Positions 1-64,000 of a DNA stretch of 64,000 bases are shown in pieces. How positions within the stretch are numbered: position 1 is the stretch's first letter; each line of letters opens with the position of its first letter. The stretch is from positions 62,001-126,000 of the forward strand of contig NZ_JAMQOQ010000004.1 of NCBI RefSeq assembly GCF_031624635.1, read 5' to 3'. A program made the translations under genes and the position numbers. The notes beneath the pieces were generated by a model that saw only the letters and a list, made by a program, of their open reading frames with translations, was not told where the DNA came from and did no database searches. The stretch is from Halogeometricum sp. S3BR5-2. GTDB lineage: Archaea; Halobacteriota; Halobacteria; Halobacteriales; Haloferacaceae.

Positions 1-552
1 GAAGTACCGGACCGCGTCGTAGGTGTGTGTCGCCTGCTCGACGACCTGCCCGCCCGAGAGGTCCTTCTTCCGCCACCAGTGGTCCGCATCGCCCGGGATG
101 CCGCACCACCAGTGCCCGTCAACGAGCGCGACGGTTCGCTCGCCGACGAGTTCCGTCGCGCGCTGAACCAAGTCGACGTATCGGACCATGTGACCGACCT
201 GCGCGAGGCGGTCGGACTCGGCGACGGCCGCGGCGTTCTCGCGGACGGTCTCGCTGTCCAGCGCGAGCGGTTTCTCGACGAACAGGTCGGCTCCGTGCTC
301 GACCGCGAGCCGCTCTTGATCCTCGTGTGCGAACGGGGGAATCCCGACGACGACGGCGTCGAAGTCCGCTTCCGCGTACATCTCGCGGTGGTCGGTGAAC
401 GCCGCCGCGCCGTGCGTCTCCGCGGCGGCCGTCGCCCGTTCGTCGTCGATGTCGCAGACCGCGACGACGTCGGCCCGCTCGTTCGATTCGAGGTTGTCGA
501 GGTGGACGGACGCGATACCACCCGCACCGATAAACGCCAGTTGAACGGTCAT
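1..552 (-). CDS. Gfo/Idh/MocA family oxidoreductase (partial, C-terminus off the left edge)
   Basis: The 184 residues visible are the N-terminal Rossmann half of a Gfo/Idh/MocA dehydrogenase. There is a dinucleotide-binding GAGGIAS motif at residues 9-15, an acidic residue after the second strand (VCDIDD), and the family signature VEKPLAL near residue 117. In this family the EKP lysine takes part in catalysis, and substrates are usually sugars, polyols or amino sugars oxidised with NAD(P). The ATG is at 550-552 and the frame stays open to base 1, so the substrate-binding half lies outside the window. A second family member at 8854-9984 and nearby glycosidase and esterase genes suggest sugar catabolism. 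The exact substrate cannot be read from this fragment. Confidence 0.9.
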   Translation of the reverse strand, partial: MTVQLAFIGAGGIASVHLDNLESNERADVVAVCDIDDERATAAAETHGAAAFTDHREMYAEADFDAVVVGIPPFAHEDQERLAVEHGADLFVEKPLALDSETVRENAAAVAESDRLAQVGHMVRYVDLVQRATELVGERTVALVDGHWWCGIPGDADHWWRKKDLSGGQVVEQATHTYDAVRYF

Positions 553-2002
553 CGACTCTCACTATCCGATGACGTGTTATCAAGTTACTGTATCTCACGC
601 GCCGACTGGTCCACTCCGGCCTCCCCGTTCCTCGCGACTCCGATGGTCCGCTCCTGACCGCCGCGCACGGTGCGAGGAGCCTTCGCAGGACCGCCTCCAT
701 CGAGTGCTCGTCAGGCGCGTTCGTCGCTGCGCCTGTCGGATACGTCGGCTACCTCGTCTGGTATCGTTCCGGCGCCTGGGCTGACGGTCGGCGCCTCGAC
801 GGACCCGTCGTACGGAATAGGCGCGAACAACGAACCCCTCGGGCACCCCGTTCTCAGTCGGGATGAGCGCCGACCAGTCGAAAGAGCGCTCTGCCACGGG
901 ATGCGGCGGCAGCGTCACTGGCTTCGAACCCGTCGGCGTTGTCTAAAAGACGGTCCGAAAAAGCGTCCGGTTCCGGTATTACCGGATAGGTGTGTTGGTC
1001 CCCGTTTGGGACTCGCCCGAAAACATCGACTCTTCGAAGATTACTTTCAGGCGTCTCCGAGCGGTCTCCCCAGTCTGACCGTCGCGAACCTTTCCACCGA
1101 CGACTATCGTTCGACTTCCTCTATCAGTCGGTGCGAATCGAACCGGCGAGTGCGGAGGTGTTTCGCGTTTCCGACGATACCGAAAGAACCTCTGACCATC
1201 GAGAACAACACCGATGTCGAGAACCGAGCGACGGACACGAGGCAGGAGAGTTCTCTCGAAGTCGAGGAGCGCCGTCGAGAATCCGTCGGCCCCCGAGATG
1301 GGCATCGTTACGCTCTTATTACTGTAACGACGCTGCCGAGGCGGAACTGCGGGATCCCGCCGGACGCGACGATTCGAATGCATCGGGAGATCAACCCCGC
1401 GACGTTCGGTACGGTTCGAAGCGCGCTTACGTTCGCGACCGTAGACCGGCGCGATCACTTCGGACTCGCGCCGCCAGCGACGCCGAATCCGGGGCGGCGG
1501 TGACCGCTCCTCCGAAGGGAGATATCTCGACGACGGTTCGGTGGAGCTAACAAGTGGCGGCGAATTTCCGAACGTTTCGGTATGAAACTACGCTCGATGA
1601 GCTCACAAGCAGAAAAGGCGGAAATATACTAAAAGATTTGAGTCTATCTCTCCCGAGAGGGGTCTCTCGAACGGAGTCGTCTCGACGAAGACCATACAGT
1701 CCGTCGATACAGGTGGCAACGGAGTGCTCGCGACGTCTCCAGCGACCTATGCTCCGCGAACGCATCTCGCGAGCGCTCGGTGACGTGACGTCGCGGCTAA
1801 CCCTTACAATGAAAGCCGGCCATTTTAGGGGTGTCAGGTCGATGTTTTCGCCGTATGTCCGATAACCGCGGGAGACGGCGTTTCGAGAAACCGGTCGAGA
1901 GCTCCGGACGCTTCGGCCGAACTTCGAGACACGGCGATTTGGTGACTATTAGCCGTCGTTCGGGCGGCGGCCGGAATCACGAGGCGAGTGGGGGGAGAGA
2001 GT
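553..2002. other. Gene-poor stretch of about 1.45 kb
   Basis: No open frame in this stretch combines high GC3, acidic composition and a recognisable fold. The long frames are Arg/Ser-rich and look like chance frames in GC-rich DNA. The most gene-like piece is a frameshifted short frame near 711-918, listed separately. The last 80 bases precede the winged-helix gene at 2003 and should hold its promoter. I see no RNA gene here. The stretch may be decayed former coding DNA or a regulatory spacer. Confidence 0.5.
711..918 (-). pseudogene. Possible frameshifted remnant of a small gene
   Basis: On the minus strand a GTG at 916-918 opens a frame that looks like real protein for about 30 residues (MTLPPHPVAERSFDWSALIP and on to PTENGVPEG), then becomes Arg-rich. 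In the neighbouring frame, from about 828 on, a high-GC3 stretch continues (APIPYDGSVEAPTVSPGAG, then TIPDEVADVSDRR) and ends at a TGA at 711-713. A one-base indel around 825-835 would join them into a protein of about 70 residues. I do not recognise the family, and chance in GC-rich DNA is a real alternative. Confidence 0.25.
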
Positions 2003-2356
2003 ATGACTGAAATGCGGCGGACCGCGGTCGCACCGCTCTCCGGGGGCGGACGAAACCGCTCTCTGGCGCCCTACCTGCGAAATCGGCGACGGCGCCTAGC
2101 CGTTTCAGCCGTCGACGCGGCCGGCGGGTCGATGGAGTTGAGCGCACTCGCTCGATGGGTTACGGGGGTCGAAAAGGGCGTTCCTACCACCGTGGTGTGC
2201 GAGGAGACGGCGCGAGAGGTGTGTCTATCCCTCTACAACAACCACCTGCCCGCTCTCTGCGCACCCGCCGTCCTCGACATCCGTCCGCGGGAGTCCGTCG
2301 TCGTCGCCGGAGAGCGGTTCGCGGAGGCCGTGGGCTACCTCCGGCAATCGCGGTAG
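2003..2356 (+). CDS. Winged-helix-like domain protein, DUF7344 type
   Basis: This 117-residue protein resembles the short haloarchaeal DUF7344 proteins. A basic segment YLRNRRRRLAVSAVDAAGG (about residues 22-40) is followed by a helical stretch MELSALARWVTGVEKG. Then come CEETAREVCLSLYNNHLPAL and a C-terminal VLDIRPRESVVVAGERF. Such proteins are thought to bind DNA through a winged helix, but targets are generally unknown. The ATG at 2003 is chosen because a purine-rich GGGGGAGAGA lies just upstream and the conserved part begins after it; an in-frame GTG at 1988 is the alternative. It stands alone, with gene-poor DNA before it and a minus-strand gene after it. Family assignment is by pattern only. 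Confidence 0.7.
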   Translation: MTEMRRTAVAPLSGGGRNRSLAPYLRNRRRRLAVSAVDAAGGSMELSALARWVTGVEKGVPTTVVCEETAREVCLSLYNNHLPALCAPAVLDIRPRESVVVAGERFAEAVGYLRQSR

Positions 2357-2654
2357 ATTCGGTAGTAGGCCACGGTTACACGAACGTATTTTCATATCTC
2401 CGAGCGTAATTCCTTCTCGCGACGGTTCGGAATTATAATAGAGGGATATGAGAAATACTGCACTGATGTGGCATCTGTATCTCCAAGAATCGCAGATCCG
2501 GGCACATCCGCGGCATCACCTCCGAAGAGAAAGAGTCGGACCGGAGTTACAATATTAGCTATGTAATGCCACGACGCCCGTTTCTAAATGGTACGCTTCG
2601 GCTCGGCTATCCTCAATATATCCGACGATATCGGATAGTTGCGTTCGGTCGAGA
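2357..2654. other. Convergent intergenic region
   Basis: About 300 bases lie between the convergent winged-helix gene and the SDR gene. The stretch is AT-richer than its surroundings (for example around 2430-2450 and 2548-2560). It contains no credible reading frame. A 7-bp inverted repeat at 2619-2637 sits just beyond the SDR stop and is listed separately. Confidence 0.5.
2619..2637 (-). terminator. Inverted repeat downstream of the SDR gene, possible transcription end
   Basis: TATCCGA (2619-2625) and TCGGATA (2631-2637) form a perfect 7-bp stem with a 5-base loop. It lies about 18 bases past the stop codon of the SDR gene at 2655. There is no clear T-run after it, so a simple stem or a protein-binding site is as likely as a terminator. 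Confidence 0.3.
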
Positions 2655-3452
2655 TCACTCGCTGAGGTAGCCGCCGTCGACGGCGACGGACTCGCCCGTC
2701 ATCCACGCGCCCTCTTCGGAGAGGAGGAGGACGACGACGTGTCCGACCTCCTCCGGTCGCCCCATCCGGTCGAGGACGTGGTCGTCGAGGGCGTCGGTGA
2801 GGACCTCTTCGCGGGTCCTCTCGGACTGTTCGGCGTGTTCGTCGAGCCACTGTTCGACCATCGGCGTCTCGACGGTCCCCGGTTTGACGGCGTTGACGGT
2901 GATTCCGTGGTCGCTCAGTTCCTTCGCCAGTACGGTCGTGAACGCCAGTACGGCGGCCTTCGAGGCGCCGTACGCGCCCTGTCCGGGGAACGGGCGCTCC
3001 GCGCCCACCGAGGAGACGTTCACGATGCTTCCGGCGACGCCGCGGTCGACCATCGAGGCTGCGACGGCCTTCGAGACGAGGAACGTTCCCTTGGCGTTCA
3101 CGTCGAAGTGCGCGTCCCACTCCGCTTCGCTCGTCTCCAGGAGCGGAGTCGCTCGCTGGATGCCCGCGTTGTTGACGAGGCCGCGTATCGGGCCGAGTTC
3201 GTCCGTCGCCGACCCGACGGCGGCCTCGACGGCCGACGCGTCCGTCACGTCGACCTCGTACACCGCCGCCTCGGACCCCGTTTCGCGGACGAGCGAGGCC
3301 GTCTCCTCGGCGACGTCCGGTTGCGTGTCGAAGACGGTCACGTCCGCGCCGGCGCGGGCGCAGCGAACCGCGATTCCGCGTCCGATACCCTGCGCGCCGC
3401 CGGTCACGACCACGTGTCTGTCGCTCAGACGGTCGTCTGTCTGCGTCGTCAT
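2655..3452 (-). CDS. Short-chain dehydrogenase/reductase (SDR, classical type)
   Basis: The 265-residue protein is a classical SDR. It has the cofactor motif TGGAQGIGRGI near residues 17-27 and the structural NNAG motif near 93. The catalytic Ser is in NVSSVG and Tyr-x-x-x-Lys is in YGASKA near 160-165, followed by VNAVKPGTVETPM. The C-terminus MTGESVAVDGGYLSE is typical of the glucose/3-oxoacyl reductase branch. An acidic residue after strand 2 (VFDTQ) favours NAD(H). It lies 54 bases downstream of the FAH-family gene on the same strand, with an IclR regulator further upstream, so the three may be co-regulated in sugar-acid breakdown. The substrate is not determined by the sequence. Confidence 0.9.
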   Translation of the reverse strand: MTTQTDDRLSDRHVVVTGGAQGIGRGIAVRCARAGADVTVFDTQPDVAEETASLVRETGSEAAVYEVDVTDASAVEAAVGSATDELGPIRGLVNNAGIQRATPLLETSEAEWDAHFDVNAKGTFLVSKAVAASMVDRGVAGSIVNVSSVGAERPFPGQGAYGASKAAVLAFTTVLAKELSDHGITVNAVKPGTVETPMVEQWLDEHAEQSERTREEVLTDALDDHVLDRMGRPEEVGHVVVLLLSEEGAWMTGESVAVDGGYLSE

Positions 3453-3506
3453 AGTACCACTATCGAGAGCGACTATAAATAGATGCGCGGGTCGCCCCGC
3501 TTCTCC

Positions 3507-4355
3507 TTACTCCCGTTCGGCGACGACGGGATTCGTCAGCGTCCCGATTCCCTCGACCTCGATTTCGACGGTGTCGCCGGGTTCGAGCAGTTCGGGCGGG
3601 TCGCGGAAGATGCCGACGCCGCCGGGCGTCCCCGTCGAGATGACGTCGCCGGGTCGCAGCGTCGTGATGCCGCTGATGTACTCGACGACCTCTCCGACGT
3701 CGAAGATGAACTCCTCGGTGTTCGACTCCTGCTTCGTCTCGCCGTTGACCCGGCAGGCCACGTCGAGTTCGTTCGGGTTCAGTTCGCCCTCGGGGACGAG
3801 CGTCGGCCCCATGGGGGCGAACGTGTCGTAGCTCTTCCCGCGGAAGAACTGCTCGTCCTCGAACTGGGCGTCGCGTGCGCTCACGTCGTTGACGGCGGTG
3901 TAACCGGCGAGGTACTCGGAAGCATCCTCCGCGGAGACGTCTTTGGCCGTCCGGCCCACGACGATGCCCAACTCGACTTCGTAGTCGACCTGGTCGACGT
4001 CGGCGGGGTGGACGATGGGGTCTTCGGGGTTCGTCACCGACGTGTCGGACTTCCCGAACAGGAGCGGTCGCTCGGGTATCTCCTCGTCCTGCTCCTCGGC
4101 GTGGTCGTGGTAGTTGAGGCCGACGCAGACGATCTTCCCCGGACGCGGGACCGGCGCGAGGAGCTTCGCTTCGGACGTCGGAATCGCCTCGTCCTCGGCG
4201 GCTTCGACGGCGTCCTCGACGAGGCGGAGGAAGCCGGGGCTGGTGAGGTTCTCGTAGGAGACGTCCTCTCGGAGTCCGGCCAGCGGTACGATGTCGTCGT
4301 CGCGGCGCACGCCCCACTGCGGACCGCCGCCGTTCGTGTATCGGGTGAACTGCAT
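3507..4355 (-). CDS. Fumarylacetoacetate hydrolase (FAH) family protein
   Basis: This 282-residue protein has the C-terminal FAH fold. It contains KIVCVGLNYHDHAEE (about residue 93), YEVELGIVVGRTAKDVSAED with the metal-binding Glu pair, GYTAVNDVSARDAQ, a KSYDTFAPMGP stretch and GDVISTGTPGGVG near residue 245. Family members hydrolyse C-C bonds or act as 2-keto-3-deoxy-sugar-acid dehydratases or lyases, using Mg2+ or Mn2+. The N-terminal 70 residues form the usual small domain (MQFTRYTNGGGPQWG). The next gene upstream on the same strand is an IclR regulator and the next downstream is an SDR, an arrangement common in deoxy-sugar-acid pathways. Substrate assignment is inference. Confidence 0.9.
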   Translation of the reverse strand: MQFTRYTNGGGPQWGVRRDDDIVPLAGLREDVSYENLTSPGFLRLVEDAVEAAEDEAIPTSEAKLLAPVPRPGKIVCVGLNYHDHAEEQDEEIPERPLLFGKSDTSVTNPEDPIVHPADVDQVDYEVELGIVVGRTAKDVSAEDASEYLAGYTAVNDVSARDAQFEDEQFFRGKSYDTFAPMGPTLVPEGELNPNELDVACRVNGETKQESNTEEFIFDVGEVVEYISGITTLRPGDVISTGTPGGVGIFRDPPELLEPGDTVEIEVEGIGTLTNPVVAERE

Positions 4356-4412
4356 CGTGCGTGAGTGACACCGCGCGGTACCTAACTGTTGTGCTCCCGG
4401 TCGAATCCGGGG

Positions 4413-5210
4413 CTACGAGTAGGTGAGGTTCACCTCGACGACGTTGGCGCTCCGGAGTATCTGCTCGGGGACCTCCTCGGTGAAGCGCTCTTCGCGCATT
4501 CGGCTCTTGGGGCCGGAGACGCTGACGGCCGCGATGGCGTACCCGTCCTCGTCCGTTATCGGCGCGGCGACGCAGCGCATCCCCTTGACTCGCTCCTCGT
4601 CGTCGTAGGCGTACCCGCGCGCTCGGACTTCCTCCAAAACGTCGAACAGTTCGTCCCTGTCGGTTATCGTGCTGTCGGTCACCTGCGGCAGACCGTGTCT
4701 GTCGAGTATCGCCTCCACCTCCTCGCGCGGCCGGTTGGCCATGATGGTCTTCCCGAGCGCCGTCGTCTGGAGGGGGACGCGCATCCCCGCGTGCGTATCT
4801 AGCTGAACGGCGTCCGGACCGCGGGAGCGGTAGAGGAACACGCCCATGCCGTGCTCTTCTATCATCAGATTCGCGTGCTCGCCGGAGATCTGCGCGAGTT
4901 GGTTTATCTCCGGACGCGCTATCTTGAACACCTTCTTCCGGGAGCGCGCCTGGTCGCCCAACTGGAGGAAGCGCGTGCTCACGTGGTAGGTGTCCCCCTC
5001 CTTGATGAGGTACTCCTCCTGTTCGAGCGTGCGGAGGTGGTCGTGCACGGTGCTCGTCGGCTTGTCGAGCCGCTGTGCGACCTCCGAGACGCCCGCCCCG
5101 TCGAGCTCCCGCAGGAGTTCGATGAGCTCGAAGGAGACTTTGACCGCCTTGATTGGTGCCGTGCCTGCCGTGGTCTCTATCACGATTGTTTCGATAAATC
5201 GTTCCGTCAT
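4413..5210 (-). CDS. IclR family transcriptional regulator
   Basis: The 265-residue protein has an N-terminal winged helix-turn-helix (GVSEVAQRLDKPTSTVHDHL, then RTLEQEEYLI, about residues 37-66). A C-terminal IclR effector domain follows, with GMRVPLQTTALGKTIMA near 143 and VAAPITDEDGYAIAAVSVSGP near 215-235. IclR proteins bind small carboxylates or sugar acids and repress or activate adjacent genes. It is transcribed towards the FAH and SDR genes and divergently from the GH3 gene, with only 66 bases between the two starts, so it is well placed to control both sides. The ATG at 5210 gives 18 residues before the first conserved segment; a GTG at 5186 is an alternative. Confidence 0.92.
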   Translation of the reverse strand: MTERFIETIVIETTAGTAPIKAVKVSFELIELLRELDGAGVSEVAQRLDKPTSTVHDHLRTLEQEEYLIKEGDTYHVSTRFLQLGDQARSRKKVFKIARPEINQLAQISGEHANLMIEEHGMGVFLYRSRGPDAVQLDTHAGMRVPLQTTALGKTIMANRPREEVEAILDRHGLPQVTDSTITDRDELFDVLEEVRARGYAYDDEERVKGMRCVAAPITDEDGYAIAAVSVSGPKSRMREERFTEEVPEQILRSANVVEVNLTYS

Positions 5211-5241
5211 CGTCGGACAAGTAGGAGAGACGGAACCAGAA

Positions 5242-5250
5242 TATTAATCG
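5242..5250 (+). promoter_or_regulatory. Probable TATA box of the GH3 gene
   Basis: AATATTAAT lies about 30 bases before the GH3 start at 5277, the expected place for an archaeal TATA element with a short leader. It sits in the 66-base divergent spacer shared with the IclR gene. Confidence 0.4.
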
Positions 5251-5276
5251 GGGAGGTACTCGAAATCGAAATAAGC

Positions 5277-7382
5277 ATGACAGATTCCGGCGGACGCGTG
5301 GAAGAGCTGGTCGACGCGCTCACGCGCGAGGAGAAGGTGAGCTTAGTTCACGGCGCCGTGGACCCAGAACGAACCGCGACGGGATACCTACCGGGCGTCG
5401 AACGGCTCGACATCCCCGAACTGAAACTGGCCGACGGACCCCTCGGCGTTCGCGTTCCCGGCCAGACCGCGACGGCCTTTCCGGCCTCCATCGCCCTCGC
5501 GGCGACGTTCGATTCCGAACTCGCCGGACGCCAGGGCGTCGCGATGGGCCGCGAGGCGAAGGCGCGGGGGCAGGATTCGATACTCGGACCCGGTCTGAAC
5601 CTGGTTCGCGTTCCCCACTGCGGGAGGAACTTCGAGTACTACTCGGAGGACCCCGTGCTGACCGCCGACTTCGCCGCGGCCGCGGTGGAGGGCATCCAGT
5701 CCGAGGACGTCATCGCGACGCCGAAGCACTACGTCGCCAACAATCAGGAGACGAAGCGACTGCGCGTCAGCGCCGAGATGAGCGAGCGGACGCTTCGGGA
5801 ACTCTACCTCCCCGGCTTCCGGGCGGCCGTCGAGGCGGGCGCGGGGTCGGTGATGACGTCGTACAACCGCGTCAACGGGACGCACATGAGCGACCACCGA
5901 CGCCTGCTCACGGACGTGCTGAAAGACGAGTGGGGCTTCGACGGCTACGTCGTCTCCGATTGGTTCGGGACGAACAGCGTCGCCGGGTCGGCGAACGCCG
6001 GTCTCGACCTAGAGATGCCGGGTATCACCTTCGAGGAGTTGAAGGACGCCTTCCAGATGGACTCCGACACCGACCTGTTCGAGGACGCCGACGGCGAGGC
6101 GCTTCCGGGCCCCGACGCGAAGGCGGGACTGTTCGCCGCTTCGTTGGCAGAGGCCGTCGAGTCGGGCGAGGTGCCGGAGTCACGGCTCGACGACATGGTG
6201 ACGCGCGTCCTCCGACAGATGGAGCGCGTCGGCCTGCTTGACGGTGAACGCGACGATGGCGCCGTCGACACGCCCGAGCACCGGGAACTCGCCGAGACCA
6301 TCGCTGCGCGGGCGACCGTCCTCTTGGAGAACGATGGCGTCCTCCCCCTCGACGCCGACGCGGACGTGGCGGTTCTGGGCCCCGGCGCCGAGGACGCGAT
6401 GCTCGGCGGCGGCGGGTCCTCGGAGGTCGAGTCGGCGCACGAGACGCCGACGCTGGACGGAATCCGAGCGCGCTCCGAAGGGATCGTGGAGTACGCGCAG
6501 GGCGTCGCGAAGATTCGGACGCCGTCGTTCTTCGACCGCGAGTCGGAAGAGGAAGCGGAGACCGGCGACGACGAACTGAGCCTCGACGAGGCCGTCGAAC
6601 GCGCCGCCGCGGCGGACGTCGCCGTCGTCGTCGTCCGGGACGCGAACTCGGAGGCCGAGGACCGCGAGAATCTCCGACTGCCCGGCGAGCAGGACGAACT
6701 GGTCGAAGCGGTCGCCGAGGCGAACGACCGGACGGTCGTCCTCGTGCAGTCCGGCGGCCCCGTCGAAACGCCGTGGCGCGAGGACGTCGCCGCCGTCGCG
6801 GTGACGTGGTACCCCGGACAGGCCGACGGCGACGCCGTCGCCTCGGTGCTGTACGGCGACGCCGACGCCGCAGGTCGCCTGCCGGTCACGTTCGCGCCGG
6901 AGGGGTCGTACCCGGCGAACACCGAAGAGCGGTTCCCGGGCGTCGACTACGAAGCAGAGTACGACGAGGGCGTGTTCGTCGGCTACCGCCACTTCGACGC
7001 CGCCGAGGAGGAACCGACGTACCCGTTCGGCCACGGCCTCTCCTACGCCGAGTTCGCGTACGGCAGCGCCGAGATGGCCGACGAATCGACGGTCGACGTC
7101 GAGGTGGAGAACACCTCGAACCGCGACGGCCGCGAAGTCGTGCAGGCGTACATCTCGGCGCCGGCCGTCGACGGCGTCGAGCGACCGACGCGCGAACTCG
7201 CGGGCTACGCCTCCGTAGAACTCTCCGCGGGTGAAACGGCAATAGTGAGCGTCTCGCTGGGCGAACTGGCATTCCAGCGGTACGACGAAGACGACGGGTG
7301 GACGACCGACGAGGGCGAGTACGCCGTCGAAGTCGGACGGTCGTCGCGGGACATACAGGCGGAGACGAGCGTTTCGCGGTAG
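5277..7382 (+). CDS. Glycoside hydrolase family 3 (beta-glucosidase/beta-xylosidase type)
   Basis: This 701-residue protein has the three usual GH3 parts. The N-terminal TIM barrel carries KHYVANNQE (about residue 152) and the nucleophile Asp228 in YVVSDWFG. The alpha/beta C-terminal domain begins near ATVLLENDGVLPLD and includes VTWYPGQADGDAVASVLYGD. An FnIII-like tail starts at DVEVENTSNRDGREVVQAYI. There is no signal peptide, so it acts on short imported oligosaccharides in the cytoplasm. GH3 enzymes release terminal beta-linked glucose, xylose or related sugars with retention. The ATG at 5277 begins a normal N-terminus (LVDALTREEKVSLVHG); further upstream the frame runs antisense through the IclR gene. 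Specificity cannot be read from the sequence. Confidence 0.93.
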   Translation: MTDSGGRVEELVDALTREEKVSLVHGAVDPERTATGYLPGVERLDIPELKLADGPLGVRVPGQTATAFPASIALAATFDSELAGRQGVAMGREAKARGQDSILGPGLNLVRVPHCGRNFEYYSEDPVLTADFAAAAVEGIQSEDVIATPKHYVANNQETKRLRVSAEMSERTLRELYLPGFRAAVEAGAGSVMTSYNRVNGTHMSDHRRLLTDVLKDEWGFDGYVVSDWFGTNSVAGSANAGLDLEMPGITFEELKDAFQMDSDTDLFEDADGEALPGPDAKAGLFAASLAEAVESGEVPESRLDDMVTRVLRQMERVGLLDGERDDGAVDTPEHRELAETIAARATVLLENDGVLPLDADADVAVLGPGAEDAMLGGGGSSEVESAHETPTLDGIRARSEGIVEYAQGVAKIRTPSFFDRESEEEAETGDDELSLDEAVERAAAADVAVVVVRDANSEAEDRENLRLPGEQDELVEAVAEANDRTVVLVQSGGPVETPWREDVAAVAVTWYPGQADGDAVASVLYGDADAAGRLPVTFAPEGSYPANTEERFPGVDYEAEYDEGVFVGYRHFDAAEEEPTYPFGHGLSYAEFAYGSAEMADESTVDVEVENTSNRDGREVVQAYISAPAVDGVERPTRELAGYASVELSAGETAIVSVSLGELAFQRYDEDDGWTTDEGEYAVEVGRSSRDIQAETSVSR

Positions 7383-7499
7383 TAGGACCGCGTCGGCGAC
7401 GAATCCTCCTTCGTCCTCGTCCGCATCGAAGCGGAGAACCGAAACCGGACGGCGAGAAGCCGTCCGAACCGAACGAGCGGGAAAAGCGAAAATCGAGAC

Positions 7500-7873
7500 G
7501 ACGGGCTACCGGTCGACGGGGAACGCGTGCGACCCGGCTCCGACGTTGAGGAGCGACGTCCCACACCTTTCCGAGTCGACGGACACCGGAGACGTAGTTG
7601 CAGATGCAGTGGTCGATCGGGACGATCGAATCCTCGAACGGACAGACCGGCAGGCGTTTCCGTCGTCCCGTGGTGCCGAGGAGCGATGTCGCGGGCGCCG
7701 TTCTCGCGGATGACGGAGAACCCGAGCACGGATCGCAACTCCTCTCGGAACGTCGCCCGCCACGCGTCGAACGCTGATCCAGTCTCGCCGTCGTAGCCGA
7801 GGGGTCGGTCGTGGGTCCGGAGGACGCGGGCCGTCCACCGGTCGTGGTCGTAATCGAACGGTCGGTCTGTCAT
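7500..7873 (-). pseudogene. Degraded alpha/beta-hydrolase (acetylxylan-esterase-like) gene
   Basis: From the ATG at 7871-7873 the minus strand encodes a believable N-terminus (MTDRPFDYDHDRWTARVLRT, continuing to ENGARDIAPRHHG, about 68 residues). This resembles the start of large alpha/beta hydrolases of the dienelactone-hydrolase or acetylxylan-esterase type. The frame then turns to nonsense. In another frame around 7590-7630 the piece PIDHCICNYVSGV appears, which resembles a segment near the C-terminal part of such enzymes. The central catalytic portion is missing. I read this as an internal deletion plus frameshifts. No functional product is expected. The fold assignment rests on remembered family patterns, not a search. 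Confidence 0.5.
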
Positions 7874-8025
7874 GCAAATCTCGCTCTCCATCGACAGTGG
7901 CGAGTCGAACTATTAGTCGCTATCGCTCGACCGGTGGGGTCGAAGGGCGGAGCGAAGCGAAGCAAATCGGGAACCGGAGGACGCGCGGTCACGCATCCGA
8001 CGGCGGCCGCCTCCTTCGCGCCTCT

Positions 8026-8679
8026 TCAGCCCTCGACCAGCCATCCGATGGCGTTGCGGAGGAGGCGACGGTACGCCTCGTTCTCGAACGCCTCCTCCGT
8101 GTGTCCGAGCGAGGCGTAGCAGACGCGGCCGTCGCCGTACGGGCGGACCCAGACGACCGGGTAGTCGTCGAGGTCGGGGTGGTCCATCCGGGCGAGGACG
8201 GTCACGTCGTCGTCCGCGGTCACTTGGTAGGGTTCGTCGAACACCTCGAAGTCCGTAACGCCGTCGACGACGGGGTGCTCGGCGACGACGTCGACGCCGA
8301 ACTCGGACTGCTCGGGGTGGGTGAGAAAGTGCCCGCCGACGAGTTCGCGGAGTTCGGGGAACGGTTCGTCTCTGTGAGCCAGTTCGCCACCGCCGGCGTG
8401 CACGCTCGTGAGGTCGGCCGCGCAGTGGAGGCCGAGGTAACCGCCCCCGTCGCGGACGAAATCGAGAAGTCCCGCCAATTGGTCGTCGGTCAACTCGCTG
8501 TCGGTCAGGTAGTCGACGACTAGGTCGTACCCCGAGAGGTCGATGAGGTCGTCTCTGTCGGTCGAGCGGGTCACCTCTGCCGCGTCGCCGAGGGCCGATT
8601 CGATGTGCGGACCCATTTCTTCGAGGTCGTGGAACGGGAACGTCATCTCGCCGATCAGCAGTGCGGTCGGTCTTTCCAT
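8026..8679 (-). CDS. ThuA-like (trehalose-utilisation) domain protein
   Basis: The 217-residue protein has the class I glutamine-amidotransferase-like ThuA fold. It shows YDLVVDYLTDSELTDDQLAG followed by FVRDGGGYLGLHCAADL (about residues 77-92), then GGHFLTHPEQSEFGVDV and VVWVRPYGDGRVCYASLGHT near 190-207. ThuA proteins occur in sugar-utilisation operons and are linked to disaccharide or 3-keto-sugar metabolism, although the reaction is not settled. I place the start at the ATG at 8679 because the conserved N-terminus (MERPTALLIGEMTFPFHD) begins there; the longer frame upstream has no family resemblance. It is divergent from a Gfo/Idh/MocA oxidoreductase, a frequent partner of ThuA genes. Confidence 0.85.
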   Translation of the reverse strand: MERPTALLIGEMTFPFHDLEEMGPHIESALGDAAEVTRSTDRDDLIDLSGYDLVVDYLTDSELTDDQLAGLLDFVRDGGGYLGLHCAADLTSVHAGGGELAHRDEPFPELRELVGGHFLTHPEQSEFGVDVVAEHPVVDGVTDFEVFDEPYQVTADDDVTVLARMDHPDLDDYPVVWVRPYGDGRVCYASLGHTEEAFENEAYRRLLRNAIGWLVEG

Positions 8680-8853
8680 GGCGCCCGGTTCGCCGCCCGC
8701 CGAAAAAGTCGTTTCGATGCCGCGAACTGCGGCTCCGACGGCCACCCTTCGCGTCACCGAGTCGGGCGTCGAGTGTTACGGGACGCCGAAGCGGCCGAAT
8801 CAAAGCCGCCGCCGCGGGAAAAGCTACTTGTCGCTCCCCCGTGACCCTCCGGC

Positions 8854-9984
8854 ATGGAACCAGTATCTGTCGGTGTCGTGGGTTGCGGAGCCATCAGCGA
8901 CGTCTACTTCGAGGCGTGCGAGCGGTTCGACGCCCTCGACGCCGTCGCGTGCGCGGACCTCGACGAGGACCTCGCCGAGTCGAAGGCGGAGGAGTACGGC
9001 GTGCCCCGCGTCCTCTCGACCGAGGAACTGCTCGAAGACCCCGACGTCGACGTCATCGCCGTTCTTACGCCGCCGGCGTCGCACGGCGACCTGCTGTTGG
9101 CGGCGCTCCGAGCGGGGAAGCACGCCTACACGGAGAAACCGCTGGCGGCGGCGCGCGAGCAGGGCGAAGCGGTCATCGAAGCGGCGTCCGAGCGGGAACT
9201 GACCGTCGGCGTCGCGCCGGACACCGTGCTCGGGACGGGCATCCAGACCTGCCGGGACGTCCTCGACGACGGCGTCATCGGCGACCCGGTCGGCGCGGTG
9301 GCGTTCTGGGCGAACCACGGCCACGAGAGCTGGCACCCGAATCCGGACGGCTTCTACCGTGAGGGCGGCGGCCCGCTGTTCGACATGGGGCCGTACTATC
9401 TCACGTCGCTCGTGACGCTGCTCGGGCCGATTCAGTCGGTCGCGGGCACCTCGCAGACACCGTTCCCCGAGCGAGAGATAACCAGCGAACCGCGGCGCGG
9501 CGAGCGGATTCCCGTCGAGGTGCCGACGCACGAGACGGCCGTGCTGACCTTCGAGAGCGGCGCGACCGGAACGCTCCTCACGAGTTTCGACGTCTGGGGC
9601 TCCGAACTTCCGGGGTTCGAGATACATGGAACCGAAGGCACGCTGAGCGTGACGGACCCGAACCGCTTCGACGGGTCGCCGCGCGTCCACTTACGTGACG
9701 ACGAGGAGGGCGAGTGGCGCGAGGTGTCCGTCGAGCGCAGCCACCCGGGCCAGCAGCGCGGACTGGGCCTCGTCGACCTCGCGCGGTCGCTGTCGTCCGA
9801 CTGGGAGCACCGCACGAACGGCGAGGTGGGCTATCACGTGCTGGAGGCGATGGCGGGCATCCGCGACTCGGCCGGCGAGGGGGAGTACGTCGACCTGTCG
9901 GCGGGGTGTGACAGACCGGCGCCCGTCCCGGACGGGTTTCCGAGGGTCGATTCGACGTCGAGTGTGGGCGGACGTCGGGAGTAG
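8854..9984 (+). CDS. Gfo/Idh/MocA family oxidoreductase
   Basis: The complete 376-residue protein has the Rossmann motif GVVGCGAISD (residues 6-15), the acidic CADLDEDLAESKAEEYG segment, VLTPPASHGD and the signature TEKPLAAAREQGEAV (about 92-106). The C-terminal alpha/beta domain includes GGPLFDMGPYYLTSLVTLLG, whose Asp-x3-Tyr pattern is typical of the substrate side. It is a cytoplasmic NAD(P)-dependent sugar or sugar-derivative dehydrogenase. It is divergent from the ThuA-like gene, and this pairing is common in keto-sugar and glycoside pathways. A short AT-richer stretch about 30 bases before the ATG could hold the promoter. Sequence alone does not fix the sugar. Confidence 0.92.
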   Translation: MEPVSVGVVGCGAISDVYFEACERFDALDAVACADLDEDLAESKAEEYGVPRVLSTEELLEDPDVDVIAVLTPPASHGDLLLAALRAGKHAYTEKPLAAAREQGEAVIEAASERELTVGVAPDTVLGTGIQTCRDVLDDGVIGDPVGAVAFWANHGHESWHPNPDGFYREGGGPLFDMGPYYLTSLVTLLGPIQSVAGTSQTPFPEREITSEPRRGERIPVEVPTHETAVLTFESGATGTLLTSFDVWGSELPGFEIHGTEGTLSVTDPNRFDGSPRVHLRDDEEGEWREVSVERSHPGQQRGLGLVDLARSLSSDWEHRTNGEVGYHVLEAMAGIRDSAGEGEYVDLSAGCDRPAPVPDGFPRVDSTSSVGGRRE

Positions 9985-10003
9985 CGGGGCCCGTTGAACG
10001 GGG

Positions 10004-11023
10004 CTACGCCGCCAACAGCGGTTCGAGTCGGGCGGCGAGCGCCTCGCCGATTCGAATCATCGCGTCGTCGCCGGGGTGAACGAGGTCCGTCGTCATCCCC
10101 GCGGCCGTCGGGAGCAGGTCCGGTCCCTCGACGAGGTGAACGTTCTCGTGGCCGCAGTCCGCGACGGCGTCTCGGAGCGTCTCGCGGAACTCCTCGGCCA
10201 GCGCCGCCTCCCCGTCGTCGGCGAGATAGTCCCGCGCGTGGGGGAACAACGTGATGCAGGCGACGGGCGTCTCGGGGTGCGCCGCGGCGACGGTGTCTAT
10301 CATCGACGCGGCGCGCGCTCGGAACTCCTCGACGGAGAATCGGCCGACCATGTTCACCGATAGCGACAGCGTCGCCACGTCCCAGTCGTCGCGGGCGGCG
10401 ATGTGCTCGGCCATCGCCGGGTCGCAGTACGCCGTTCCGCAGGAGCCGAGGTTCACCGCGTCGGCGCCGAGGCGGCGCGCGGTCTGGTTGACGTACGTCA
10501 GCGTCTCGGCCGACGGCGCCTCCCCTTCGGTGATGGACGTTCCGTACGCGAGATACCGGCGGTCCGGCACCTCCTCGGCCGTCGGCGGGCGCGCGTCGCC
10601 CTCGACGCCGTGGAAGTAGACGTGACCGCCGCGGTGGTCGCCGGGGAGAACGAGTCGGCAGACGTTCGGCGCGAACCGGAGACCCTCTTCGACCGCCGGG
10701 CGCAGGTTCGAGAGTTTCTCGGGCGGAGACAGCGTCACCGTTTGCGGACCCTCACCTATCACCACCTCCTCGCCCGCCGCTTGGAAGTCGCCCCAGAACG
10801 GTCGGACGAGACTGTCGCGGACGTCCGAGGAGAGCGTCACCTCGACCGGACCCTCGGGGACGAATCGGAGTTCCGCGCCCGCCGGGTGACACATCCGCGT
10901 CCGCGCGCCCTCGTTCAGTTCCGTCCGGACCGACTCGGGGACCCGTTGGAGCCGACGGCCCTCGCGCGATTCGACCCGTTCGAGCGCCGCCACGTTGTGA
11001 AACCGGATGCCGTCTGCCTTCAT
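10004..11023 (-). CDS. SGNH/GDSL hydrolase with N-terminal beta-domain (carbohydrate-esterase-like)
   Basis: The 339-residue protein has an N-terminal beta-rich part of about 170 residues and a C-terminal SGNH hydrolase. The nucleophile Ser is in YLAYGTSITEGEAP. The oxyanion Gly/Asn blocks may be NLGSCGTAYCDP and LSVNMVGRF, and the Asp-His pair is in TTDLVHPGDDAMIRIG near the C-terminus. The usual GDS is GTS here, as in several CE2/CE3-like esterases. It probably removes acetyl or other acyl groups from sugars. The ATG at 11023 is where a normal sequence (MKADGIRFHNV) begins. The longer upstream frame overlaps the LarA-like gene and is Arg/Ser-rich nonsense. No signal peptide is seen, so it should be cytoplasmic. 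Confidence 0.85.
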   Translation of the reverse strand: MKADGIRFHNVAALERVESREGRRLQRVPESVRTELNEGARTRMCHPAGAELRFVPEGPVEVTLSSDVRDSLVRPFWGDFQAAGEEVVIGEGPQTVTLSPPEKLSNLRPAVEEGLRFAPNVCRLVLPGDHRGGHVYFHGVEGDARPPTAEEVPDRRYLAYGTSITEGEAPSAETLTYVNQTARRLGADAVNLGSCGTAYCDPAMAEHIAARDDWDVATLSLSVNMVGRFSVEEFRARAASMIDTVAAAHPETPVACITLFPHARDYLADDGEAALAEEFRETLRDAVADCGHENVHLVEGPDLLPTAAGMTTDLVHPGDDAMIRIGEALAARLEPLLAA

Positions 11024-11090
11024 CGGAGTCACGTTCCCGGCCGGAGCACTTAGCGGTACCTCCGGGGAGGCCGAGGCGCGGACTCTGGCG

Positions 11091-12464
11091 TCAGTCGCGG
11101 AGCGACGGCGCCGCGAACTGCCCCTCGTCGAACTCGATTGGCGACGCCTCCTCGACGACGCGCAGGTCCTCGCGCTCTCGCGCCTCCTCGACGAGCGCCG
11201 TCGAGGCGTACACTCGGTGGAGGTGCATTGTGTCGGCCGCGCGGACGACGCGGACCGTCTCGGGGTCGACGACGCCGATGGTCGACAGCGACGCCACCAG
11301 ACCCGCGCGGTCCGTCGCGACCACCGGCGGGAGTCGCACACCCCGAATCGTCGAGGCGGTGAGCGCGTTGATGAGCGTCGTCTGCGCGTCCAGTTCCGCG
11401 GCGATGTCCTCGTGAATCACGTCAGCCGACCCGACGCCCATCGCGTTCCCGTGCGTCTTCTCGGTCAGCCCCCGGGTGTAGATGCGCTTGATGTCCGGGC
11501 TCTCCGGCGCGGGTTCGTTGATGGCGAAGGGGCGACGGCCGATGACGTTCGTGTCCATCCCCTGCCCGCTTATCTCCTTGCCCTGCCGGTCGAACACCAC
11601 GACGTCGAGTTCGTCGAACGGCAGTTTCGGCATGAGGTCGTAGGCGAGTTCCAGCAGTTCCCGCTCGCGGTCGAGAAAGCCCGACGGCGGGACGCCCTCT
11701 ACCAGCGTGGTGTCGTCGTGTTGGTCCTCGACGACGGCGACGCCGCCGACGATAGGTAGGGAATCGAGGAGTTGCTCGGTTATCTCCGGAATCATGTTCC
11801 GGAGCGACCAGTCGACGGCCCACTTGTGGGCTATCTGCGCGCCGCGCTGTTTGCCCATGCCGATGACGAGCATCTTCGAGAGACCGCTCTCCACCTCGCC
11901 GTCGAAGTCCGTGTGGGGCTTGACTCGATTGATGGGGATTATCGCGTCCGCGTCGGCGGCGTTGGCGTCGGCGACGACAGGCACGTCGCGGTCCGGCGTT
12001 CGCCCCACCTCCACCACGTCCATGCTGGAGCGAATCTCGCAGCCGATACGCTCCTCGGTCACGCCAAGTTCGTTCAGCATCCCCCGCTGTCCCTCGCCGG
12101 TCGCGCCGCCGTGACTCCCCATGGCGGGGAAGACGAACGGCTCGTACCCGGCGTCCGAGACGGCTTCGACGACGCCCGCGACGATTTCCGGGAGGTTCGC
12201 GATGCCGCGGCTGCCGGCGCCGAGAGCGACTTCCCCTCCCTCGGGAACGTCCGCGAAGGAGAGCGATTCGACGGCGGCCGCGGCCGCCGCGGCCACCTCG
12301 TCCGACGGAATCGGGTCCGTCTCCCACTGCTGTTCGATAACCCCCATCTCGGGGAGGGGCGGGTCGCCGCACGCCTCGACGATGACGTCCTCCGGGACCG
12401 ACAGCCACTCGCTCGGGTTCGCGTCGTCTGTGTTCATGCTAGGCGCGACGGTCGAGTTCGACAT
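11091..12464 (-). CDS. DUF2088 / LarA-like (lactate racemase domain) protein
   Basis: This 457-residue protein resembles the DUF2088 group related to LarA, the nickel-pincer lactate racemase. It contains ALGAGSRGIANLPE, PFVFPAMGSHGGATGEGQ (about residues 110-130), INRVKPHTDFDGEVESGLSK and MLVIGMGKQRGAQIAHKW. The histidines in GSHGG and KPHTDF are conserved in this group. Characterised relatives racemise or epimerise 2-hydroxyacids, but most DUF2088 proteins have no assigned substrate, and I see none of the larB/larC/larE maturation genes nearby. The ATG at 12464 gives the longest product; the ATG at 12437 is equally possible. It precedes the SGNH esterase on the same strand with a 67-base gap. 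Confidence 0.75.
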   Translation of the reverse strand: MSNSTVAPSMNTDDANPSEWLSVPEDVIVEACGDPPLPEMGVIEQQWETDPIPSDEVAAAAAAAVESLSFADVPEGGEVALGAGSRGIANLPEIVAGVVEAVSDAGYEPFVFPAMGSHGGATGEGQRGMLNELGVTEERIGCEIRSSMDVVEVGRTPDRDVPVVADANAADADAIIPINRVKPHTDFDGEVESGLSKMLVIGMGKQRGAQIAHKWAVDWSLRNMIPEITEQLLDSLPIVGGVAVVEDQHDDTTLVEGVPPSGFLDRERELLELAYDLMPKLPFDELDVVVFDRQGKEISGQGMDTNVIGRRPFAINEPAPESPDIKRIYTRGLTEKTHGNAMGVGSADVIHEDIAAELDAQTTLINALTASTIRGVRLPPVVATDRAGLVASLSTIGVVDPETVRVVRAADTMHLHRVYASTALVEEAREREDLRVVEEASPIEFDEGQFAAPSLRD

Positions 12465-12543
12465 AAAACTGCGGGAGGGGCGCGGGGCGGGCGCGAGCGG
12501 GGTCGTCCGCGGGCCGCACCGCGCGGACGCGTTCAGTCAACGT

Positions 12544-12954
12544 TCAGTCGAGGTCGAACACGTCGAGACCGGTTCGCTCGTCCAACTGGTGCGTCAGCGG
12601 CGTCTCGCCTCTCGTGAGCACCATCTCGAACGTCCCCGAGACGCGCGCACCCGAGCAGTGCCCGCCGAGCGACTCGAACTCGCGGTCGGCGACCTGGATG
12701 TGCGTGTGAATCTTGTCCGGGCCGACGTTGCCGAGGAAACTCGTCACCTCGAACTGCCCGGTGAACTCCTCCTCGGCGTACTCCTGTTCGTCCACGTCGT
12801 AGTGGCCGAGCGTGACGGTGTCGACGGCGCCGATACCGGTCAGAAAGGCGTTCTCGATATCGAGTTCCTCGCGGACGGTCGCCAGCGAGTCGAGCACCCG
12901 TTCGCCCGGGTCGAGTCGCACGACGACGCGGTCACCTTCTTCGACGTAGTCCAT
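12544..12954 (-). CDS. PCC (DUF296) domain protein
   Basis: The 136-residue protein covers a single PCC/DUF296 domain. Visible segments are VVRLDPGERVLDSLATVREE, NAFLTGIGAVDTVTLGHYD (about residues 35-53), EVTSFLGNVG, and the metal-binding-type HTHIQVADREFESLGGHCSG (about 83-102). In plants this domain follows AT-hooks. In archaea and bacteria it is usually a stand-alone trimeric protein called DNA-binding by similarity, although DNA binding is unproved for most. No AT-hook is present. It is the first gene of a minus-strand series followed by the DUF2088 protein (79-base gap). Function is unassigned beyond the fold. Confidence 0.85.
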   Translation of the reverse strand: MDYVEEGDRVVVRLDPGERVLDSLATVREELDIENAFLTGIGAVDTVTLGHYDVDEQEYAEEEFTGQFEVTSFLGNVGPDKIHTHIQVADREFESLGGHCSGARVSGTFEMVLTRGETPLTHQLDERTGLDVFDLD

Positions 12955-13258
12955 GCGGTCTCCTCTCGCGGGTCTGCATAAAGTGTTTTGCCGGCGACGA
13001 GTCCGAAAGTCGGTCGCCGTCCTCGCGTTCGAAGCCGTTCGGGCGGGACCACGGGAGCGTTTTCCGAAAGGCCTTCGTCGGACAAGTCGACCCAGTATCG
13101 TCGTAGCGAAGTTCGATTACACCACTACGCCTGTAACGAGTGCGGAAATACGATTATCTCGGATTTTTGGTCACGCGCCGACCGACGTTCCGGGAGGCCG
13201 AACGCTCCGTGGGTCTCGTTCCCACAGTATTATACTGGTGGCACGCGACCGTAGTCGT
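12955..13258. promoter_or_regulatory. Divergent spacer between PCC-domain gene and flavin oxidase gene
   Basis: About 300 bases separate the two divergent starts. The half near the oxidase is AT-richer (around 13112-13165 and 13225-13240). GTATTATACTGG at about 13225-13236 lies about 30 bases before the oxidase ATG and is the likely TATA region. No gene or RNA is recognised here. Confidence 0.4.
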
Positions 13259-14395
13259 ATGACGGCAGAAGAGGGGTCGAAGTACGACGCAATCGTCGTC
13301 GGCGTGGGAGGCGTCGGGAGCGCGGTGGTCTACGAACTCGCGAGGAGAGGGAAGAACGTGCTCGGACTCGAACGGTACGACATCCCGCACTCGCGGGGGT
13401 CTTCGCACGGTCAGACGCGAATTATCCGGCGGGCCTACCACGAGCATCCCCAGTACATGGCGATGATCGACCGGGCATACGACTACTGGGAGCGACTCGA
13501 GGACGAGTGCGGCGAGCAACTGCTGTTCAAGACCGGGTCGGTCGCCGCCGGCCCCGCGGCGAGCGACCTGGTGTCGGGGGCGCGGCGGACCTGCGAGGTG
13601 CACTCGATTCCGCACGAGCGAATCGGCGGCGCGGAGGCCTCCGAACGGTTCCCCGGATTCACGCTCCCGGAGGAGTACGAAGTCGTCTACCAGGCCGACG
13701 GAGGGTTCGTGCGGCCCGAGGCGGCGACCGTCGCGCACGTCAGACTGGCGCGGGAACTCGGAGCGACCGTCGAAACCGAGACGGAAGTCACCGACTGGCG
13801 GTCGACGCGGAACGGCGTGCAGGTGACGACGGAGAACGGACGGTACGAGGCGGACCGCCTCGTCGTCGCGGCGGGTCCGTGGCTCGGGAAGGTGGTCGAC
13901 TCGCTGGCGTCGGCGGTCAGTCCGGAGCGGCAGGTCCTCAGTTGGTTCCGACCGAAGCGAGCCGAGGATTTCGCCCCGGAGACCCACCCCGTGTTTCTCG
14001 TCTCCGACGGCGAGGACATCCACTACGGCTTTCCGACCTACGGCAGGCCCGGCGTGAAGTTCGGTCGCCACTACCACCTCCGCGAGCGAATCGACCCCGA
14101 CGGGATGGACCGGGAGGCCACGGCGCACGACGAGGCGATACTCGCGGAGGCGGCGGGGCGATATCTCGCCGTGGACGCCGACGAACCGCTGGGCTTCGAG
14201 ACGTGCATCTACACGAACACCGCCGACCGGGACTTCATCGTCGACACGCTTCCGAACCACTCCGACGTCGTCGTCTTGGGCGGGTTCTCCGGGCACGGGT
14301 ACAAGTTCGCCGGCGTCCTCGGCGAACTCGGTGCGGAACTCGCGAGCGGCGAGGAACCGTCTCTCGATATCGGTCCGTTCGCCATCGGTCGGTGA
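13259..14395 (+). CDS. Monomeric sarcosine oxidase / N-methyl-amino-acid oxidase family flavoprotein
   Basis: This 378-residue protein is a DAO-superfamily oxidase of the MSOX/SolA/PIPOX type. It has the FAD motif IVVGVGGVGSAVVYELARRG (about residues 12-31), an acidic end of the second strand (GLERYD), and HSRGSSHGQTRIIRRAYHEH, which matches the flavin-ring and substrate region. ETCIYTNT contains Cys316, aligned with the covalent FAD attachment cysteine of monomeric sarcosine oxidase (Cys315). The C-terminal FSGHGYKFAGVLGELGAEL is also typical. Such enzymes oxidise secondary amines such as sarcosine or N-methyl amino acids, giving H2O2. It is a single-gene unit. The covalent-FAD cysteine supports the family strongly; the substrate is open. 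Confidence 0.88.
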   Translation: MTAEEGSKYDAIVVGVGGVGSAVVYELARRGKNVLGLERYDIPHSRGSSHGQTRIIRRAYHEHPQYMAMIDRAYDYWERLEDECGEQLLFKTGSVAAGPAASDLVSGARRTCEVHSIPHERIGGAEASERFPGFTLPEEYEVVYQADGGFVRPEAATVAHVRLARELGATVETETEVTDWRSTRNGVQVTTENGRYEADRLVVAAGPWLGKVVDSLASAVSPERQVLSWFRPKRAEDFAPETHPVFLVSDGEDIHYGFPTYGRPGVKFGRHYHLRERIDPDGMDREATAHDEAILAEAAGRYLAVDADEPLGFETCIYTNTADRDFIVDTLPNHSDVVVLGGFSGHGYKFAGVLGELGAELASGEEPSLDIGPFAIGR

Positions 14396-15096
14396 CCGGC
14401 GGGTGCGGTCTCCGTTGTCGGTAGGTGGCTCAGGGATAGGAATTTGAAACAATACCTTGCATAGAAGGGCTTTATTCGTGGATTTAGCCGAATTGGGGAA
14501 GGAAGTGTGTTCCAGTTCCCGCTCTGATAGTCGGGTTGTTCTCCGAATCCAGCTAGCCTTGGTAGACTCCGAGTGTCAGGAGAGACCTGTTGCTCACCAC
14601 CGGACAGACGTCGAAATGAGGAGGTAGTCTATCCAATTCTTGTCCGTGTGATTGAGTGGAGTCCTGTCACGTCGTGAAATCTCCGTGAAACCAATCGTCG
14701 AAAGCTCCCGATATCGCGCTGGCGTCAGGTGACCCATTCTCGCTTGGCCCCCAGAATAATGGTTACAGCATCAACCTTGGTGTAGTTATCGTACTCGCTT
14801 TTGATACCGCAGTCTCAACTAAGAGTCTATTCCGGTTTGTTTGGATGTTAGTTATAAATACCTCGAACGGATATGGAGAGGTTGCGGTATTGTTCGCAAC
14901 AATTTGAACAGGCACAGTCTGCTTCGATGGGGCGTCTGAACAACACCAACGCAACCCGCAGTCAAGAGAACGGGAGTGAGTACGACTGCACTAGTTTTCA
15001 GCGCTCACATTACGTTGATCTCTCATCTTGGCTAACTAAGCTATTGGTTCTGCCATACAATGTATATTTGACACTACTGAGCAAGCACAAACTCGT
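14396..15096. other. AT-rich, gene-poor islet left of the toxin-antitoxin pair
   Basis: Base composition changes sharply after 14430, with many A/T runs and low GC3 in all frames, unlike its neighbours. On the minus strand a 47-codon frame (about 14590-14730, beginning MGHLTPARYRELSTIG) and short frames at 14763-14954 look like decayed coding DNA. I recognise no family. A 16-bp sequence at 14806-14821 recurs at 15962-15977. The composition suggests DNA acquired from elsewhere. Confidence 0.55.
14806..14821 (+). repeat. Left copy of a 16-bp direct repeat flanking the toxin-antitoxin islet
   Basis: ACCGCAGTCTCAACTA is identical to 15962-15977. It is preceded by TTGAT here and by TTGAGA in the right copy. 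In the right copy TTGAGA and TCTCAA form a perfect 6-bp inverted repeat around a 7-base core; this copy has one mismatch. Together the repeats bound about 1.17 kb that contains the PemK/HTH pair and could be target-site or attachment-site remnants. Confidence 0.6.
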
Positions 15097-15450
15097 CTAC
15101 TGAAGTTCTTCGACGAGCCTTGATACTGCCTCATCGACGATACCATCTCGGAGCCGACCCTGCCAGAAGTCGATGTCCTCGTAGCTAATCGACTGGATGC
15201 CCCACGGGACGATTCGACTCTCCTCGGGCATCCCACCATACACCCAACTCTCGGCGGGAACGTCGAGTAGCCCGTCAATCCACGACTTCGTCGTGAGCGT
15301 CAGTGCGATGTACTGCTCGCCGTAGAACGGGCGTCCTTCGTGGTTTGACAGGATAAGCCAGGGTCGAGAATTCTCTGCGCCTTTGAACGGGTCGTCACCG
15401 TGGACGACGTCGCCCCGCTCGAAGACCGGTTTCGGCTCTTCGTCGGTCAC
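15097..15450 (-). CDS. PemK/MazF-family toxin of a type II toxin-antitoxin system
   Basis: The 117-residue protein fits the PemK/MazF fold. It opens with FERGDVVHGDDPFKGAENSR, then RPWLILSNHEGRPFYGEQYI, followed by ALTLTTKSWIDG. The Gly-Asp-Val strand and the R-P-W-L-I-L-S-N strand match the N-terminal SH3-like barrel, and the C-terminal helix is DEAVSRLVEELQ. MazF-like toxins are ribosome-independent mRNA endonucleases. The start ATG overlaps the upstream gene stop by 4 bases (ATGA at 15447-15450), which couples the pair in antitoxin-then-toxin order. The gene lies in an AT-rich islet between 16-bp repeats. RNase activity is family knowledge, and the partner assignment rests on adjacency. 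Confidence 0.8.
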   Translation of the reverse strand: MTDEEPKPVFERGDVVHGDDPFKGAENSRPWLILSNHEGRPFYGEQYIALTLTTKSWIDGLLDVPAESWVYGGMPEESRIVPWGIQSISYEDIDFWQGRLRDGIVDEAVSRLVEELQ

Positions 15451-15818
15451 GACTCGTCCTCGACGCTCGGGTGTGGTTCCTGCGGTGCATGCTCGCGCCA
15501 GGATTCTGTATCCTCCGCACCCAGTTGCTCGTTGAACAGAGCCGTTGCTCGTTCGTACCCGCTATATCCGGCGAGGCGCTCAGCGTCGTCGGTCACTGCC
15601 CAGTACGTCGCCTTGTGTTCGACCAGACCACGATCCTTCAATCGTGAGAGGGCTGTACTGACGGCCCCTTCGTCGAGTTCGAGTTGGGAGGCAATCTCGC
15701 GTGCCTTGAACGCGCGGTCTTCGTGTGCGGCGAGGAACCCGAGAACGTGGTCAGGAGTGGAGAGGTCCTTTAGCTCGTCTTCGGAGGCGTTCTCGAACGT
15801 TTCTCGGTCGATGGACAT
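15447..15818 (-). CDS. HTH (MarR/winged-helix-type) protein, probable antitoxin partner of PemK
   Basis: The 123-residue protein has a clear winged helix. The segment TPDHVLGFLAAHEDRAFKAR is followed by EIASQLELDEGAVSTALSRL (about residues 43-62) and KDRGLVEHKATYWAVTDD. The C-terminal 45 residues (ERATALFNEQLGAEDTESWR) are acidic and could contact the toxin. The gene immediately precedes and overlaps the PemK gene by 4 bases, matching the antitoxin-first order of type II modules; antitoxins with DNA-binding domains normally repress their own operon. An in-frame GTG at 15824 two codons upstream is an alternative start. It may instead be a MarR-like regulator that simply controls the toxin. Confidence 0.75.
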   Translation of the reverse strand: MSIDRETFENASEDELKDLSTPDHVLGFLAAHEDRAFKAREIASQLELDEGAVSTALSRLKDRGLVEHKATYWAVTDDAERLAGYSGYERATALFNEQLGAEDTESWREHAPQEPHPSVEDES

Positions 15819-15961
15819 GGTCACTCGTAACTGGGCGTTCGAGTGATATAGGAGTTCGGTATGAAAACACTGAAAATACCGTAATATATGAGACTGAGTG
15901 GGTGCTGCTAACCGCTATTGGATAGCTTTTGCGCTTCGATTCGAGTCCGCACGCATTGAGA

Positions 15962-15977
15962 ACCGCAGTCTCAACTA
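15962..15977 (+). repeat. Right copy of the 16-bp direct repeat
   Basis: The sequence is identical to 14806-14821. Including upstream bases, TTGAGA (15956-15961) and TCTCAA (15969-15974) make a perfect inverted repeat around ACCGCAG. Base composition returns to the genome norm directly after this copy, where the EamA gene begins (stop at 16013). Confidence 0.6.
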
Positions 15978-16012
15978 CTGCTCAGAGAGAGACCGAACGC
16001 GGCCCGCTCTCG

Positions 16013-16939
16013 TCACGACCCGGAGGTGAGGGCGATGCCGACGAGGACGACGACGCCGCCGGCGACGGTGAGTTCCGTCGGCACCTCGCCGAGGAGGACG
16101 AACGCCAGCACGGTGCTCCCGATGGGTTCCGCGAGGAGCGAGACGCTGACCACGCTGGAGTCGACGTGCGCCAGCGCCCAGTTCAGGACGGTGTGACCGA
16201 AGACGCCGGGGCCGACGGCCATCGCGAGGAACAGCAGCCACTCGTGCGGGGGATAATCGACCACGGGAGTGCCGGTGGCGACGACGAGTGCGAGTAGTAC
16301 GACCACGCAGACGGAGTAGACCAAGACGGCGTACGGGAGGAGGGGAACGCGCTGGCGGAGGGAGCGCCCGGTGAGGAGGTAGCCGGCCATGCAGACGGCG
16401 GCGGCCAGCGCCAGGGCGTTGCCGTAGAGCGGCGCTCGTCCGGTGACTGCCACGCCGGCGACCGCATCCCCCAGCGACATCACCGCGATACCGCAGAGCG
16501 CGAAACCGACGCCGAGCACGGTCCCGCGCGTGACGCGTTCGGAGAGGAAGACCGCCGCGCCGGCGGCGACGAAGAGGACCTGGGCCTGGACGATGGTGAC
16601 CGAGGCTGCGACGCTGGTCCACGCCAGACTCTCGAACCACGAGGCGAAGTGGAGAGCGAGGGCGACACCGGCGGCGCTCGCCGCGAGCCAGTCCGTACCC
16701 GAGAGGCGACGAAAGGCGCCTCGATGCCGCCGAACCGCGAACGGAACCAGTAGAACGGTCGTAAATAGGACGCGGTAGAGCGCGACGACGAGGCTCGGGG
16801 CCGAGCTGTACCGAACGAGAATCGCGCTGGTGCTGACCGCGAGAACCGCGAGTGCGATCATCGGAATCGGCGGAAGCCTGTCCGCGAGTCCGGAGACGGC
16901 ACCAGTGCGCACGGGCGTAGGAACGGCGACCCGGCGCAT
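16013..16939 (-). CDS. EamA/DMT family transporter
   Basis: The 308-residue membrane protein has about ten hydrophobic segments in two homologous EamA halves. The first runs from IPMIALAVLAVSTSAILVRYSS. The second includes GNALALAAAVCMAGYLLTGR and ends with LLGEVPTELTVAGGVVVLVG. Conserved halves read LSERVTRGTVLGVGFALCG and EPIGSTVLAFVLLGE. DMT proteins export or exchange metabolites such as amino acids or nucleosides. The ATG at 16939 is chosen because residues upstream in the longer frame are not hydrophobic and overlap the spacer to the RNase H gene. It ends just beyond the toxin-antitoxin islet. The substrate is unknown. Confidence 0.85.
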   Translation of the reverse strand: MRRVAVPTPVRTGAVSGLADRLPPIPMIALAVLAVSTSAILVRYSSAPSLVVALYRVLFTTVLLVPFAVRRHRGAFRRLSGTDWLAASAAGVALALHFASWFESLAWTSVAASVTIVQAQVLFVAAGAAVFLSERVTRGTVLGVGFALCGIAVMSLGDAVAGVAVTGRAPLYGNALALAAAVCMAGYLLTGRSLRQRVPLLPYAVLVYSVCVVVLLALVVATGTPVVDYPPHEWLLFLAMAVGPGVFGHTVLNWALAHVDSSVVSVSLLAEPIGSTVLAFVLLGEVPTELTVAGGVVVLVGIALTSGS

Positions 16940-17299
16940 AAGCGTGTGGATACCGTCCGGCGCTCTCGACCCGATGGACGGTCCGGGGTGGCGTTCGAAA
17001 CCGGCGTTGGGATTCAAACGGCATTTGAGCACGTATTCGCACGATATATGTCTGTACATTCCAGGTATGAGCGCACTTTTAGAGAATATACTACCACTTC
17101 ACCGACCGTTCTCTGCGGGCCTATCGCTCGGCGCTCCGTCGAGTCGGCACGGTCCGCTCGAAGAACGGATTCGAGGGGTCAGCGAAAGGTGTTATGTCGC
17201 TCGACCGCCGAGGACCGCTATGCAGCGGTACCACTCGTGCGCGGAATCGCCCCGAACGACGGGCGAGAGGGCCCGGAATTCGGGCGAGGAGGAGGCGTC
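16940..17299. promoter_or_regulatory. Divergent spacer between EamA and RNase HI genes
   Basis: This 360-base stretch holds AT-rich patches around 17030-17050 and 17080-17100 and no credible gene. Reading frames crossing it are continuations of the RNase H frame without family resemblance. Promoters for both flanking genes should lie here. Confidence 0.4.
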
Positions 17300-17953
17300 G
17301 TGACCGACGGACGCCTCCCGGCCGAATATCTCTCACCGCTCGCCGTGCGCGTCGACGACGTCCTCGCGGGCGTCGGTTACGAGATGGCGGCCGCTACGGA
17401 GGTCATCGACGGCGCCGTTCCCGGCTACGGCGGCCTCTTCGAACCGTCGACCGAACCGACCGAGTTGCGGCGGGCGCTCGAAGAACTGTCGGCGTCGGAA
17501 CTCGCCCGGCCGCCCGCCGCCGAACCGGCAGGCGACGCCTTCGTTCTCTACGTCGACGGCGGGTCGCGCGGCAACCCAGGGCCCGCGGGGGCGGGAGCCG
17601 TCATCGTGGACTCCCAGGACACCCAACTCGCCCGCCTCGGTCGGCCGGCCGGCTCTCGAACCGGGAACAACGTCGCCGAGTACGTCGCTCTCCGACTCGG
17701 ACTCTCCGAACTGCTGGCCCGCTACGAACCGCGCAGCCTGGAGGTGCGCATCGACTCGATGACGGTCATCCGGGACGTCTGGGGCGGCGACGACCCGACG
17801 GAGTCGGGCGTCGAGGAGTACAGCGAGGCCATCGCGGCGGCGCTGTCGGACGTTCCCGACCACCGCTACACGCACTTGGCGGACAGCGACCCCAACCCGG
17901 CCGACGCGCTGGCGACGGTGGGCGCCGACATCGCCGCGCTCGGCCCCGGATAG
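17300..17953 (+). CDS. RNase HI-like protein (archaeal type with N-terminal extension)
   Basis: The C-terminal 130 residues of this 217-residue protein are an RNase HI domain. The first Asp is in FVLYVDGGSRGNPGPAGAGA (about residue 80), the Glu in GNNVAEYVALRLGL, the next Asp in EVRIDSMTV, and the final Asp in DPNPADALATVG. These are the four metal-binding acids that cleave RNA in RNA:DNA hybrids. An 75-residue N-terminal part of unknown role precedes it, as in several haloarchaeal homologues. The GTG at 17300 is preceded by GGAGGAGG, a strong ribosome-binding site. The longer upstream frame lacks conservation. It may serve in replication primer removal or in RNA processing. Confidence 0.88.
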   Translation: MTDGRLPAEYLSPLAVRVDDVLAGVGYEMAAATEVIDGAVPGYGGLFEPSTEPTELRRALEELSASELARPPAAEPAGDAFVLYVDGGSRGNPGPAGAGAVIVDSQDTQLARLGRPAGSRTGNNVAEYVALRLGLSELLARYEPRSLEVRIDSMTVIRDVWGGDDPTESGVEEYSEAIAAALSDVPDHRYTHLADSDPNPADALATVGADIAALGPG

Positions 17954-17985
17954 CCCCTCGGTCGCACCCCGCGCGAGGCGAACGC

Positions 17986-18678
17986 TTATCTACGGTTTCG
18001 GTCGAGACGGGTCGCTAATCCGAGGTCCAACGTTTCGACGCCGTCGAGAATCAGGTCGGCCATCCGGCGGGCGCCGGCCCCGCTGAAGTGCGTGTCGTCG
18101 ATCACGCCGTCGGGGTAGTTCGGATGGTCGCCCGGCGGGAGGTGGTTGTAGAGAGATTTCGACGCCTCGGGGCCCAGTTCGCGCAGGAGGGACCGACTCC
18201 GCTCGTCCGCGTCGACGAGCGGTACGTCGTGCTGCCTCGCGACCCCTCGGGTGAGTTCCGAGTAGACTCGGTGCGTGTCTTTCAGGTCACCCCCTTCGTC
18301 GAAGTGACGCCGCGCGATGGGCGTGAGGAGCACCGCCTCCGCCCCTCGGTCGCGCGTCTCTCTGACGAACCGTTCGAGGTTGGCCTCGAACTCTTCCTCG
18401 GGCGTGTACTGCTCCTTCGAGGGGACCTCGTCGTTGTGTCCGAACTGGACGAACACGTAATCGCCCGCCTCCAGCGCGTTTACGACGGGCCGCCAGCGTC
18501 CCTCTTCGAGAAAGGTGCGGGTACTGCGCCCGTTGCGGGCGTGGTTCTCCACTGTCACCGAGTCGTCGACGCGCTCCGAGAACGGCGTTCCCCACCCCGT
18601 CTCGGGACGCTCGCTCGCCGCCTTCTCGGCCGCGGTGGAGTCTCCGATCAGATGGACGGTTATCGGCTCGGACGTCAT
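17986..18678 (-). CDS. SGNH hydrolase, rhamnogalacturonan-acetylesterase-like (CE12 type)
   Basis: The 230-residue protein begins MTSEPITVHLIGDSTAAEKA, the GDS block I of the CE12 branch. It then shows ENHARNGRSTRTFLEEGRW (block II Gly), VFVQFGHNDEVP (block III Asn, about residue 88) and DDTHFSGAGARRMAD (block V Asp-x2-His near the C-terminus). CE12 enzymes deacetylate pectin or xylan side chains. No signal peptide is present, so the substrate would be an imported oligosaccharide. The start at 18678 is chosen over a longer frame because the core begins there. It is convergent with the RNase H gene, with only 32 bases between stops. Confidence 0.87.
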   Translation of the reverse strand: MTSEPITVHLIGDSTAAEKAASERPETGWGTPFSERVDDSVTVENHARNGRSTRTFLEEGRWRPVVNALEAGDYVFVQFGHNDEVPSKEQYTPEEEFEANLERFVRETRDRGAEAVLLTPIARRHFDEGGDLKDTHRVYSELTRGVARQHDVPLVDADERSRSLLRELGPEASKSLYNHLPPGDHPNYPDGVIDDTHFSGAGARRMADLILDGVETLDLGLATRLDRNRR

Positions 18679-18860
18679 TTCGGTAGCGATACGCGAGGCG
18701 GGGCATAGAGGCATCGGTGCCGACGAGAATCAGGGTTCGACCCGAGCGACCGGCTCGGAGCCCGGGATTTCGCTCCGATGGTACTCGGCTAGCCCCGCTC
18801 TCGGTGACTCACTATACGTCTAGATGGAGCTGTTAGGCGACGAGCCGCGAATCCCGAAGT

Positions 18861-19097
18861 ATGTCCGTACTCTACGCGGTAGCCACGATGGCCGTGCTCA
18901 GCGTCGCACCGGCGGTCCTGTTCCTCGCCCTCCTCGCCGGTCTCCGGCGGCGGCAGCGAACGTCGATGATGGCGGTCTACGGCGCGCAGGCCGGCGTCGA
19001 GATACAGGAAGTAACGCTCCGGGACGCCGTTCGAGGGTCGTTCGGCCTGCAGTCGGACTACACCGAACGGCCGTCGGAGGACGGCTACCGATTCTGA
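18861..19097 (+). CDS. Small membrane protein, unknown function
   Basis: The 78-residue protein has one strong hydrophobic segment (LYAVATMAVLSVAPAVLFLA, residues 4-23, continuing to LLAGL). A basic boundary RRRQRTS follows, then a polar C-terminal half of about 40 residues with VEIQEVTLRDAVRGSFGLQ. The topology should be N-out with a cytoplasmic tail by the positive-inside rule. I recognise no family. High GC3 and a separate promoter-size gap on each side support a real gene. The MFS gene follows 107 bases downstream on the same strand. Confidence 0.6.
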   Translation: MSVLYAVATMAVLSVAPAVLFLALLAGLRRRQRTSMMAVYGAQAGVEIQEVTLRDAVRGSFGLQSDYTERPSEDGYRF

Positions 19098-19204
19098 CCG
19101 TCGTCTCCGTTCCGGCTTCCGGGGTGTAGTCCACGGAATCGACGGCCACCGCCGCCGGTTCAGTCACCTCCATGTGCGTGGGGCCGCGGTATCCTCGTAT
19201 CCGA

Positions 19205-20470
19205 ATGACCGAGAACCGCGGCGTTTCGACCGAATCCTACGCGTTGCTCGCACTCGCCACGCTCGGCTACTTCCTGTACACCTTCTCGTGGTTCTCGCTC
19301 GCGGCGTATCTCGTCCCCGTCATCGACGCGCTCGGCTTATCGGGAACCGAAGCCGGCATCGTCACCGGCGCCGTCCAACTCAGCTACATTCCGCTGGCGC
19401 TCGTCTCCGGACTCGTCATCGACCGCCTCGGCTCGCGGGTCTCGCTCGGCGTCGGACTGCTCGTGGTCGGCGTCGCCCACGTCCTCCGAGGGTCCGCCAC
19501 CGGGTTCGCGACGCTCGTCGCGCCGACGCTCCTCCTCGGCGTCGGCGGGACCGCCGTCACGTTCGGCCTCCCCAAACTCGTCTCCGAACTGTTCCCCGCC
19601 GAGCGCGCCGGCACGATGTCCTCGGTGTACACCATCGGCTCGACGCTGGGGAGCGCGACCGTGTTCGCGGTCGCACAGCCGCTCGTCGACCCGCTGGTGA
19701 CCGGATGGCGACAGTTCTTCACCTACACCGGCGCGTCCGTCGTCGCCTTCGCGCTGCTCTGGTTCGCTGTCTCGTGGGGTCTCTGGGACCGCGTCGAGCG
19801 ATTCGGCGACGACGACGGGCGGACGTTCGCGCTGGCCTCCGTCACCGGCGACCTCGCGCGCGTGCTGACCCACCGCGGCCTGTTGCTGCTCGTCGTCGTG
19901 GGGACGGTACAGTTGTTCATCAGCCACGGGCTGTCGAACTGGCTCGTGGCGATACTCCGGGCGCGCGGGATGGCGCCCGCGCTGGCGGGGACGCTGGCGA
20001 GCCTGTTCGTCTTCGTCCGGATACTGGGAATCGTCGGCGTTCCCGCGCTCTCCGACCGATTCTCGACCCGCCGACTCCCGATAATCGCGTGCGGCGTCGC
20101 CGGTACGGTCGGGATGGTCGGACTGCTCGCCGGCGGTTCCGTCTGGACGCTGTCGGCCTCGCTCGCGCTGGTCGGCGTGTTCGCCATCGGCGGACTCGCG
20201 CCGCTCGTCCGCGCGATTCCCATCGAGATGGACGGTATCGGCCCGGGCCTCACCGCCGTCGCGACGGGCCTCATCTTCACCGTCGGAGAGGTCGGGGGGT
20301 TCCTCGGTCCGTTCACGGTCGGCGTCGTCTACGACCGCACGGGGACGTTCGCCCCGGCGCTGGTCGCGCTGGCGGCCGCGAGCCTCCTCACGGCGGTCGC
20401 CGGGTACGTCATGGAGGAACCGGCGCGAGCGGGCGCGTCCGACCGGTCCGGCGAGGCTTCGGGCGACTGA
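19205..20470 (+). CDS. Major facilitator superfamily (MFS) transporter
   Basis: The 421-residue protein has about 12 hydrophobic helices in two halves. The MFS motif A-like loop between TM2 and TM3 reads GLVIDRLGSRVSLGVGLLVV (about residues 74-93), and the half-domain boundary is the polar RVERFGDDDGRTFAL stretch near residue 200. The second half has VPALSDRFSTRRLPIIACGV, the equivalent loop. Members import or export small organic compounds, often organic acids, by proton coupling. The ATG at 19205 follows a non-hydrophobic leader in the longer frame and directly precedes TM1. The downstream MetE-like gene is 101 bases away. The substrate is not identifiable. Confidence 0.88.
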   Translation: MTENRGVSTESYALLALATLGYFLYTFSWFSLAAYLVPVIDALGLSGTEAGIVTGAVQLSYIPLALVSGLVIDRLGSRVSLGVGLLVVGVAHVLRGSATGFATLVAPTLLLGVGGTAVTFGLPKLVSELFPAERAGTMSSVYTIGSTLGSATVFAVAQPLVDPLVTGWRQFFTYTGASVVAFALLWFAVSWGLWDRVERFGDDDGRTFALASVTGDLARVLTHRGLLLLVVVGTVQLFISHGLSNWLVAILRARGMAPALAGTLASLFVFVRILGIVGVPALSDRFSTRRLPIIACGVAGTVGMVGLLAGGSVWTLSASLALVGVFAIGGLAPLVRAIPIEMDGIGPGLTAVATGLIFTVGEVGGFLGPFTVGVVYDRTGTFAPALVALAAASLLTAVAGYVMEEPARAGASDRSGEASGD

Positions 20471-20571
20471 CCGAAGCTATCTCCGAGGCCGACGCCCCGC
20501 CCGGCCACCCCTCAGCGGTGAATACCACAGGTTATATTGTTCGCACTAACTATTACCAAGGCGAGTACTCA

Positions 20572-21726
20572 ATGACAGCGAACGACGACCGAATCCGCAC
20601 GACGCACATCGGAAGCCTCCCACGGCCCCCGGAACTGCTCGACCTCCTAAAGAAGCGCCAAGACGGCGAGGAGGTCGACGACGAGGAGTGGGAGGAAACC
20701 GTCGCGGACGCCACGCGTCGCGTCGTCGAGCGACAGGCCGACGTCGGCATCGACGCCGCCAACAACGGCGAGCAGTCCCGCGTCTCCTTCAACTGGTACG
20801 TCGCGGACCGACTCAGCGGCATCGAGGGCAAGCGCGAACAGGAGCTCTGGGCCGACCTGCAGGAGTTCCCCGACTACGCCGAGGAGACGTTCAAGACGGA
20901 CATCATCGACCTCTCGATGCACCCCGTCGTCGCCGACGCCGTCGAGTACACCGGCCACGACGAGGCTGAGGCCGAACTCGCCGCGTTCGACGACGCCCTC
21001 GACGCCGTCGGCGCCGACTTCGAGGATACGTTCGTTACCTCGGCGTCGCCCAGCGTCGTCACCGCCACCCACGTCAACGACTACTACGACTCCTACGAGG
21101 AGTTCCTCTTCGCCGTCGCGGACGCGATGGCCGAGGAGTACGAACTCGTCGCCGACACGGGGATGACTCTCCAGATAGACGCCCCCGAACTACTCACCGT
21201 CGGCCAGACGGCGGCGTACGCCGACGAATCCCTCGAAGACATCAAGGGCGCCACGCGCCTCCACGTCGAGGCGCTCAACGAGGCGCTGTCGAACGTCCCC
21301 GAGGAGCAGGTTCGGCTCCACACCTGCTGGGGAAGCTACGAGGGCCCCGGCCACCTCGACACGGACTTAGTCGAGATGCTCCCGGAGATATACGAGGCGG
21401 ATATCACCGGCCTCAGCGTCGAGCAGGCCAACCACCGCCATCAACACGAGTACCGCGCGTTCGCCGAGCACCCGGTCCCCGACGGGTGGACGCTCATCCC
21501 CGGCGTCGTCGACGTGAAGACGAACATCATCGACCACCCCGAGACCATCGCGGACCGACTGGAACGGGTCGCCGACGCCGTCGACGACGGGACGCCGCTG
21601 GTGGCCGCGCCGGACTGCGGGTTCGGCACGCAGGCCGGCATCGGGATGGTCGACCCCGAAATCGCGTGGGCGAAACTGGAGGCCCTCGTCGAGGGCGCCG
21701 AAATCGCGACCGAACGGGTGTACTAA
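20572..21726 (+). CDS. MetE-like (cobalamin-independent methionine synthase II family) methyltransferase
   Basis: This 384-residue protein corresponds to the C-terminal catalytic barrel of MetE without the N-terminal half, the usual archaeal size. It starts TTHIGSLPRPPELLDLLKKR. Possible zinc ligands are His and Cys in VRLHTCWGSYEGPGH (about residues 242-256), a Glu region near VEQANHRHQHEYR, and Cys in VAAPDCGFGTQAGIGM near 348. Archaeal members may transfer methyl from a corrinoid protein to homocysteine, while others act on CoM-thioethers or epoxides, so methionine synthesis is a guess. TTATATTG at 20532-20539 is a reasonable TATA element 33-40 bases before the ATG. It is a single-gene unit after the MFS gene. 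Confidence 0.85.
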   Translation: MTANDDRIRTTHIGSLPRPPELLDLLKKRQDGEEVDDEEWEETVADATRRVVERQADVGIDAANNGEQSRVSFNWYVADRLSGIEGKREQELWADLQEFPDYAEETFKTDIIDLSMHPVVADAVEYTGHDEAEAELAAFDDALDAVGADFEDTFVTSASPSVVTATHVNDYYDSYEEFLFAVADAMAEEYELVADTGMTLQIDAPELLTVGQTAAYADESLEDIKGATRLHVEALNEALSNVPEEQVRLHTCWGSYEGPGHLDTDLVEMLPEIYEADITGLSVEQANHRHQHEYRAFAEHPVPDGWTLIPGVVDVKTNIIDHPETIADRLERVADAVDDGTPLVAAPDCGFGTQAGIGMVDPEIAWAKLEALVEGAEIATERVY

Positions 21727-21926
21727 CCGTTCGGCGAGTAGAACTATCCGAGGGTCGTTTGTACCGTGTCGTGCGAGGGGGAATCTGCCTGTCCCGGTTC
21801 GCCTCACACCCCTCGAGCCGCTCGAATCCGCGCGGAGTTCTCGCCTCGCTGTCGTGTGATTTGCACTCGAACACCGCGCCGTCGGCAACAATCTTTACCC
21901 ACCGGTGGCGGCTTGGAAGAAAGAGA

Positions 21927-23048
21927 ATGGCTACGGTTGCAACAATCGGACAGCTAGCTGCCGGCCTGGGGCTGTTGCTGGGCAACGGGTATTTCGTCAC
22001 GGTCGAATTCGCGATGACCCGCGTCCGGCAGTTCGAGGAGTCGGAGTTCCAAGGCTCCCGGGGGCTCGAACGTGCCTGGGAGATGACAGAGCGGCTGGAA
22101 GTATTCCTCTCCGGCTGTCAGCTCGGAATCACTATCTGCAGCGTCGGGCTCGGCGTCATCGCCGAACCCGCGCTCGCGGCGCTGCTCGACCCGGCGCTCG
22201 CGGCGCTGGGAATCGGGGGACTGCTCGGACCGGGGAGCGGCGGTCACACCGCGCTCGCGGCGCTGACGGCGCTGGCGATAATCAACCTGCTCCACCTGAC
22301 GGTGGGCGAGCAAGCGCCGACGTACCTCGGCATCGAGCGCTCAAAACAGATCGCGAAGTACGGCGCGCCCATCCTCTACTGGTGGACGCGCGTCTTCTCG
22401 CCGGTCATCCGACTGGCCGACTGGATGGCGAAGGCCATCCTCTCGGCGTTCGGCGTCGAGATGACCCGCTCGTGGGCCGAAGAGGAACGCGAGGACGGAG
22501 AGGTAGAAGCGACCTCCCGGGGCGAACTCATGAACCGGATGGGCAGCGTTCTGGGTAACCTCGACGTCTCCGAGGAGCGACGCGAGGAGATAATCAACGC
22601 CATCGCCATCGACCGGATTCAGACGTCTGACGTCATGATCGACCGCGACGATATCGTCGCGCTCTCGACCGAGAAGTCGGTCGCCGAGAACGTCGAAACG
22701 ATTCGATCCAGCCCCCTCACACGGTTCCCGCTCGTCGGGGGGAGCCTCGACGACGTCGTCGGCGTCGTCTACCTCCCGGCGTTCGTCCGCTCGCAGGACG
22801 CCCTCGAATCGGGGGACGCCGACTTCACCGACATCTCCTCGCCCGCGCTGACCGTCGCGCCGGACCTCCCGATCAGCGACCTGATCGACGAACTCCAGGA
22901 GAGCGACCAGGAACTGGCCGTCGTCACGGAGGACGAGCGGACGGTCGGGTTGATCACCGCGACGGACGCGTTCGAGGCCATCGCGGGCCAGTTGGAGGAC
23001 CCCTTAGACTCGAAGTCGGAGTCGCAAGCCGTCCGCAAACGGCCGTAG
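21927..23048 (+). CDS. CNNM/CorC-type membrane protein (DUF21 plus CBS pair)
   Basis: The 373-residue protein begins with a DUF21 transmembrane domain. TM1 is IGQLAAGLGLLLGNGYFVTV with the conserved small-residue patch EFAMTRVR, and VGLGVIAEPALAALLDPALA and HTALAALTALAIINLLHLT follow. The conserved motif LTVGEQAPTYLGIERS corresponds to the family GE..PK region, with A in place of the common K. A cytoplasmic CBS pair follows from about residue 215 (RIQTSDVMIDRDDIVALSTE) to VVTEDERTVGLITATDAFEA. There is no C-terminal CorC-HlyC domain. The family is linked to Mg2+ export or divalent cation homeostasis, with CBS domains sensing nucleotides. It is monocistronic by context. Confidence 0.9.
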   Translation: MATVATIGQLAAGLGLLLGNGYFVTVEFAMTRVRQFEESEFQGSRGLERAWEMTERLEVFLSGCQLGITICSVGLGVIAEPALAALLDPALAALGIGGLLGPGSGGHTALAALTALAIINLLHLTVGEQAPTYLGIERSKQIAKYGAPILYWWTRVFSPVIRLADWMAKAILSAFGVEMTRSWAEEEREDGEVEATSRGELMNRMGSVLGNLDVSEERREEIINAIAIDRIQTSDVMIDRDDIVALSTEKSVAENVETIRSSPLTRFPLVGGSLDDVVGVVYLPAFVRSQDALESGDADFTDISSPALTVAPDLPISDLIDELQESDQELAVVTEDERTVGLITATDAFEAIAGQLEDPLDSKSESQAVRKRP

Positions 23049-23087
23049 CAACCGTCGGCGGCGACGCCCGACCCCGCGGTCCGGCGT

Positions 23088-23792
23088 TCACCCGCCGAGG
23101 AACTGCCGGCGCACCTCCTCGTCGTCGAGCAAGTCGTCGCCGGAGCCCTCGTAGCGGTTCTCGCCGTTGGCGAGGACGTAGCCGCGGTCGGAGCGCCTGA
23201 GCGCCTCTTTGGCGTTCTGTTCGACCATCAGTATCGCGGTGCCGGCCTCGTTGACGGCGTCGACGCGGTCGAACATCTCGGTGACGAGGTCCGGCGAGAG
23301 GCCGGCGGACGGTTCGTCCAACAGGAGCAGGTCCGGGTCGAGCATCAGCGCACACCCCATCGCGAGCATCTGCTGCTGACCGCCCGACAGCGTCCCCGCG
23401 TTGGCGTCGAGTTTGTCGCGGAGGACGGGGAAGCGCTCGAAGACGGCCTCGCGGCGCGCCTCCGGTTGCTCGTCGAGGATGTAGGCCCCGAGCCGCAGGT
23501 TCTCCGCGACGGTCAGCGAGGGGAACACGTTGTCGACCTGCGGGACGTAGCTCAGACCCTCCCGGATGACTGACTCGGGCGGGCGGTCCGTGATGTCCGT
23601 CCCGTCGAAAGTGATGGTGCCGCCCTGTCGGTCGGCGAGGCCGAAGACGGCCTTCATCGCCGTCGACTTGCCCGCGCCGTTCGGACCGACGATGGCGACG
23701 TACTCACCGGGGTCGACGTGCAAATCCACGTCGTCGAGCACCCGCAGGTCGCCGTAGCCGGCGTCCAACCCGGAGACGTCGAGAATCGTCAC
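23088..23792 (-). CDS. livF: Branched-chain-type ABC transporter ATPase (LivF type), system 1
   Basis: The 234-residue ATPase has Walker A GPNGAGKST (about residues 36-44), a Q-loop region LSYVPQVDNVFPSLTVAENL, signature LSGGQQQML, and Walker B LLLLDEPSAGLSP followed by VEQNAKEALRRSDRGYVLAN with the switch-His position as Gln-Asn, typical of LivF. It is the last gene of a five-gene minus-strand operon K-H-M-G-F. LivF and LivG form the ATPase dimer driving uptake through LivH/LivM. In this superfamily substrates range from branched-chain amino acids to urea, amides and aromatic acids; the context does not decide. Confidence 0.92.
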   Translation of the reverse strand: MTILDVSGLDAGYGDLRVLDDVDLHVDPGEYVAIVGPNGAGKSTAMKAVFGLADRQGGTITFDGTDITDRPPESVIREGLSYVPQVDNVFPSLTVAENLRLGAYILDEQPEARREAVFERFPVLRDKLDANAGTLSGGQQQMLAMGCALMLDPDLLLLDEPSAGLSPDLVTEMFDRVDAVNEAGTAILMVEQNAKEALRRSDRGYVLANGENRYEGSGDDLLDDEEVRRQFLGG

Positions 23793-23855
23793 GTACGACC
23801 CTCCGAACTCGCGGGTTCGTCCTCGCGTCCGTCTCGTCGTGTCGTCTCTCTCATC

Positions 23856-24611
23856 TCATTCTCCCAGGTAGGCCTCGATGACGCGTTCGTCCGACAGGAC
23901 GGCCTCCGGGTCGCCCTCGACGAGCAGCGACCCCTGCTGAAGGACGACCAGTCGGTCGACCAGTTCGGTCAGCGTCTCCAGTTCGTGTTCGATGACGACG
24001 ACGGTCATCCCCTCGTCGTTGAGCGCGCGGATGCGCTCGGCTATCTTGCGGGTGAGCGTCGGGTTGACGCCCGCGAACGGTTCGTCCAGCAGGAGCAGGT
24101 CCGGGTCGAGCATCAGCACGCGGGCGAGTTCGAGCAGTTTGCGCTGCCCGCCCGAGAGGCTCCCGCTGTACTCGTCGGCGAGGTGGTCGAGTTCGAACGT
24201 CTCGACGAGTCCGTCCGCCCGCTCTCGAACCGCGCGCTCTCGGTCGCGCATCGACTCCGTTCGGAAGAGCGCGGAGAGAGTGCGCTCGCCGGGTTGGTCC
24301 GGCGCCGCGAGACGCACGTTGTCGCGGACGGTCATCGTCTCTAGCTCTCTCGTGTGCTGGAACGTCCGGACCATGCCGGTTCGGGCCAGCGACTCCGGCG
24401 ACTCGCCGGTCACGTCCGTACCGTTCAGGAGGACGCGGCCTCCATCGGGAGCGACGACGCCGCTGACGCAGTTGAAGAACGTCGACTTGCCGGCGCCGTT
24501 CGGTCCCATCACGCCGACCAGTTCGCCGCGGTCGACCGAGACGGAGAGGTCGTCGAGGGCGCGGAGGCCGCCGAACGTCTTGGTCAGGTCCTCGACGGCG
24601 AGGAGGCTCAC
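23856..24611 (-). CDS. livG: Branched-chain-type ABC transporter ATPase (LivG type), system 1
   Basis: The 251-residue ATPase starts at a GTG (24611) that overlaps the LivM stop (GTGA). Walker A is MGPNGAGKSTFFNCV, the Q-loop is MVRTFQHTRELETMTVRDNV, the signature is LSGGQRKLLELARVLM, Walker B is LLLLDEPFAGVNPTLT and the switch His is in VVVIEHELETLTEL. The LivG-specific long loop after the Q-loop (SALFRTESMRDRERAVRERA) is present. The GTGA overlaps between H-M and M-G suggest translational coupling. The 63-base gap to LivF is the only loose joint in the operon. Confidence 0.92.
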   Translation of the reverse strand: MSLLAVEDLTKTFGGLRALDDLSVSVDRGELVGVMGPNGAGKSTFFNCVSGVVAPDGGRVLLNGTDVTGESPESLARTGMVRTFQHTRELETMTVRDNVRLAAPDQPGERTLSALFRTESMRDRERAVRERADGLVETFELDHLADEYSGSLSGGQRKLLELARVLMLDPDLLLLDEPFAGVNPTLTRKIAERIRALNDEGMTVVVIEHELETLTELVDRLVVLQQGSLLVEGDPEAVLSDERVIEAYLGE

Positions 24612-25657
24612 GTGTCCACCCCCAACTCCTCGGCGTCGCCCCAGATGCCGGCCGGCCGGTAGCGGATGACGGCGACCAGTATCAGACCGACGACGACGAG
24701 GCGGACCGACGCGAACGCGTCGGCTGATATCGGCGTCACGCCGAGGGCGAACCGCGAGAGCAGGCGCAGCCCCATGATGACGGCGAGGCCGGCCAGCACC
24801 CCGCGGTGGTTGGCGGCGCCGCCGAGCAGCATTCCGATCCAGACGGTCACCGTCACCTGAATCGTGAAGTAGCCCGGAGCGACCGCGCCCGTGTAGAGGG
24901 CGAACAGCCCCCCTGCCAGCCCCGCGAGTGCGGCGCCGTACACGAACGACTGCATCTTGTAGGTGATGACCGACTTGCCGACCGACCGCGTGACGAGTTC
25001 GTCCGCCCGAATCGCCCGTAGAACGCGCCCGTAAGGCGCCTCGGTCAGCCGCGTCACCGCCGCGAGCGTGACGAGCGTGACGCCCCCGAACAGGAGGAGA
25101 GTCGCCAGCATCGCGGTGTCGGCGTCGCCCGCGAGGTCCGAGACGGGTTGCGGGACGCCGCCGATGCCGACGTTGCCGCCGAAGATACCCTCGAAGCTGA
25201 CGAACAGCGAGTGGACGATTTCGGCGGTCGCCAGCGTGGCGACGGCGAGGAAGTCGTCGCGGAGCCGAATCGAGGTGGCGCCGACGGCGGCGCCCAAGAG
25301 TGCGGCGACGACGACGCCGCCGAGGAGGGCCACGGGCCACGGGAGGCCGAGGCTGACGCCCGCGAAACTGTCCTGCGCGGACAGCATCGCGACGGCGTAC
25401 GCGCCGACGGCGAAGAACGCGACGTGCCCGAAGTTCACGAGGCCGGTGTGGCCGTACTGGAGGTCCAGTCCGAGCACCAACACGCCGTAGAGGGCGAAGA
25501 GGATGCCCACCTCGAAGAACACGTACAGCGACCCCGGGAGCGAGACGACCAGCGGCGTCAGCGCGAACACCGCCGCGAGGAGCACGCAGACGGCGCCGAG
25601 GACGAGCGCGCCGTTTCCCTCGACGTCTCCGAGCGGGAGTCTGTCGGCGACGCTCAC
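24608..25657 (-). CDS. livM: Branched-chain-type ABC transporter permease (LivM type), system 1
   Basis: The 349-residue permease has about nine hydrophobic segments. LivM hallmarks are FALYGVLVLGLDLQYGHTGLVN, FGHVAFFAVGAYAVAMLS, GATSIRLRDDFLAVATLATA, and the cytoplasmic coupling loop PYGRVLRAIRADELVTRSVG, which contacts the ATPase. It pairs with LivH to form the pore. The start is the GTG at 25657, overlapping the LivH stop as GTGA. The longer frame upstream is an antisense-like Arg-rich reading within livH. No unusual domain is fused. Confidence 0.9.
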   Translation of the reverse strand: MSVADRLPLGDVEGNGALVLGAVCVLLAAVFALTPLVVSLPGSLYVFFEVGILFALYGVLVLGLDLQYGHTGLVNFGHVAFFAVGAYAVAMLSAQDSFAGVSLGLPWPVALLGGVVVAALLGAAVGATSIRLRDDFLAVATLATAEIVHSLFVSFEGIFGGNVGIGGVPQPVSDLAGDADTAMLATLLLFGGVTLVTLAAVTRLTEAPYGRVLRAIRADELVTRSVGKSVITYKMQSFVYGAALAGLAGGLFALYTGAVAPGYFTIQVTVTVWIGMLLGGAANHRGVLAGLAVIMGLRLLSRFALGVTPISADAFASVRLVVVGLILVAVIRYRPAGIWGDAEELGVDT

Positions 25658-26568
25658 GCCTCGCGCACCTCCCGCGCGGCGAGTCCGCTCGGCTTCACGA
25701 GGAGGACGACGACGAGGATGAGAAACGCCATCGCCGAGGAGAGTTCGGCCATCCCGCCGGGGAGAAACGCCGTCGAGAGCGACAGCACCAGTCCGATGAT
25801 GTACGACCCCGCGATGGCGCCGTAGGGGCTTCCGGCGCCGCCGAGGATGGCGGCCGCGAGAATCTGCAGGATGTGGCTGTAGCCCGTCCCGGCGCTGACG
25901 TTCGTCTGAATCGCGATGAGCACGCCCGCCAGTCCGGCCAGAACGCCGGCCAGCACCCAGACGCTGTCGCGAATCCACTGCGTGTCGACGCCGCGGACGC
26001 GCGCGAGGTCCTCGTCGTCGCCCATCGCCCGCATGGCGATGCCCACGTCCGTCCGGGTCAGGAGACCGTGGAGGAGGAGGAAGACGGCCACCGCACAGCC
26101 GACGACGACGAGGTGCTCGGAGGTGACGAAGAAGTCGCCGAGCAGGTCGAACGGTCCGACCGGCACGTCGGGAACGCCCGTGAGTCGGAACGTCGCCGTC
26201 TCGGTGTCGAAGTAGCGGGCGTTCCGCCCGGCGGCGAGTCGGATGAGGTTGCGGAGGGCGATGCCCAGTCCGATGGAGGTCAGAAGCATCGGCACCGGGC
26301 CGGTGTGGTTGATGGGCGTGAAGAACAGGCGCGCGAGCACGAGGCTGGCGACGCCGCCGCCGACCATCGCCACCAGCACCGCGACGGGAAGCGGCAGGGG
26401 GAGCGTCACCGCGGTGAGCAGCCCCACGAACGCGCCGACGGTGAGGTATTCGCCGTACGCGAAGTTGATCATGTTCACGATGCCGTAGATGAGCGTGAAC
26501 CCGATGGCGGCGATAGCGATGTACGACCCCGTCACGAGGCCGAAGATGACGTTCTGGAGGAGTCCCAT
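25654..26568 (-). CDS. livH: Branched-chain-type ABC transporter permease (LivH type), system 1
   Basis: The 304-residue permease begins MGLLQNVIFGLVTGSYIAIA and shows LivH signatures. These are GFTLIYGIVNMINFAYGEYL (about residues 22-41), the coupling loop MRAMGDDEDLARVRGVDTQW near residue 178, and AAAILGGAGSPYGAIAGSYI. It has eight or nine TM helices. The ATG at 26568 lies 3 bases after the LivK stop (26572), so co-expression with the binding protein is near certain. Confidence 0.92.
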   Translation of the reverse strand: MGLLQNVIFGLVTGSYIAIAAIGFTLIYGIVNMINFAYGEYLTVGAFVGLLTAVTLPLPLPVAVLVAMVGGGVASLVLARLFFTPINHTGPVPMLLTSIGLGIALRNLIRLAAGRNARYFDTETATFRLTGVPDVPVGPFDLLGDFFVTSEHLVVVGCAVAVFLLLHGLLTRTDVGIAMRAMGDDEDLARVRGVDTQWIRDSVWVLAGVLAGLAGVLIAIQTNVSAGTGYSHILQILAAAILGGAGSPYGAIAGSYIIGLVLSLSTAFLPGGMAELSSAMAFLILVVVLLVKPSGLAAREVREA

Positions 26569-26571
26569 CGC

Positions 26572-27933
26572 TCAGTACTCACCCTCCTCGACGAACCCGC
26601 GAACCTCCTCGGCCGGGATGACCTCCGCTTCGGTGAACGCGCCGTTCTCGGCGACGCTGATGGTCACCGAACCGAAGACGTTGCCGTGCTGGGTGAAGTT
26701 CGTCGGGGTGGCCGCGCCTTCGAAGTTGACCTCCTCCCCGTTCGCCAAGGCCTCCTTCCCCTCCGCGAACGTCGACACGGCGGTTCCCTCCCCACTACTT
26801 ACGGGTCCGAGGTTCCGCTCGATGGCCTCCGGCGTCGCCTCGCCGGCGCGTTCGATGGCGAGGGCGACGACGTGCATCGCGTCCCACGCCGGCGGCGACC
26901 ACGCGTTGACCTCCGCGTCGCCCGCGTTCTGGAACGCCTGCTCGAACGTGTCGTAGTTCGGCCCCGACTGACCCGGCGAGGCGGCCCACGCGCCGTTCAG
27001 CGCGTCGCCCACTTGGTCGATGACCGCCTGCGTGCCGAGCGTGTCCGAGAGGACTGGTTGGCCGCCGTAGCCGCCGTCGGCCCAGTCGCTCAGCATCGTG
27101 ATGGCGGACTCCTGCGGGAGGCTGACGAGGAACGCGTCGAAGTCGGCTCCGAACAGGCGTTCGAGCGCGGACTGGTAGCTCGACTCCCCGAGACCGACCT
27201 CCACACGTTGGGCGACGCTGCCCCCCTCCGCCTCGTACGGCGCGAGGAACCCCTCGACGTAACTCCGCTCTCCCTCCGTGTTGCCGTTGATGACGCCGAT
27301 GGTCTCGTAGCCCTCGTCCAGCGTCCGCTTTGCGTTCCCGGCAGTGTGGACGGTGTCACCGACGACGGTCCGCCACACCCACTCGTCGTCGTCCAGATTC
27401 TCGGGCGTCCCCTTGTCGCCGCCGCGCGTGTCGAGGAACGTCGACCCCGGCCACGGCGTGACGACGGGCGTCTGCTGCTCCTGTAAGAAGTCCCAGAGCG
27501 GATTGATTTCGCTCGAAAAGAGCCCCAGGATGGCCGACGCACCGTCGTTCTCCACGAGTTGGGTGACCACCGTCCGGGCCTCCTGCGGGTTGACGCCGGT
27601 GTCGCGGCGCACGAGTTCGACTTCGGTGTCCAGCGGACCGCCGGCGTCGTTGATGTTTTGCAGCGCGGCGTCGGTCGCCTGCGAGACGCCCGGTTGCAGG
27701 AAGTCCCACTGACCAGTCTGCGCGGCGGGTTGCCCGAAGGCGATGCTGTCCGGCGAACCGCCCCCGCCCCCCGTCCCCCCGCTCGCGTCCGTGCTTCCGC
27801 CGCTTCCCTCCGTCCCGCCGTTGCCACTCCCGCCGTCTTCGACCCCGAGACATCCCGCTAGTCCCGCGATGCCGCCCGCACCCACTCCTTTCAGAACTGC
27901 TCTCCGCGTCGCATTGCTGTTACCACTCGCCAT
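26572..27933 (-). CDS. livK: Tat-exported lipoprotein, branched-chain-type ABC solute-binding protein, system 1
   Basis: The 453-residue protein carries the signal NATRRAVLKGVGAGGIAGLA with twin Arg at residues 10-11 and the lipobox LAGC (Cys28), so it is exported folded by Tat and lipid-anchored. A Gly/Ser-rich linker (residues 35-60) follows, then a type I periplasmic-binding fold beginning DSIAFGQPAAQTGQWDFLQP. Conserved parts include LGLFSSEINPLWDFL, TVHTAGNAKRTLDEGYETIG and AWSPPAWDAMHVVALAIERA. As operon leader it sets transporter specificity; the ligand is not evident. The 454-base region upstream should contain the promoter. Confidence 0.92.
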   Translation of the reverse strand: MASGNSNATRRAVLKGVGAGGIAGLAGCLGVEDGGSGNGGTEGSGGSTDASGGTGGGGGSPDSIAFGQPAAQTGQWDFLQPGVSQATDAALQNINDAGGPLDTEVELVRRDTGVNPQEARTVVTQLVENDGASAILGLFSSEINPLWDFLQEQQTPVVTPWPGSTFLDTRGGDKGTPENLDDDEWVWRTVVGDTVHTAGNAKRTLDEGYETIGVINGNTEGERSYVEGFLAPYEAEGGSVAQRVEVGLGESSYQSALERLFGADFDAFLVSLPQESAITMLSDWADGGYGGQPVLSDTLGTQAVIDQVGDALNGAWAASPGQSGPNYDTFEQAFQNAGDAEVNAWSPPAWDAMHVVALAIERAGEATPEAIERNLGPVSSGEGTAVSTFAEGKEALANGEEVNFEGAATPTNFTQHGNVFGSVTISVAENGAFTEAEVIPAEEVRGFVEEGEY

Positions 27934-28387
27934 GAGTGAGTGTCACACATCCGCAGGAGGTCGTATAACCCACCCCGACCATGGACGCCCGGATGTCACT
28001 CAGGTGAATGCTCGTCGGTGATTATCGTCGGATTCGTTCGATACGCTCACGACGATGCCTCGAATCGATCATACGTCCGAAAATGTGTCATGTACGATGT
28101 CGTCGCCCCGGTTCGGAGACGTTCGAGAGCGGTCCGGCGACGGACGGCGGCGTCCCGAGCGGCTCTCGTCGACCACGTCCTTGTATGCGAGAGTAGGTCT
28201 CTATTTTCAGAAGTGAATCCCCTTGTACGTGTTTTGATATCTCTAAGTCTATTTGAGATTCATATCGTATACTGTGTTTCCATAGTGACCAAAAAAGAAT
28301 CTAAGTCGGGACGTCTGACGATGCTACACGGACTTGGTGGCTCTACCGACCGCTCGGTGTCGCCATCCGCTGGGCCGGTTCCGTGAA
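27934..28387. promoter_or_regulatory. Upstream region of Liv system 1 / downstream of the Tm-1 operon
   Basis: These 454 bases lie between two same-strand operons. The left half should hold the promoter of the Liv operon. The right half (28200-28310) is markedly AT-rich and holds a T-rich minus-strand tract that could end the upstream operon. No gene is recognised. Confidence 0.45.
28285..28305 (-). terminator. Probable T-tract terminator of the Tm-1/cupin/PEP-hydrolase operon
   Basis: Read on the minus strand this is ATTCTTTTTTGG, a T-run about 85-90 bases past the last stop codon (28388). Archaeal termination often uses T-rich tracts without a hairpin. There is no strong stem next to it, so the assignment rests on the T-run and position. 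Confidence 0.4.
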
Positions 28388-29155
28388 CTACGCCGTCTGT
28401 ACTCTCGACTTCCGAATCGCCTGCCCGCCGAAGCCCAAGATGAGGGCGCCGATGCCGACCACGATGGCGAGGAACTGCGTCGGCGTGCCGTCGAGCACGC
28501 TGAACCACGGGTGATAGAGCACCCACAGCAGGGCGCAGAGGCCGACGGTCGCGCCGATACCGACCCACTCCCAGGGTTTCACCTCGACCGGTTCGCCGTC
28601 CACCTCGGGGAAGGTGATGAGGATGTTGAACCAGCCGAGGAATCCGCCGAAGACACCCGCGAGGCTGATCCAGACCCAGCGAATCCACGGATTGACGAGC
28701 CACGCGAGGTCGCCGGAGACCAGCGGACCGCCGCCGGTGCCGGGACCGCCGACGATGCCCGCGAAGTAGAGGACGAGGAACATCGACAGCCCGTTGAAGT
28801 ACGCGAGGCTCTTGTCCATCCCGTTCGGAATCCGGGTGAGCAGGTACGTCGCCGCGGCGACCATGACGAACAGCAGGACCGCCGAGGACGCGACGAGGTT
28901 GACGCCCATCACGTCGACGACATAGTTGTTGACGGTCCCGAAGACCGCCATCGTGAACGCCCCCAAGGGGAACAGCCCGTAGATCCACTTCAACTGCCCC
29001 GGCGAGGAGCCGAAAGTGAAGTACTCGGCCCACGCGATGAACGAGGCCCAGACGGGGATGCTGTACACCCCGAGAAGCGTTCCGAAGGGGACTGAGACGA
29101 ACGCGGTTATCGCGACCGCGAGCCAGAGCGGGACGCGAGGGGTCTCTTCAGGCAT
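28388..29155 (-). CDS. DUF1097-like multi-pass membrane protein
   Basis: The 255-residue protein has about seven hydrophobic segments. It begins with PRVPLWLAVAITAFVSVPFG, then VYSIPVWASFIAWAEYFTFG, a Trp/aromatic-rich pattern resembling DUF1097 (E. coli YcdZ type). Later segments are SSAVLLFVMVAAATYLLTR, WISLAGVFGGFLGWFNILIT and FLAIVVGIGALILGFGG. The start at 29155 is preferred because the minus-strand sequence TGGGAGGTGAG lies 3 bases upstream and gives an 8-base overlap with the Tm-1 gene. A GTG at 29164 is possible. As the last gene of the operon, it may transport the compound the enzymes act on. Confidence 0.65.
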   Translation of the reverse strand: MPEETPRVPLWLAVAITAFVSVPFGTLLGVYSIPVWASFIAWAEYFTFGSSPGQLKWIYGLFPLGAFTMAVFGTVNNYVVDVMGVNLVASSAVLLFVMVAAATYLLTRIPNGMDKSLAYFNGLSMFLVLYFAGIVGGPGTGGGPLVSGDLAWLVNPWIRWVWISLAGVFGGFLGWFNILITFPEVDGEPVEVKPWEWVGIGATVGLCALLWVLYHPWFSVLDGTPTQFLAIVVGIGALILGFGGQAIRKSRVQTA

Positions 29156-30404
29156 CGGACTCACCTCCCACAGCGGCGGAGTCGGGGTCGCCCGCCCCGA
29201 CGAACTGCTCGACGCGTTCGGCCAGCGCCAGCGCGAACGACTCGTCGTTGATGGCGGCGTCCATCTCGACGAGGTCGACGTCCGAGTCGAGGCTCTCTCG
29301 AAGCGCGTCGAAGAGGGCCTCGTCGGCCTCGGGGTCGTGGAAATCCTCGCCCTCGACGTCGATCTGCGAGACCCCTCGGAGCGGGAGGAACACCGCGACG
29401 GGACCGCCCGCGTCGTTGAGTTTGCCGGCGATTATTTCGCCGATTTCGCGGTTCTCCTCGGAAGTCGTCCGCATCAGCGTCACCTGCGGGTTGTGGTGGT
29501 GGAAGGTGCGGCCGTCGAACTTCTCGGGGACCGAGTCGGGCGGTCCGAAGTTCACCATGTCGAGGGCGCCGACCGAGACGACGTGCGGGATACCCATCTC
29601 GCCGGGGGCGTCCAGGCGGTCCGGCCCGGCGCCGAACACGCCGCCGACGTGCTCGTCGGCCCACTCGGTCGTCGTCACGTCGAGCACGCAGTCGACGATG
29701 CCCTGCCTGACCAACTCCTCCATCGCCCGGCCGCCGGTGCCGGTCGCGTGGAAGACGATGGTCTCGAAACCGCGCTCTTCGAGGTACTCGCGCGCGGTCC
29801 GGACGCACGGCGTCGTGACGCCGAACATGGTGATGCCGACGGTCGGTTTCTCCTCGGTCTCGAAGTCCGCCTCATTGGCGACCATGCCCACCGTCGCGAG
29901 CGCGGCGTTCGCGATGATACGCCGCGAGAGCTGATTCAGCCCCTCGATGTCGGCCACCGAGTACATCATCGCGATGTCCGTGGCGTCGACGTACGGTTCG
30001 GTGTCGCCCGAGGCGACCGTCGAGACCATGAACTTGGGAACGCCGACCGGCAGCGCTCGCATGGCGGCCGTCGCGACGGAGGTGTTGCCCGACCCGCCGA
30101 GTCCGAGGACGCCGTCGAGAACGCCGTCGTCGTGGAGCCGCGAGGCCACCTCGGCCGCCCCGCGTCCCATCGCGTCCATCGCCGCGCCCCGGTCGCCGTC
30201 CTCCCGAAGGCGCTCTAAGTCTTCCCCCGCGGCCTCGGCGACGGCGGCGGCCGGGGTGTCCGGTTCGAACTCGGGGTCACCCATCACGCCCACGTCGACG
30301 ACGTGGACGCCGACGCCGCGGCCCTCGATGATTTCCTTTGCGAACTGTATCTCCTCGCCCTTCGTATCGAGCGTTCCGATCAGTACGATAGTATTCTGAG
30401 ACAT
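29148..30404 (-). CDS. Tm-1-like ATP-binding protein (UPF0261)
   Basis: The 418-residue protein covers the UPF0261/Tm-1 N-terminal module. It begins TIVLIGTLDTKGEEIQFAKE with a nucleotide-binding GTLDTKG (residues 10-16). GVLGLGGSGNTSVATAAMRA (about 97-116), PKFMVSTVASGDTEPYV and IIANAALATVGMVANE follow. Another segment is GITMFGVTTPCVRTAREYLE. The tomato Tm-1 protein combines this module with a PEP-hydrolase-like barrel in one chain; here the barrel is a separate gene (30848-31684). Biochemical roles of bacterial and archaeal members are not settled. The gene is 4 bases after the cupin gene. Confidence 0.88.
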   Translation of the reverse strand: MSQNTIVLIGTLDTKGEEIQFAKEIIEGRGVGVHVVDVGVMGDPEFEPDTPAAAVAEAAGEDLERLREDGDRGAAMDAMGRGAAEVASRLHDDGVLDGVLGLGGSGNTSVATAAMRALPVGVPKFMVSTVASGDTEPYVDATDIAMMYSVADIEGLNQLSRRIIANAALATVGMVANEADFETEEKPTVGITMFGVTTPCVRTAREYLEERGFETIVFHATGTGGRAMEELVRQGIVDCVLDVTTTEWADEHVGGVFGAGPDRLDAPGEMGIPHVVSVGALDMVNFGPPDSVPEKFDGRTFHHHNPQVTLMRTTSEENREIGEIIAGKLNDAGGPVAVFLPLRGVSQIDVEGEDFHDPEADEALFDALRESLDSDVDLVEMDAAINDESFALALAERVEQFVGAGDPDSAAVGGESDA

Positions 30405-30408
30405 CGTC

Positions 30409-30843
30409 TCATTCCGTCGCGTCCTCGGTCTCTCTCTCGGCGGGGACCTCGCCCGCGGGGACGACGGTGCAGTCGGGGTCTTCCCGCAGTTCCGACTCGG
30501 GTCCTGGCGGCGCGTAGACGGCCAGAAGCGTCATCGGCTCCCACCCGGTGTTGACCGTCCCGTGCTCGACTCCCTCGGGAACGTACACCACGTCGCCCGC
30601 GGCTATCTCCCGCGACTCGTCGGCGACCTCCTGTTCTCCCTCCCCTCGGATGACGTAGAGTATCTCGTCGCTGTCGGGGTGGGTGTGGCGTTCGTGGCCC
30701 TTGCCGGGTTCGAGCTTCACGACCCCGGCGCTGAAGCGGTCGCCGCCGGTGACCTCGGGCGTGCTCATCCACTTGAGCGCACCCCAGTCCATGGAGAGGG
30801 TCTCGACGCTGTCGGGTTCGACGAAGTACGGTGATTCCGTCAT
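30409..30843 (-). CDS. Small cupin protein
   Basis: The 144-residue protein has one cupin barrel. Motif 1 is GHERHTHPDSDEILYVIRGE (about residues 50-69), with two His, and the acidic Glu position follows in the same segment. Motif 2 is GDVVYVPEGVEHGTVNTGWE with the third His near residue 99. These suggest a bound divalent metal. It lies between the Tm-1 and PEP-hydrolase-like genes with 4-base gaps on both sides, so it is likely a pathway enzyme (isomerase, epimerase or lyase on a sugar acid) or an accessory sensor. The fold is sure; the reaction is not. Confidence 0.85.
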   Translation of the reverse strand: MTESPYFVEPDSVETLSMDWGALKWMSTPEVTGGDRFSAGVVKLEPGKGHERHTHPDSDEILYVIRGEGEQEVADESREIAAGDVVYVPEGVEHGTVNTGWEPMTLLAVYAPPGPESELREDPDCTVVPAGEVPAERETEDATE

Positions 30844-30847
30844 CGGC

Positions 30848-31684
30848 TCACCCGAGGTCGATGTCCTTGAACTCCGCCGCCTGCCGTTCGATGGCCTCCT
30901 CCGTGGGGAGGCGTTCGATGCTGGAGGCGCCGAAGAAGCCGACGACGCCCTCGGTGTTTTCGAGGACGTAGGCGGCGTCGTCGGGCCACGCGATGGGGCC
31001 GCCGTGACAGATGACCATCGTCTCCTCGTCGACCTCCGCGACGGCGTCGCGAATCGACTGGACGCGGTCCGACGCCTCGTCGAGGTCCATCGCGGTTTCG
31101 GCGCCGATATCGCCGGACGTCGTCAACCCCATGTGCGCGACGACGACGTCGGCCCCGGCCTCGGTCATCCGGCGCGCCTGGTCGGGGTCGAAGACGTACG
31201 GACAGGTCAGCATCCCCTGTTCGCTGGCCTCACGTATCATCTCGACCTCCTCGTCGTACCCCATGCCGGTCTCTTCGAGGTTCTGCCTGAACTCGCTGTC
31301 CTCGTCGATGAGGCCGACCGTCGGGAAGTTCTGGACGCCGCTGAACCCCCGGCGCTTGAGGTCCTCGATGAACACGTCCATCTGGCGGAACGGGTCGGTG
31401 CCGTTCACGCCGGCGAGCACCGGCGTGTCCTCGACGACCGGGAGCACCTCGTGACCCATCTCCACGACTATCTCGTTGGCGTCGCCGTACGGGAGCATTC
31501 CCGCGAGCGACCCCCGTCCGTTCATCCGGTACCGACCGGAGTTGTAGATGATGAGGAGGTCGACGCCGCCCCGTTCGGCGAACTTCGCGGAGATGCCGGT
31601 GCCGGCGCCGGCGCCGATGATCGGTTCGTCCTGTGCCGCCGTCTCGGAGAGTCGTCTGAGCGACTCTTCGCGATCTATCTTCAT
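30848..31684 (-). CDS. Phosphoenolpyruvate hydrolase-like (Tm-1-associated) TIM-barrel protein
   Basis: The 278-residue protein fits the PEP-hydrolase-like family related to PEP mutase and isocitrate lyase. It has IIGAGAGTGISAKFAERGGV (about residues 21-40), LLIIYNSGRYRMNGRGSLAG, PVVEDTPVLAGVNGTDPFRQ and GVQNFPTVGLIDEDSEFRQN. GADVVVAHMGLTTSGDIGAE and EETMVICHGGPIAWPDDA follow. The ATG at 31684 begins MKIDREESLRRLSE, a normal N-terminus; the longer frame upstream overlaps the PAS-GAF gene antisense. This is the first gene of a four-gene operon with the cupin, Tm-1 and DUF1097-like genes. In plants the equivalent domain is fused C-terminal to Tm-1. Confidence 0.85.
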   Translation of the reverse strand: MKIDREESLRRLSETAAQDEPIIGAGAGTGISAKFAERGGVDLLIIYNSGRYRMNGRGSLAGMLPYGDANEIVVEMGHEVLPVVEDTPVLAGVNGTDPFRQMDVFIEDLKRRGFSGVQNFPTVGLIDEDSEFRQNLEETGMGYDEEVEMIREASEQGMLTCPYVFDPDQARRMTEAGADVVVAHMGLTTSGDIGAETAMDLDEASDRVQSIRDAVAEVDEETMVICHGGPIAWPDDAAYVLENTEGVVGFFGASSIERLPTEEAIERQAAEFKDIDLG

Positions 31685-31800
31685 CGCTGTACGCCTCGTT
31701 CTAACGCGTGGCACATAAGTGTCACTATCGTTCCTTCGAGACTGTCCGGAAGCGTCGTCAACGTCCACGTCGGAGCGAGATTCCGACCCCGTCCGAACGC

Positions 31801-32712
31801 TCAGATTGCCCGAGGCCGCTTCGTGAGCCCGATTCGGGTGAACGCCTCGGCGCCGAGTTGCCCGAGGAGGCCCGCGGCTTCGAGGTCCGCCTCGTCGAAC
31901 GCGTTCACGACGACGTCCCCGGCGCTCAGGACGCCGTGGCTCCCGACGGGGACGTACAGCCCCGAGCGGAGTTCGCCGCGGTCGTAGTCGTCCTCGGTCG
32001 CCCGGTGGTCGGTGTGGAGTTCGGGGTCGCCGGTTCGGTACGTCCGCGCGGCCGGCGTGGCCTCGCTTATCGGGTAGCTTGGGCGCTCGCCCGCCCGTTC
32101 GACGCACTCCTCGGTCGCAACGACGGGGCGGAGCGTGTTGTCGCGTCGGTCCACCAGTCTGACCGTCGTGTTGACGAGTCCGAGGATGTTCTTCGAGGCG
32201 TCGGCTAAGATGTCGGCGACGCCTTGCCGGGAGTCGGCCTCCTTCAGTCGCTTGCTCGTCCGACGGAGAACCTCGATGCGTCGCTCCGTGCGAACCTCGT
32301 CCGTGATGTCCTCGACGACGCCGTAGAGCGCGACACCCCCCTCGCCCGTCTCGCGGGGCTCACAGCGCAGGCGTATCGTCCGCCGGGTCGACCCCTCGCG
32401 GGCCAGTTCGGCTTCCACCTCGAACGGGCCGTCCCCCTCGGCCGCGCCCGTCACCCAGTCCTCGACGGCCGACCGGTCGGTCCTCGTGTGCCGGTCGACC
32501 AGACCCGCGACGGTCGGGTGCGTCCGCCCGATGCCGCAGATTTCCCGCGCGCGCTCGCTCCACCGGGTCTCGTCGGTCGCCGGGTCGTGACACCAGACGC
32601 CGACGCCCGCGAGCCGTTGAACGCTAGCCACGAACTCCCGGTGCCCCGTCGGCGCTTCGAGGCCGTCGAACGGCGTTTCGACCCCTCGCTCGCGTTCGGT
32701 CTCTCGGGTCAT
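31801..32712 (-). CDS. PAS-GAF sensor protein without an output domain
   Basis: The 303-residue protein has a PAS domain (about residues 24-130: FVASVQRLAGVGVWCHDPAT, then GVALYGVVEDITDEVRTERR, the PAC end). A coiled linker (RRIEVLRRTSKRLKEADSRQ) leads to a GAF domain (about 160-300: ILADASKNILGLVNTTVRLV, ELRSGLYVPVGSHGVLSAGD). It ends there; no histidine kinase, receiver or bacterio-opsin-activator HTH follows. It resembles the sensory half of haloarchaeal Bat-type regulators. The ATG at 32712 precedes the first conserved part; upstream residues in the long frame are not conserved. It is divergent from the IclR gene at 32896, suggesting a shared control region. Confidence 0.8.
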   Translation of the reverse strand: MTRETERERGVETPFDGLEAPTGHREFVASVQRLAGVGVWCHDPATDETRWSERAREICGIGRTHPTVAGLVDRHTRTDRSAVEDWVTGAAEGDGPFEVEAELAREGSTRRTIRLRCEPRETGEGGVALYGVVEDITDEVRTERRIEVLRRTSKRLKEADSRQGVADILADASKNILGLVNTTVRLVDRRDNTLRPVVATEECVERAGERPSYPISEATPAARTYRTGDPELHTDHRATEDDYDRGELRSGLYVPVGSHGVLSAGDVVVNAFDEADLEAAGLLGQLGAEAFTRIGLTKRPRAI

Positions 32713-32847
32713 CACTGATAGTAAATGACAGTCGAGGCGTAGTAAAGCTTCTGTGCCGTCGAATCCCGAACTGGGTGTCGCCCGTTCTCTCCTCTCGACA
32801 CCGATTCGAACCGTGGACCGAGAGAAGCCAGCGAGCAGGAGACCTCC

Positions 32848-32864
32848 GTTCGCATTATGCAAAC
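32848..32864 (+). promoter_or_regulatory. Imperfect palindrome upstream of IclR gene 2, candidate operator
   Basis: GTTCGCATTATGCAAAC has half-sites GTTCGCAT and ATGCAAAC around a central T, with 7 of 8 positions complementary. It lies 32 bases before the IclR start at 32896, at TATA-box distance, so a bound repressor would block initiation. A similar 17-mer is found just after the gene (33662-33678). Confidence 0.5.
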
Positions 32865-32895
32865 ATCTATTGTGTCGCTCCGATTACGAGTCGAC

Positions 32896-33654
32896 ATGAA
32901 AGACGAGAGCACGGGTCGAATCCTGAAGACGTCTCGAACGTCGCTGCGGGTGTTCGAGTTGGTTCTCGAACGCGATGGACTCACGCTCGCCGACCTGGAC
33001 CGACTGGTCGACAAGCCCAAGAGCACGCTCCACAGCCACCTACAGACCCTCCTAGACGGTCGGTACCTGGTTCGCGAGGGCGACCGTTACAGGGTGAGTT
33101 TCAGAGTGGCGCTGTTCGGCGACGTGGTCGCCGACCGGTTCCCCGACTACGACCGCATCCGTGCGGCGGTCGAGGGGTTAGCCGAGGAGACGGGCGAGGA
33201 GGCGAACTTCACCGTACTCGAACACGGGCGACTCCTGTTCGCGCACGGGGCCGCGGGCGACTCGGCGGCCGCCGAGAAGGACGCGAACTTCAGGACCGAC
33301 TACCACCTCCAGAACACGGCCGCGGGCCGGGCCATACTCGCGGAGATGGACGGAGACAGAGTCGAGCGAATCCTCGACCGGTGGCCGGTATCCGAGGAGT
33401 CGGAGGGCACCGTCACCGACCGCGACCGATTCTTCGAGTCGCTCGACGAGACGTCGGACCGCGGGTACGGCGTCTTCGACGACGAGTCGGCGCTGGGACT
33501 GGTCGCCGTCGGCGTCCCCGTGCACCGGAACGGTGGCATTCTCGGTGGTTTGAGCGTCGGCGGGCCGAAGTACCGAATCGACTCCGACCGCTTGCACGGC
33601 GAACTCGCGGACACGTTGGTCGAGGCGGCCGCGGCGTTGGAGCGGAGTTTCTGA
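32896..33654 (+). CDS. IclR family transcriptional regulator
   Basis: The 252-residue protein has an N-terminal winged helix. The segment TSRTSLRVFELVLERDGLTL is followed by ADLDRLVDKPKSTLHSHLQT (about residues 34-53). The effector domain runs from about residue 80, with FRTDYHLQNTAAGRAILAEM and VAVGVPVHRNGGILGGLSVG. IclR proteins sense small acids. The ATG at 32896 gives a normal start (MKDESTGRILKTSRTS). The alternative ATG at 32857 lies inside the candidate operator and is unlikely. The gene is divergent from the PAS-GAF gene and bracketed by two similar palindromes. Its regulon is not evident from immediate neighbours. Confidence 0.92.
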   Translation: MKDESTGRILKTSRTSLRVFELVLERDGLTLADLDRLVDKPKSTLHSHLQTLLDGRYLVREGDRYRVSFRVALFGDVVADRFPDYDRIRAAVEGLAEETGEEANFTVLEHGRLLFAHGAAGDSAAAEKDANFRTDYHLQNTAAGRAILAEMDGDRVERILDRWPVSEESEGTVTDRDRFFESLDETSDRGYGVFDDESALGLVAVGVPVHRNGGILGGLSVGGPKYRIDSDRLHGELADTLVEAAAALERSF

Positions 33655-34182
33655 CTCGGTCGTTCACATTATGCGGACGAACGTGGTCCGCCCCTCTCGG
33701 AGATAGACGAACAGTCGAGGACGGATAGGAGCATCATCCGTTCTTACCCCAGAGGCATCCGGAGTGCGTTCACAATCTGCGAATCCGTCCGTTCGGGCGA
33801 CGCGGGCGCACACTTCGGTGTTACACACGTAACTCTGTAATGTCAATGAGTCTCTCGGGGCGTTCTCGAATCCCCTTCCGATTTCGCGTCGGCGATAGCG
33901 GCGAGGGAACCGATTCGAGGGCGTCTCGGCAGTTCGACGGGACCCGAGTCGATATCGACCCGCCGTAGAAACGTGTCTGGAGAAATTTACGAACGGTATT
34001 CATCTCGTCTCCCTTCTCTATCGAATCGCGAATATGTCTGCGAAAATGTGAGTTTCGATACGTAAGTATTACACTCTGTTCGAGCCCCAGCCCCACCGTT
34101 TGACCTATTCAACGAATATAATCGAGTGGCTATCTGACTATAGGCAAATTACGGAGAGAAAAGCCGCAGATTTCCGCGCGTT
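33655..34182. other. Intergenic region of about 530 bases after IclR gene 2
   Basis: The region is AT-richer than genes nearby, especially 33810-33850 and 34000-34140, and has no credible coding frame. It holds the second IclR-like palindrome at 33662-33678. The right end lies just downstream of the minus-strand NSS-associated gene and may contain its transcription end. No RNA gene was recognised. Confidence 0.5.
33662..33678 (+). promoter_or_regulatory. Second IclR-type palindrome, just downstream of IclR gene 2
   Basis: GTTCACATTATGCGGAC matches 32848-32864 at 14 of 17 positions (GTTC-CATTATGC--AC shared). It begins 8 bases past the IclR stop codon. No gene starts in the 500 bases that follow, so it may serve DNA looping with the upstream site or be the operator of a lost gene. 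Confidence 0.45.
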
Positions 34183-34506
34183 CTAGCGGTCGATAGTCTC
34201 TAGTTCCGCAATCTGTTCGTCGGACCAGTCGTAGTAGGGTTCGTCGACCTCTCGCAGCGTCCGGACGCACTCGTTGTACCGCTCTCGGGCGTCGGCCGCG
34301 TAGGGGTCGTTCGGGTGGGCCCGAATCCACTCTCGGAGGTCGGCCAGCGCGCGCGGGGAGTAGCTGTCGACGCTCCCCTGCGCCCTGAGCAGTTCGAGCT
34401 TCCGCTCTTCGGTCCGGAGCGACCTGACGAGAACGACGCTCGCGACGCCGGGGAGCACGAGCACCGAGAGGAGCATCGTCACCCAGGCGACGGTCGAGAG
34501 CGCCAT
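34183..34506 (-). CDS. Small one-TM protein encoded with the NSS transporter
   Basis: The 107-residue protein has one N-terminal TM helix (STVAWVTMLLSVLVLPGVAS, continuing VVLVRSL) and a charged C-terminal part. That part holds YSPRALADLREWIRAHPNDP and YAADARERYNECVRTLREVD, which looks helical, TPR-like in spacing. The ATG at 34506 has the purine stretch GGGGGGTGA 5 bases upstream; a GTG at 34515 would leave no spacing. It starts 1 base after the NSS transporter stop, so the two are co-translated. Bacterial NSS carriers often have tiny one-TM partners (MetS); this protein is longer and not clearly homologous. Confidence 0.7.
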   Translation of the reverse strand: MALSTVAWVTMLLSVLVLPGVASVVLVRSLRTEERKLELLRAQGSVDSYSPRALADLREWIRAHPNDPYAADARERYNECVRTLREVDEPYYDWSDEQIAELETIDR

Positions 34507-34507
34507 C

Positions 34508-35971
34508 TCAGTCACCCCCCTTCGAGGCGGGGTCCGGTGAATCGCCGACGCCGTCGAGAGCGCCCATGAGGGCCGTGCTCGCGGCGACGAGCGCGACCAT
34601 GAGCGCGACGCCGACGACCATCAGCGTCTGGTTCTCCGTTCCGATGCTCGTGACGACGCCGTAGCCGACGATGAACACCATCACGACGGGGACGACGTAC
34701 TTGACGACCGGACTCCACCACTGACCGATGTAGACGCCGGTGTTGCGGTTGAGGTCGATGACGCGCGCGCGCTCCGGGCCGAGCTTCCACCCGACGAGCG
34801 CGATGATGGACAGCGTCGCCAGCGGGAGTCCGAAGCTCCCGATGATGAAGTCCATCTGGCCGAGGAAGGACGACGAGTAGGCGCTCGGAAGCCCGAACAG
34901 CCAGATGGCTCCGCAGACCGCGAGCACCGCTCCGGTCCGGGAGAGCCTCGTCTCCTCGGAGACGGTCGTCACGCCGACTTCGGTGATGCCGAGACCGGAG
35001 GTGAACGTCGCGAAGAAGAACGAGACGAAGAACACGACGGCCCACAGCGCACCGCCGGGGAGCTCCGGGAACACCTGAACGAGCGAGATGAAAAGCAGGT
35101 TGGACCCGGCGCTGGGTTCGAGTCCGAACGCGAAGACGACGGGGAACGTCGCGAACACCGCGAGCAGTCCGATGCTGGTGTTCCCGATGGCGGTGAACAG
35201 ACCGCCGCCGAGCGGAACGTCGTCGTAGCGGCCGAGGTAGCTCCCGTACGTGAGCGCGATACCCCAGCCCAGCCCCGTCGAGAACAGCGCCTGACTGAGC
35301 GCCGCGACCCAGGTGCTCCCGCGGGTGAGGTACGTCCAGTCCGGTGTGAAGACGAACGCCAGCCCCTCCGCCCCGCCGGGGAGCGTGACGCCGCGCGCCG
35401 CGACGGCGACCAGCGCGAAGACGAGCAGCGGAATCATCCACTTCACCACTCGTTCGATGCCGCGACGGATGCCGAAGACGAGGACGCCCGCGAGGCCGGC
35501 CATCGTCACCGTGTGCATCCCGACGACCAGCGCCGGATTGGAGATGAAGCCGTCCCAGAACGCCTCCGGTCGGAAGCCCGATTGAGTGAACGTCGCGAGC
35601 AGCGAGTGGCCCGCGTAGTAGAGCGCCCACCCGATGATCGGCGCGTAGTACGACATCAGCGCCACGTTGACGACGAGGACGACGATACCGAGTCCCCGCG
35701 CGCGCTTGCTCTCGGTGAGCCGTTTGAACGCCCCGATGACGCCGTGGTTCGTGTACCGACCCACCATCGTTTCGGCCATGAGACCGGGCACCGCGATGAC
35801 GTACAACAGGAGAATGTAGGCGACCAGAAACGCCCCGCCGCCGTTCTGTCCGGTCGTGAACGGCATGCGCCAGATGTTCCCGGCACCCACCATTGCCCCG
35901 AGCATCGCCATAAGGAAGCCGAATCGGCTCCCCCACTCTTCTCTCGCCGTTCTCGCCTCGGAGTCTGCCAT
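34508..35971 (-). CDS. Sodium-dependent NSS (SNF) family transporter
   Basis: The 487-residue protein has about 12 TM helices. It opens with EEWGSRFGFLMAMLGAMVGA, then GNIWRMPFTTGQNGGGAFLV, the TM1 region that binds Na+ and substrate in LeuT. GLGITEVGVTTVSEETRLSR (about 335-354) and a TM6-like GLGWGIALTYGSYLGRYDD follow. TM1 has GNIWRMP where LeuT has GNFWRFP. Family substrates are amino acids or related amines. The ATG at 35971 gives MADSEARTAREEWG, the usual short N-terminal tail. It is the first gene of a two-gene unit with the small TM protein. Precise substrate unknown. Confidence 0.9.
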   Translation of the reverse strand: MADSEARTAREEWGSRFGFLMAMLGAMVGAGNIWRMPFTTGQNGGGAFLVAYILLLYVIAVPGLMAETMVGRYTNHGVIGAFKRLTESKRARGLGIVVLVVNVALMSYYAPIIGWALYYAGHSLLATFTQSGFRPEAFWDGFISNPALVVGMHTVTMAGLAGVLVFGIRRGIERVVKWMIPLLVFALVAVAARGVTLPGGAEGLAFVFTPDWTYLTRGSTWVAALSQALFSTGLGWGIALTYGSYLGRYDDVPLGGGLFTAIGNTSIGLLAVFATFPVVFAFGLEPSAGSNLLFISLVQVFPELPGGALWAVVFFVSFFFATFTSGLGITEVGVTTVSEETRLSRTGAVLAVCGAIWLFGLPSAYSSSFLGQMDFIIGSFGLPLATLSIIALVGWKLGPERARVIDLNRNTGVYIGQWWSPVVKYVVPVVMVFIVGYGVVTSIGTENQTLMVVGVALMVALVAASTALMGALDGVGDSPDPASKGGD

Positions 35972-36295
35972 GATATTTCAACCCATGCTATTCGAGAGAG
36001 CCGGTTATATCGGCGCCCTCCCATGGGAGGGAACTCACAGATATCGGACACTATTCCCGTGGATAACGTGTCTGACGCCTCCCATCTCCGGAGGGGCCGT
36101 GACCGTCGAACGTCACCCCCTGTCCCCGACTACGGCCGATTGCAGGTACGCGTAGTGCGGACGGCACGGTTGCCTCCTCCACTCCCGACGCCGTGTTCGA
36201 CTGCGAGCGCTACGGAACCATGACGTGGGAGTTCCCGTAGAGGCCGGCTAGCAGGTCGACATCCGTCCCTTTGTCGGTGACTCGTACGTCGGTAG
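35972..36295. promoter_or_regulatory. Upstream region of the NSS transporter gene
   Basis: About 320 bases lie between the NSS start and a malectin-like gene remnant. AT-rich positions around 35975-36015 (ATATTTC, GGTTATATCGG) include a likely TATA element for the NSS gene. No gene is recognised. Confidence 0.4.
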
Positions 36296-36528
36296 ACGAG
36301 CGAACCGGGAGAGCGCGAGTTCGACGTCTCCGTCGAGGGCCAGCAGGTGCTCTCGAACTACGACCCCGTCGCGGACGTCGGCCACGCCACCGGGACGACG
36401 AAGGCGTTCACCGCGACCGACGAGGGCGAGGCACCGTCACGGTGACGTTCGAGCAGAGCGCGGTCGACAATCCACCGGTCAACGCCACCGAGGTTCTCGG
36501 CCCGAGCGAAACCGCGACGGACGGGTAG
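36296..36528 (+). pseudogene. Remnant of a malectin/di-glucose-binding-like domain gene
   Basis: After a TAG at 36293 the plus strand reads TSEPGEREFDVSVEGQQVLS, then NYDPVADVGHATGTTKAFTA and TDEGE. This resembles a malectin-type carbohydrate-binding domain, as found on haloarchaeal secreted proteins. Near 36430 the frame must shift by one to continue GTVTVTFEQSAVDNPPVNAT, then EVLGPSETATDG, ending at TAG 36526-36528. There is no start codon or N-terminal part. A decayed C-terminal end of a surface or secreted sugar-binding protein is the simplest reading. Confidence 0.6.
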
Positions 36529-36693
36529 CAGTTCGACGACCGACAGTCCGATGGCGGAGCAGGGTGTCGATACCCCGTTTTAGCTGGCCACAGATTCGCT
36601 ATCCCGGAGCCCGAGCATCGGGTAGCAGAGACGGGTCGAACCGGAGCGTTCGGGATTCGACTCACTCTCGGCGTCGGGACGGATCGAAGCGTA

Positions 36694-38046
36694 TCAACTA
36701 TCGATGCTCGCGCCGAGTTCGCGCACCGCGTCCCGGACGTTCACGACTCGGGTCGAAAGCTCCTCGTTGTCGCCGGCGAGCGCCCGCACCTCGTCGGCGA
36801 CGACGTCGACGCCGTCGACCGTCGCGTTGAGCATGCTCACCACCTCTTCCGCGCTGCCGGCCTGCTCGTCGGTCGCTCGGGCTATCTCGTCGACGCTCGT
36901 GGAAGTCACCTGGACGGTCTCTCTGATTTCGCTCTGGTTGTCGCTCAGCGACTCGACGCGGTCGACCGCCCGTTCGACGCGGTCCGTCGTCTCCGCGACG
37001 CTCTCCGTCGTCTCGGTGGTGTTCTCCGTGACGCGGGCGACGACCGTCTCCACGTCTTTGACCTCCGTCTTCGACCGGTCGGCGAGGCGTTTTATCTCGT
37101 CGGCGACGACGGCGAAGCCGTTCCCCTCGACGTCGGCGCGGGCGGCCTCGATGGAGGCGTTCAGCGCGAGCAGGTTGATCTGACCGACGATGGAGTCGAT
37201 GACGTCGACGATGGAGTCGATGTCGTCCACCCACGACCGGAGTTCCTCGTGGTCCTCGCTCATCGCGCGACTCGCCGCGGCCACCTCGCGCATCAGGTCC
37301 AACACCTCTTCGGCGGCGTCCTCGGACGCCTCGGCGCGGTCGCCGGCGGTCTGGACCCGGCGGCTGACCTCCTCGGCGCTGGAGGCTATCTCCTCGACCG
37401 TCGCGCTGAGCGACTCGACCTCGGCCTGAACCGCCCCTAGGTGGTCGGCCTGCTCGTCGGCCGCGGCGTCTATCTCCCTGCTTCGGTCGGCCACGCGGCG
37501 AGAGGTCGAGAGCAGTTCCTCGACGCTGCCTTCGACCTCCTCTTCGATCCGCCGCCCGACCCGTTCGACCTCCTCGCGCTGTTCGACCAGCGCCGTCACG
37601 CGGCTGACGAACTCGAAGGCGCCGACGACGGCGCCGTCGGTCGCGGTCAGCGGTTGGCCCGCGGCCCGGACGTGCCACGGCGCGCCGTCGGCGTCGGTGC
37701 CGGAGCGGACCTCGTCCTCGCGGATGACTTGGCCGGTCCGAACGACCGTCTCGGCCAGAATCTCCTCGACGCCGTCGGTGCCGATGACCTCGCCGGAAGG
37801 TTCGCCGACGACGTCCGCCGCCGACCGGCCGATGAGTTCGGCCATCGGGTCGTTCCAGTGGGTGAGGTCGCCGCGACCGTCGACGACCATGGCGGGTTCG
37901 GGAAAGCGGTCGACGAGTTGGTCGAACTGGTGTCGCCAGAAGTCACGCTCGTGGCGGAGTCGCTCGACTTCCGTCGCGCCGGCCGGCGGCGCGTACAGCG
38001 CGTCGGACCCGGTCGGGCGCTCGTCCCGCGGTGCCGTCTTGCTCAT
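36694..38046 (-). CDS. Soluble methyl-accepting chemotaxis transducer (PAS plus MCP signalling domain)
   Basis: The 450-residue protein has no TM helix. After a short N-terminus and a coiled stretch (EVERLRHERDFWRHQFDQLV) a PAS domain spans about residues 45-155 (PEPAMVVDGRGDLTHWNDPM, IGRSAADVVGEPSGEVIGTD). The rest is a long MCP coiled coil. Its kinase-contact tip is IVGQINLLALNASIEAARAD (about residues 288-307), then GNGFAVVADEIKRLADRSKT. Glu-rich heptads hold likely methylation sites. It resembles cytosolic haloarchaeal Htr transducers that signal to CheA/CheW. It stands alone; no che genes are in the window. The sensed signal is unknown. Confidence 0.92.
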   Translation of the reverse strand: MSKTAPRDERPTGSDALYAPPAGATEVERLRHERDFWRHQFDQLVDRFPEPAMVVDGRGDLTHWNDPMAELIGRSAADVVGEPSGEVIGTDGVEEILAETVVRTGQVIREDEVRSGTDADGAPWHVRAAGQPLTATDGAVVGAFEFVSRVTALVEQREEVERVGRRIEEEVEGSVEELLSTSRRVADRSREIDAAADEQADHLGAVQAEVESLSATVEEIASSAEEVSRRVQTAGDRAEASEDAAEEVLDLMREVAAASRAMSEDHEELRSWVDDIDSIVDVIDSIVGQINLLALNASIEAARADVEGNGFAVVADEIKRLADRSKTEVKDVETVVARVTENTTETTESVAETTDRVERAVDRVESLSDNQSEIRETVQVTSTSVDEIARATDEQAGSAEEVVSMLNATVDGVDVVADEVRALAGDNEELSTRVVNVRDAVRELGASIDS

Positions 38047-38371
38047 ACGCTCCGAGCGAACGAATCCCTAATGAATGTACGGTTTCGATTATCACTCCTG
38101 AATATGTCGGTCGGATGGAGTACCGGGGACGAGCCGTCAGCCGCGAGCCCGAATCACGAATTCGGATTGTTCCGCAGAAATACGCGTTTTCTAAGCTCTT
38201 TCGTCGGTTTTCTGTGATTTGATGCCGAGATACCTTTCACGCCAACAAAGTGTAGTATATCGAACGTGTGTGGCGAGTCTCGTTCCGGTGTGTGATATCG
38301 ACAGAGAAGCTCCTCGGACGCCGTTCGATTTCGTAACACCTCTAAAACTGTAACGCAGAGGGGCAGAAAGA

Positions 38372-38395
38372 GTTGAATACAGATGTGTATACAAC
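38372..38395 (+). promoter_or_regulatory. 24-base inverted repeat, candidate operator
   Basis: GTTGAATACA (38372-38381) and TGTATACAAC (38386-38395) are complementary at 9 of 10 positions around GATG. It lies about 270 bases before the ALDH start and 325 bases before the MCP start. The size suits a dimeric regulator such as TetR, GntR or a TrmB-like protein. Confidence 0.4.
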
Positions 38396-38628
38396 TCGCA
38401 TCAACCTATATCTTCACTATTTGTAGTTAACGTTCGGCGTCGGTCGTCGGACGCCGCGGCGGTTGGAAGAAGGTGAAATCGGTCGAAGTCACTCCGCGAG
38501 CGATCGAGACCGGAGGAAGATGCGACGGGGAGATAGCCGTCTGTCGTATACGAAGTTGTAAACGTTGAATCCTCGGGAGCGAAATCCGGTTCCTCGGGTT
38601 GGAGAACGCGAGCGGTCTGCGCGGAACA

Positions 38629-38646
38629 CGAATTATTAATAATTCG
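38629..38646 (+). promoter_or_regulatory. Perfect 18-bp palindrome over the ALDH promoter
   Basis: CGAATTATTAATAATTCG is a perfect dyad ending 20 bases before the ALDH ATG (38667). Its centre TTATTAATAA lies at the usual TATA-box distance, so the dyad and the core promoter coincide. A dimer bound here should block TBP. Confidence 0.6.
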
Positions 38647-38666
38647 GACCTCGTGGAGTATACCGA

Positions 38667-40118
38667 ATGGAGTACAGCGGCCCCACACAGTTGTACGTAG
38701 ACGGACAGTGGACTGACGCGGCGTCCGGCGAGACGATTCGAACGGTCGACCCGGCGACCGAGACGGAGTACGCCACCGTGGCGACGGCGGACGCCGAGGA
38801 CGTCAACCGCGCCGTCGACGCCGCCTCACGCGCGGCGGCGCGGGGGAGCGAGTGGCGCGAGATGGACCCCGGCGACCGGGGGGCGGCCCTGCGGCGGATG
38901 GCCGACGCCATCGAGGAGCGCAAAGACGAGATATCGCTCGTCGAGTCCCACGACAACGGCAAGACGCCGTTCGAGGCGGGCATCGAGGTGCAGATGGTCA
39001 TCGATACGTTCCGGTACTTCGCCGGATGGACCGACAAACTGACCGGCGAGCACAACCCCGTGCCCGGCGAGCGCCTGAACTACACCACGCGGGAACCGCT
39101 GGGCGTGACGGGACACATCGTCCCGTGGAACTACCCGTTCCAACTCGCCGGTCGCTCCCTCGCGCCGGCCCTCGCGTGCGGCAACACCGCCGTGATGAAG
39201 CCGTCGAGCGAGACGCCGCTGTCGGCGCTGTACTACGCGGTGGCCGCCGAAGAGGCCGGCCTCCCCGACGGCGTCGTGAACGTCCTCCCCGGGTCGGGGT
39301 CGGGCGCGGGCGCGACGCTCGCCCAGCACCCCGACGTAGCGCACATCGCCTTTACCGGAAGCACCGAGATAGGCAAGGGCGTCATGGCCGACGCGGCGCA
39401 GAACGTGACGGGCGTGACGCTCGAACTCGGCGGGAAGGGCCCGCAACTCGTCTTCCCCGACGCGGACCTCGACGCCGCCGCCAAGGGCGTCCACTACGGC
39501 ATCTTCATGAACGCCGGGCAGATGTGCTGGGCCGGGTCGCGACTGCTCGTCCACGAGGATATCGCCGACGGGGTGGTCGAACGCGTCGTGCAGGGCGCGG
39601 AGTCGACGCCGCTCGGGTCCGGTATCGACGACGACGGCCGCATGGGTCCGATGGTCAGCGCGGACCAGCGAGAGACGGTGCTCGACTACATCGAGACGGG
39701 GAAGGAGGAGGGCGCCACGGTCGCCTGCGGCGGCGGCGTCCCCGAGGACAAGGAAACGGGCTACTTCGTCGAACCGACCGTCCTCACCGACGTGACGAAC
39801 GATATGGCCGTCGCCCGCGAGGAGATATTCGGCCCCGTCCTCGTCGTCATCGAGTTCTCCGACGAGGAGGAAGCCCTGGAGATAGCCAACGACTCCCCGT
39901 ACGGCCTGCTGTCGGGTATCTGGACGAACGACCTCTCGCGCGCCCACCGCGTCGCGGACCTACTCGACTACGGGATGGTCAGCGTCAACGAGTACCCCGT
40001 GACGTTCCCGCAGACGCCGTTCGGCGGAACGAAGGAGAGCGGCCACGGCCGCGAGCAGGGCCTCGAAGCCGTCGGCGAGTACACGCAGACGAAGAACGTC
40101 AACGTCAAACTCGAATAG
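38667..40118 (+). CDS. NAD(P)-dependent aldehyde dehydrogenase
   Basis: The 483-residue ALDH has IVPWNYPFQLAGRSLAPALA (cofactor and oxyanion Asn, about residues 152-171) and NTAVMKPSSETPLSALYYAV with the cofactor Lys. FTGSTEIGKGVMADAAQNVT is the NAD motif, LELGGKGPQ holds the general-base Glu (about 253), and NAGQMCWAGSRLLVHED holds the nucleophile Cys (about 288). FGPVLVVIEFSDEEEAL and FGGTKESGHGREQG complete the family pattern. It resembles betaine/phenylacetaldehyde-type ALDHs rather than the ALDH half of PaaZ. It may feed aromatic or acyl acids into the downstream genes. Promoter and palindrome lie directly upstream. Confidence 0.93.
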   Translation: MEYSGPTQLYVDGQWTDAASGETIRTVDPATETEYATVATADAEDVNRAVDAASRAAARGSEWREMDPGDRGAALRRMADAIEERKDEISLVESHDNGKTPFEAGIEVQMVIDTFRYFAGWTDKLTGEHNPVPGERLNYTTREPLGVTGHIVPWNYPFQLAGRSLAPALACGNTAVMKPSSETPLSALYYAVAAEEAGLPDGVVNVLPGSGSGAGATLAQHPDVAHIAFTGSTEIGKGVMADAAQNVTGVTLELGGKGPQLVFPDADLDAAAKGVHYGIFMNAGQMCWAGSRLLVHEDIADGVVERVVQGAESTPLGSGIDDDGRMGPMVSADQRETVLDYIETGKEEGATVACGGGVPEDKETGYFVEPTVLTDVTNDMAVAREEIFGPVLVVIEFSDEEEALEIANDSPYGLLSGIWTNDLSRAHRVADLLDYGMVSVNEYPVTFPQTPFGGTKESGHGREQGLEAVGEYTQTKNVNVKLE

Positions 40119-40187
40119 CGGGCGGCCTCGGTCCAGACCGGCCGCGCTCCGACCAACGTTTTGTACCGTCTCCCCGTACCCGACGCC

Positions 40188-40952
40188 ATGCGAATCGAAG
40201 ACACGGACGGCGTGCGCCGTCTCACGTTCGACCAGCCGGAGGTAAAGAACGCGCTCACCGCGGATGCCGCCCGCGAACTCGCCGCGGCCGTCGAGGAACT
40301 GGAACCGGAGACGCACGACGCGGCGGTTCTGACGGGGGCCGGCGACGCGTTCTGCGCCGGCGGCGACATCGAAGCGATGGCCGAGCGCGACGAGACGGCC
40401 CACGAGGCCTACGAGCGCGTCCGGGAGACGCTGGGGCGCGTGGCCGAAGCCCTCCTCACCGCGCCGGTGCCCGTCGTCGCGCGCGTGAACGGCGACGCCA
40501 CCGGCGCGGGACTGTCGCTCGTCGCCGCCTGCGACTTCGCCTACGCGGCCGAAGACGCCCGGTTCGCCGCCTCCTTCGTCAACGTCGGCCTCGTGCCGGA
40601 TTTGGGAGGAACGGTGACGCTCTCCCGACTCGTCGGCCTCCGCGCGGCGAAGGAACTCGCTTTTACGGGAAAACTGATATCGGCCGACGAAGCCGCGGAA
40701 CTCGGTCTGCTCAACGGCGTCGTCCCCGCCGACGAACTCGACGCCGCCGTCGGCGAGACGGTCGAAACGCTCGCGAAGCGCCCGACCGAGAGCATCGGGT
40801 TGGCGAAGGAGGTCATCCACGCGAACCTCGGCCGGCCGTGGCGCGACGGCCTCGAACGCGAGGCGCAGGCGCAGACGCTCGCCTACGACACCGACGCGCA
40901 CGAGGAGGGGGTGAACGCCTTCTTGGAGAACCGACGGCCCGAGTTCGAGTGA
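40188..40952 (+). CDS. Enoyl-CoA hydratase/isomerase family protein, PaaG-like
   Basis: The 254-residue crotonase starts at the ATG at 40188 (MRIEDTDGVRRLTFDQPEVK). The oxyanion hole is GAGDAFCAGGDIEAMAE (about residues 50-66) and VNGDATGAGLSLVAACDFAY. The segment AASFVNVGLVPDLGGTVTLS has VPD-GG where hydratases have IPG-GGTQ, and lacks the QPEI glutamate. PaaG and other isomerases share this pattern, with Asp as the likely catalytic acid. It therefore more likely moves a double bond or opens an epoxide ring (oxepin-CoA forming) than hydrates. It lies 69 bases after the ALDH gene, probably co-transcribed. PaaG identity is an inference supported by paaABC at 61.6 kb. Confidence 0.82.
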   Translation: MRIEDTDGVRRLTFDQPEVKNALTADAARELAAAVEELEPETHDAAVLTGAGDAFCAGGDIEAMAERDETAHEAYERVRETLGRVAEALLTAPVPVVARVNGDATGAGLSLVAACDFAYAAEDARFAASFVNVGLVPDLGGTVTLSRLVGLRAAKELAFTGKLISADEAAELGLLNGVVPADELDAAVGETVETLAKRPTESIGLAKEVIHANLGRPWRDGLEREAQAQTLAYDTDAHEEGVNAFLENRRPEFE

Positions 40953-40974
40953 AGCAGGGAGTCGGGTCGACGGC

Positions 40975-41772
40975 CTACCGCCCGCGCCACTCGGGGTCGC
41001 GGTCCTCGAAGAACGCGTCGATGCCCTCGTCTTTGTCCTCGGAGGCGAACAGTTGGACGAACAGGTTCGCCTCGTAGTCGAGGCCCTCGTCCATGCCGAG
41101 GCGACTGCTCGCCTTGACAGCCTCCTTCCCGAGTTCGAGCGCGAGCGGCGATTTGTCGGCGATGGAAGCGGCGAGTTCGTTCACGCGCCCGTCGAACTCC
41201 TCGTCCGAACAGACGACGTCGACGAGGCCGATGTCGGCCGCCTCGTGGGCGTCGACGAGTTCGCCGGTCAGAATCAGGCGCATCGCCTGCCCCTCGCCGA
41301 CGAGGCGCGGCAGTCGTTGGGTGCCGCCGCCACCGGGGATGAGCCCCAGGTTTATCTCGGGCTGACCGAGTTTCGCACGCTCGTGGGCGATTCGGATGTC
41401 ACAGGCGAGGGCGAGTTCGCACCCGCCGCCGAGGGCGTGCCCGTTGAGGCGGGCGACGACCGGTTGGGGGAGGTCCGCGACGGCCTCGTACACGCGGGGG
41501 CGACGGCTCGCTTCGCGCTGTTCGAACGTGTCGCGCTCTCGGAGTTCGGAGACGTCCGCGCCGGCGACGAACGCCTTCGCCTCGTCGGACCCGGTGAGGA
41601 CGACGACGCGGGCGTCGCTATCGGCGATGCGCTCGACCACTCGCTTCAGTTCTGTGCGGACCTGCGCGTTCAGCGCGTTCCGCGCGTCGGGTCTGTCGAT
41701 GGTGACGGTGACGACGTGACCGTCGACTGAGGCGCGGACGAACTCGCAGTCGTCGGCGTGCGGCGCCGTCAT
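40975..41772 (-). CDS. Enoyl-CoA hydratase
   Basis: The 265-residue crotonase has the oxyanion blocks DEAKAFVAGADVSELRERD (about residues 63-81) and RLNGHALGGGCELALACDIR. The hydratase catalytic Glu is in KLGQPEINLGLIPGGGGTQR (about 135-154). RLPRLVGEGQAMRLILTGEL follows. This is the classical short-chain enoyl-CoA hydratase pattern. Its ATG overlaps the stop of the upstream hydroxyacyl-CoA dehydrogenase (ATGA, 41769-41772), so the two act in consecutive beta-oxidation steps. It is convergent with the PaaG-like crotonase. In a phenylacetate route it could serve as PaaF. Confidence 0.92.
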   Translation of the reverse strand: MTAPHADDCEFVRASVDGHVVTVTIDRPDARNALNAQVRTELKRVVERIADSDARVVVLTGSDEAKAFVAGADVSELRERDTFEQREASRRPRVYEAVADLPQPVVARLNGHALGGGCELALACDIRIAHERAKLGQPEINLGLIPGGGGTQRLPRLVGEGQAMRLILTGELVDAHEAADIGLVDVVCSDEEFDGRVNELAASIADKSPLALELGKEAVKASSRLGMDEGLDYEANLFVQLFASEDKDEGIDAFFEDRDPEWRGR

Positions 41773-42656
41773 GGCTCGCCTCCCTCGCCGTCGGCGGGCC
41801 GGACCGCCTCGCCGTCCTCCCACACGTAGAACCCCTCGCCGCTCTTCTTCCCGAGGTTGCCCGCGCGCACCTTCCGCTTGAGCACCTGCGGCGGGCGGAA
41901 CCGCTCTCCGAGTTCCTCGCGGAGATACTCCAGGATGTCGAGGCGGACGTCGAGTCCGACCACGTCCGTCAGTTCGAGCGGCCCCATCGGATGCCGGTAG
42001 CCGAGTTCCATCGCCGCGTCGATGTCTTCGACCGACGCCACGCCCGTCTCGACCATCCGCATCGCCTCGCATCCGAGCGCGACGCCCAGTCGGGAGGAGG
42101 CGAACCCGGGCGAATCTGTCACCTCGACGGCCGTCTTGTCGATGTCGGCGACGAACTCGCGGGCGAACTCGCTCGTCGTCTCGTCGGTCTGTTCGGCGAC
42201 GACTATCTCCACGAGCCCCATGATGTGGACCGGGTTGAAGAAGTGCAGTCCGACCGCCCGCGAGGGGTCCGAGAGAACGCTCGCCACCTCCGTGACCGAC
42301 AGCGACGACGTGTTCGAGGCGATGACCGTCTCCTCCGAGACGTGCGCCTCTACGTCCTCGAACGTCTCCTGTTTGATGTCCATATCCTCGGGGACGGCCT
42401 CTATCACGAGGGCCGCGCCCGACACCGCCTCGCCGAGGTCGGTGTAGCCCTCGATGCGGTCGAACGCCGCGTCGGCCTCCTCGGCCGTCAGTTTCTCCCG
42501 TTCGACGCCGCCGTCGAGGTTCGAGCGGATCGCGTCGAGTCCGTCGTCGACGAACTCCCGTTCGACGTCCCGAAGGCGCACGTCGTGTCCCGCCGTCGCC
42601 GTCACCTGCGCGATGCCGTGACCCATGGTCCCGGCACCGAGTACGCACACGTTCAT
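41769..42656 (-). CDS. 3-hydroxyacyl-CoA dehydrogenase
   Basis: The 295-residue protein has the NAD motif VCVLGAGTMGHGIAQVTATA (residues 3-22), an acidic end of strand 2 (RLRDVE) and the catalytic region VIASNTSSLSVTEVASVLSD (about 110-129). VGLHFFNPVHIMGLVEIVVA holds the catalytic His, and DSPGFASSRLGVALGCEAMR follows. The C-terminal domain has GYRHPMGPLELTDVVGLDVR. It oxidises 3-hydroxyacyl-CoA to 3-oxoacyl-CoA; in a phenylacetate route it would be PaaH. It is coupled with the downstream hydratase by a 4-base overlap and lies 70 bases from the HMGCS-like gene upstream on the same strand. Confidence 0.93.
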   Translation of the reverse strand: MNVCVLGAGTMGHGIAQVTATAGHDVRLRDVEREFVDDGLDAIRSNLDGGVEREKLTAEEADAAFDRIEGYTDLGEAVSGAALVIEAVPEDMDIKQETFEDVEAHVSEETVIASNTSSLSVTEVASVLSDPSRAVGLHFFNPVHIMGLVEIVVAEQTDETTSEFAREFVADIDKTAVEVTDSPGFASSRLGVALGCEAMRMVETGVASVEDIDAAMELGYRHPMGPLELTDVVGLDVRLDILEYLREELGERFRPPQVLKRKVRAGNLGKKSGEGFYVWEDGEAVRPADGEGGEP

Positions 42657-42726
42657 CGTCTCTCGATACGGTCGGACAGCGGTAAAAAACCCTACTCCTC
42701 GGCTGCTCCCGAAGGAATCGCCCCGG

Positions 42727-44148
42727 TTACTCGACCGGCGCGAACTTCGCGCCGTACCGCGGGACGCCCTCCTGCACGTAGATGCGCCGGACCGTCCGCC
42801 GGACCGCGTCGCCCACGGCGACCGACTCCGGGTCGCAGTCGGTCAACTGCGCCGGCATGAGCGCCGACCCGTCCCCGTCGGCGGCGTCGACGCGGACGAG
42901 GACGGCGCCGTACGCCCCCTCGCGCTCTTGGAGTTCGACGAACTCCGGCGGCGCGCCGCCCTGCCCGATGACGGTCCGCGCCGCGACGGTCCCTTCGGAA
43001 GAGAGCGGCGCCCGCTCGAAGTCGACCCGCTCGAAGCAGTCGTCGCACGCCCCCTCGCCGGGGAACGACAGCGCGCCGCACGCCGGGCACCGACCCGCCG
43101 TCAGCGCGTATCTACTGTCGAGCGTCCGCCGCCACGTCGGCAGCGAGACGTTCGCGCCGCCGCCCGCCACGTCGCCGTCGACGACGCGGCCCCGCTTTCT
43201 GAGCGAGGCGACGTAGCTCACCGCCTCGCCGCCGTCGACCGCCGCAGCCTCGTCGCCGTCGAGTCGCCCGGAGAAGGCGAACGCGACGGCGCTCCCGCCG
43301 CTTCCGAAGAACGCTGCGAGGACGGGCCCGTCGGTGTCGGACTCCAAGGCGGCGACCAGGCCTATCGGGACCGTCGCCGCCCCGGCGTCGCCGATGCGGT
43401 CGACCACGATGCCCTCGGCGACGGCCTCGTTCGAGACGACGCCCTCGCCGGCGATGCGGTACGGCATCGACCCGTTCGGCTGGTGGAGCGACGCGGCCCC
43501 GATGTCGTCGGCGGCGAGGTCGAGCCCCGAGATGGCGCTCCGCGTCGTCTCCCGCACGGCCGCCCGCTCGTAGCCCGTGACGTCGAGCGACGTCACCTCG
43601 TCGCTGTCGGCCTCGCGGAAGCGGACGCCCGGCGACTCGTCCGTCGCCGCGGCGACGCCGTCGAACGAGACCGGAGCGTCGTCGGCGACGAGGAACGCCG
43701 CGGCGCCCGCGCCGAGAGCGTGGTCGTCGCCCGCGAGGTCGCCGCTGGGCGCGTCCGCGGCGACGGCCAGGACGGTTCCCTCGGCGTTCAGCGCCGTCTC
43801 CAGGGCGTCCGCGCCGGCGGCGGCGCTCTGGCCGTGGTGCCACGCGCGCGTCTCTCGGGGAAGTCCGAGCGCGCGGACGAGTCGGGGGACGAGTTCCTCC
43901 TCGGCCAGCGGCGGCGTGGTCGTGGCGAGGGCGACGGCGTCGACGGACGCGGGGTCCGCGCCGGCGTCGTCGAGAGCGCGCCGCGCGGCGGCGACGGCCA
44001 TCGTCACCGCGTCCTCGTCGCCCGCCGGGACGGCCGTCGACTCGATTCCCCGGCCGTCGAACGTCCCCCACGCCTCGGCCACCTCGTCGGCGCTCACGCG
44101 GCCGCGCGGGACGTAGACGCCCGCCGCCGCGATGCCGCGGTCGCTCAC
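42727..44148 (-). CDS. HMG-CoA-synthase-like / DUF35 (Zn-ribbon OB-fold) fusion protein
   Basis: This 473-residue protein joins a thiolase-fold HMGCS-like domain (about residues 1-335) to a DUF35 domain (about 340-473). DUF35 has the zinc ribbon AGRCPACGALSFPGEGACDD, which holds three of four Cys (the fourth follows in CF), and an OB fold (GTVAARTVIGQGGAPPEFVE). In the HMGCS part the His motif LHQPNGSMPYR is kept. The nucleophilic Cys region reads HGQSAAAGADALE (about 105-117), with Ala or Ser instead of Cys. Condensation chemistry is therefore doubtful; a structural or channelling role with the neighbouring thiolase is likely. The start is GTG 44148, overlapping the thiolase stop (GTGA). Confidence 0.85.
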   Translation of the reverse strand: MSDRGIAAAGVYVPRGRVSADEVAEAWGTFDGRGIESTAVPAGDEDAVTMAVAAARRALDDAGADPASVDAVALATTTPPLAEEELVPRLVRALGLPRETRAWHHGQSAAAGADALETALNAEGTVLAVAADAPSGDLAGDDHALGAGAAAFLVADDAPVSFDGVAAATDESPGVRFREADSDEVTSLDVTGYERAAVRETTRSAISGLDLAADDIGAASLHQPNGSMPYRIAGEGVVSNEAVAEGIVVDRIGDAGAATVPIGLVAALESDTDGPVLAAFFGSGGSAVAFAFSGRLDGDEAAAVDGGEAVSYVASLRKRGRVVDGDVAGGGANVSLPTWRRTLDSRYALTAGRCPACGALSFPGEGACDDCFERVDFERAPLSSEGTVAARTVIGQGGAPPEFVELQEREGAYGAVLVRVDAADGDGSALMPAQLTDCDPESVAVGDAVRRTVRRIYVQEGVPRYGAKFAPVE

Positions 44149-45320
44149 GACTCCACCTCCGAACTCCGCTCGAACACGTGGACGGTGACGCCGCCGCCCG
44201 ACCCGCCGACGTTGTGGGTCAGCCCCCGAACGGGGTCGTTCGTCTGCACCGACGCCTTCCCGCGGAGTTGCTTGAACGCCTCGACGACCTGGCCCGTTCC
44301 GGTCGCGCCGATGGGGTGGCCTTTCGACTTCAGGCCGCCCGAGGTGTTCACGGGCAACTCGCCGTCCGGGTCCGTCCGTCCCTCGCGGAGCAGTTGCCCG
44401 GCCTCGCCGGGTTCGCAGAAACCGAGGTCCTCGTACGCGAGCAGTTCCGCGATGGCGAAGCAGTCGTGCACCTCCGCGAAGTCGAGGTCGTCGGGGCCGA
44501 CGCCCGCCATCTCGTAGGCTCGCTCCGCGGCCGTCCGCGTGGCCGGGATGGAGGTGAGCGAGGGTCGCTGGAACAGGCCGACGCGCCCGCTGGCGGCGCC
44601 GACGCCCGCGACGCGAATCGGGTCGTCCGTCAGGTCGAACGCGGCCTCCTCGCTGGCGACGAGCACCGCGCTCGCGCCGTCGGTCGTCGGACAGCAGTGA
44701 TAGAGGTTGAGGGGGTCGGCCACCTCCGGCGCGTTCACCGCGTCTTCGAGCGAACACTCGAAGCCGAGGTGCGCGTCGGGGTTCTTCGCGCCGTTGGCGT
44801 GGTTCTTCACGGCGACGCGCGAGAGGTCCTCGACCGTCGTGCCGTGTTCGTCCATGTGGGCCGACGCCATCTGCGCGTAGACGCCCGCGAACGTCGTCCC
44901 CGAGAGACGCTCCCACTCCGTCTCGCCGCTGACGCCGAGCCACCACTTCGTGTTGTCCGAACTCGTGTCGGTCATCACCTCGTAGCCGCCGGCGAGGACG
45001 AGGTCCGCCATCCCCGCGCGGACCGTCGCCACCGCGTTCCTGAGCGCGTACCCGCTCGACGCGCAGGCGTTCTCGACGCGCGTCGTCGGGATGCCGTGCA
45101 GTCCCACGTGTTCGGTGACGGCCGGTCCGCTCAGTCCGATCTGTCGGCCGCCGACGCCGAGCGTTCCGAGGAACGCCTCCTCGATGTCCTCGGCGTCGAC
45201 GCCGCCGTCGACGCTCGAAAGCGTCCGGTCGAACGCGGTGTCGAACAGCGAACGGTACGTCTCCTCCGGAAAGGACCCGAACGGCGACTGTCCGGCCCCG
45301 ACGATGTACGCCTCACTCAT
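44145..45320 (-). CDS. Thiolase (SCP2-type acetyl-CoA acetyltransferase)
   Basis: The 391-residue thiolase begins MSEAYIVGAGQSPFGSFPEE at 45320. The nucleophile Cys is in TRVENACASSGYALRNAVAT (about residue 88). The His is in SGGLKSKGHPIGATGTGQVV (about 346), and the second catalytic region is GLTHNVGGSGGGVTVHVFE, with no Cys, as in SCP2-type enzymes. In archaea such thiolases form a complex with HMGCS and a DUF35 protein that channels acetoacetyl-CoA. Here the partner gene is fused (HMGCS-like/DUF35) and overlaps by 4 bases. The reaction could be thiolytic release of acetyl-CoA after hydroxyacyl-CoA dehydrogenation. It is first in the minus-strand operon and divergent from an alcohol dehydrogenase. 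Confidence 0.92.
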   Translation of the reverse strand: MSEAYIVGAGQSPFGSFPEETYRSLFDTAFDRTLSSVDGGVDAEDIEEAFLGTLGVGGRQIGLSGPAVTEHVGLHGIPTTRVENACASSGYALRNAVATVRAGMADLVLAGGYEVMTDTSSDNTKWWLGVSGETEWERLSGTTFAGVYAQMASAHMDEHGTTVEDLSRVAVKNHANGAKNPDAHLGFECSLEDAVNAPEVADPLNLYHCCPTTDGASAVLVASEEAAFDLTDDPIRVAGVGAASGRVGLFQRPSLTSIPATRTAAERAYEMAGVGPDDLDFAEVHDCFAIAELLAYEDLGFCEPGEAGQLLREGRTDPDGELPVNTSGGLKSKGHPIGATGTGQVVEAFKQLRGKASVQTNDPVRGLTHNVGGSGGGVTVHVFERSSEVES

Positions 45321-45478
45321 CGTTACTCGTCCCTCGAGTCCTCCATAGAAAAGGATGTGGGACGCCGGCCGCACCCCGCGAGAACTGCGTCCCGGCCTCC
45401 GACGCGTCCCAGTTCGCCGGACGGCTCACCGGAAGCTATAGGTGTATTCTCTCGCATCAATCGTGTGGTTGACTACCG

Positions 45479-46591
45479 ATGAACATACAGGCCGCGGTCA
45501 CGCACGAGGAGGGCGGCGCGTTCGAAATAGAGGAAGTGAGCCTCGAGGAACCCCAGGCCGACGAGGTGCTCGTCCGCGTCGTCGGGGCGGGCGTCTGTCA
45601 CACGGATATGATCGTCCGCGACCAGATGTATCCGACGCCGCTGCCGGCGGTGCTCGGCCACGAGGGGTCGGGCGTCGTCGAGAAAGTCGGCGCGGACGTG
45701 ACGCGGGTCGAACCGGGCGACCACGTCGTCATGAGCTTCGACTACGACACGACCTGTCCGAGTTGCCGGGACGGGCATCCCGCGTACTGTTCGGAGTTCT
45801 TCGCGCACAACTTCGGCGGCTCTCGGCCGCACGACGAGACGTCCCCCATCTCGCAGGACGGCGAGCGAGTCAGCGGTCGCTTCTTCGGCCAGTCGTCGTT
45901 CGCGACGCACTCGATAGCGACCGAACGGAACGTCGTTCCCGTCGACGAGGACGTACCGCTGGAACTGCTCGGACCGCTCGGCTGCGGTATCCAGACGGGC
46001 GCGGGCGGCGTCATCAACACCCTGGACCCGCAGGCCGGGTCGTCCATCGCCGTCTTCGGCGCCGGTTCCGTCGGCCTCTCGGCCGTCATGGCCGCCGGTA
46101 TCAAGGGTTGCACCGAGATACTGTCGGTCGACCTCAAACCGAACCGACTCGAGAAGGCGTCGGAACTCGGCGCGACGGCGACGGTGAATCCCGAGGAGGT
46201 GGACGACGTCGTCGAGGCGGTGCGGGAGGCGAGCGACGGCGGCGTCGACTACGCCCTCGAGACGACGGGCGTCCCCGCCGTCGCAGAGCAGGCGACGGAG
46301 ACGCTCGCACAGCGGGGAACGCTCGGTATCATCGGCGCGCCGGCACTCGGGACGGAGGCCAGCTACGACGTGAACAACCTCATCCTCGGCGGCCGCAGCA
46401 TCACCGGCATCGTGGAGGGCGACTCCGACCCCCAGCAGTTCATCCCGGACCTCGTCGAACTGTATCGACAAGGAAAGTTCCCGTTCGACGAGTTGGTCAC
46501 CTACTACGACTTCGAGGACATCGAACGGGCCGTCGAGGACTCCGAGAGCGGCGATACCATCAAGCCCGTCCTCCGGATGAGCGACGCCTGA
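45479..46591 (+). CDS. Zinc-dependent alcohol dehydrogenase (MDR family)
   Basis: The 370-residue MDR protein has catalytic-zinc residues in VGAGVCHTDMIVRDQMYPTP (Cys about residue 40) and LGHEGSGVVEKVGADV (His-Glu about 60). The structural zinc lobe DTTCPSCRDGHPAYCSE has three Cys, with Asp in place of the first Cys. The NAD motif is VFGAGSVGLSAVMAAGIKGC (about 195-214), with Asp at the end of strand 2 (SVDLKPN), favouring NAD. The pattern is close to aryl/benzyl-alcohol dehydrogenases. It is divergent from the thiolase gene, and LivG follows after 87 bases. A role in turning an aromatic alcohol into an aldehyde would fit the region. Confidence 0.9.
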   Translation: MNIQAAVTHEEGGAFEIEEVSLEEPQADEVLVRVVGAGVCHTDMIVRDQMYPTPLPAVLGHEGSGVVEKVGADVTRVEPGDHVVMSFDYDTTCPSCRDGHPAYCSEFFAHNFGGSRPHDETSPISQDGERVSGRFFGQSSFATHSIATERNVVPVDEDVPLELLGPLGCGIQTGAGGVINTLDPQAGSSIAVFGAGSVGLSAVMAAGIKGCTEILSVDLKPNRLEKASELGATATVNPEEVDDVVEAVREASDGGVDYALETTGVPAVAEQATETLAQRGTLGIIGAPALGTEASYDVNNLILGGRSITGIVEGDSDPQQFIPDLVELYRQGKFPFDELVTYYDFEDIERAVEDSESGDTIKPVLRMSDA

Positions 46592-46649
46592 GGGCATCTC
46601 CGACTCCGGCCGCACCCCAAATCCTCCACGACGCGCGCACGAGAAAACG

Positions 46650-46655
46650 TTATAA
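46650..46655 (+). promoter_or_regulatory. Likely TATA element of livG (system 2)
   Basis: TTATAA within AACGTTATAACAG lies 24-29 bases before the livG ATG at 46679, the standard position for a haloarchaeal promoter with a near-leaderless transcript. The gene therefore has its own promoter and need not be co-transcribed with the alcohol dehydrogenase. Confidence 0.5.
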
Positions 46656-46678
46656 CAGTGGACAGTCGTTAACGAACT

Positions 46679-47404
46679 ATGTTAGCAGTATCGGACCTCC
46701 GGAAGGAGTTCGGCGGGTTGGTCGCCGTCGACGACGTGACGTTCGAGATAGGCGAGGGCGAGATAGTGGGGCTCATCGGGCCGAACGGCGCCGGCAAGAC
46801 CACTCTGTTCAACAGCATCACCGGCGTCCTCACGCCGGAGGACGGGAGCGGCGTCGAGTTCGACGGCACCGATATCGTCGCCCTGGAGACGCACGACATC
46901 GCCCGGAGAGGCCTCGTTCGGACGTTTCAGATCGTCCGCGTGTTCGACGAGATGACCGTCCTCGAAAACGTGCTGACGGGCGCGCTGTTCGGCACCGACG
47001 AGGACCTCTCCCGCGAGGAGGCCGAAGAGCGCGCTCGCGACGCGCTGACGTTCATCGGCCTCGCCGACAAGGCCGACCTGTCGACGGGCAACCTCCCCAT
47101 CGCGCAGAAGAAACAGCTCGAACTGGCGCGGGCGCTGGCGTCCCGCCCCCGGCTCCTCCTGTTGGACGAGATAGCGAGCGGGCTCACGCCGGGCGAGATA
47201 GACGACCTCACCGACACGATTCGCCGTCTCCGGGACGACCGAGACATCTCCGTCTTCTGGATCGAACACATCATGGACGCCGTGATGAGCGTCGCCGACC
47301 GCGTCATCGTGTTGAACAGCGGCCGGAAACTGGCCGAGGGGACGCCCGAGGAGATACGCAACGACGAGTCGGTCGTCGAGGCCTACCTGGGGGACGAGGC
47401 ATGA
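46679..47404 (+). CDS. livG: Branched-chain-type ABC transporter ATPase (LivG type), system 2
   Basis: The 241-residue ATPase has Walker [21 protein letters not shown] (about residues 35-54), a Q-loop [20 protein letters not shown] and a LivG-type loop ([17 protein letters not shown]). The C-loop is degenerate: [20 protein letters not shown] in place of LSGGQ. Walker B is [20 protein letters not shown], with Ile instead of Pro after Glu, and the switch His is in [20 protein letters not shown]. The missing LSGGQ is unusual and would affect ATP sandwiching unless the partner supplies the needed contacts. It overlaps livF by 4 bases. Confidence 0.88.
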
Positions 47405-48093
47405 TAGACGTCGAGGGGATAGACGTCTCCTACGGCTCCATCCAGGTGCTGTGGGACCTCTCGTTTCACGTCTCCGAGGAGGACCGCGTCGTCTCCATCG
47501 TCGGGCCGAACGGCGCCGGGAAGTCGACGCTCCTGCGCGTCATGTCGGGACTCCACCCCGTCGACAGCGGCACCGTGACCGCGTGGGGCGCGGACGTGGC
47601 GACGCTCGACCCCTCGGAAGTCGTCGAGCGCGGGTTCGTCCACGTCTCCGAGGAGCGGAACCTCTTCGGCGACATGACCGTCCGAGAGAACCTGGAGATG
47701 GGCGCGTACACCCGCCGCGACACCCTCGACGAGACGATGCAGGAGGTGTTCGAGCTCTTCCCCATCCTCGAAGAGCGCGAGGACCAGCGCGCCGAGTCGA
47801 TGAGCGGGGGCCAACAGCAGATGCTCGCCATCGGCCGCGGGCTGATGGCCAGGCCGAAGATTCTGGCCCTCGACGAACCCTCCGAGGGACTCGCCCCGCA
47901 GATAACGAATCGGGTGTTCGAGAAGATAGACGAGATAAGCGAGGAGGTGACCGTGCTGCTCGTCGAACAGCACGTCCACAAGGCGCTCCGACTGGCCGAC
48001 CGCGCCTACCTCCTGGAGAACGGCGAGTTCGTCACGGAGGACACCGGCCCGGCGCTGTTGGAGTCCGAGCACGTGAAGGAAGCGTATCTGTAG
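47401..48093 (+). CDS. livF: Branched-chain-type ABC transporter ATPase (LivF type), system 2
   Basis: The 230-residue ATPase has Walker A VGPNGAGKSTLLRVMSGLHP (about residues 35-54), a Q-loop-like FVHVSEERNLFGDMTVRENL with Glu where Gln is common, signature MSGGQQQMLAIGRGLM, Walker B ILALDEPSEGLAPQ and VEQHVHKALRLADRAYLLEN. The ATG overlaps the livG stop as ATGA. The pair is on the plus strand, while its presumed permeases and binding protein are convergent on the minus strand. Confidence 0.9.
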   Translation: MIDVEGIDVSYGSIQVLWDLSFHVSEEDRVVSIVGPNGAGKSTLLRVMSGLHPVDSGTVTAWGADVATLDPSEVVERGFVHVSEERNLFGDMTVRENLEMGAYTRRDTLDETMQEVFELFPILEEREDQRAESMSGGQQQMLAIGRGLMARPKILALDEPSEGLAPQITNRVFEKIDEISEEVTVLLVEQHVHKALRLADRAYLLENGEFVTEDTGPALLESEHVKEAYL

Positions 48094-48210
48094 GTCGTCG
48101 GTCGGCGAGTCGGTTCTTACCCGTATTTCTCGCGCTGTCGAAGGTAACGACCGGACGGAGAGAAGGGAAAGAGAGGGACGAAGCGAACGGAGGGAGGCAG
48201 CGCCGGACCG

Positions 48211-49245
48211 CTATCTACCCCCGTCGGCCTCGGCGTCGGTCCCGCCGCCCTCCCGGTCGCCGGTGAGGCCGGCGTCGTCGAGGGCGTCCCGGACCGAGCG
48301 CACCACCCCCCGCCGGAAGTAGAGGAACAGCACGATGAGGAGCGCACCGAAGATGGCCGACTGCCACGACTGGAGGCTCTGTGCGGAACTCAGGAACTCC
48401 TCGATGCCGACGACGATGACGGCGCCGACGATGGGGCCGAGCGTGGTCCGCAGACCGCCGACGACGAGGACGATGAGGACGACGACGTCGACGGCGAGGA
48501 ACGTGAACCCGCCGGGGAGGATGTAACCGGACTCCCGGGCGAAGAACGCCCCGGTGAGGCCGATGAGGAACGCGGCGACGAACCCCGCGATGGTCTTGTA
48601 GCGAACCACGTCGATGCCGATGGATTCGGCGGCGATTTCGTCCTCGCGGATGGCGTCGAAGGCGACGCCGTACTTCGAGTGCACCAGCCTGAGGTAGACG
48701 CCGAGCGTCGCCACGAGGAGGAGCAGCACGAGGTAGTAGAGGACGAGTTTCTCCTCGACGCCGATGGCCTCTGCGACGACGCCGAGTTCGAAGTACTCGT
48801 AGGGGAAGCCGGTCGACCCGCCGGTGAGGTCGCGGGCGCCGACGAACACCTCGCTGAACACGAGTTGGAGGTTCAGCGTGAGGATGGAGATGAGCACGAC
48901 AGTGAACTTCCGCTTGGCGGAGACGTAGCTGACGAGGAGGCCGATGAGGCCGCAGACGAGCGCCGCGACGGGGAGCGTCACCCACGCCGAGACGGACAGC
49001 GCATCAGCTAGAAGCGCCGTCCCGTACGCGCCGACGCCGGCCAGTCCGCCGACGAACAGGAACAGTTGGTCGGTGTGGCCGAAGACGATGTTCAACGCGA
49101 CGGCGAACAGCGCGATGAGGAGCAGGTGCGCGAGCACGCTCTCGTAGTAACTGCTGCCGAGCACCGCGAGGGGAGCGACGGCGAACAGCGCCGCCACGAC
49201 GGCGACGTTGCGCGCCTCCGCTCCGAGCGACGGTCGAGCGCTCAT
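48211..49245 (-). CDS. livM: Branched-chain-type ABC transporter permease (LivM type), system 2
   Basis: The 344-residue permease has about nine or ten TM segments. LivM traits are ALFAVALNIVFGHTDQLFLF, GLAGVGAYGTALLADALSVS, and the coupling loop SKYGVAFDAIREDEIAAESI with IDVVRYKTIAGFVAAFLIGL. It ends VVRSVRDALDDAGLTGDREG, an acidic tail. Its start ATG overlaps the LivH stop by 4 bases. It is convergent with livF of the same presumed system, with 117 bases between stops. Confidence 0.9.
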   Translation of the reverse strand: MSARPSLGAEARNVAVVAALFAVAPLAVLGSSYYESVLAHLLLIALFAVALNIVFGHTDQLFLFVGGLAGVGAYGTALLADALSVSAWVTLPVAALVCGLIGLLVSYVSAKRKFTVVLISILTLNLQLVFSEVFVGARDLTGGSTGFPYEYFELGVVAEAIGVEEKLVLYYLVLLLLVATLGVYLRLVHSKYGVAFDAIREDEIAAESIGIDVVRYKTIAGFVAAFLIGLTGAFFARESGYILPGGFTFLAVDVVVLIVLVVGGLRTTLGPIVGAVIVVGIEEFLSSAQSLQSWQSAIFGALLIVLFLYFRRGVVRSVRDALDDAGLTGDREGGGTDAEADGGR

Positions 49246-50102
49246 GATATCGCCTCCGGTCGCGCGAGGAGCACGACGATGGCCGTCACGAACAGGATGA
49301 TGGTGGCGATGTACGACCCCACGAAGAAGTTGGCGAACTGGTTGACGAGGCCGAGGAGGACGCCGGCGGTGACGGCGCCGACGAGGCTCCTGACGCCGCC
49401 CACGATGGAGATGATGAGCGCGAACGTCGTGAACTGGAACCCGTTCGAGACGGCGACGGCCGACCCGGCCGCGAACACCAGACCGCCGAGGCCGGCGACG
49501 GCCGCCGAGAGGACGAAGATGAGCGTCCGGATGCGCCGCGGGTTGACGCCGACGAGCCGCGCGCCGGTCTCGTCTTGGAACACCGTGCGAGTGGCCTTCC
49601 CGAGGAAGGTTCCGCGGAGGAACCCGAACAGGACGGCGAGGACGACGGCGCCGACGACGAGGATGACGAGCGACCCGCCGGTGAGCGTCGCGCCGCCGAC
49701 CGAGACGGTGCCGACGTTCAGCGGAAGCGTGTACCGCGACGGGAAGTAGTTGATGAGGACGCCGTCTAAGAACACCGTCAGTCCGAGCGTCGTGAAGATG
49801 CCGAGGAGGATGCGCTCTTCGCCCTCCGAGCGGTAGACCAGGGAGAGGATGGTCCGGTCGACGACCAGTCCGAACGCCGCGACGGCGACCAACGCGACCA
49901 CCGCCGCGACGACGAGACCCATCCCGCTCTCGACGACCACCGTCGCCACGAGCACCGCCATCACGGCGAACGTGCCGATGGCGAGGTTGAGCACCTCTCC
50001 CAGCCCGAAGACGAGTGTGATGCCGACGCCGAGCAACGCGAGGAACACGCCGAAGGCGAGGCCGTCGACCGCGACGCCGAGGAGCGTGCTAACCGTCACC
50101 AT
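49242..50102 (-). CDS. livH: Branched-chain-type ABC transporter permease (LivH type), system 2
   Basis: The 286-residue permease has LivH segments GVFLALLGVGITLVFGLGEV, NLAIGTFAVMAVLVATVVVE and the coupling loop RTVFQDETGARLVGVNPRRI (about 185-204). The C-terminal half has ALIISIVGGVRSLVGAVTAG, with VRS in place of the common GAGS loop, a small departure. The ATG at 50102 is chosen because AGGTGA lies 5-6 bases upstream and TM1 follows; a longer frame to 50171 overlaps the LivK stop at 50190 only loosely. It is coupled to livM by a 4-base overlap. Confidence 0.9.
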   Translation of the reverse strand: MVTVSTLLGVAVDGLAFGVFLALLGVGITLVFGLGEVLNLAIGTFAVMAVLVATVVVESGMGLVVAAVVALVAVAAFGLVVDRTILSLVYRSEGEERILLGIFTTLGLTVFLDGVLINYFPSRYTLPLNVGTVSVGGATLTGGSLVILVVGAVVLAVLFGFLRGTFLGKATRTVFQDETGARLVGVNPRRIRTLIFVLSAAVAGLGGLVFAAGSAVAVSNGFQFTTFALIISIVGGVRSLVGAVTAGVLLGLVNQFANFFVGSYIATIILFVTAIVVLLARPEAIS

Positions 50103-50189
50103 GAGAGTCACCTGCGGCGTCGAGCGGACGGTCGGCTCCGCGGAGGAAGCCGAGCGGTGCGTCGACGGCATCCCGCGTGAGAGGCGAGG

Positions 50190-51479
50190 TCACTGGTCTG
50201 CGGGGAGTGCGGGCAGCGCCTCGGTTCGGAACTGCTCTTCGAAGCCGAAGTTCCCGTCCGGGTAGTACGACGGCGCCTCCGACGTCAGCTGGCTGTATAT
50301 CTGCACCTGATTCTTCAGTTCGCCGTTCTCCGTGTACTCGATGGGGTTGGCGAACAGCGTGTCGAACTGGATGCTGCGGATGGCGTCGGCGATGGCCGTC
50401 GAGTCGGCGGAGCCGGCGTCCTCGATGGCCTGCGCCAGCATCTTCCCGGAGACGTAGCCGTAGGCGCTGTGCGTGTCGAACTGCTCGCCGCGCGCCTCGC
50501 CGAACCGCTGGGCGACCTCCGCGAACTCGTCGCTGTAGACGTCCGTGTTGTGGACGTGGGTGAACCCGCCCTCGAAGGCCAACTCTCCGAGGGCGCCGGC
50601 GATGACGCCCGGCGGGAAGCTCGGACCCGTGATGACCTCCGGCGAGTAGCCGAGTTCGTTCAGTTGGCTGGCGATGGTGAGAGAGCCCGGCGGGTGGCCC
50701 GTCGCCACCATCATCTCGAGGTCCTGCGGGTACTTGCGGATGAACGACTTGAAGTCGCTCGCACCGACCGGCGCGGCCTGCACGTTCACGTCCACGTCGA
50801 AGTGCTCTTGGATGCCCGCCTCGACGGAGCGACCCCACGCGTAGTCGCCGATGATGGCGCCGACCTTCGAGTAGCCCGCGTCGGCGACGAGGTTCGCCTG
50901 CGCCTGCATCGTCGTGGCCGCCGGGAGGAGGCCGACGCGGAACGTGTACGTCGTGTCGGGCGTGATGGCCTGGTTCGTCCCCGACATGTGCAGGAGCATC
51001 GGCACTTCGAGTTCCTGCGCGGTGCGAGCGGTGCGGATACCGACGTCCGAAGAGACGGGACCCGTCGTCGCCACCGCGTTCTCCTGCTCGACGAAGCGCC
51101 GGAAGATGGAGTCGGCCTGTCCGGCGTCGCTCTTCGTATCCGCCTCCACGATTTCGAGCGGTCGGCCGCCGAGGACGCCGCCGTCGTCGTTCACCTCTTG
51201 GACGGCGAACGCCAACCCGGCGCGGTGGGCGTTCCCCCACGGGGTGAACGACCCCGAGAGCGGCTGAAGCGACCCGATGACGATGGAATCGCCGGAACTC
51301 CCGCCGGAGCCGCCGTCCCCGCTCTGGCTCGTTCCGCCGTCGTTGCCGCCGCCCGCGCCGGTTTCGGACTCGCCGTCGGACCCGGACCCGGCGCCCGCGC
51401 ATCCGGCGAGAAGCCCGACGCCCGCGACACCGCCCGCTTTCAGGAAGCTTCGCCGTCGAAATCGTCTTCGGTCAACCAT
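50190..51479 (-). CDS. livK: Tat-exported lipoprotein, ABC solute-binding protein, system 2
   Basis: The 429-residue protein starts MVDRRRFRRRSFLKAGGVAG with a twin-arginine RRSFLK motif and lipobox LLAGC near Cys27. A Gly/Ser/Asp linker leads to a type I binding fold: DSIVIGSLQPLSGSFTPWGN, FAVQEVNDDGGVLGGRPLEI, GPVSSDVGIRTARTAQELEV and GAIIGDYAWGRSVEAGIQEH. This pattern is close to the aromatic-acid and amide binding branch of LivK proteins. A GTG at 51488 is an alternative start. CoA-transferase and CoA-ligase genes nearby suggest an organic acid ligand, perhaps aromatic; this is inference. Confidence 0.92.
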   Translation of the reverse strand: MVDRRRFRRRSFLKAGGVAGVGLLAGCAGAGSGSDGESETGAGGGNDGGTSQSGDGGSGGSSGDSIVIGSLQPLSGSFTPWGNAHRAGLAFAVQEVNDDGGVLGGRPLEIVEADTKSDAGQADSIFRRFVEQENAVATTGPVSSDVGIRTARTAQELEVPMLLHMSGTNQAITPDTTYTFRVGLLPAATTMQAQANLVADAGYSKVGAIIGDYAWGRSVEAGIQEHFDVDVNVQAAPVGASDFKSFIRKYPQDLEMMVATGHPPGSLTIASQLNELGYSPEVITGPSFPPGVIAGALGELAFEGGFTHVHNTDVYSDEFAEVAQRFGEARGEQFDTHSAYGYVSGKMLAQAIEDAGSADSTAIADAIRSIQFDTLFANPIEYTENGELKNQVQIYSQLTSEAPSYYPDGNFGFEEQFRTEALPALPADQ

Positions 51480-51500
51480 GAGTGTCACAATTGTTCAGGA

Positions 51501-51510
51501 GTATAAATAG
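51501..51510 (-). promoter_or_regulatory. Likely TATA element of the livK-H-M operon, system 2
   Basis: Read on the minus strand, CTATTTATAC lies about 22-31 bases upstream of the livK ATG at 51479. This is a near-consensus haloarchaeal TATA box. Confidence 0.55.
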
Positions 51511-51693
51511 CTTTGTAGTGTATTCTCATCTGTGAACATTAGAAGGAAACGGCGGCGCCGCGTTTCGACACCGCCGATCCGCGCCTCACGGCCCGCGTGA
51601 CGCGTTCAGCGTCCGACGACCCGCGAGTCACGGACTCGGCAGTCGGGGGCAGCGAGGCGTGGATTTATCACCGCCGCCGGGAGTGTCTCCCGT

Positions 51694-52587
51694 ATGCCAG
51701 CGGACAAGACGACGAGCATGGCCGAGGCCGTCGGTCGCATCGAACCGGGCAGCACCGTCGCCGCCGGGTTGGCGTTGGAGCACGCCATCCCGTTCGCGGC
51801 CGGTCACGAACTCGCGAGGCAGGGCACGGACGACCTGACGCTCGTCGGCCCCATCAGCGACGTGCTGTTCGACCAACTCGTGGGCGCCGGGTTGGTCTCC
51901 CGCGTCCGGGCGGCGTGGACCGGAAACGTCAGCGCCGGGAGCGGCTACAACTTCCGGCGGGCCGTCGAGGCGGGCGACCTCTCGGTGGAGAACCACTCGA
52001 ACTTCTCCGTCGCCCTCTCGCTGCACGCGGCGGCGCTGGGCGTCCCCTACCTGCCGACCCGGTCGCTCCTCGGCAGCGACATCGCCGAGGAGCCGCAGTT
52101 CCGAATCGCGGAGGACCCCTTCGAGGGCGAACGCGTCGTACAGGTGCCCGCCATCGCCCCCGACTGGGCGTTCGTCCACGTCCAACGCGCCGCGCCGACC
52201 GGGGACGCGCACCTCTGGGGCAACACCGGCGTCACGTACGAGGCCGTCCGGGCCGCCGAGCACGTCCTCGTCACGGCCGAGGAGGTGGTCGACCTCGACG
52301 TCATCAAGAGCGACCCCAGTCGGACGAGAATCACCCGCGAACAGGTCGACGCCGTCGTCGAGGCGCCGTTCGGCGCGCACCCCTCGCCGGTCGCGGGGCG
52401 GTACAACCGCGACAACGAGTACTTCCTCGAGTACGCCGACGCGACCCGCGACGCCGACGGCTTCGGCGCGTGGGCCGACGAGTGGGTGTACGGCGTCGAC
52501 GGTCGAGAGGAGTACCGCGAGAAGGTGGAGCGCGACCTCTCCGTGCAGGAACCGACGACGGCCGCGGAGGTGACCTATGGCCAGTGA
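51694..52587 (+). CDS. CoA-transferase subunit A (family I, GctA/IpdA-like)
   Basis: The 297-residue subunit starts MPADKTTSMAEAVGRIEPGS and has TVAAGLALEHAIPFAAGHEL, NVSAGSGYNFRRAVEAGDLS and WAFVHVQRAAPTGDAHLWGN (about residues 168-187). VTYEAVRAAEHVLVTAEEVV follows. This is the family I CoA-transferase fold of glutaconate-CoA transferase and the IpdAB type. The B subunit follows with an 11-base overlap. IpdA-like proteins in actinobacteria open a ring of a CoA-bound cyclic intermediate rather than move CoA, so either a transferase or a hydrolytic ring-opening role is possible. ATTTATC about 30 bases before the start is the likely TATA element. Confidence 0.88.
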   Translation: MPADKTTSMAEAVGRIEPGSTVAAGLALEHAIPFAAGHELARQGTDDLTLVGPISDVLFDQLVGAGLVSRVRAAWTGNVSAGSGYNFRRAVEAGDLSVENHSNFSVALSLHAAALGVPYLPTRSLLGSDIAEEPQFRIAEDPFEGERVVQVPAIAPDWAFVHVQRAAPTGDAHLWGNTGVTYEAVRAAEHVLVTAEEVVDLDVIKSDPSRTRITREQVDAVVEAPFGAHPSPVAGRYNRDNEYFLEYADATRDADGFGAWADEWVYGVDGREEYREKVERDLSVQEPTTAAEVTYGQ

Positions 52588-53410
52588 GAACGGAGCGGGG
52601 GCGGACGGGGCGAACGGAACGAACGGGGCGGACGGCGCCGACGGCTACACCGCCCGCGAGATGATGGTGAGCGCGGCGGCCCGCGAGATAGAGGACGGCG
52701 ACGTGGCGTTCGTCGGGATGCGCCTCCCCCTCATCGCCTTCCAGGTGGCGGTCAGCACTCACGCGCCGAACGCGATGTCGGTGTTCGAGAGCGGCGTCGT
52801 CCGCGACGACCCCGCGGACGGCTTCCTCCACACGATGTGCGACCTGCCGAACCTCGACCGGGCCGTCTCGACGACGGGGATGCTCGACGTGATGGGGCGA
52901 CTCGCCCGCGGCGACATCGACGTGGGATTCCTCGGCGGCGCCGAGATAGACCGCTACGGCAACCTCAACACGACGCGGGTCCACGCCGGCGACAGGGAGA
53001 TTCGCCTACCGGGCAGCGGCGGCGCCTGCGACATCGCCTGCATGTCGGACCGAACGGTCATCCTCATGGCGCACGAACCGCGCCGGTTCGTCGAACGCGT
53101 CGAGTACGTCACCAGCCCCGGCCACGGCGAGGGCGGCGACTGGCGCGCGGAGGAGTCGGTGCCGGGCGGCGGTCCCTCGGCGCTCGTCACCTCGAAGGCG
53201 ACGTTCGGGTTCGACGACGGCGGCGAACTCTACTTGCGGACGGTCCACCCCGGCGAGGACGCCGACGCCGTCGCCGCGGACTTCCCGTGGGACCTGCGGA
53301 CGCGCGAGGACGTGACGGGCGACCCGGTCGGCGAGACGGCCGAACCCACCGACGAGGTGCTCTCGCTCGTCCGCGGGTTCGACCCCGACGGATTCTGGAC
53401 AGCCGACTGA
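52577..53410 (+). CDS. CoA-transferase subunit B (family I, GctB/IpdB-like)
   Basis: The 277-residue subunit has TAREMMVSAAAREIEDGDVA (about residues 27-46) and FVGMRLPLIAFQVAVSTHAP. The catalytic-Glu block reads NAMSVFESGVVRDDPADGFL (the ESG of GctB-like subunits, about 76). DVGFLGGAEIDRYGNLNTTR and LPGSGGACDIACMSDRTVIL follow, a standard B-subunit pattern. It overlaps the A subunit by 11 bases. A Gly/Ala/Asn-rich N-terminal tail (residues 3-24) is unusual but probably disordered. The stop codon lies within the left arm of a perfect inverted repeat (53409-53444), so readthrough into the CoA-ligase gene may be controlled. Confidence 0.88.
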   Translation: MASENGAGADGANGTNGADGADGYTAREMMVSAAAREIEDGDVAFVGMRLPLIAFQVAVSTHAPNAMSVFESGVVRDDPADGFLHTMCDLPNLDRAVSTTGMLDVMGRLARGDIDVGFLGGAEIDRYGNLNTTRVHAGDREIRLPGSGGACDIACMSDRTVILMAHEPRRFVERVEYVTSPGHGEGGDWRAEESVPGGGPSALVTSKATFGFDDGGELYLRTVHPGEDADAVAADFPWDLRTREDVTGDPVGETAEPTDEVLSLVRGFDPDGFWTAD

Positions 53411-53444
53411 TATAGTACGAAGAATCAGTAGGAACTACTATATC
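53409..53444 (+). promoter_or_regulatory. Perfect 9-bp inverted repeat between CoA-transferase and CoA-ligase genes
   Basis: GATATAGTA (53409-53417) and TACTATATC (53436-53444) are perfectly complementary with 18 bases between. The right arm lies at the TATA-box distance (26-34 bases) before the CoA-ligase ATG at 53470, while the left arm covers the upstream stop codon. It could be a paired operator across the promoter, or a stem-loop ending the upstream transcript. Confidence 0.55.
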
Positions 53445-53469
53445 CCCCGCTCACGCAATTCGGCATGAG

Positions 53470-55140
53470 ATGCAAGCACGTGTCCCAGCGGAGAAGCTTC
53501 CAGACTCGGGTACGGGGCCGGAACTGATTCACGCGGTCCCCGAAGCGCACTACCCGGAGACGGTGAACGTCGTCAGCGAACTGGTCGACAGGCACGTCGA
53601 GGACGGACGCGGGGGCGACCCGGCCATCCGGTTCACCGGGTACGACGACAACCCCGACATCAGCTTCGAGAAGGGCGCTATCTCGTACGCGGACCTGCAG
53701 TCGCGGGTGAACCGGTTCGGGAACGCGCTCTCCGACATCGGCGTCGAACCCGGCAGTCGCGTCCTCGTCCGCTTCCCGAACCGCCCGGAGGCCGTCGTCG
53801 CCTGTCTGGCCGCACAGAAGATAGGCGCCGTCGCGCTCCCGTCGATGAAACTCCTCCGAGCGGCCGAACTGAAGAAGATAATCAACGACGCCGGCGCGAC
53901 CCACTGCGTGGTGTACGACGACCTACTCGACGAGGTCGACAAGGCGATGCCCGAGTTGGAGACGCTCGAAGAGGTGGTCGTCGCCGACCGCGGCGCGGGC
54001 GTCGACCACGACCACCGCGACTACGACGAACTGCTGGAGGGCGGCGACGACGAACTCGACGCCTACGAGACCGACCGGGACGACCTCGCGCTGATGCTGT
54101 ACACGAGCGGAACCACGGGCGAACCGAAGGGGGCCATCCACACCCACCGGCAGGTGCTGGCGACCGCGGACACGTACGCTCGCTACTGTCTCGAACCCAG
54201 CCGCGAGGACGTGTTCGGCGGCAACCCGCCGCTCCCGTTCGCCTACGGCTACGGCGACCTCGTCACCTTCCCCCTCCGGTTCGGCGCGACGACGAGCCTC
54301 GTCGAGGACGCGAAACCGGCGGACCTCCTGCAGGCGGTCGAAGACCACGGCATCACGGTCCTCTGTACGGTACCGACGGCGTTCAATCAGATCCTGTCGG
54401 CGCACCCGAACGCGGCCGACGAGTACGACCTCTCGTCGCTCCGCGCTGGCATGAGCGCGGGCGAACCGCTGGCGCCGAGCACGTTCGACGCCTTCGAAGA
54501 GGAGTTCGGCGTCACCATCCTCGACGGCATCGGGACGACCGAGATGCTGCACATCTTCATCAGCCATCGGCACACCGACGACGTGGACCCCACGGCGACC
54601 GGATTCCCCGTCCCCGGCTACGAGTGCAAGGTCATCGACCCCGACACGGAGGAGGAGTTGCCGCGCGGCGAGGCGGGACTGCTGGCCGTGCGCGGACCGA
54701 CCGGTATCGCCTACTGGGGTCGACAGGACAAACAGGAGGAGGCCGTCGTCGACGGGTGGAGCCTCCCCGGCGACATCTACGTCCACCGGACGGACGGCCG
54801 CCTGGAGTACAAATCGCGGCACGACGACCTCATCGTCTCCTCGGGGTACAACATCCCCGGTCCGGAGGTGGAGAACGTCCTTCAGGAGTTAGAGGCCGTC
54901 TCCGAGGTGGCCGTCATCGGCGCGCCGCACGAGGAACGCGGGCAGATAGTCAAGGCGTTCGTCGTCCTCGAGGAGGGCCACGAACCGAACGACGAACTCG
55001 TCGAGCAGTTCCAGACCCACGTGAAGAACACGCTCGCACCGTACAAGTACCCGCGCGCCGTCCAGTTCGTCGAGAACCTCCCGCGCACGGAGACCGGGAA
55101 GATCCAGCGTATCAAACTCCGCGAACGAGAACAGAACTGA
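53470..55140 (+). CDS. Acyl/aryl-CoA ligase (AMP-forming), benzoate-CoA-ligase-like
   Basis: The 556-residue ligase has the P-loop-like LMLYTSGTTGEPKGAIHTH (about residues 213-231). DGIGTTEMLHIFISHRHTDD contains motif A5 in the form GTTEMLHIF, typical of benzoate- and 2-aminobenzoate-CoA ligases. The A8-like hinge is LEYKSRHDDLIVSSGYNIPG, and the catalytic Lys is in RTETGKIQRIKLRERE near the C-terminus. It forms acyl-AMP then the CoA thioester. Its neighbours (CoA-transferase, MaoC, UbiD, Paa) fit an aromatic or cyclic acid substrate. It is not a PaaK-type ligase by its motifs. MaoC follows after 133 bases. Confidence 0.9.
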   Translation: MQARVPAEKLPDSGTGPELIHAVPEAHYPETVNVVSELVDRHVEDGRGGDPAIRFTGYDDNPDISFEKGAISYADLQSRVNRFGNALSDIGVEPGSRVLVRFPNRPEAVVACLAAQKIGAVALPSMKLLRAAELKKIINDAGATHCVVYDDLLDEVDKAMPELETLEEVVVADRGAGVDHDHRDYDELLEGGDDELDAYETDRDDLALMLYTSGTTGEPKGAIHTHRQVLATADTYARYCLEPSREDVFGGNPPLPFAYGYGDLVTFPLRFGATTSLVEDAKPADLLQAVEDHGITVLCTVPTAFNQILSAHPNAADEYDLSSLRAGMSAGEPLAPSTFDAFEEEFGVTILDGIGTTEMLHIFISHRHTDDVDPTATGFPVPGYECKVIDPDTEEELPRGEAGLLAVRGPTGIAYWGRQDKQEEAVVDGWSLPGDIYVHRTDGRLEYKSRHDDLIVSSGYNIPGPEVENVLQELEAVSEVAVIGAPHEERGQIVKAFVVLEEGHEPNDELVEQFQTHVKNTLAPYKYPRAVQFVENLPRTETGKIQRIKLREREQN

Positions 55141-55273
55141 CCGACCGGAACGCCACTCGAACCGCCGACGCCGTCCGTATCCGTCGCTCCGCTCAATTCC
55201 TCCGCTACCGCCGTCGCCACCCCTACCGTTCGAGACGCGAGCGTTTATCCCTCGAACGTGAGACGTACCGCTC

Positions 55274-55735
55274 GTGACACGCTACTACGAGGACATCGAC
55301 GTCGACGAAACGCACGACCTCGGTTCGTACACCGCCGACCGGACGGAACTCCTGTCGTTCGCCGAGCGGTACGACCCCCAACCCATCCACGTCGACCCGG
55401 ACGCCGCGGCGGAGACGATGTACGGCGGACTCATCGCCAGCGGGTGGCACACCGCGAGTTCCTGCATGCGACTCCTCGTGGACGGCTTCCTCGCGGAGAC
55501 GGCGACGCTGGGGTCGTTCGGCCCCGACGAACTCCGGTGGCGGAACCCGGTGTACCCGGGCGACACTGTCGGCGTCGAGGCGCGCATCCTCGGGAAGACC
55601 GAATCGACCAGTCGGGACGACCGCGGCTACGTCGAATCGGAGGTCGAAGGGACGAACGGCGACGGCGACGAAGTCGTCTACTGGCGCGCGACGAACATCT
55701 TCCTGCGAGAACCGGACAGCGAGGCCCGTCAGTGA
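55274..55735 (+). CDS. MaoC-like hydratase
   Basis: The 153-residue hot-dog protein has the hydratase-2 motif FAERYDPQPIHVDPDAAAET (about residues 29-48), with catalytic Asp and His (Y-D-P-Q-P-I-H). GLIASGWHTASSCMRLLVDG and LRWRNPVYPGDTVGVEARIL follow, as in R-specific enoyl-CoA hydratases and MaoC proteins. The start is GTG (55274). It is the size of a single domain. In E. coli, PaaZ carries such a domain to open the oxepin-CoA ring, joined to an ALDH; a free-standing MaoC may do that here. A general acyl-CoA hydratase role is equally possible. Confidence 0.88.
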   Translation: MTRYYEDIDVDETHDLGSYTADRTELLSFAERYDPQPIHVDPDAAAETMYGGLIASGWHTASSCMRLLVDGFLAETATLGSFGPDELRWRNPVYPGDTVGVEARILGKTESTSRDDRGYVESEVEGTNGDGDEVVYWRATNIFLREPDSEARQ

Positions 55736-55894
55736 GTCGGTAGCCGCGGTTCGTTCAGGTATCCGGTGAATTACTTTCCGAACCGGTAGCTGTTCACCCG
55801 ATCCGTTCACAGAGGTGTAAACTCGAACGAGTCGGCGTTTCGCTGTCCGTTTTCCCAATTCTGTGCGAACATTTATGCGGTATGGGCAGAGACC

Positions 55895-55908
55895 GTCGTT
55901 CGAACGAC
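55895..55908 (+). promoter_or_regulatory. Perfect 14-bp palindrome just before the UbiD-operon start
   Basis: GTCGTTCGAACGAC is self-complementary and ends one base before the ATG at 55910. ATTTATGC about 35 bases upstream of the ATG is a plausible TATA element, which puts the dyad on the transcription start. A dimeric repressor bound here would block RNA polymerase. Confidence 0.5.
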
Positions 55909-55909
55909 C

Positions 55910-56410
55910 ATGGCACGCACGTACACCACCTCCGAAGAGTACCTCCCCGAGGACACGGAGGGGGAGGTCACCCTGCAGGTGACGGACACGGAGTCCCGCG
56001 AGATATTCCGGACCCGGGCGCGCGTCTCGCGCGACCCCGAGGACCTCACCGATGCGGTCCCGCTGACGGTCGTCAAGGGGCCGCACGAGAACAGACAGGA
56101 GCAGTGGTTCATCGACTTCATCGAGACGGACGTGGGGGAGGGCCACATCGACGAGGAACTCCTCCGGGAGTGTCTCCGCGAGGCGCGCGAGGGCTCGGAC
56201 CTGATGAACGCGCGGTCGGAGGAACTGCGGGCGATGCTCCAGTACCTCGTCCGCACCGGCGAGTACGACTCGCTCTCCGACGCGGTCCGGTCGCTGCTGT
56301 CGGCGCAGCTCTCTCGGGAGTACCCCGAACTGGTCGAGGAGTACGTCGACCTCCGGACCGCGCTGGAGCGGGAGTCCGTCGCGGCGGCGTTCCGCGGGGA
56401 GGAGCGGTGA
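55910..56410 (+). CDS. Protein of unknown function encoded first in the UbiD operon
   Basis: The 166-residue protein has a beta-rich N-terminal half (GEVTLQVTDTESREIFRTRA, VPLTVVKGPHENRQEQWFID) and a helical C-terminal half. The latter holds LLRECLREAREGSDLMNARS and YDSLSDAVRSLLSAQLSREY. The stretch SLSDAVRSLLS is reminiscent of ribbon-helix-helix or swapped-hairpin dimers, but the match is short. I do not recognise a family. The stop overlaps the UbiD start (GTGA at 56407-56410), so it is co-translated with UbiD and probably works with it, perhaps as a small subunit or assembly factor. Confidence 0.8.
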   Translation: MARTYTTSEEYLPEDTEGEVTLQVTDTESREIFRTRARVSRDPEDLTDAVPLTVVKGPHENRQEQWFIDFIETDVGEGHIDEELLRECLREAREGSDLMNARSEELRAMLQYLVRTGEYDSLSDAVRSLLSAQLSREYPELVEEYVDLRTALERESVAAAFRGEER

Positions 56411-57978
56411 GCGAATCCGACCGACGGGTCGTCTCCGAACCCAGCCTGCGGTCGTACCTCGACGCGCTCGACGACCGGGGGGAACTCGTCCGCGTCACGG
56501 AGGAGCTATCGTGGGACCTCGAAGCGAGCGCCGTCGCAATGCGCGCCGGCGACCGGGACGGCCCGATACCGCTGTTCGAGAACGTTCGGGGGAGCGACGT
56601 GCCCGGCGCGCGGTTGGTCGGCGACCCGTACCGCGGGTCGCAGCGCAGGCCGTGGGACCGCATCGCGACGGCGCTGGGCCTCCCGGCGGACGTGGACAGC
56701 GAGACGTACTACGACGCGATGCTGGAACGGTTGACGGACCCCGTCGACCCGGTGACCGTCGACGCGACGCCCGAGGCCGCACCGTGCAAAGAGGTGGTTC
56801 GGACGGGCGAGGAGGCGCGACTGCTGTCGCTGCCGTGGCCGTACATCCACTCGGGCGACGGCGGGCGCTACTCGAACCTCCACACGCTCGTCGTCCCGGA
56901 CCCCGACTCCGAGTGGGTCGACTGGTCGACCCACCGGATGATGATACACGACGACCGGCAGGGCAGCGTCCTGCTCCTGGCGGGCGAGCAGACGCCGAAC
57001 CTCTACTACTACAAGTACGAACGGCGCGACGAACCGATGCCCGCCGCCGTCGTCGTCGGCGCGGAACCGGCCGTCCAGTGCACGTCGGTGATGTGGATTC
57101 CGACCGGGAGCGACGAGGCGCGGTACGCGGGCGGCCTCCGCGGCGCCCCGGTCGAACTCGTCGAGTGCGAGACGAACGACCTGCGCGTCCCGGCCGACGC
57201 GGAACTCGTCGTCGAGGGGCATCTCCTCCCCGAGAAGCGACTCGACGAGGGACCGTTCGGCGACTACTTCGGCTACATGCACGGCCCCAGGCGGTCGATG
57301 CCCGCGTTCAGGGTCGACGCCGTCACGCACCGCGAGTCGCCCATCATTCCGTTCTGCGTCGAGGGGACGGGCGCGGGCTACACCGAGAACACGACGAGTT
57401 CGATGGAGGTCGGCTGCGTCGGCCCGGACGCGACGCTCGGCCTGCGCGCGGCGGGGTTCGACGTGGTCCGCTGCGTGCCGTGGCAGTTCACGCCGCGGAC
57501 GGCGTACGTGGTGGCGACGGCGACGAACGACCCCGGGACGCTCCACGAACTGGCGAACTTCATCTTCACGACGTGGGGGATGCTCCACATCGACTTCTTC
57601 ATCTTCGTCGACGCCTGCGTCGACCCCTTGGACACGCGGGAGGTGTTCGAGGCCATCGCCCTGCACGCCGACCCCGACGCCGACTTCCACCAGTTCGGGG
57701 TCGAGACGATGCCGAAGGTGCCCCTGAACATCTACCAGACGCCCGACGAGAAGGGCGACGCGCAGACCGGCACGTCGAAGGCGAAGACCGCGAAAGCGTA
57801 CATCGACGCGACCGGGTCCGCGGGAGCGCGGCCGTCTGTCGTCTCCGAGTCGAGCAGGGAGCGCGCGCGCGAACTGCTCGCCACGGCCGGCGTCGCGGAC
57901 GCCTCCCCACGGGAGAGGGACGACGCGGGCGGCGCGAGAGGCGCGGGCGACGTTCCGGGCGCGGGAGGCGAGCGCTGA
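56407..57978 (+). CDS. UbiD family (de)carboxylase, prFMN-dependent
   Basis: The 523-residue protein is a full UbiD. It has YSNLHTLVVPDPDSEWVDWS, then THRMMIHDDRQGS with Arg177 in the place of the catalytic Arg of fungal Fdc1. LPEKRLDEGPFGDYFGYMHG has the catalytic motif EGPFGD at residues 281-286. VEGTGAGYTENTTSSMEVGC and FFIFVDACVDPLDTREVFEA follow. UbiD enzymes need prenylated FMN made by UbiX, which is not in the window. Substrates are unsaturated or aromatic acids. The GTG at 56407 overlaps the upstream gene, and the stop overlaps the second UbiD-like gene (TGATG). A Gly/Ala/Arg-rich tail of about 30 residues ends the protein. Confidence 0.92.
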   Translation: MSESDRRVVSEPSLRSYLDALDDRGELVRVTEELSWDLEASAVAMRAGDRDGPIPLFENVRGSDVPGARLVGDPYRGSQRRPWDRIATALGLPADVDSETYYDAMLERLTDPVDPVTVDATPEAAPCKEVVRTGEEARLLSLPWPYIHSGDGGRYSNLHTLVVPDPDSEWVDWSTHRMMIHDDRQGSVLLLAGEQTPNLYYYKYERRDEPMPAAVVVGAEPAVQCTSVMWIPTGSDEARYAGGLRGAPVELVECETNDLRVPADAELVVEGHLLPEKRLDEGPFGDYFGYMHGPRRSMPAFRVDAVTHRESPIIPFCVEGTGAGYTENTTSSMEVGCVGPDATLGLRAAGFDVVRCVPWQFTPRTAYVVATATNDPGTLHELANFIFTTWGMLHIDFFIFVDACVDPLDTREVFEAIALHADPDADFHQFGVETMPKVPLNIYQTPDEKGDAQTGTSKAKTAKAYIDATGSAGARPSVVSESSRERARELLATAGVADASPRERDDAGGARGAGDVPGAGGER

Positions 57979-59411
57979 TGGAGTTCCGAGAGACCGTCGA
58001 GGCGCTGGCGGCCGCCGAGGACCTCCTGACGGTCGAGGACCCGGTTTCGGACCCCGACCTCGCGTTCGCCCTCGCCGCCGAGAGCGCGCGGTCGAACGGC
58101 CCCGCGATGCTGCTGACGGACGTCCCCGGCGTCGGGCGACTCGCCTGCGGGGTGCGGGGCGGCCCCGACCGGATGGTCCGGCGGCGACGACTGCCGTGGA
58201 GCCGAATCGCGCTGGGATTGGGGCTGCCGGCGGACGCGACGTACGAGACGATGCTCGAAGCGCTGTCGACCGCTCCCGCGGAGCGCCCGTCGCTGCGGCG
58301 CCGGGCCGCCGCCGCGAGCGGGCACGACCGGGACGCCTCGGCGCTCTGCCTGCCGACGGTGTCGTCGAGCGACCGGCCCCTTATCTCCGAGGGACTGCTC
58401 GCGGTCGAAGTCGACGGGCGGCAGTTCTGGGCGCCCGTCCGCGGCGACGTGCGCGGGCGGACGACGCTGCGCCTCCACGTCCCGGACACCGTCGCGAGCC
58501 GCGTGGAACCGGGGCCGGCCACGGTGGCGCTGGGCGTGCCGACGGCGGCGCTGATGGCCGCGCATCTCTCGTGCGCCCGGACGCACCCGTGGCGGGCGTG
58601 GACCGCCCCGGAGATAGCCGCGGCGCTGGACGACGTGCCCGTCGCACCGCACGCCGGCGGCCTCGTCCCGGCGAGCGCGGAAGTCGTTCTCGACGGCGAC
58701 GTCGCTCCGACCGGCGAACCGGCCGCCGGACCCCGCGCGGCGTGGGAGGGCGTCGCGGACGCCGCGGCGGTGACCGTCTCCGTCGACCGGGTGGCGACCC
58801 GGCCGGACCCGCTCGTCCCCCTCGCCCCGGTGGGCGAACCGCTCGGCGACGACATCCACCAGACGAGCCTCGTCGAGGGGGCGCGCCTCCAGTCCCGCGT
58901 GAACGGCTACTGGGGCGTCTCGCCGGTCAGTTGGATCGGGCTACCGGTCGAGGCGCAACTCGGCGTCTGCTTCGTCGCCAGCGAGATACTGTACGCCGGG
59001 TTCGAGTGGCAGTTGGCGAACACGCTGTTCTCGTTCGCCACGTCGTTCGACAAGGTGGTCGTCCTCGACGTCGACGCCGCGTTCGAGGACCTCGCGCGGG
59101 CGCTGGACGACATCTGGGTGAAGGCGCATCCCTCGCACGACTGGGTGTTCAGCGAGGCGGCCGCGCCCGCCGCGGCCGCGCCGGCGTACCGGCGGGACGG
59201 GCAGACGGGGTCGAGGCTGTTCGTCAACGCCGCGTGGGACCCCCGCTGGGACGAGGAGTTCATCGCGCCGGAGGTGAACTTCGAGCTGATGTACCCCCCG
59301 GAGGTACGGCGGACGGTCGAAGAGCGGTGGGCGGAGTTGGGGTTCGACGGCGACGAGGATGCGAGCGACACGGACGACGCGGTGGCAGGAGGCGACGACG
59401 GCAATGAGTGA
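57978..59411 (+). CDS. UbiD-fold paralogue lacking the catalytic motif
   Basis: The 477-residue protein keeps the UbiD layout. There is an N-terminal region (MEFRETVEALAAAEDLLTVE), a Trp/Arg segment LPWSRIALGLGLPADATYET parallel to the WDRIATALGLPADVDSETYY of its neighbour, and a C-terminal half with FDKVVVLDVDAAFEDLARAL. The EGPFGD motif is replaced: near residue 250 it reads EPAAGPRAAWEGVADA, without the Glu-Gly-Pro-Phe-Gly-acid series. The segment holding the catalytic Arg is also absent. A second, non-catalytic UbiD subunit is the best explanation, as in multi-subunit aryl carboxylases. It overlaps both neighbours (1 base with UbiD, 8 bases with MBL). Confidence 0.85.
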   Translation: MEFRETVEALAAAEDLLTVEDPVSDPDLAFALAAESARSNGPAMLLTDVPGVGRLACGVRGGPDRMVRRRRLPWSRIALGLGLPADATYETMLEALSTAPAERPSLRRRAAAASGHDRDASALCLPTVSSSDRPLISEGLLAVEVDGRQFWAPVRGDVRGRTTLRLHVPDTVASRVEPGPATVALGVPTAALMAAHLSCARTHPWRAWTAPEIAAALDDVPVAPHAGGLVPASAEVVLDGDVAPTGEPAAGPRAAWEGVADAAAVTVSVDRVATRPDPLVPLAPVGEPLGDDIHQTSLVEGARLQSRVNGYWGVSPVSWIGLPVEAQLGVCFVASEILYAGFEWQLANTLFSFATSFDKVVVLDVDAAFEDLARALDDIWVKAHPSHDWVFSEAAAPAAAAPAYRRDGQTGSRLFVNAAWDPRWDEEFIAPEVNFELMYPPEVRRTVEERWAELGFDGDEDASDTDDAVAGGDDGNE

Positions 59412-60363
59412 CCCGCACCGAATCGCCGTCAACGAGGGGTCGCCCGAGGGGTCCAACAGCGCCTACGTGCTCCCGGACCGCGGCGTGGTGGTCGACCCCG
59501 GACCGCCCGGCGACGACGACTTCGAGCGGTTGCGGGCGGGTGTCGAGGCGAGCGGACTCGCTCTCGGGGACGTAGAGCACGTCGTTCTCACGCACTGGCA
59601 CGCCGACCACGTCGGCCTCGCGCCGCGACTCGCCGACGCCGCGGACGCGACGATTCACATGCACCGACGGGACGCGCCGTTACTCGCGGAGTACCGCGAG
59701 GCGCGCCGCCGGCGAGTGCGACGGGACGCGTCGGTGCTGGCCGGGTGGGGCGTCCCCGAGGAGCGTATCGAGGAGGTCCGAGAGCGGGACGCTCCCTCGC
59801 CGCTGCCCGACCGGACGCCTGTCGTCGCCCACGAGGACGGCGACGTCGTCGCCGGCGGCGAACTCCTGCACGCGCCGGGACACACCGAGGGACACCTCGC
59901 GTACCGGTGCGACGACGCCCTGTTCGTCGGCGACGCCGTCCTGCCGACGTACACGCCGAACGTCGGCGGGAGCGACACCCGCGCTGAGAACCCTCTGCCC
60001 GATTACCTCCGGACCCTCCGGCGGTTGCTCCGACACGACGGGGAGTGCTACCCGGGCCACGGCGACGACCTGTCGCTCCGCGAACGAGTCGGGGAGATTC
60101 GCTCGCACCACCGAGAGCGGGCCGGACGGGTCGCAGAGCGCCTCGGCGTGCACGGCGAGGCGACGCCGTGGGAACTCGCGGTCGACCTGTTCGGCGAGAT
60201 GCGAGGCGTCCACGTCAAGTTCGGCGCCGGGGAGTCGGCCGCGCACCTGAGAGCGCTGGCCGCGGCGGCGGAGTCGCCCGTCTCGCGGGTCGGGTCCGAC
60301 CCCGAGCGCTACGCGCTCACCGGTCGCTCGGCGGAGGCAGTCCTCGACTCGCTCTTCGAGTGA
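59404..60363 (+). CDS. MBL-fold metallo-hydrolase
   Basis: The 319-residue protein has the metallo-beta-lactamase motif LTHWHADHVGLAPRLADAAD (residues 62-81). Further metal ligands are His in APGHTEGHLAYR, Asp in LFVGDAVLPTYTPNVGG and His in CYPGHGDD. The C-terminal helical region (RVGEIRSHHRERAGRVAERL) is of the kind found in thioesterase/lactonase-like MBL proteins. Two metals are likely. The gene overlaps the degenerate UbiD gene by 8 bases and is last in the operon. Hydrolysis of an acyl-CoA or lactone would fit but is unproven. Confidence 0.88.
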   Translation: MSDPHRIAVNEGSPEGSNSAYVLPDRGVVVDPGPPGDDDFERLRAGVEASGLALGDVEHVVLTHWHADHVGLAPRLADAADATIHMHRRDAPLLAEYREARRRRVRRDASVLAGWGVPEERIEEVRERDAPSPLPDRTPVVAHEDGDVVAGGELLHAPGHTEGHLAYRCDDALFVGDAVLPTYTPNVGGSDTRAENPLPDYLRTLRRLLRHDGECYPGHGDDLSLRERVGEIRSHHRERAGRVAERLGVHGEATPWELAVDLFGEMRGVHVKFGAGESAAHLRALAAAAESPVSRVGSDPERYALTGRSAEAVLDSLFE

Positions 60364-60706
60364 GCGCGGGTCCGCCCTCGGACGGTCGTCGCGGTCCGGC
60401 GCGCGAGGCGCGCTCTCGTTGCCACCGAATCGTCCCGAATTCGCTCGCAGTCGCCCGTTTACAACGTTGTCAACGTCCCGGCGGTCGCAGCGTCGAGAAC
60501 AATCTCCGGCTCCGACCATTACAGTAGTAGAAGTGGTCGTTTCCCTTCGTGTTCGCCTGCAGGTTATCCCTCGCACGATGGGGGCGGACGTTCATGAATC
60601 TTCACCGTCGAGTTCGCAGATGCCGTTAGCAGATTTGTAAACGGCGGATCGAAAACGCGCTCCGTTCGGGGTCGAAGACCGGCGGAGAACGGGAACCGGG
60701 GAGCGA
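60364..60706. other. Convergent intergenic region with a palindrome
   Basis: This 343-base spacer lies between the stops of the MBL gene and the ferredoxin gene. It contains the near-palindrome at 60457-60474 and the octamer TTGTAAAC at 60635-60642. There is no credible reading frame, and no promoter is needed for the flanking genes, which makes an operator-like dyad here odd. A small RNA is possible but not visible. Confidence 0.45.
60457..60474 (+). promoter_or_regulatory. 18-base near-palindrome related to the GTTGTAAAC motif
   Basis: GTTTACAAC (60457-60465) and GTTGTCAAC (60466-60474) are complementary at 8 of 9 positions, centred on ACAACGTTGT, a perfect 10-bp dyad. The reverse complement of the left half, GTTGTAAAC, recurs at 38555-38563 upstream of the ALDH gene, followed there by GTTGAATCC in a similar spacing. 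Confidence 0.4.
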
Positions 60707-60991
60707 TTAGGGGCCGGAGTTCGATTCGAGTTTCAGGTCCGAACGCGCCCGCGCGACGCACGTGAGCACGTAGCCTTCCTCCTTCTCGCTGCCGGAGAGG
60801 AACATCCCTTCCGTCTGTTCGACGTCGCCGTCGACGACGCGGATAGCGCTACAGACGCCGCAGACGCCCATCCGGCACTGGTAGGGGAGGTCGAGGCCCG
60901 CCTCCTCGGCCGCTTCGAGTATCGGTTTGTCCGCCGGCACCTCGATAGTGCGCCCCTCGTTCACGAATTCCACTTCGTACGTTTCTGTCAT
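60707..60991 (-). CDS. Short plant-type 2Fe-2S ferredoxin
   Basis: The 94-residue protein has the plant-type 2Fe-2S ligand pattern. CRMGVCGVCSAI (about residues 39-50) supplies three Cys and VLTCVARARSDLKLESN the fourth. There is no N-terminal insertion typical of the abundant haloarchaeal ferredoxins, so it is closer to the ferredoxin domain that ends PaaE-type reductases. It overlaps the GNAT gene stop by one base (TGATG). Divergently placed next to paaADBC, it may supply electrons to the PaaA di-iron centre; this is inference by context. Confidence 0.88.
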   Translation of the reverse strand: MTETYEVEFVNEGRTIEVPADKPILEAAEEAGLDLPYQCRMGVCGVCSAIRVVDGDVEQTEGMFLSGSEKEEGYVLTCVARARSDLKLESNSGP

Positions 60992-61473
60992 CAGTCCACC
61001 TGTCGCTCGTACACGTGTTCGACCGGAGAGAACCCCATCCGCTCGTACGCTTTCCGCCCCTGGTCGTCGCCCTCGATGACGTCGACGCGGCAGAACGTGA
61101 CGTCGCGGTCGGACTCCGAGAACCACTCGACGGCCGCCTCCACTAGCGCATCGCCGACGCCCTGGTCGCGATGGGACTCGGCGACGTAGTGGCCGTTGAT
61201 GTAGCCGTGGTCGGAGAGGCGGAAGATGGGGTGGTCGCCCGTGAGTCGGGCCTCGATGACGCCGACGATGTCGTCCCCGTCGACGGCGATGAACACGGCG
61301 CCGTACTTCGAGTCGACGAGTTGGTTCTCGAAGTACTGGAGCCACCGGTCGTCGGCGTCCTCCTTGTGCTGGTATCGCTCGTCGTACTCCGAGAGGTGCT
61401 CGGTGAACCCGTGCCAGAGGTCGAGCAGGGCCTGTCCGTCCTCGGTGGTCGCCCGCCGGATTTCAACGTCCAT
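60991..61473 (-). CDS. GNAT family N-acetyltransferase
   Basis: The 160-residue protein is a single GNAT domain. Visible parts are TEDGQALLDLWHGFTEHLSE and YGAVFIAVDGDDIVGVIEAR. Motif A reads INGHYVAESHRDQGVGDALV (about residues 92-111), with the acetyl-CoA loop RDQGVGD. VIEGDDQGRKAYERMGFSPV near the end has the Tyr of motif B. The substrate is unknown; N-terminal or small-molecule amines are typical. It is co-transcribed with the ferredoxin gene downstream and divergent from paaA. Confidence 0.88.
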   Translation of the reverse strand: MDVEIRRATTEDGQALLDLWHGFTEHLSEYDERYQHKEDADDRWLQYFENQLVDSKYGAVFIAVDGDDIVGVIEARLTGDHPIFRLSDHGYINGHYVAESHRDQGVGDALVEAAVEWFSESDRDVTFCRVDVIEGDDQGRKAYERMGFSPVEHVYERQVD

Positions 61474-61554
61474 GTCAACTCATGCGGACCCCCGAGCAAA
61501 AAGGTGTATCGGAGGGGGGAGAGCGCCGTCCGCCGCTCGAATCTCACACGATGC

Positions 61555-61567
61555 AAACAATTAATAG
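61555..61567 (+). promoter_or_regulatory. Probable TATA region of the paa operon
   Basis: AACAATTAATAG within 61555-61567 lies 28-40 bases before the paaA ATG (61595) in an otherwise GC-rich 121-base divergent spacer. It is the only AT-rich stretch there and therefore the likely core promoter. Confidence 0.5.
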
Positions 61568-61594
61568 GTGTGAACGGCAACGAGAGACACGAGC

Positions 61595-62518
61595 ATGGTG
61601 ACCGACAAGAAGCTAAAGCAGCAGCTGCAAGACGGGAAGATGATAGAGTCCGAGGAGGAGATGACCGAGGACTACAAGAAGGCGCTGACGCAGACGCTCC
61701 TCGTGTCCGGCGACACCGAGTTGATGAGCGCCCCGGCCTACTACGGCCCCTCGTTGAACGCGCCGAGCGTCAACGCGCGCGCCTCTTGCATCAGCGTCAT
61801 CCAGGACGAACTCGGTCACGGCCACATCGCGTACCGCCTGCTCGAGGACTTGGGATACGACCGCGAGTACCTCATCCACGGGCGCGAACCCCACGAGTTC
61901 CGCAACACCTACGGCTTCGACCAGCACCTCGACAACTTCGCGGAACTGGTCACCGCCCACGGTCTGTGGGACCGCGCGGGCATCGCGCTCCTGTCGGACA
62001 TCCACGAGAACACCTCTTACGCCCCGTGGAAGCGGGCGCTGACGAAAGTGGGGAAAGAAGAGCAGTTCCACCTCCGCCACGGCGAGACGTGGATGCGCCG
62101 CCTCTCCAACAAGAACGACAAGACGAAGCAGAAGGTGCAGGACGCCGTCGACTGGATGTTCCCCATCGCCCTCGAGTGGTTCGGACTGCCGGACGACAAG
62201 AAGAAGCACGACGACCAACTCGCCTACCGGATCAAGGGCCTGAGCAACGACGAACTCCGCCAGAAGTGGATGGACAGCGCCGTCCCCGTCTGCAACCAGA
62301 TGGACATCGACGTTCCCGCCCACTACGACGAGGAGGCCGACGAGTACGTCGTCGAGTACGAGATGCCGGCGCACTTCGAGCCCGAAACCAAGACCTGGCA
62401 CTTCGACGAGAACACCACGTGGGACGACGTCATCGACCGCTGGCGCTCCCGCGGTCCGGCCAACGAGAAGTACGTGAACCTCCTGCAGTCGAACCAACTG
62501 GACCCCGTCTCAGCATGA
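61595..62518 (+). CDS. paaA: 1,2-phenylacetyl-CoA epoxidase, catalytic subunit PaaA
   Basis: The 307-residue protein matches PaaA, the ferritin-like di-iron subunit. SAPAYYGPSLNAPSVNARAS leads to the first metal helix with CISVIQDELGHGHIAYRLLE (Glu and His, about residues 64-83). HGREPHEFRNTYGFDQHLDN and the second metal helix KVGKEEQFHLRHGETWMRRL (Glu-x2-His, about 150-169) follow. PaaA with PaaB, PaaC and the electron chain turns phenylacetyl-CoA into the 1,2-epoxide. It starts the operon paaA-paaD(N)-paaB-paaC-zinc ribbon, with a 4-base overlap to the next gene. Length is close to E. coli PaaA. Confidence 0.95.
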   Translation: MVTDKKLKQQLQDGKMIESEEEMTEDYKKALTQTLLVSGDTELMSAPAYYGPSLNAPSVNARASCISVIQDELGHGHIAYRLLEDLGYDREYLIHGREPHEFRNTYGFDQHLDNFAELVTAHGLWDRAGIALLSDIHENTSYAPWKRALTKVGKEEQFHLRHGETWMRRLSNKNDKTKQKVQDAVDWMFPIALEWFGLPDDKKKHDDQLAYRIKGLSNDELRQKWMDSAVPVCNQMDIDVPAHYDEEADEYVVEYEMPAHFEPETKTWHFDENTTWDDVIDRWRSRGPANEKYVNLLQSNQLDPVSA

Positions 62519-62898
62519 GCATCCAACAACGGACCGACTCCGACGCGGCACCGCTCGGACCGACCGAGGACGCCACTGCCTTCGAGGAGGAGATATGGGC
62601 GAACCTCGACGAGATTCCCGACCCGCACATTCCGGTGAGCCTCGTCGAGATGGCGATGATATACGACGTGCACGTCGAACAGAACGCCGGCGGGGCGGAC
62701 GTGCGCGTCGAGATGACGTTCCCCTGCATGGGCTGTCCGGCCTACGACATGATACTCGACGACGTGCGCGCGTGCCTGCGGACGATGGCGGGCGTCGACG
62801 ACGTCGACGTCGACGTCGTGTGGAGCCCCGTCTGGGAGAAGAGCATGCTGACGCAGGACGTCCGAGAGAAGATGCGGGAGTCCGGTATCGCGCTATGA
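62515..62898 (+). CDS. paaD: PaaD N-terminal module (MIP18/DUF59 Fe-S maturation protein)
   Basis: The 127-residue protein is a DUF59/MIP18-type domain as in the first part of PaaD. NLDEIPDPHIPVSLVEMAMI (about residues 30-49, the IPDPEIPVLSI-like block) is followed by VEMTFPCMGCPAYDMILDDV with two Cys (CMGC), and VDVVWSPVWEKSMLTQDVRE, close to the PaaD WSP.W motif. Canonical PaaD continues with a C-terminal zinc ribbon; this one stops, and the ribbon is encoded separately at 63876. PaaD is thought to mature the PaaE Fe-S cluster or the PaaA iron centre. It overlaps paaA (ATGA) and paaB (ATGA). Confidence 0.9.
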   Translation: MSIQQRTDSDAAPLGPTEDATAFEEEIWANLDEIPDPHIPVSLVEMAMIYDVHVEQNAGGADVRVEMTFPCMGCPAYDMILDDVRACLRTMAGVDDVDVDVVWSPVWEKSMLTQDVREKMRESGIAL

Positions 62899-63107
62899 AG
62901 TACGAGGTGTTCGCTCGCATCAACGCCGGAGACGAACTCATCAACGTCGGCAACGTCGACGCGGAGAACGACCGACTCGCCAAGGTGTACGCCTACCGGA
63001 CGTTCGACGAGGAGGACTGGGACCGACTCGTCGTCGTCCGCCGCGAGCACATGGTGGAGGCCACCAACGTCGGCCACATGCCGGACACGCCGGGTGATGC
63101 CGCGTGA
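62895..63107 (+). CDS. paaB: Phenylacetyl-CoA epoxidase subunit PaaB
   Basis: The 70-residue protein starts MKYEVFARINAGDELINVGN and contains YAYRTFDEEDWDRLVVVRRE. It resembles PaaB, the small subunit that supports the complex, although it is shorter than the roughly 95-residue E. coli protein. The order A-D-B-C differs from the usual A-B-C-D. It overlaps paaD by 4 bases and paaC by 4 bases (GTGA), so tight translational coupling is expected. Confidence 0.9.
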   Translation: MKYEVFARINAGDELINVGNVDAENDRLAKVYAYRTFDEEDWDRLVVVRREHMVEATNVGHMPDTPGDAA

Positions 63108-63874
63108 GCGAGTGGTCCGACGAGGCGGTCGACTACGTGCAAGCCGTCGCCGACACGAAACTCGTGCTGTCGCAGCGGTACGCCGAGTGGATGTTCTCGG
63201 GGCCGGTGCTCGAAGACGACATCGCGGGCGCGAGCGCCGCGCAGGACGAACTCGGCCACGTCCGCCAACTGTTCCGACTGCTCGGTCAGCAGGGACGCGA
63301 GGACGACTGGCTCGAAGGCGACCGGACGCCGGCGGAGTTCGCGAACGCGGCGACGGTCGACGAGAAACCCGGGTCGTGGGTCGACTTCGTCGTGCGCGTC
63401 GGTCTGACCGAACGCGCCGCGTGGTACCTCATCGACGCCATCGACCACGAGGACTTCGAGGGCCTCGGCACCCGCATCGGGCAGGACGAGTTCTTCCACT
63501 TGGAGTTCCTCGACGGCCGTCTGGAGACGATGGGCGACGAGCGGACGGACGAAGTGAGCGCGGCGCTCGAATCCGCGCTCCCGGAGGTGCTCGCGTTCCT
63601 CGGCCCCGCCGCGTACGACGAGGAGGCGGACCCCCTCGTCGCGTCCGGCTTCACCGACCGACCGGCCTCGGCCCTGCGCGCGGCGTTCGTCGGCCGCCTC
63701 GAGGAGATACTCGAAGGGACGGCCGTCGACGTCGACGCCCTCGACGTGGACTGGGACGCCCCCTCCCTCGACGAGTGGGACGAGCGCCGACGGCGGACGG
63801 GCGACGGCACCGTCTCCGAAGGGGACGTGGAATCGCTCAGCGGCGTCCAGAACGCCGAGTTCAGGATGGACTGA
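63104..63874 (+). CDS. paaC: Phenylacetyl-CoA epoxidase structural subunit PaaC
   Basis: The 256-residue protein is the PaaC ferritin-like subunit. VADTKLVLSQRYAEWMFSGP, then AGASAAQDELGHVRQLFRLL (about residues 42-61), GLGTRIGQDEFFHLEFLDGR (about 120-139) and a C-terminal helical tail are seen. PaaC pairs with PaaA and normally lacks a working di-iron site. The Glu and His in DELGH and DEFFH are kept here, so the site could still bind iron. The GTG start at 63104 overlaps the paaB stop. The zinc-ribbon gene begins 2 bases after the stop. Confidence 0.93.
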   Translation: MSEWSDEAVDYVQAVADTKLVLSQRYAEWMFSGPVLEDDIAGASAAQDELGHVRQLFRLLGQQGREDDWLEGDRTPAEFANAATVDEKPGSWVDFVVRVGLTERAAWYLIDAIDHEDFEGLGTRIGQDEFFHLEFLDGRLETMGDERTDEVSAALESALPEVLAFLGPAAYDEEADPLVASGFTDRPASALRAAFVGRLEEILEGTAVDVDALDVDWDAPSLDEWDERRRRTGDGTVSEGDVESLSGVQNAEFRMD

Positions 63875-63875
63875 C

Positions 63876-64000
63876 ATGTCGGCGACGCACCCCGAGTGCC
63901 CGTTCTGCGGGTCGACGGACACCGAACGACACTCGCAGTTCGGCTCGGAAGTCTCGAAGAGCCAGTACTACTGCAACGGCTGTCACACCGTCTTCGAGCG
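63876..64000 (+). CDS. PaaD C-terminal zinc-ribbon protein (partial, runs off the right edge)
   Basis: The 41 residues visible begin MSATHPECPFCGSTDTERHS, then QFGSEVSKSQYYCNGCHTVF. Two CxxC pairs (CPFC and CNGC) form a zinc ribbon, and the SQFGS and SQYYC spacing matches the C-terminal ribbon of canonical PaaD (CPRCGS..TE..S.FGST.CKA.Y.C). The gene is 1-2 bases downstream of paaC and lacks any DUF59 part, which is encoded as a separate gene at 62515. PaaD is therefore divided into two polypeptides. The stop codon is outside the window; the canonical ribbon needs only about 10 more residues. Confidence 0.85.
   Translation, partial: MSATHPECPFCGSTDTERHSQFGSEVSKSQYYCNGCHTVFE

Follow-up and report, generated by a model that had tools for sequence, protein, structure and literature searches.

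An intact and a degenerate UbiD protein linked in haloarchaea, with a small, probably gamma-like partner: a probable multi-subunit prFMN (de)carboxylase

A cluster in Halogeometricum sp. S3BR5-2 encodes a UbiD protein with intact catalytic residues (UbiD1), directly followed by a second UbiD protein that has lost them (UbiD2) and preceded by a 166-residue protein (P166). From their sequences and genomic distribution, these three proteins probably form one obligate heteromeric prFMN (de)carboxylase made up of catalytic, pseudo-enzyme and gamma-like subunits. The system is a conserved, under-annotated variant of the multi-subunit UbiD enzymes, and the results suggest a three-part enzyme, not clearly described before, that serves aromatic- or acyl-acid breakdown. 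The window analysed, a stretch of 64,000 nucleotides, contains the following features.

51694-53410, plus strand: two CoA-transferase subunits (51694-52587 and 52577-53410)
53470-55140, plus strand: AMP-forming acyl-CoA ligase; best model the benzoate-CoA ligase family, scored at 363.7 bits against a cut-off of 375.25
55274-55735, plus strand: MaoC-like hydratase, 153 residues, a neighbour in Halogeometricum
55910-56410, plus strand: P166, ATG start, 166 residues; beta N-terminal domain (about 1-80) and C-terminal helical domain
56407-57978, plus strand: UbiD1, GTG start, 523 residues; probable catalytic prFMN subunit
57978-59411, plus strand: UbiD2, ATG start, 477 residues; UbiD fold, with the prFMN segment shortened and the catalytic acids lost
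59404-60363, plus strand: MBL-fold hydrolase, ATG start, 319 residues
61595-63874, plus strand: divergent Paa-like multicomponent oxygenase (PaaA-, PaaD-, PaaB- and PaaC-like), all below the NCBIfam equivalog cut-offs

The initial annotation described four overlapping genes at 55910-60363, and this layout holds, with P166, UbiD1, UbiD2 and the MBL gene joined head to tail by overlaps of 4, 1 and 8 bases. The CoA-transferase pair, CoA ligase and MaoC-like hydratase lie upstream of P166 on the same strand, in agreement with the proposed association with acyl-CoA metabolism. On the 3' side of the MBL gene, a ferredoxin and a GNAT-like protein are encoded on the opposite strand, and the four Paa-like genes come next. 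No haloarchaeal PaaK above cut-off was found in this organism's own genome, where the best match was the acyl-CoA ligase of the window. The same genome encodes UbiX outside this cluster (C3:22821-23348; TIGR00421, 221.1 bits). UbiD2 is 94% identical to its counterpart in H. pallidum and 73% identical to that in H. limi.

UbiD1 exceeds the cut-offs of PF20695, PF01977 and PF20696, with 56.6, 221.2 and 43.7 bits. In the PDB its top hits are HudA/PA0254 and Fdc1 (E ~1e-51), and it scores 190.6 bits against the VdcC model. The catalytic motif of the UbiD family is written E(D)RE (PMC8379154), and UbiD1 has R177 together with EGPFGD at 281-286 (E281, D286), as first reported. We examined these positions after aligning 61 UbiD1 and 62 UbiD2 rows together; each set includes distant homologues, and some rows represent one genome fetched twice. 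The triad is intact in all 61 UbiD1 rows, with R177 and E281 in every row and D286 in 59, the other two having Glu. The metal ligands of Fdc1 are kept to differing degrees: E233 corresponds to E237 in 61/61 rows, H191 is replaced by an invariant Q195 (61/61), and the N168 position is mostly Asp (D172). The C-terminal segment (NIYQTPDEKG..GTSKAKTAKAYIDAT) is unusual. UbiD1 is probably the catalytic prFMN subunit, and since its H191 metal-ligand position differs from that of Fdc1, prFMN binding is something that we can only infer.

UbiD2 is a true UbiD homologue. It matches all three UbiD Pfam domains (28.7, 31.2 and 34.1 bits, weak but above the cut-offs), and a 40-sequence profile of it finds Fdc1 (E 1.7e-23). 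Its AF2 model (pLDDT 79, pTM 0.78) recovers known UbiD folds in Foldseek, with HudA as the best hit (E 8.3e-23) and HudA, Fdc1 and E. coli UbiD all at probability 1.00. The motif position reads AAGPRAAWEG, and an acid at the Fdc1 E282 position is found in none of the 62 UbiD2 rows, which upholds the earlier reading that the catalytic motif is lost. Glu occurs at the E277 position in 6/62 rows and at the metal-ligand E233 position in a single row. No alignment restores a full E(G)PFG(E/D) in UbiD2. E257 was considered as a displaced E282 and rejected, the aligned residue being non-acidic in the distant homologues (GPFTGAFK, GPYLNFYQ). The further claim that UbiD2 has no THRM-like segment proved too strong. 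In the profile alignment W151-A-P-V-R155-G occupies the R173 segment of A. niger Fdc1, although the Arg is not constant (Arg in 42 rows and His in 13 of 62). The presence of R155 in many UbiD2 proteins makes some contact with substrate or cofactor possible.

These residue losses reflect neither chance nor a broken gene. A decaying gene is ruled out by the occurrence of UbiD2 in 81 genomes and by its dN/dS of 0.18-0.24, which shows purifying selection. Purifying selection also applies to P166 (0.12), UbiD1 (0.14-0.20) and the MBL hydrolase (0.23-0.32). Over 40 UbiD2 proteins 49 columns are invariant, among them W256-E257, Y311-W312-G313, W380, W389 and W420-D421, which are unlike UbiD1. The invariant residues are rich in aromatics and cluster in the C-terminal half, where the signature W380-x-K382-A-H-P385-x3-W389-x-F391-S392 is conserved. 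That many of the 49 columns differ from UbiD1 could be taken to mean that UbiD2 works as an enzyme through a newly formed active site, binding substrate or a CoA ester or carrying out a different lyase step, so that both subunits would be catalytic. We consider this improbable, as the prFMN segment is shortened, its key residues are free to vary, and the invariant residues are grouped in the C-terminal half. With its fold kept and its chemistry lost, UbiD2 is best read as a structural or regulatory subunit.

The two UbiD proteins are strictly associated. UbiD1 was counted at E < 1e-100, and five weak UbiD2 matches to other UbiD proteins were removed; both proteins then occur in an identical set of 81 of the 392 genomes of the archaeal order, with no exceptions. 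Of the 83 copies, 82 have the two genes next to each other and equally oriented, which supports the proposed linkage of the intact and degenerate forms. In the remaining copy (genome G040) they sit at opposite ends of one contig that is probably circular, so that the pair would bridge its two termini. Neither of the two observations proposed earlier as a refutation, a full motif in UbiD2 or UbiD genes that are never linked, was thus made. P166 is present in 81/81 genomes with the pair, confirming the earlier placement of the 166-residue protein with the UbiD proteins, and lies directly upstream of UbiD1 in 36 of the 38 loci read with flanks. The two loci without an adjacent P166 by tblastn both belong to genome G267, which carries one intact, unlinked P166 elsewhere. 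The cluster is often found on a megaplasmid, as in Haloterrigena turkmenica and Halalkalicoccus jeotgali.

This distribution bears on whether UbiD2 might be a transient cofactor-handling or assembly chaperone for UbiD1 instead of a stable subunit. A precedent exists in LpdD, a prFMNH2-binding chaperone that aids and activates E. coli UbiD (PMC10865409). Such a role would also fit the loss of catalysis under retained constraint and the AF2 model of UbiD2, which is poorly ordered at 377-439, a stretch with many invariant residues. However, the prFMN metal-ligand positions (N168, H191, E233) are lost in UbiD2, arguing against cofactor carriage, and overlapping operon genes conserved 1:1 are better suited to a stoichiometric subunit. 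A chaperone therefore seems rather unlikely, and we retain the reading of UbiD2 as a structural or regulatory subunit.

Outside the order, a profile search of the whole phylum picked up a single UbiD2 homologue. It lies in a genome of another class (G594; E 8.7e-67), with the gene order UbiD1, UbiD2, a 112-residue small protein and a PaaK-like CoA ligase. There UbiD1 has EGPFGE and keeps the Arg, while UbiD2 reads EGPFTG and has lost the second acid. In a further genome of the same class (G566), a contig end carries a small protein, UbiD1, a small protein and UbiD2, the last reading EGPYLN with the Arg replaced by Asn. The second catalytic acid is thus lost in all UbiD2 proteins examined, and full decay is confined to haloarchaea. 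In a maximum-likelihood tree all UbiD1 proteins group in a single clade (99/95) and all UbiD2 proteins in a second (100/99); PpcA, PpcB and further UbiD proteins belong to neither. The separate clades, each with distant archaeal homologues, indicate that the pairing is old, and that it either predates the split of the lineages or moved as a unit.

P166 was described initially as unrecognised, and this is now partly answered: its N-terminal domain is probably gamma-like. The N-terminal domain (about 1-80) is beta-rich with an invariant GPHE at 57-60, and the C-terminal domain is helical. A search of the PDB with the AF2 model (pLDDT 82, pTM 0.47) returned no entry at E < 0.1, and neither P166 nor the small archaeal homologues directly match PF09662 or TIGR02725. 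The P166 profile scored 22.3 against the small protein of G594, with true decoys at 16.7 or below; the decoys above this value were shortened copies of P166 itself. Against Azoarcus PpcG, the P166 profile scored 21.3 with the same decoys, and the N-terminal domain aligned over 62 columns with a score of 21.5 (decoys below 16, shuffles below 18). Combining this domain with two small archaeal proteins in one profile gave 75 columns and a score of 29.0 (decoys at most 15.7, shuffles at most 17.1). A profile of three small archaeal proteins alone gave no separation (PpcG 15.0 vs decoys 15.9). These modest profile scores make a distant relationship between the N-terminal domain and the gamma subunit of phenylphosphate carboxylase likely. 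An LpdD-like (Pba3/4-like) protein is disfavoured, as the P166 model has no fold match, and a VdcD-like protein was rejected, as P166 has no CXXC and a single Cys.

The C-terminal half raises the separate idea that P166 is a ParD-like DNA-binding autoregulator of the operon and stands outside the enzyme. The P166 gene opens the run of four overlapping genes, and the helical half of the protein weakly matches ParD antitoxins (E 0.0077 and E 0.56). These ParD/RHH-like matches are below threshold, and a true RHH domain was rejected on that ground; the AF2 model also has no strand before the helices. Moreover, the distant homologues are short, lack most of the helical half, and are encoded next to the UbiD genes, between them or behind them. 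Autoregulation is accordingly an unlikely role, and a gamma-like subunit remains the preferred one for P166.

The MBL hydrolase had been proposed to complete the system, and the genomic context speaks against this. A Paa-like oxygenase is nearby in 28 of the 38 loci, and the MBL gene accompanies it in 27 of these 28. In eight loci the neighbours are instead a biotin carboxylase and a carboxyltransferase, together with genes for acyl-CoA dehydrogenase, CoA ligase and MaoC, and two have neither a Paa-like oxygenase nor a biotin carboxylase; the MBL gene is found in none of these ten (0/8 and 0/2). Missing from 11/38 loci and bound to the Paa-like context, the hydrolase was rejected as a core part. 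Against the phenylacetyl-CoA epoxidase equivalog models, the Paa-like proteins fall well short of the cut-offs (PaaA 129 bits for a cut-off of 280, PaaC 71 for 133 and PaaD 105 for 180), and their identification as the canonical enzyme was likewise rejected. In a search that covered 352 genomes, compared with 392 in the UbiD survey, 39 of the 40 genomes with this divergent PaaA type carried the UbiD pair; the 40th (G133) is an incomplete, fragmented genome with a piece of P166 near a contig end. The converse fails, as 42 genomes with the UbiD pair have no match to this PaaA. The presence of two contexts suggests that the substrate differs between subfamilies.

Among known systems, Fdc1 and HudA share the fold and are the best sequence matches of UbiD1, and HudA is the best match of the UbiD2 model. 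Both are single-gene enzymes with catalytic residues in every subunit. Phenylphosphate carboxylase contains two UbiD-like subunits and a gamma subunit (PMC7500099), and PpcABCD resembles our system in its two UbiD-like subunits, its small subunit and the CoA-ligase genes nearby. In contrast, PpcA and PpcB of Azoarcus both retain the E-R-E residues, and UbiD1 and UbiD2 score 174.7/121.7 and 28.3/20.6 bits against TIGR02723/TIGR02724, whose cut-offs are 564.6/468.95. Neither a delta subunit nor phenylphosphate synthase was present among the neighbours read at the locus. VdcC is inactive when made alone and needs the small partner VdcD for activity (PMC8379154). VdcCD is thus similar in pairing a UbiD subunit with a small protein; however, VdcD binds zinc and has two CXXC motifs, compared with one Cys in P166, and the VdcCD structure does not describe a second UbiD-like subunit. 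By the membership tests run on these sequences, the system is outside both phenylphosphate carboxylase and VdcBCD. N47 naphthalene carboxylase, in which several UbiD-like subunits and putative linker proteins form one large complex (PMC12016498, PMC10570749), is similar in its multiple UbiD-like subunits and additional proteins. For activation of a decarboxylase by a dead paralogue, a working analogy from an unrelated protein family comes from trypanosomes, where AdoMetDC is activated by its catalytically dead paralogue, prozyme (PMC5201418). We found no account of a catalytically dead UbiD subunit in the part of the literature covered.

Going beyond the sequence observations, we infer a physical complex, roles for UbiD2 and P166, a substrate and a reaction direction along the following lines. 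UbiX, encoded elsewhere in the genome, would make prFMN; UbiD1 would bind it and carry out the chemistry through R177, E281 and D286. UbiD2, as a catalytically inert pseudo-enzyme subunit, would shape or regulate the oligomer and domain closure, and P166, as a third, gamma-like subunit, may aid assembly, cofactor loading or activation. The enzyme would put CO2 on or take it off an unsaturated or aromatic acid next to CoA activation, and such an acid, near a CoA-activation step, is probably the substrate or product. In Halogeometricum, the nearby divergent Paa-like oxygenase would probably act on the CoA ester of this acid, which would then enter beta-oxidation. More tentatively, and with somewhat more doubt than belief, we propose that an obligate complex of UbiD1, UbiD2 and a gamma-like protein exists in at least two archaeal classes and would carboxylate or decarboxylate an acid. 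In aerobic haloarchaea this acid would enter a so far overlooked Paa-like aryl-CoA oxygenase pathway, and in others a biotin-carboxylase acyl-CoA pathway.

Public annotation lists P166 as a 'hypothetical protein' and labels both UbiD proteins 'UbiD family decarboxylase' (or 'domain-containing protein'), so that active and dead UbiD are not told apart at present. Enzymes that use prFMN are in demand as catalysts that form or cleave C-C bonds with CO2. If the proposal is true, an obligate pair of active and dead UbiD proteins with a third partner would be a further reason why UbiD proteins can be inactive alone, and would offer a direct route to testing the role of non-catalytic UbiD subunits. 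The finding also points to a divergent haloarchaeal Paa-like oxygenase that accompanies the UbiD pair (39/40 genomes).

The Paa-like oxygenase genes of the window (61595-63874) are of a divergent type that falls below every NCBIfam equivalog cut-off. Among the 40 haloarchaeal genomes that contain this divergent type, 39 also carry the UbiD pair. In many genomes besides this one, a further pair of genes is conserved close to the UbiD cluster; in the window the pair is not adjacent to it:

42727-45320, HMG-CoA-synthase-like protein and thiolase, in tandem

The genome of the window has a third UbiD gene, which adjoins the only ubiX found (G000:C3:21302-23418; locus extract L106:6303-8418). This is a conventional UbiD-UbiX pair, separate from UbiD1 and UbiD2.

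A non-haloarchaeal genome of the same phylum has a row of four genes on a single strand (locus extract L103:7177-12167). They encode, in order, UbiD1, UbiD2, a small protein and then a CoA ligase of the PaaK-like type, and the final two genes overlap. Genomes G566 and G574 have additional clusters (L139:5565-10704 and L138:8356-13550), each with three UbiD genes of which two form a tandem, near genes that by appearance encode a transporter-type membrane protein and a flavoprotein.

The Paa-like genes themselves have two constant neighbours:

60707-61473, minus strand, 2Fe-2S ferredoxin and GNAT-like protein

This ferredoxin may be the electron donor of the Paa-like oxygenase.
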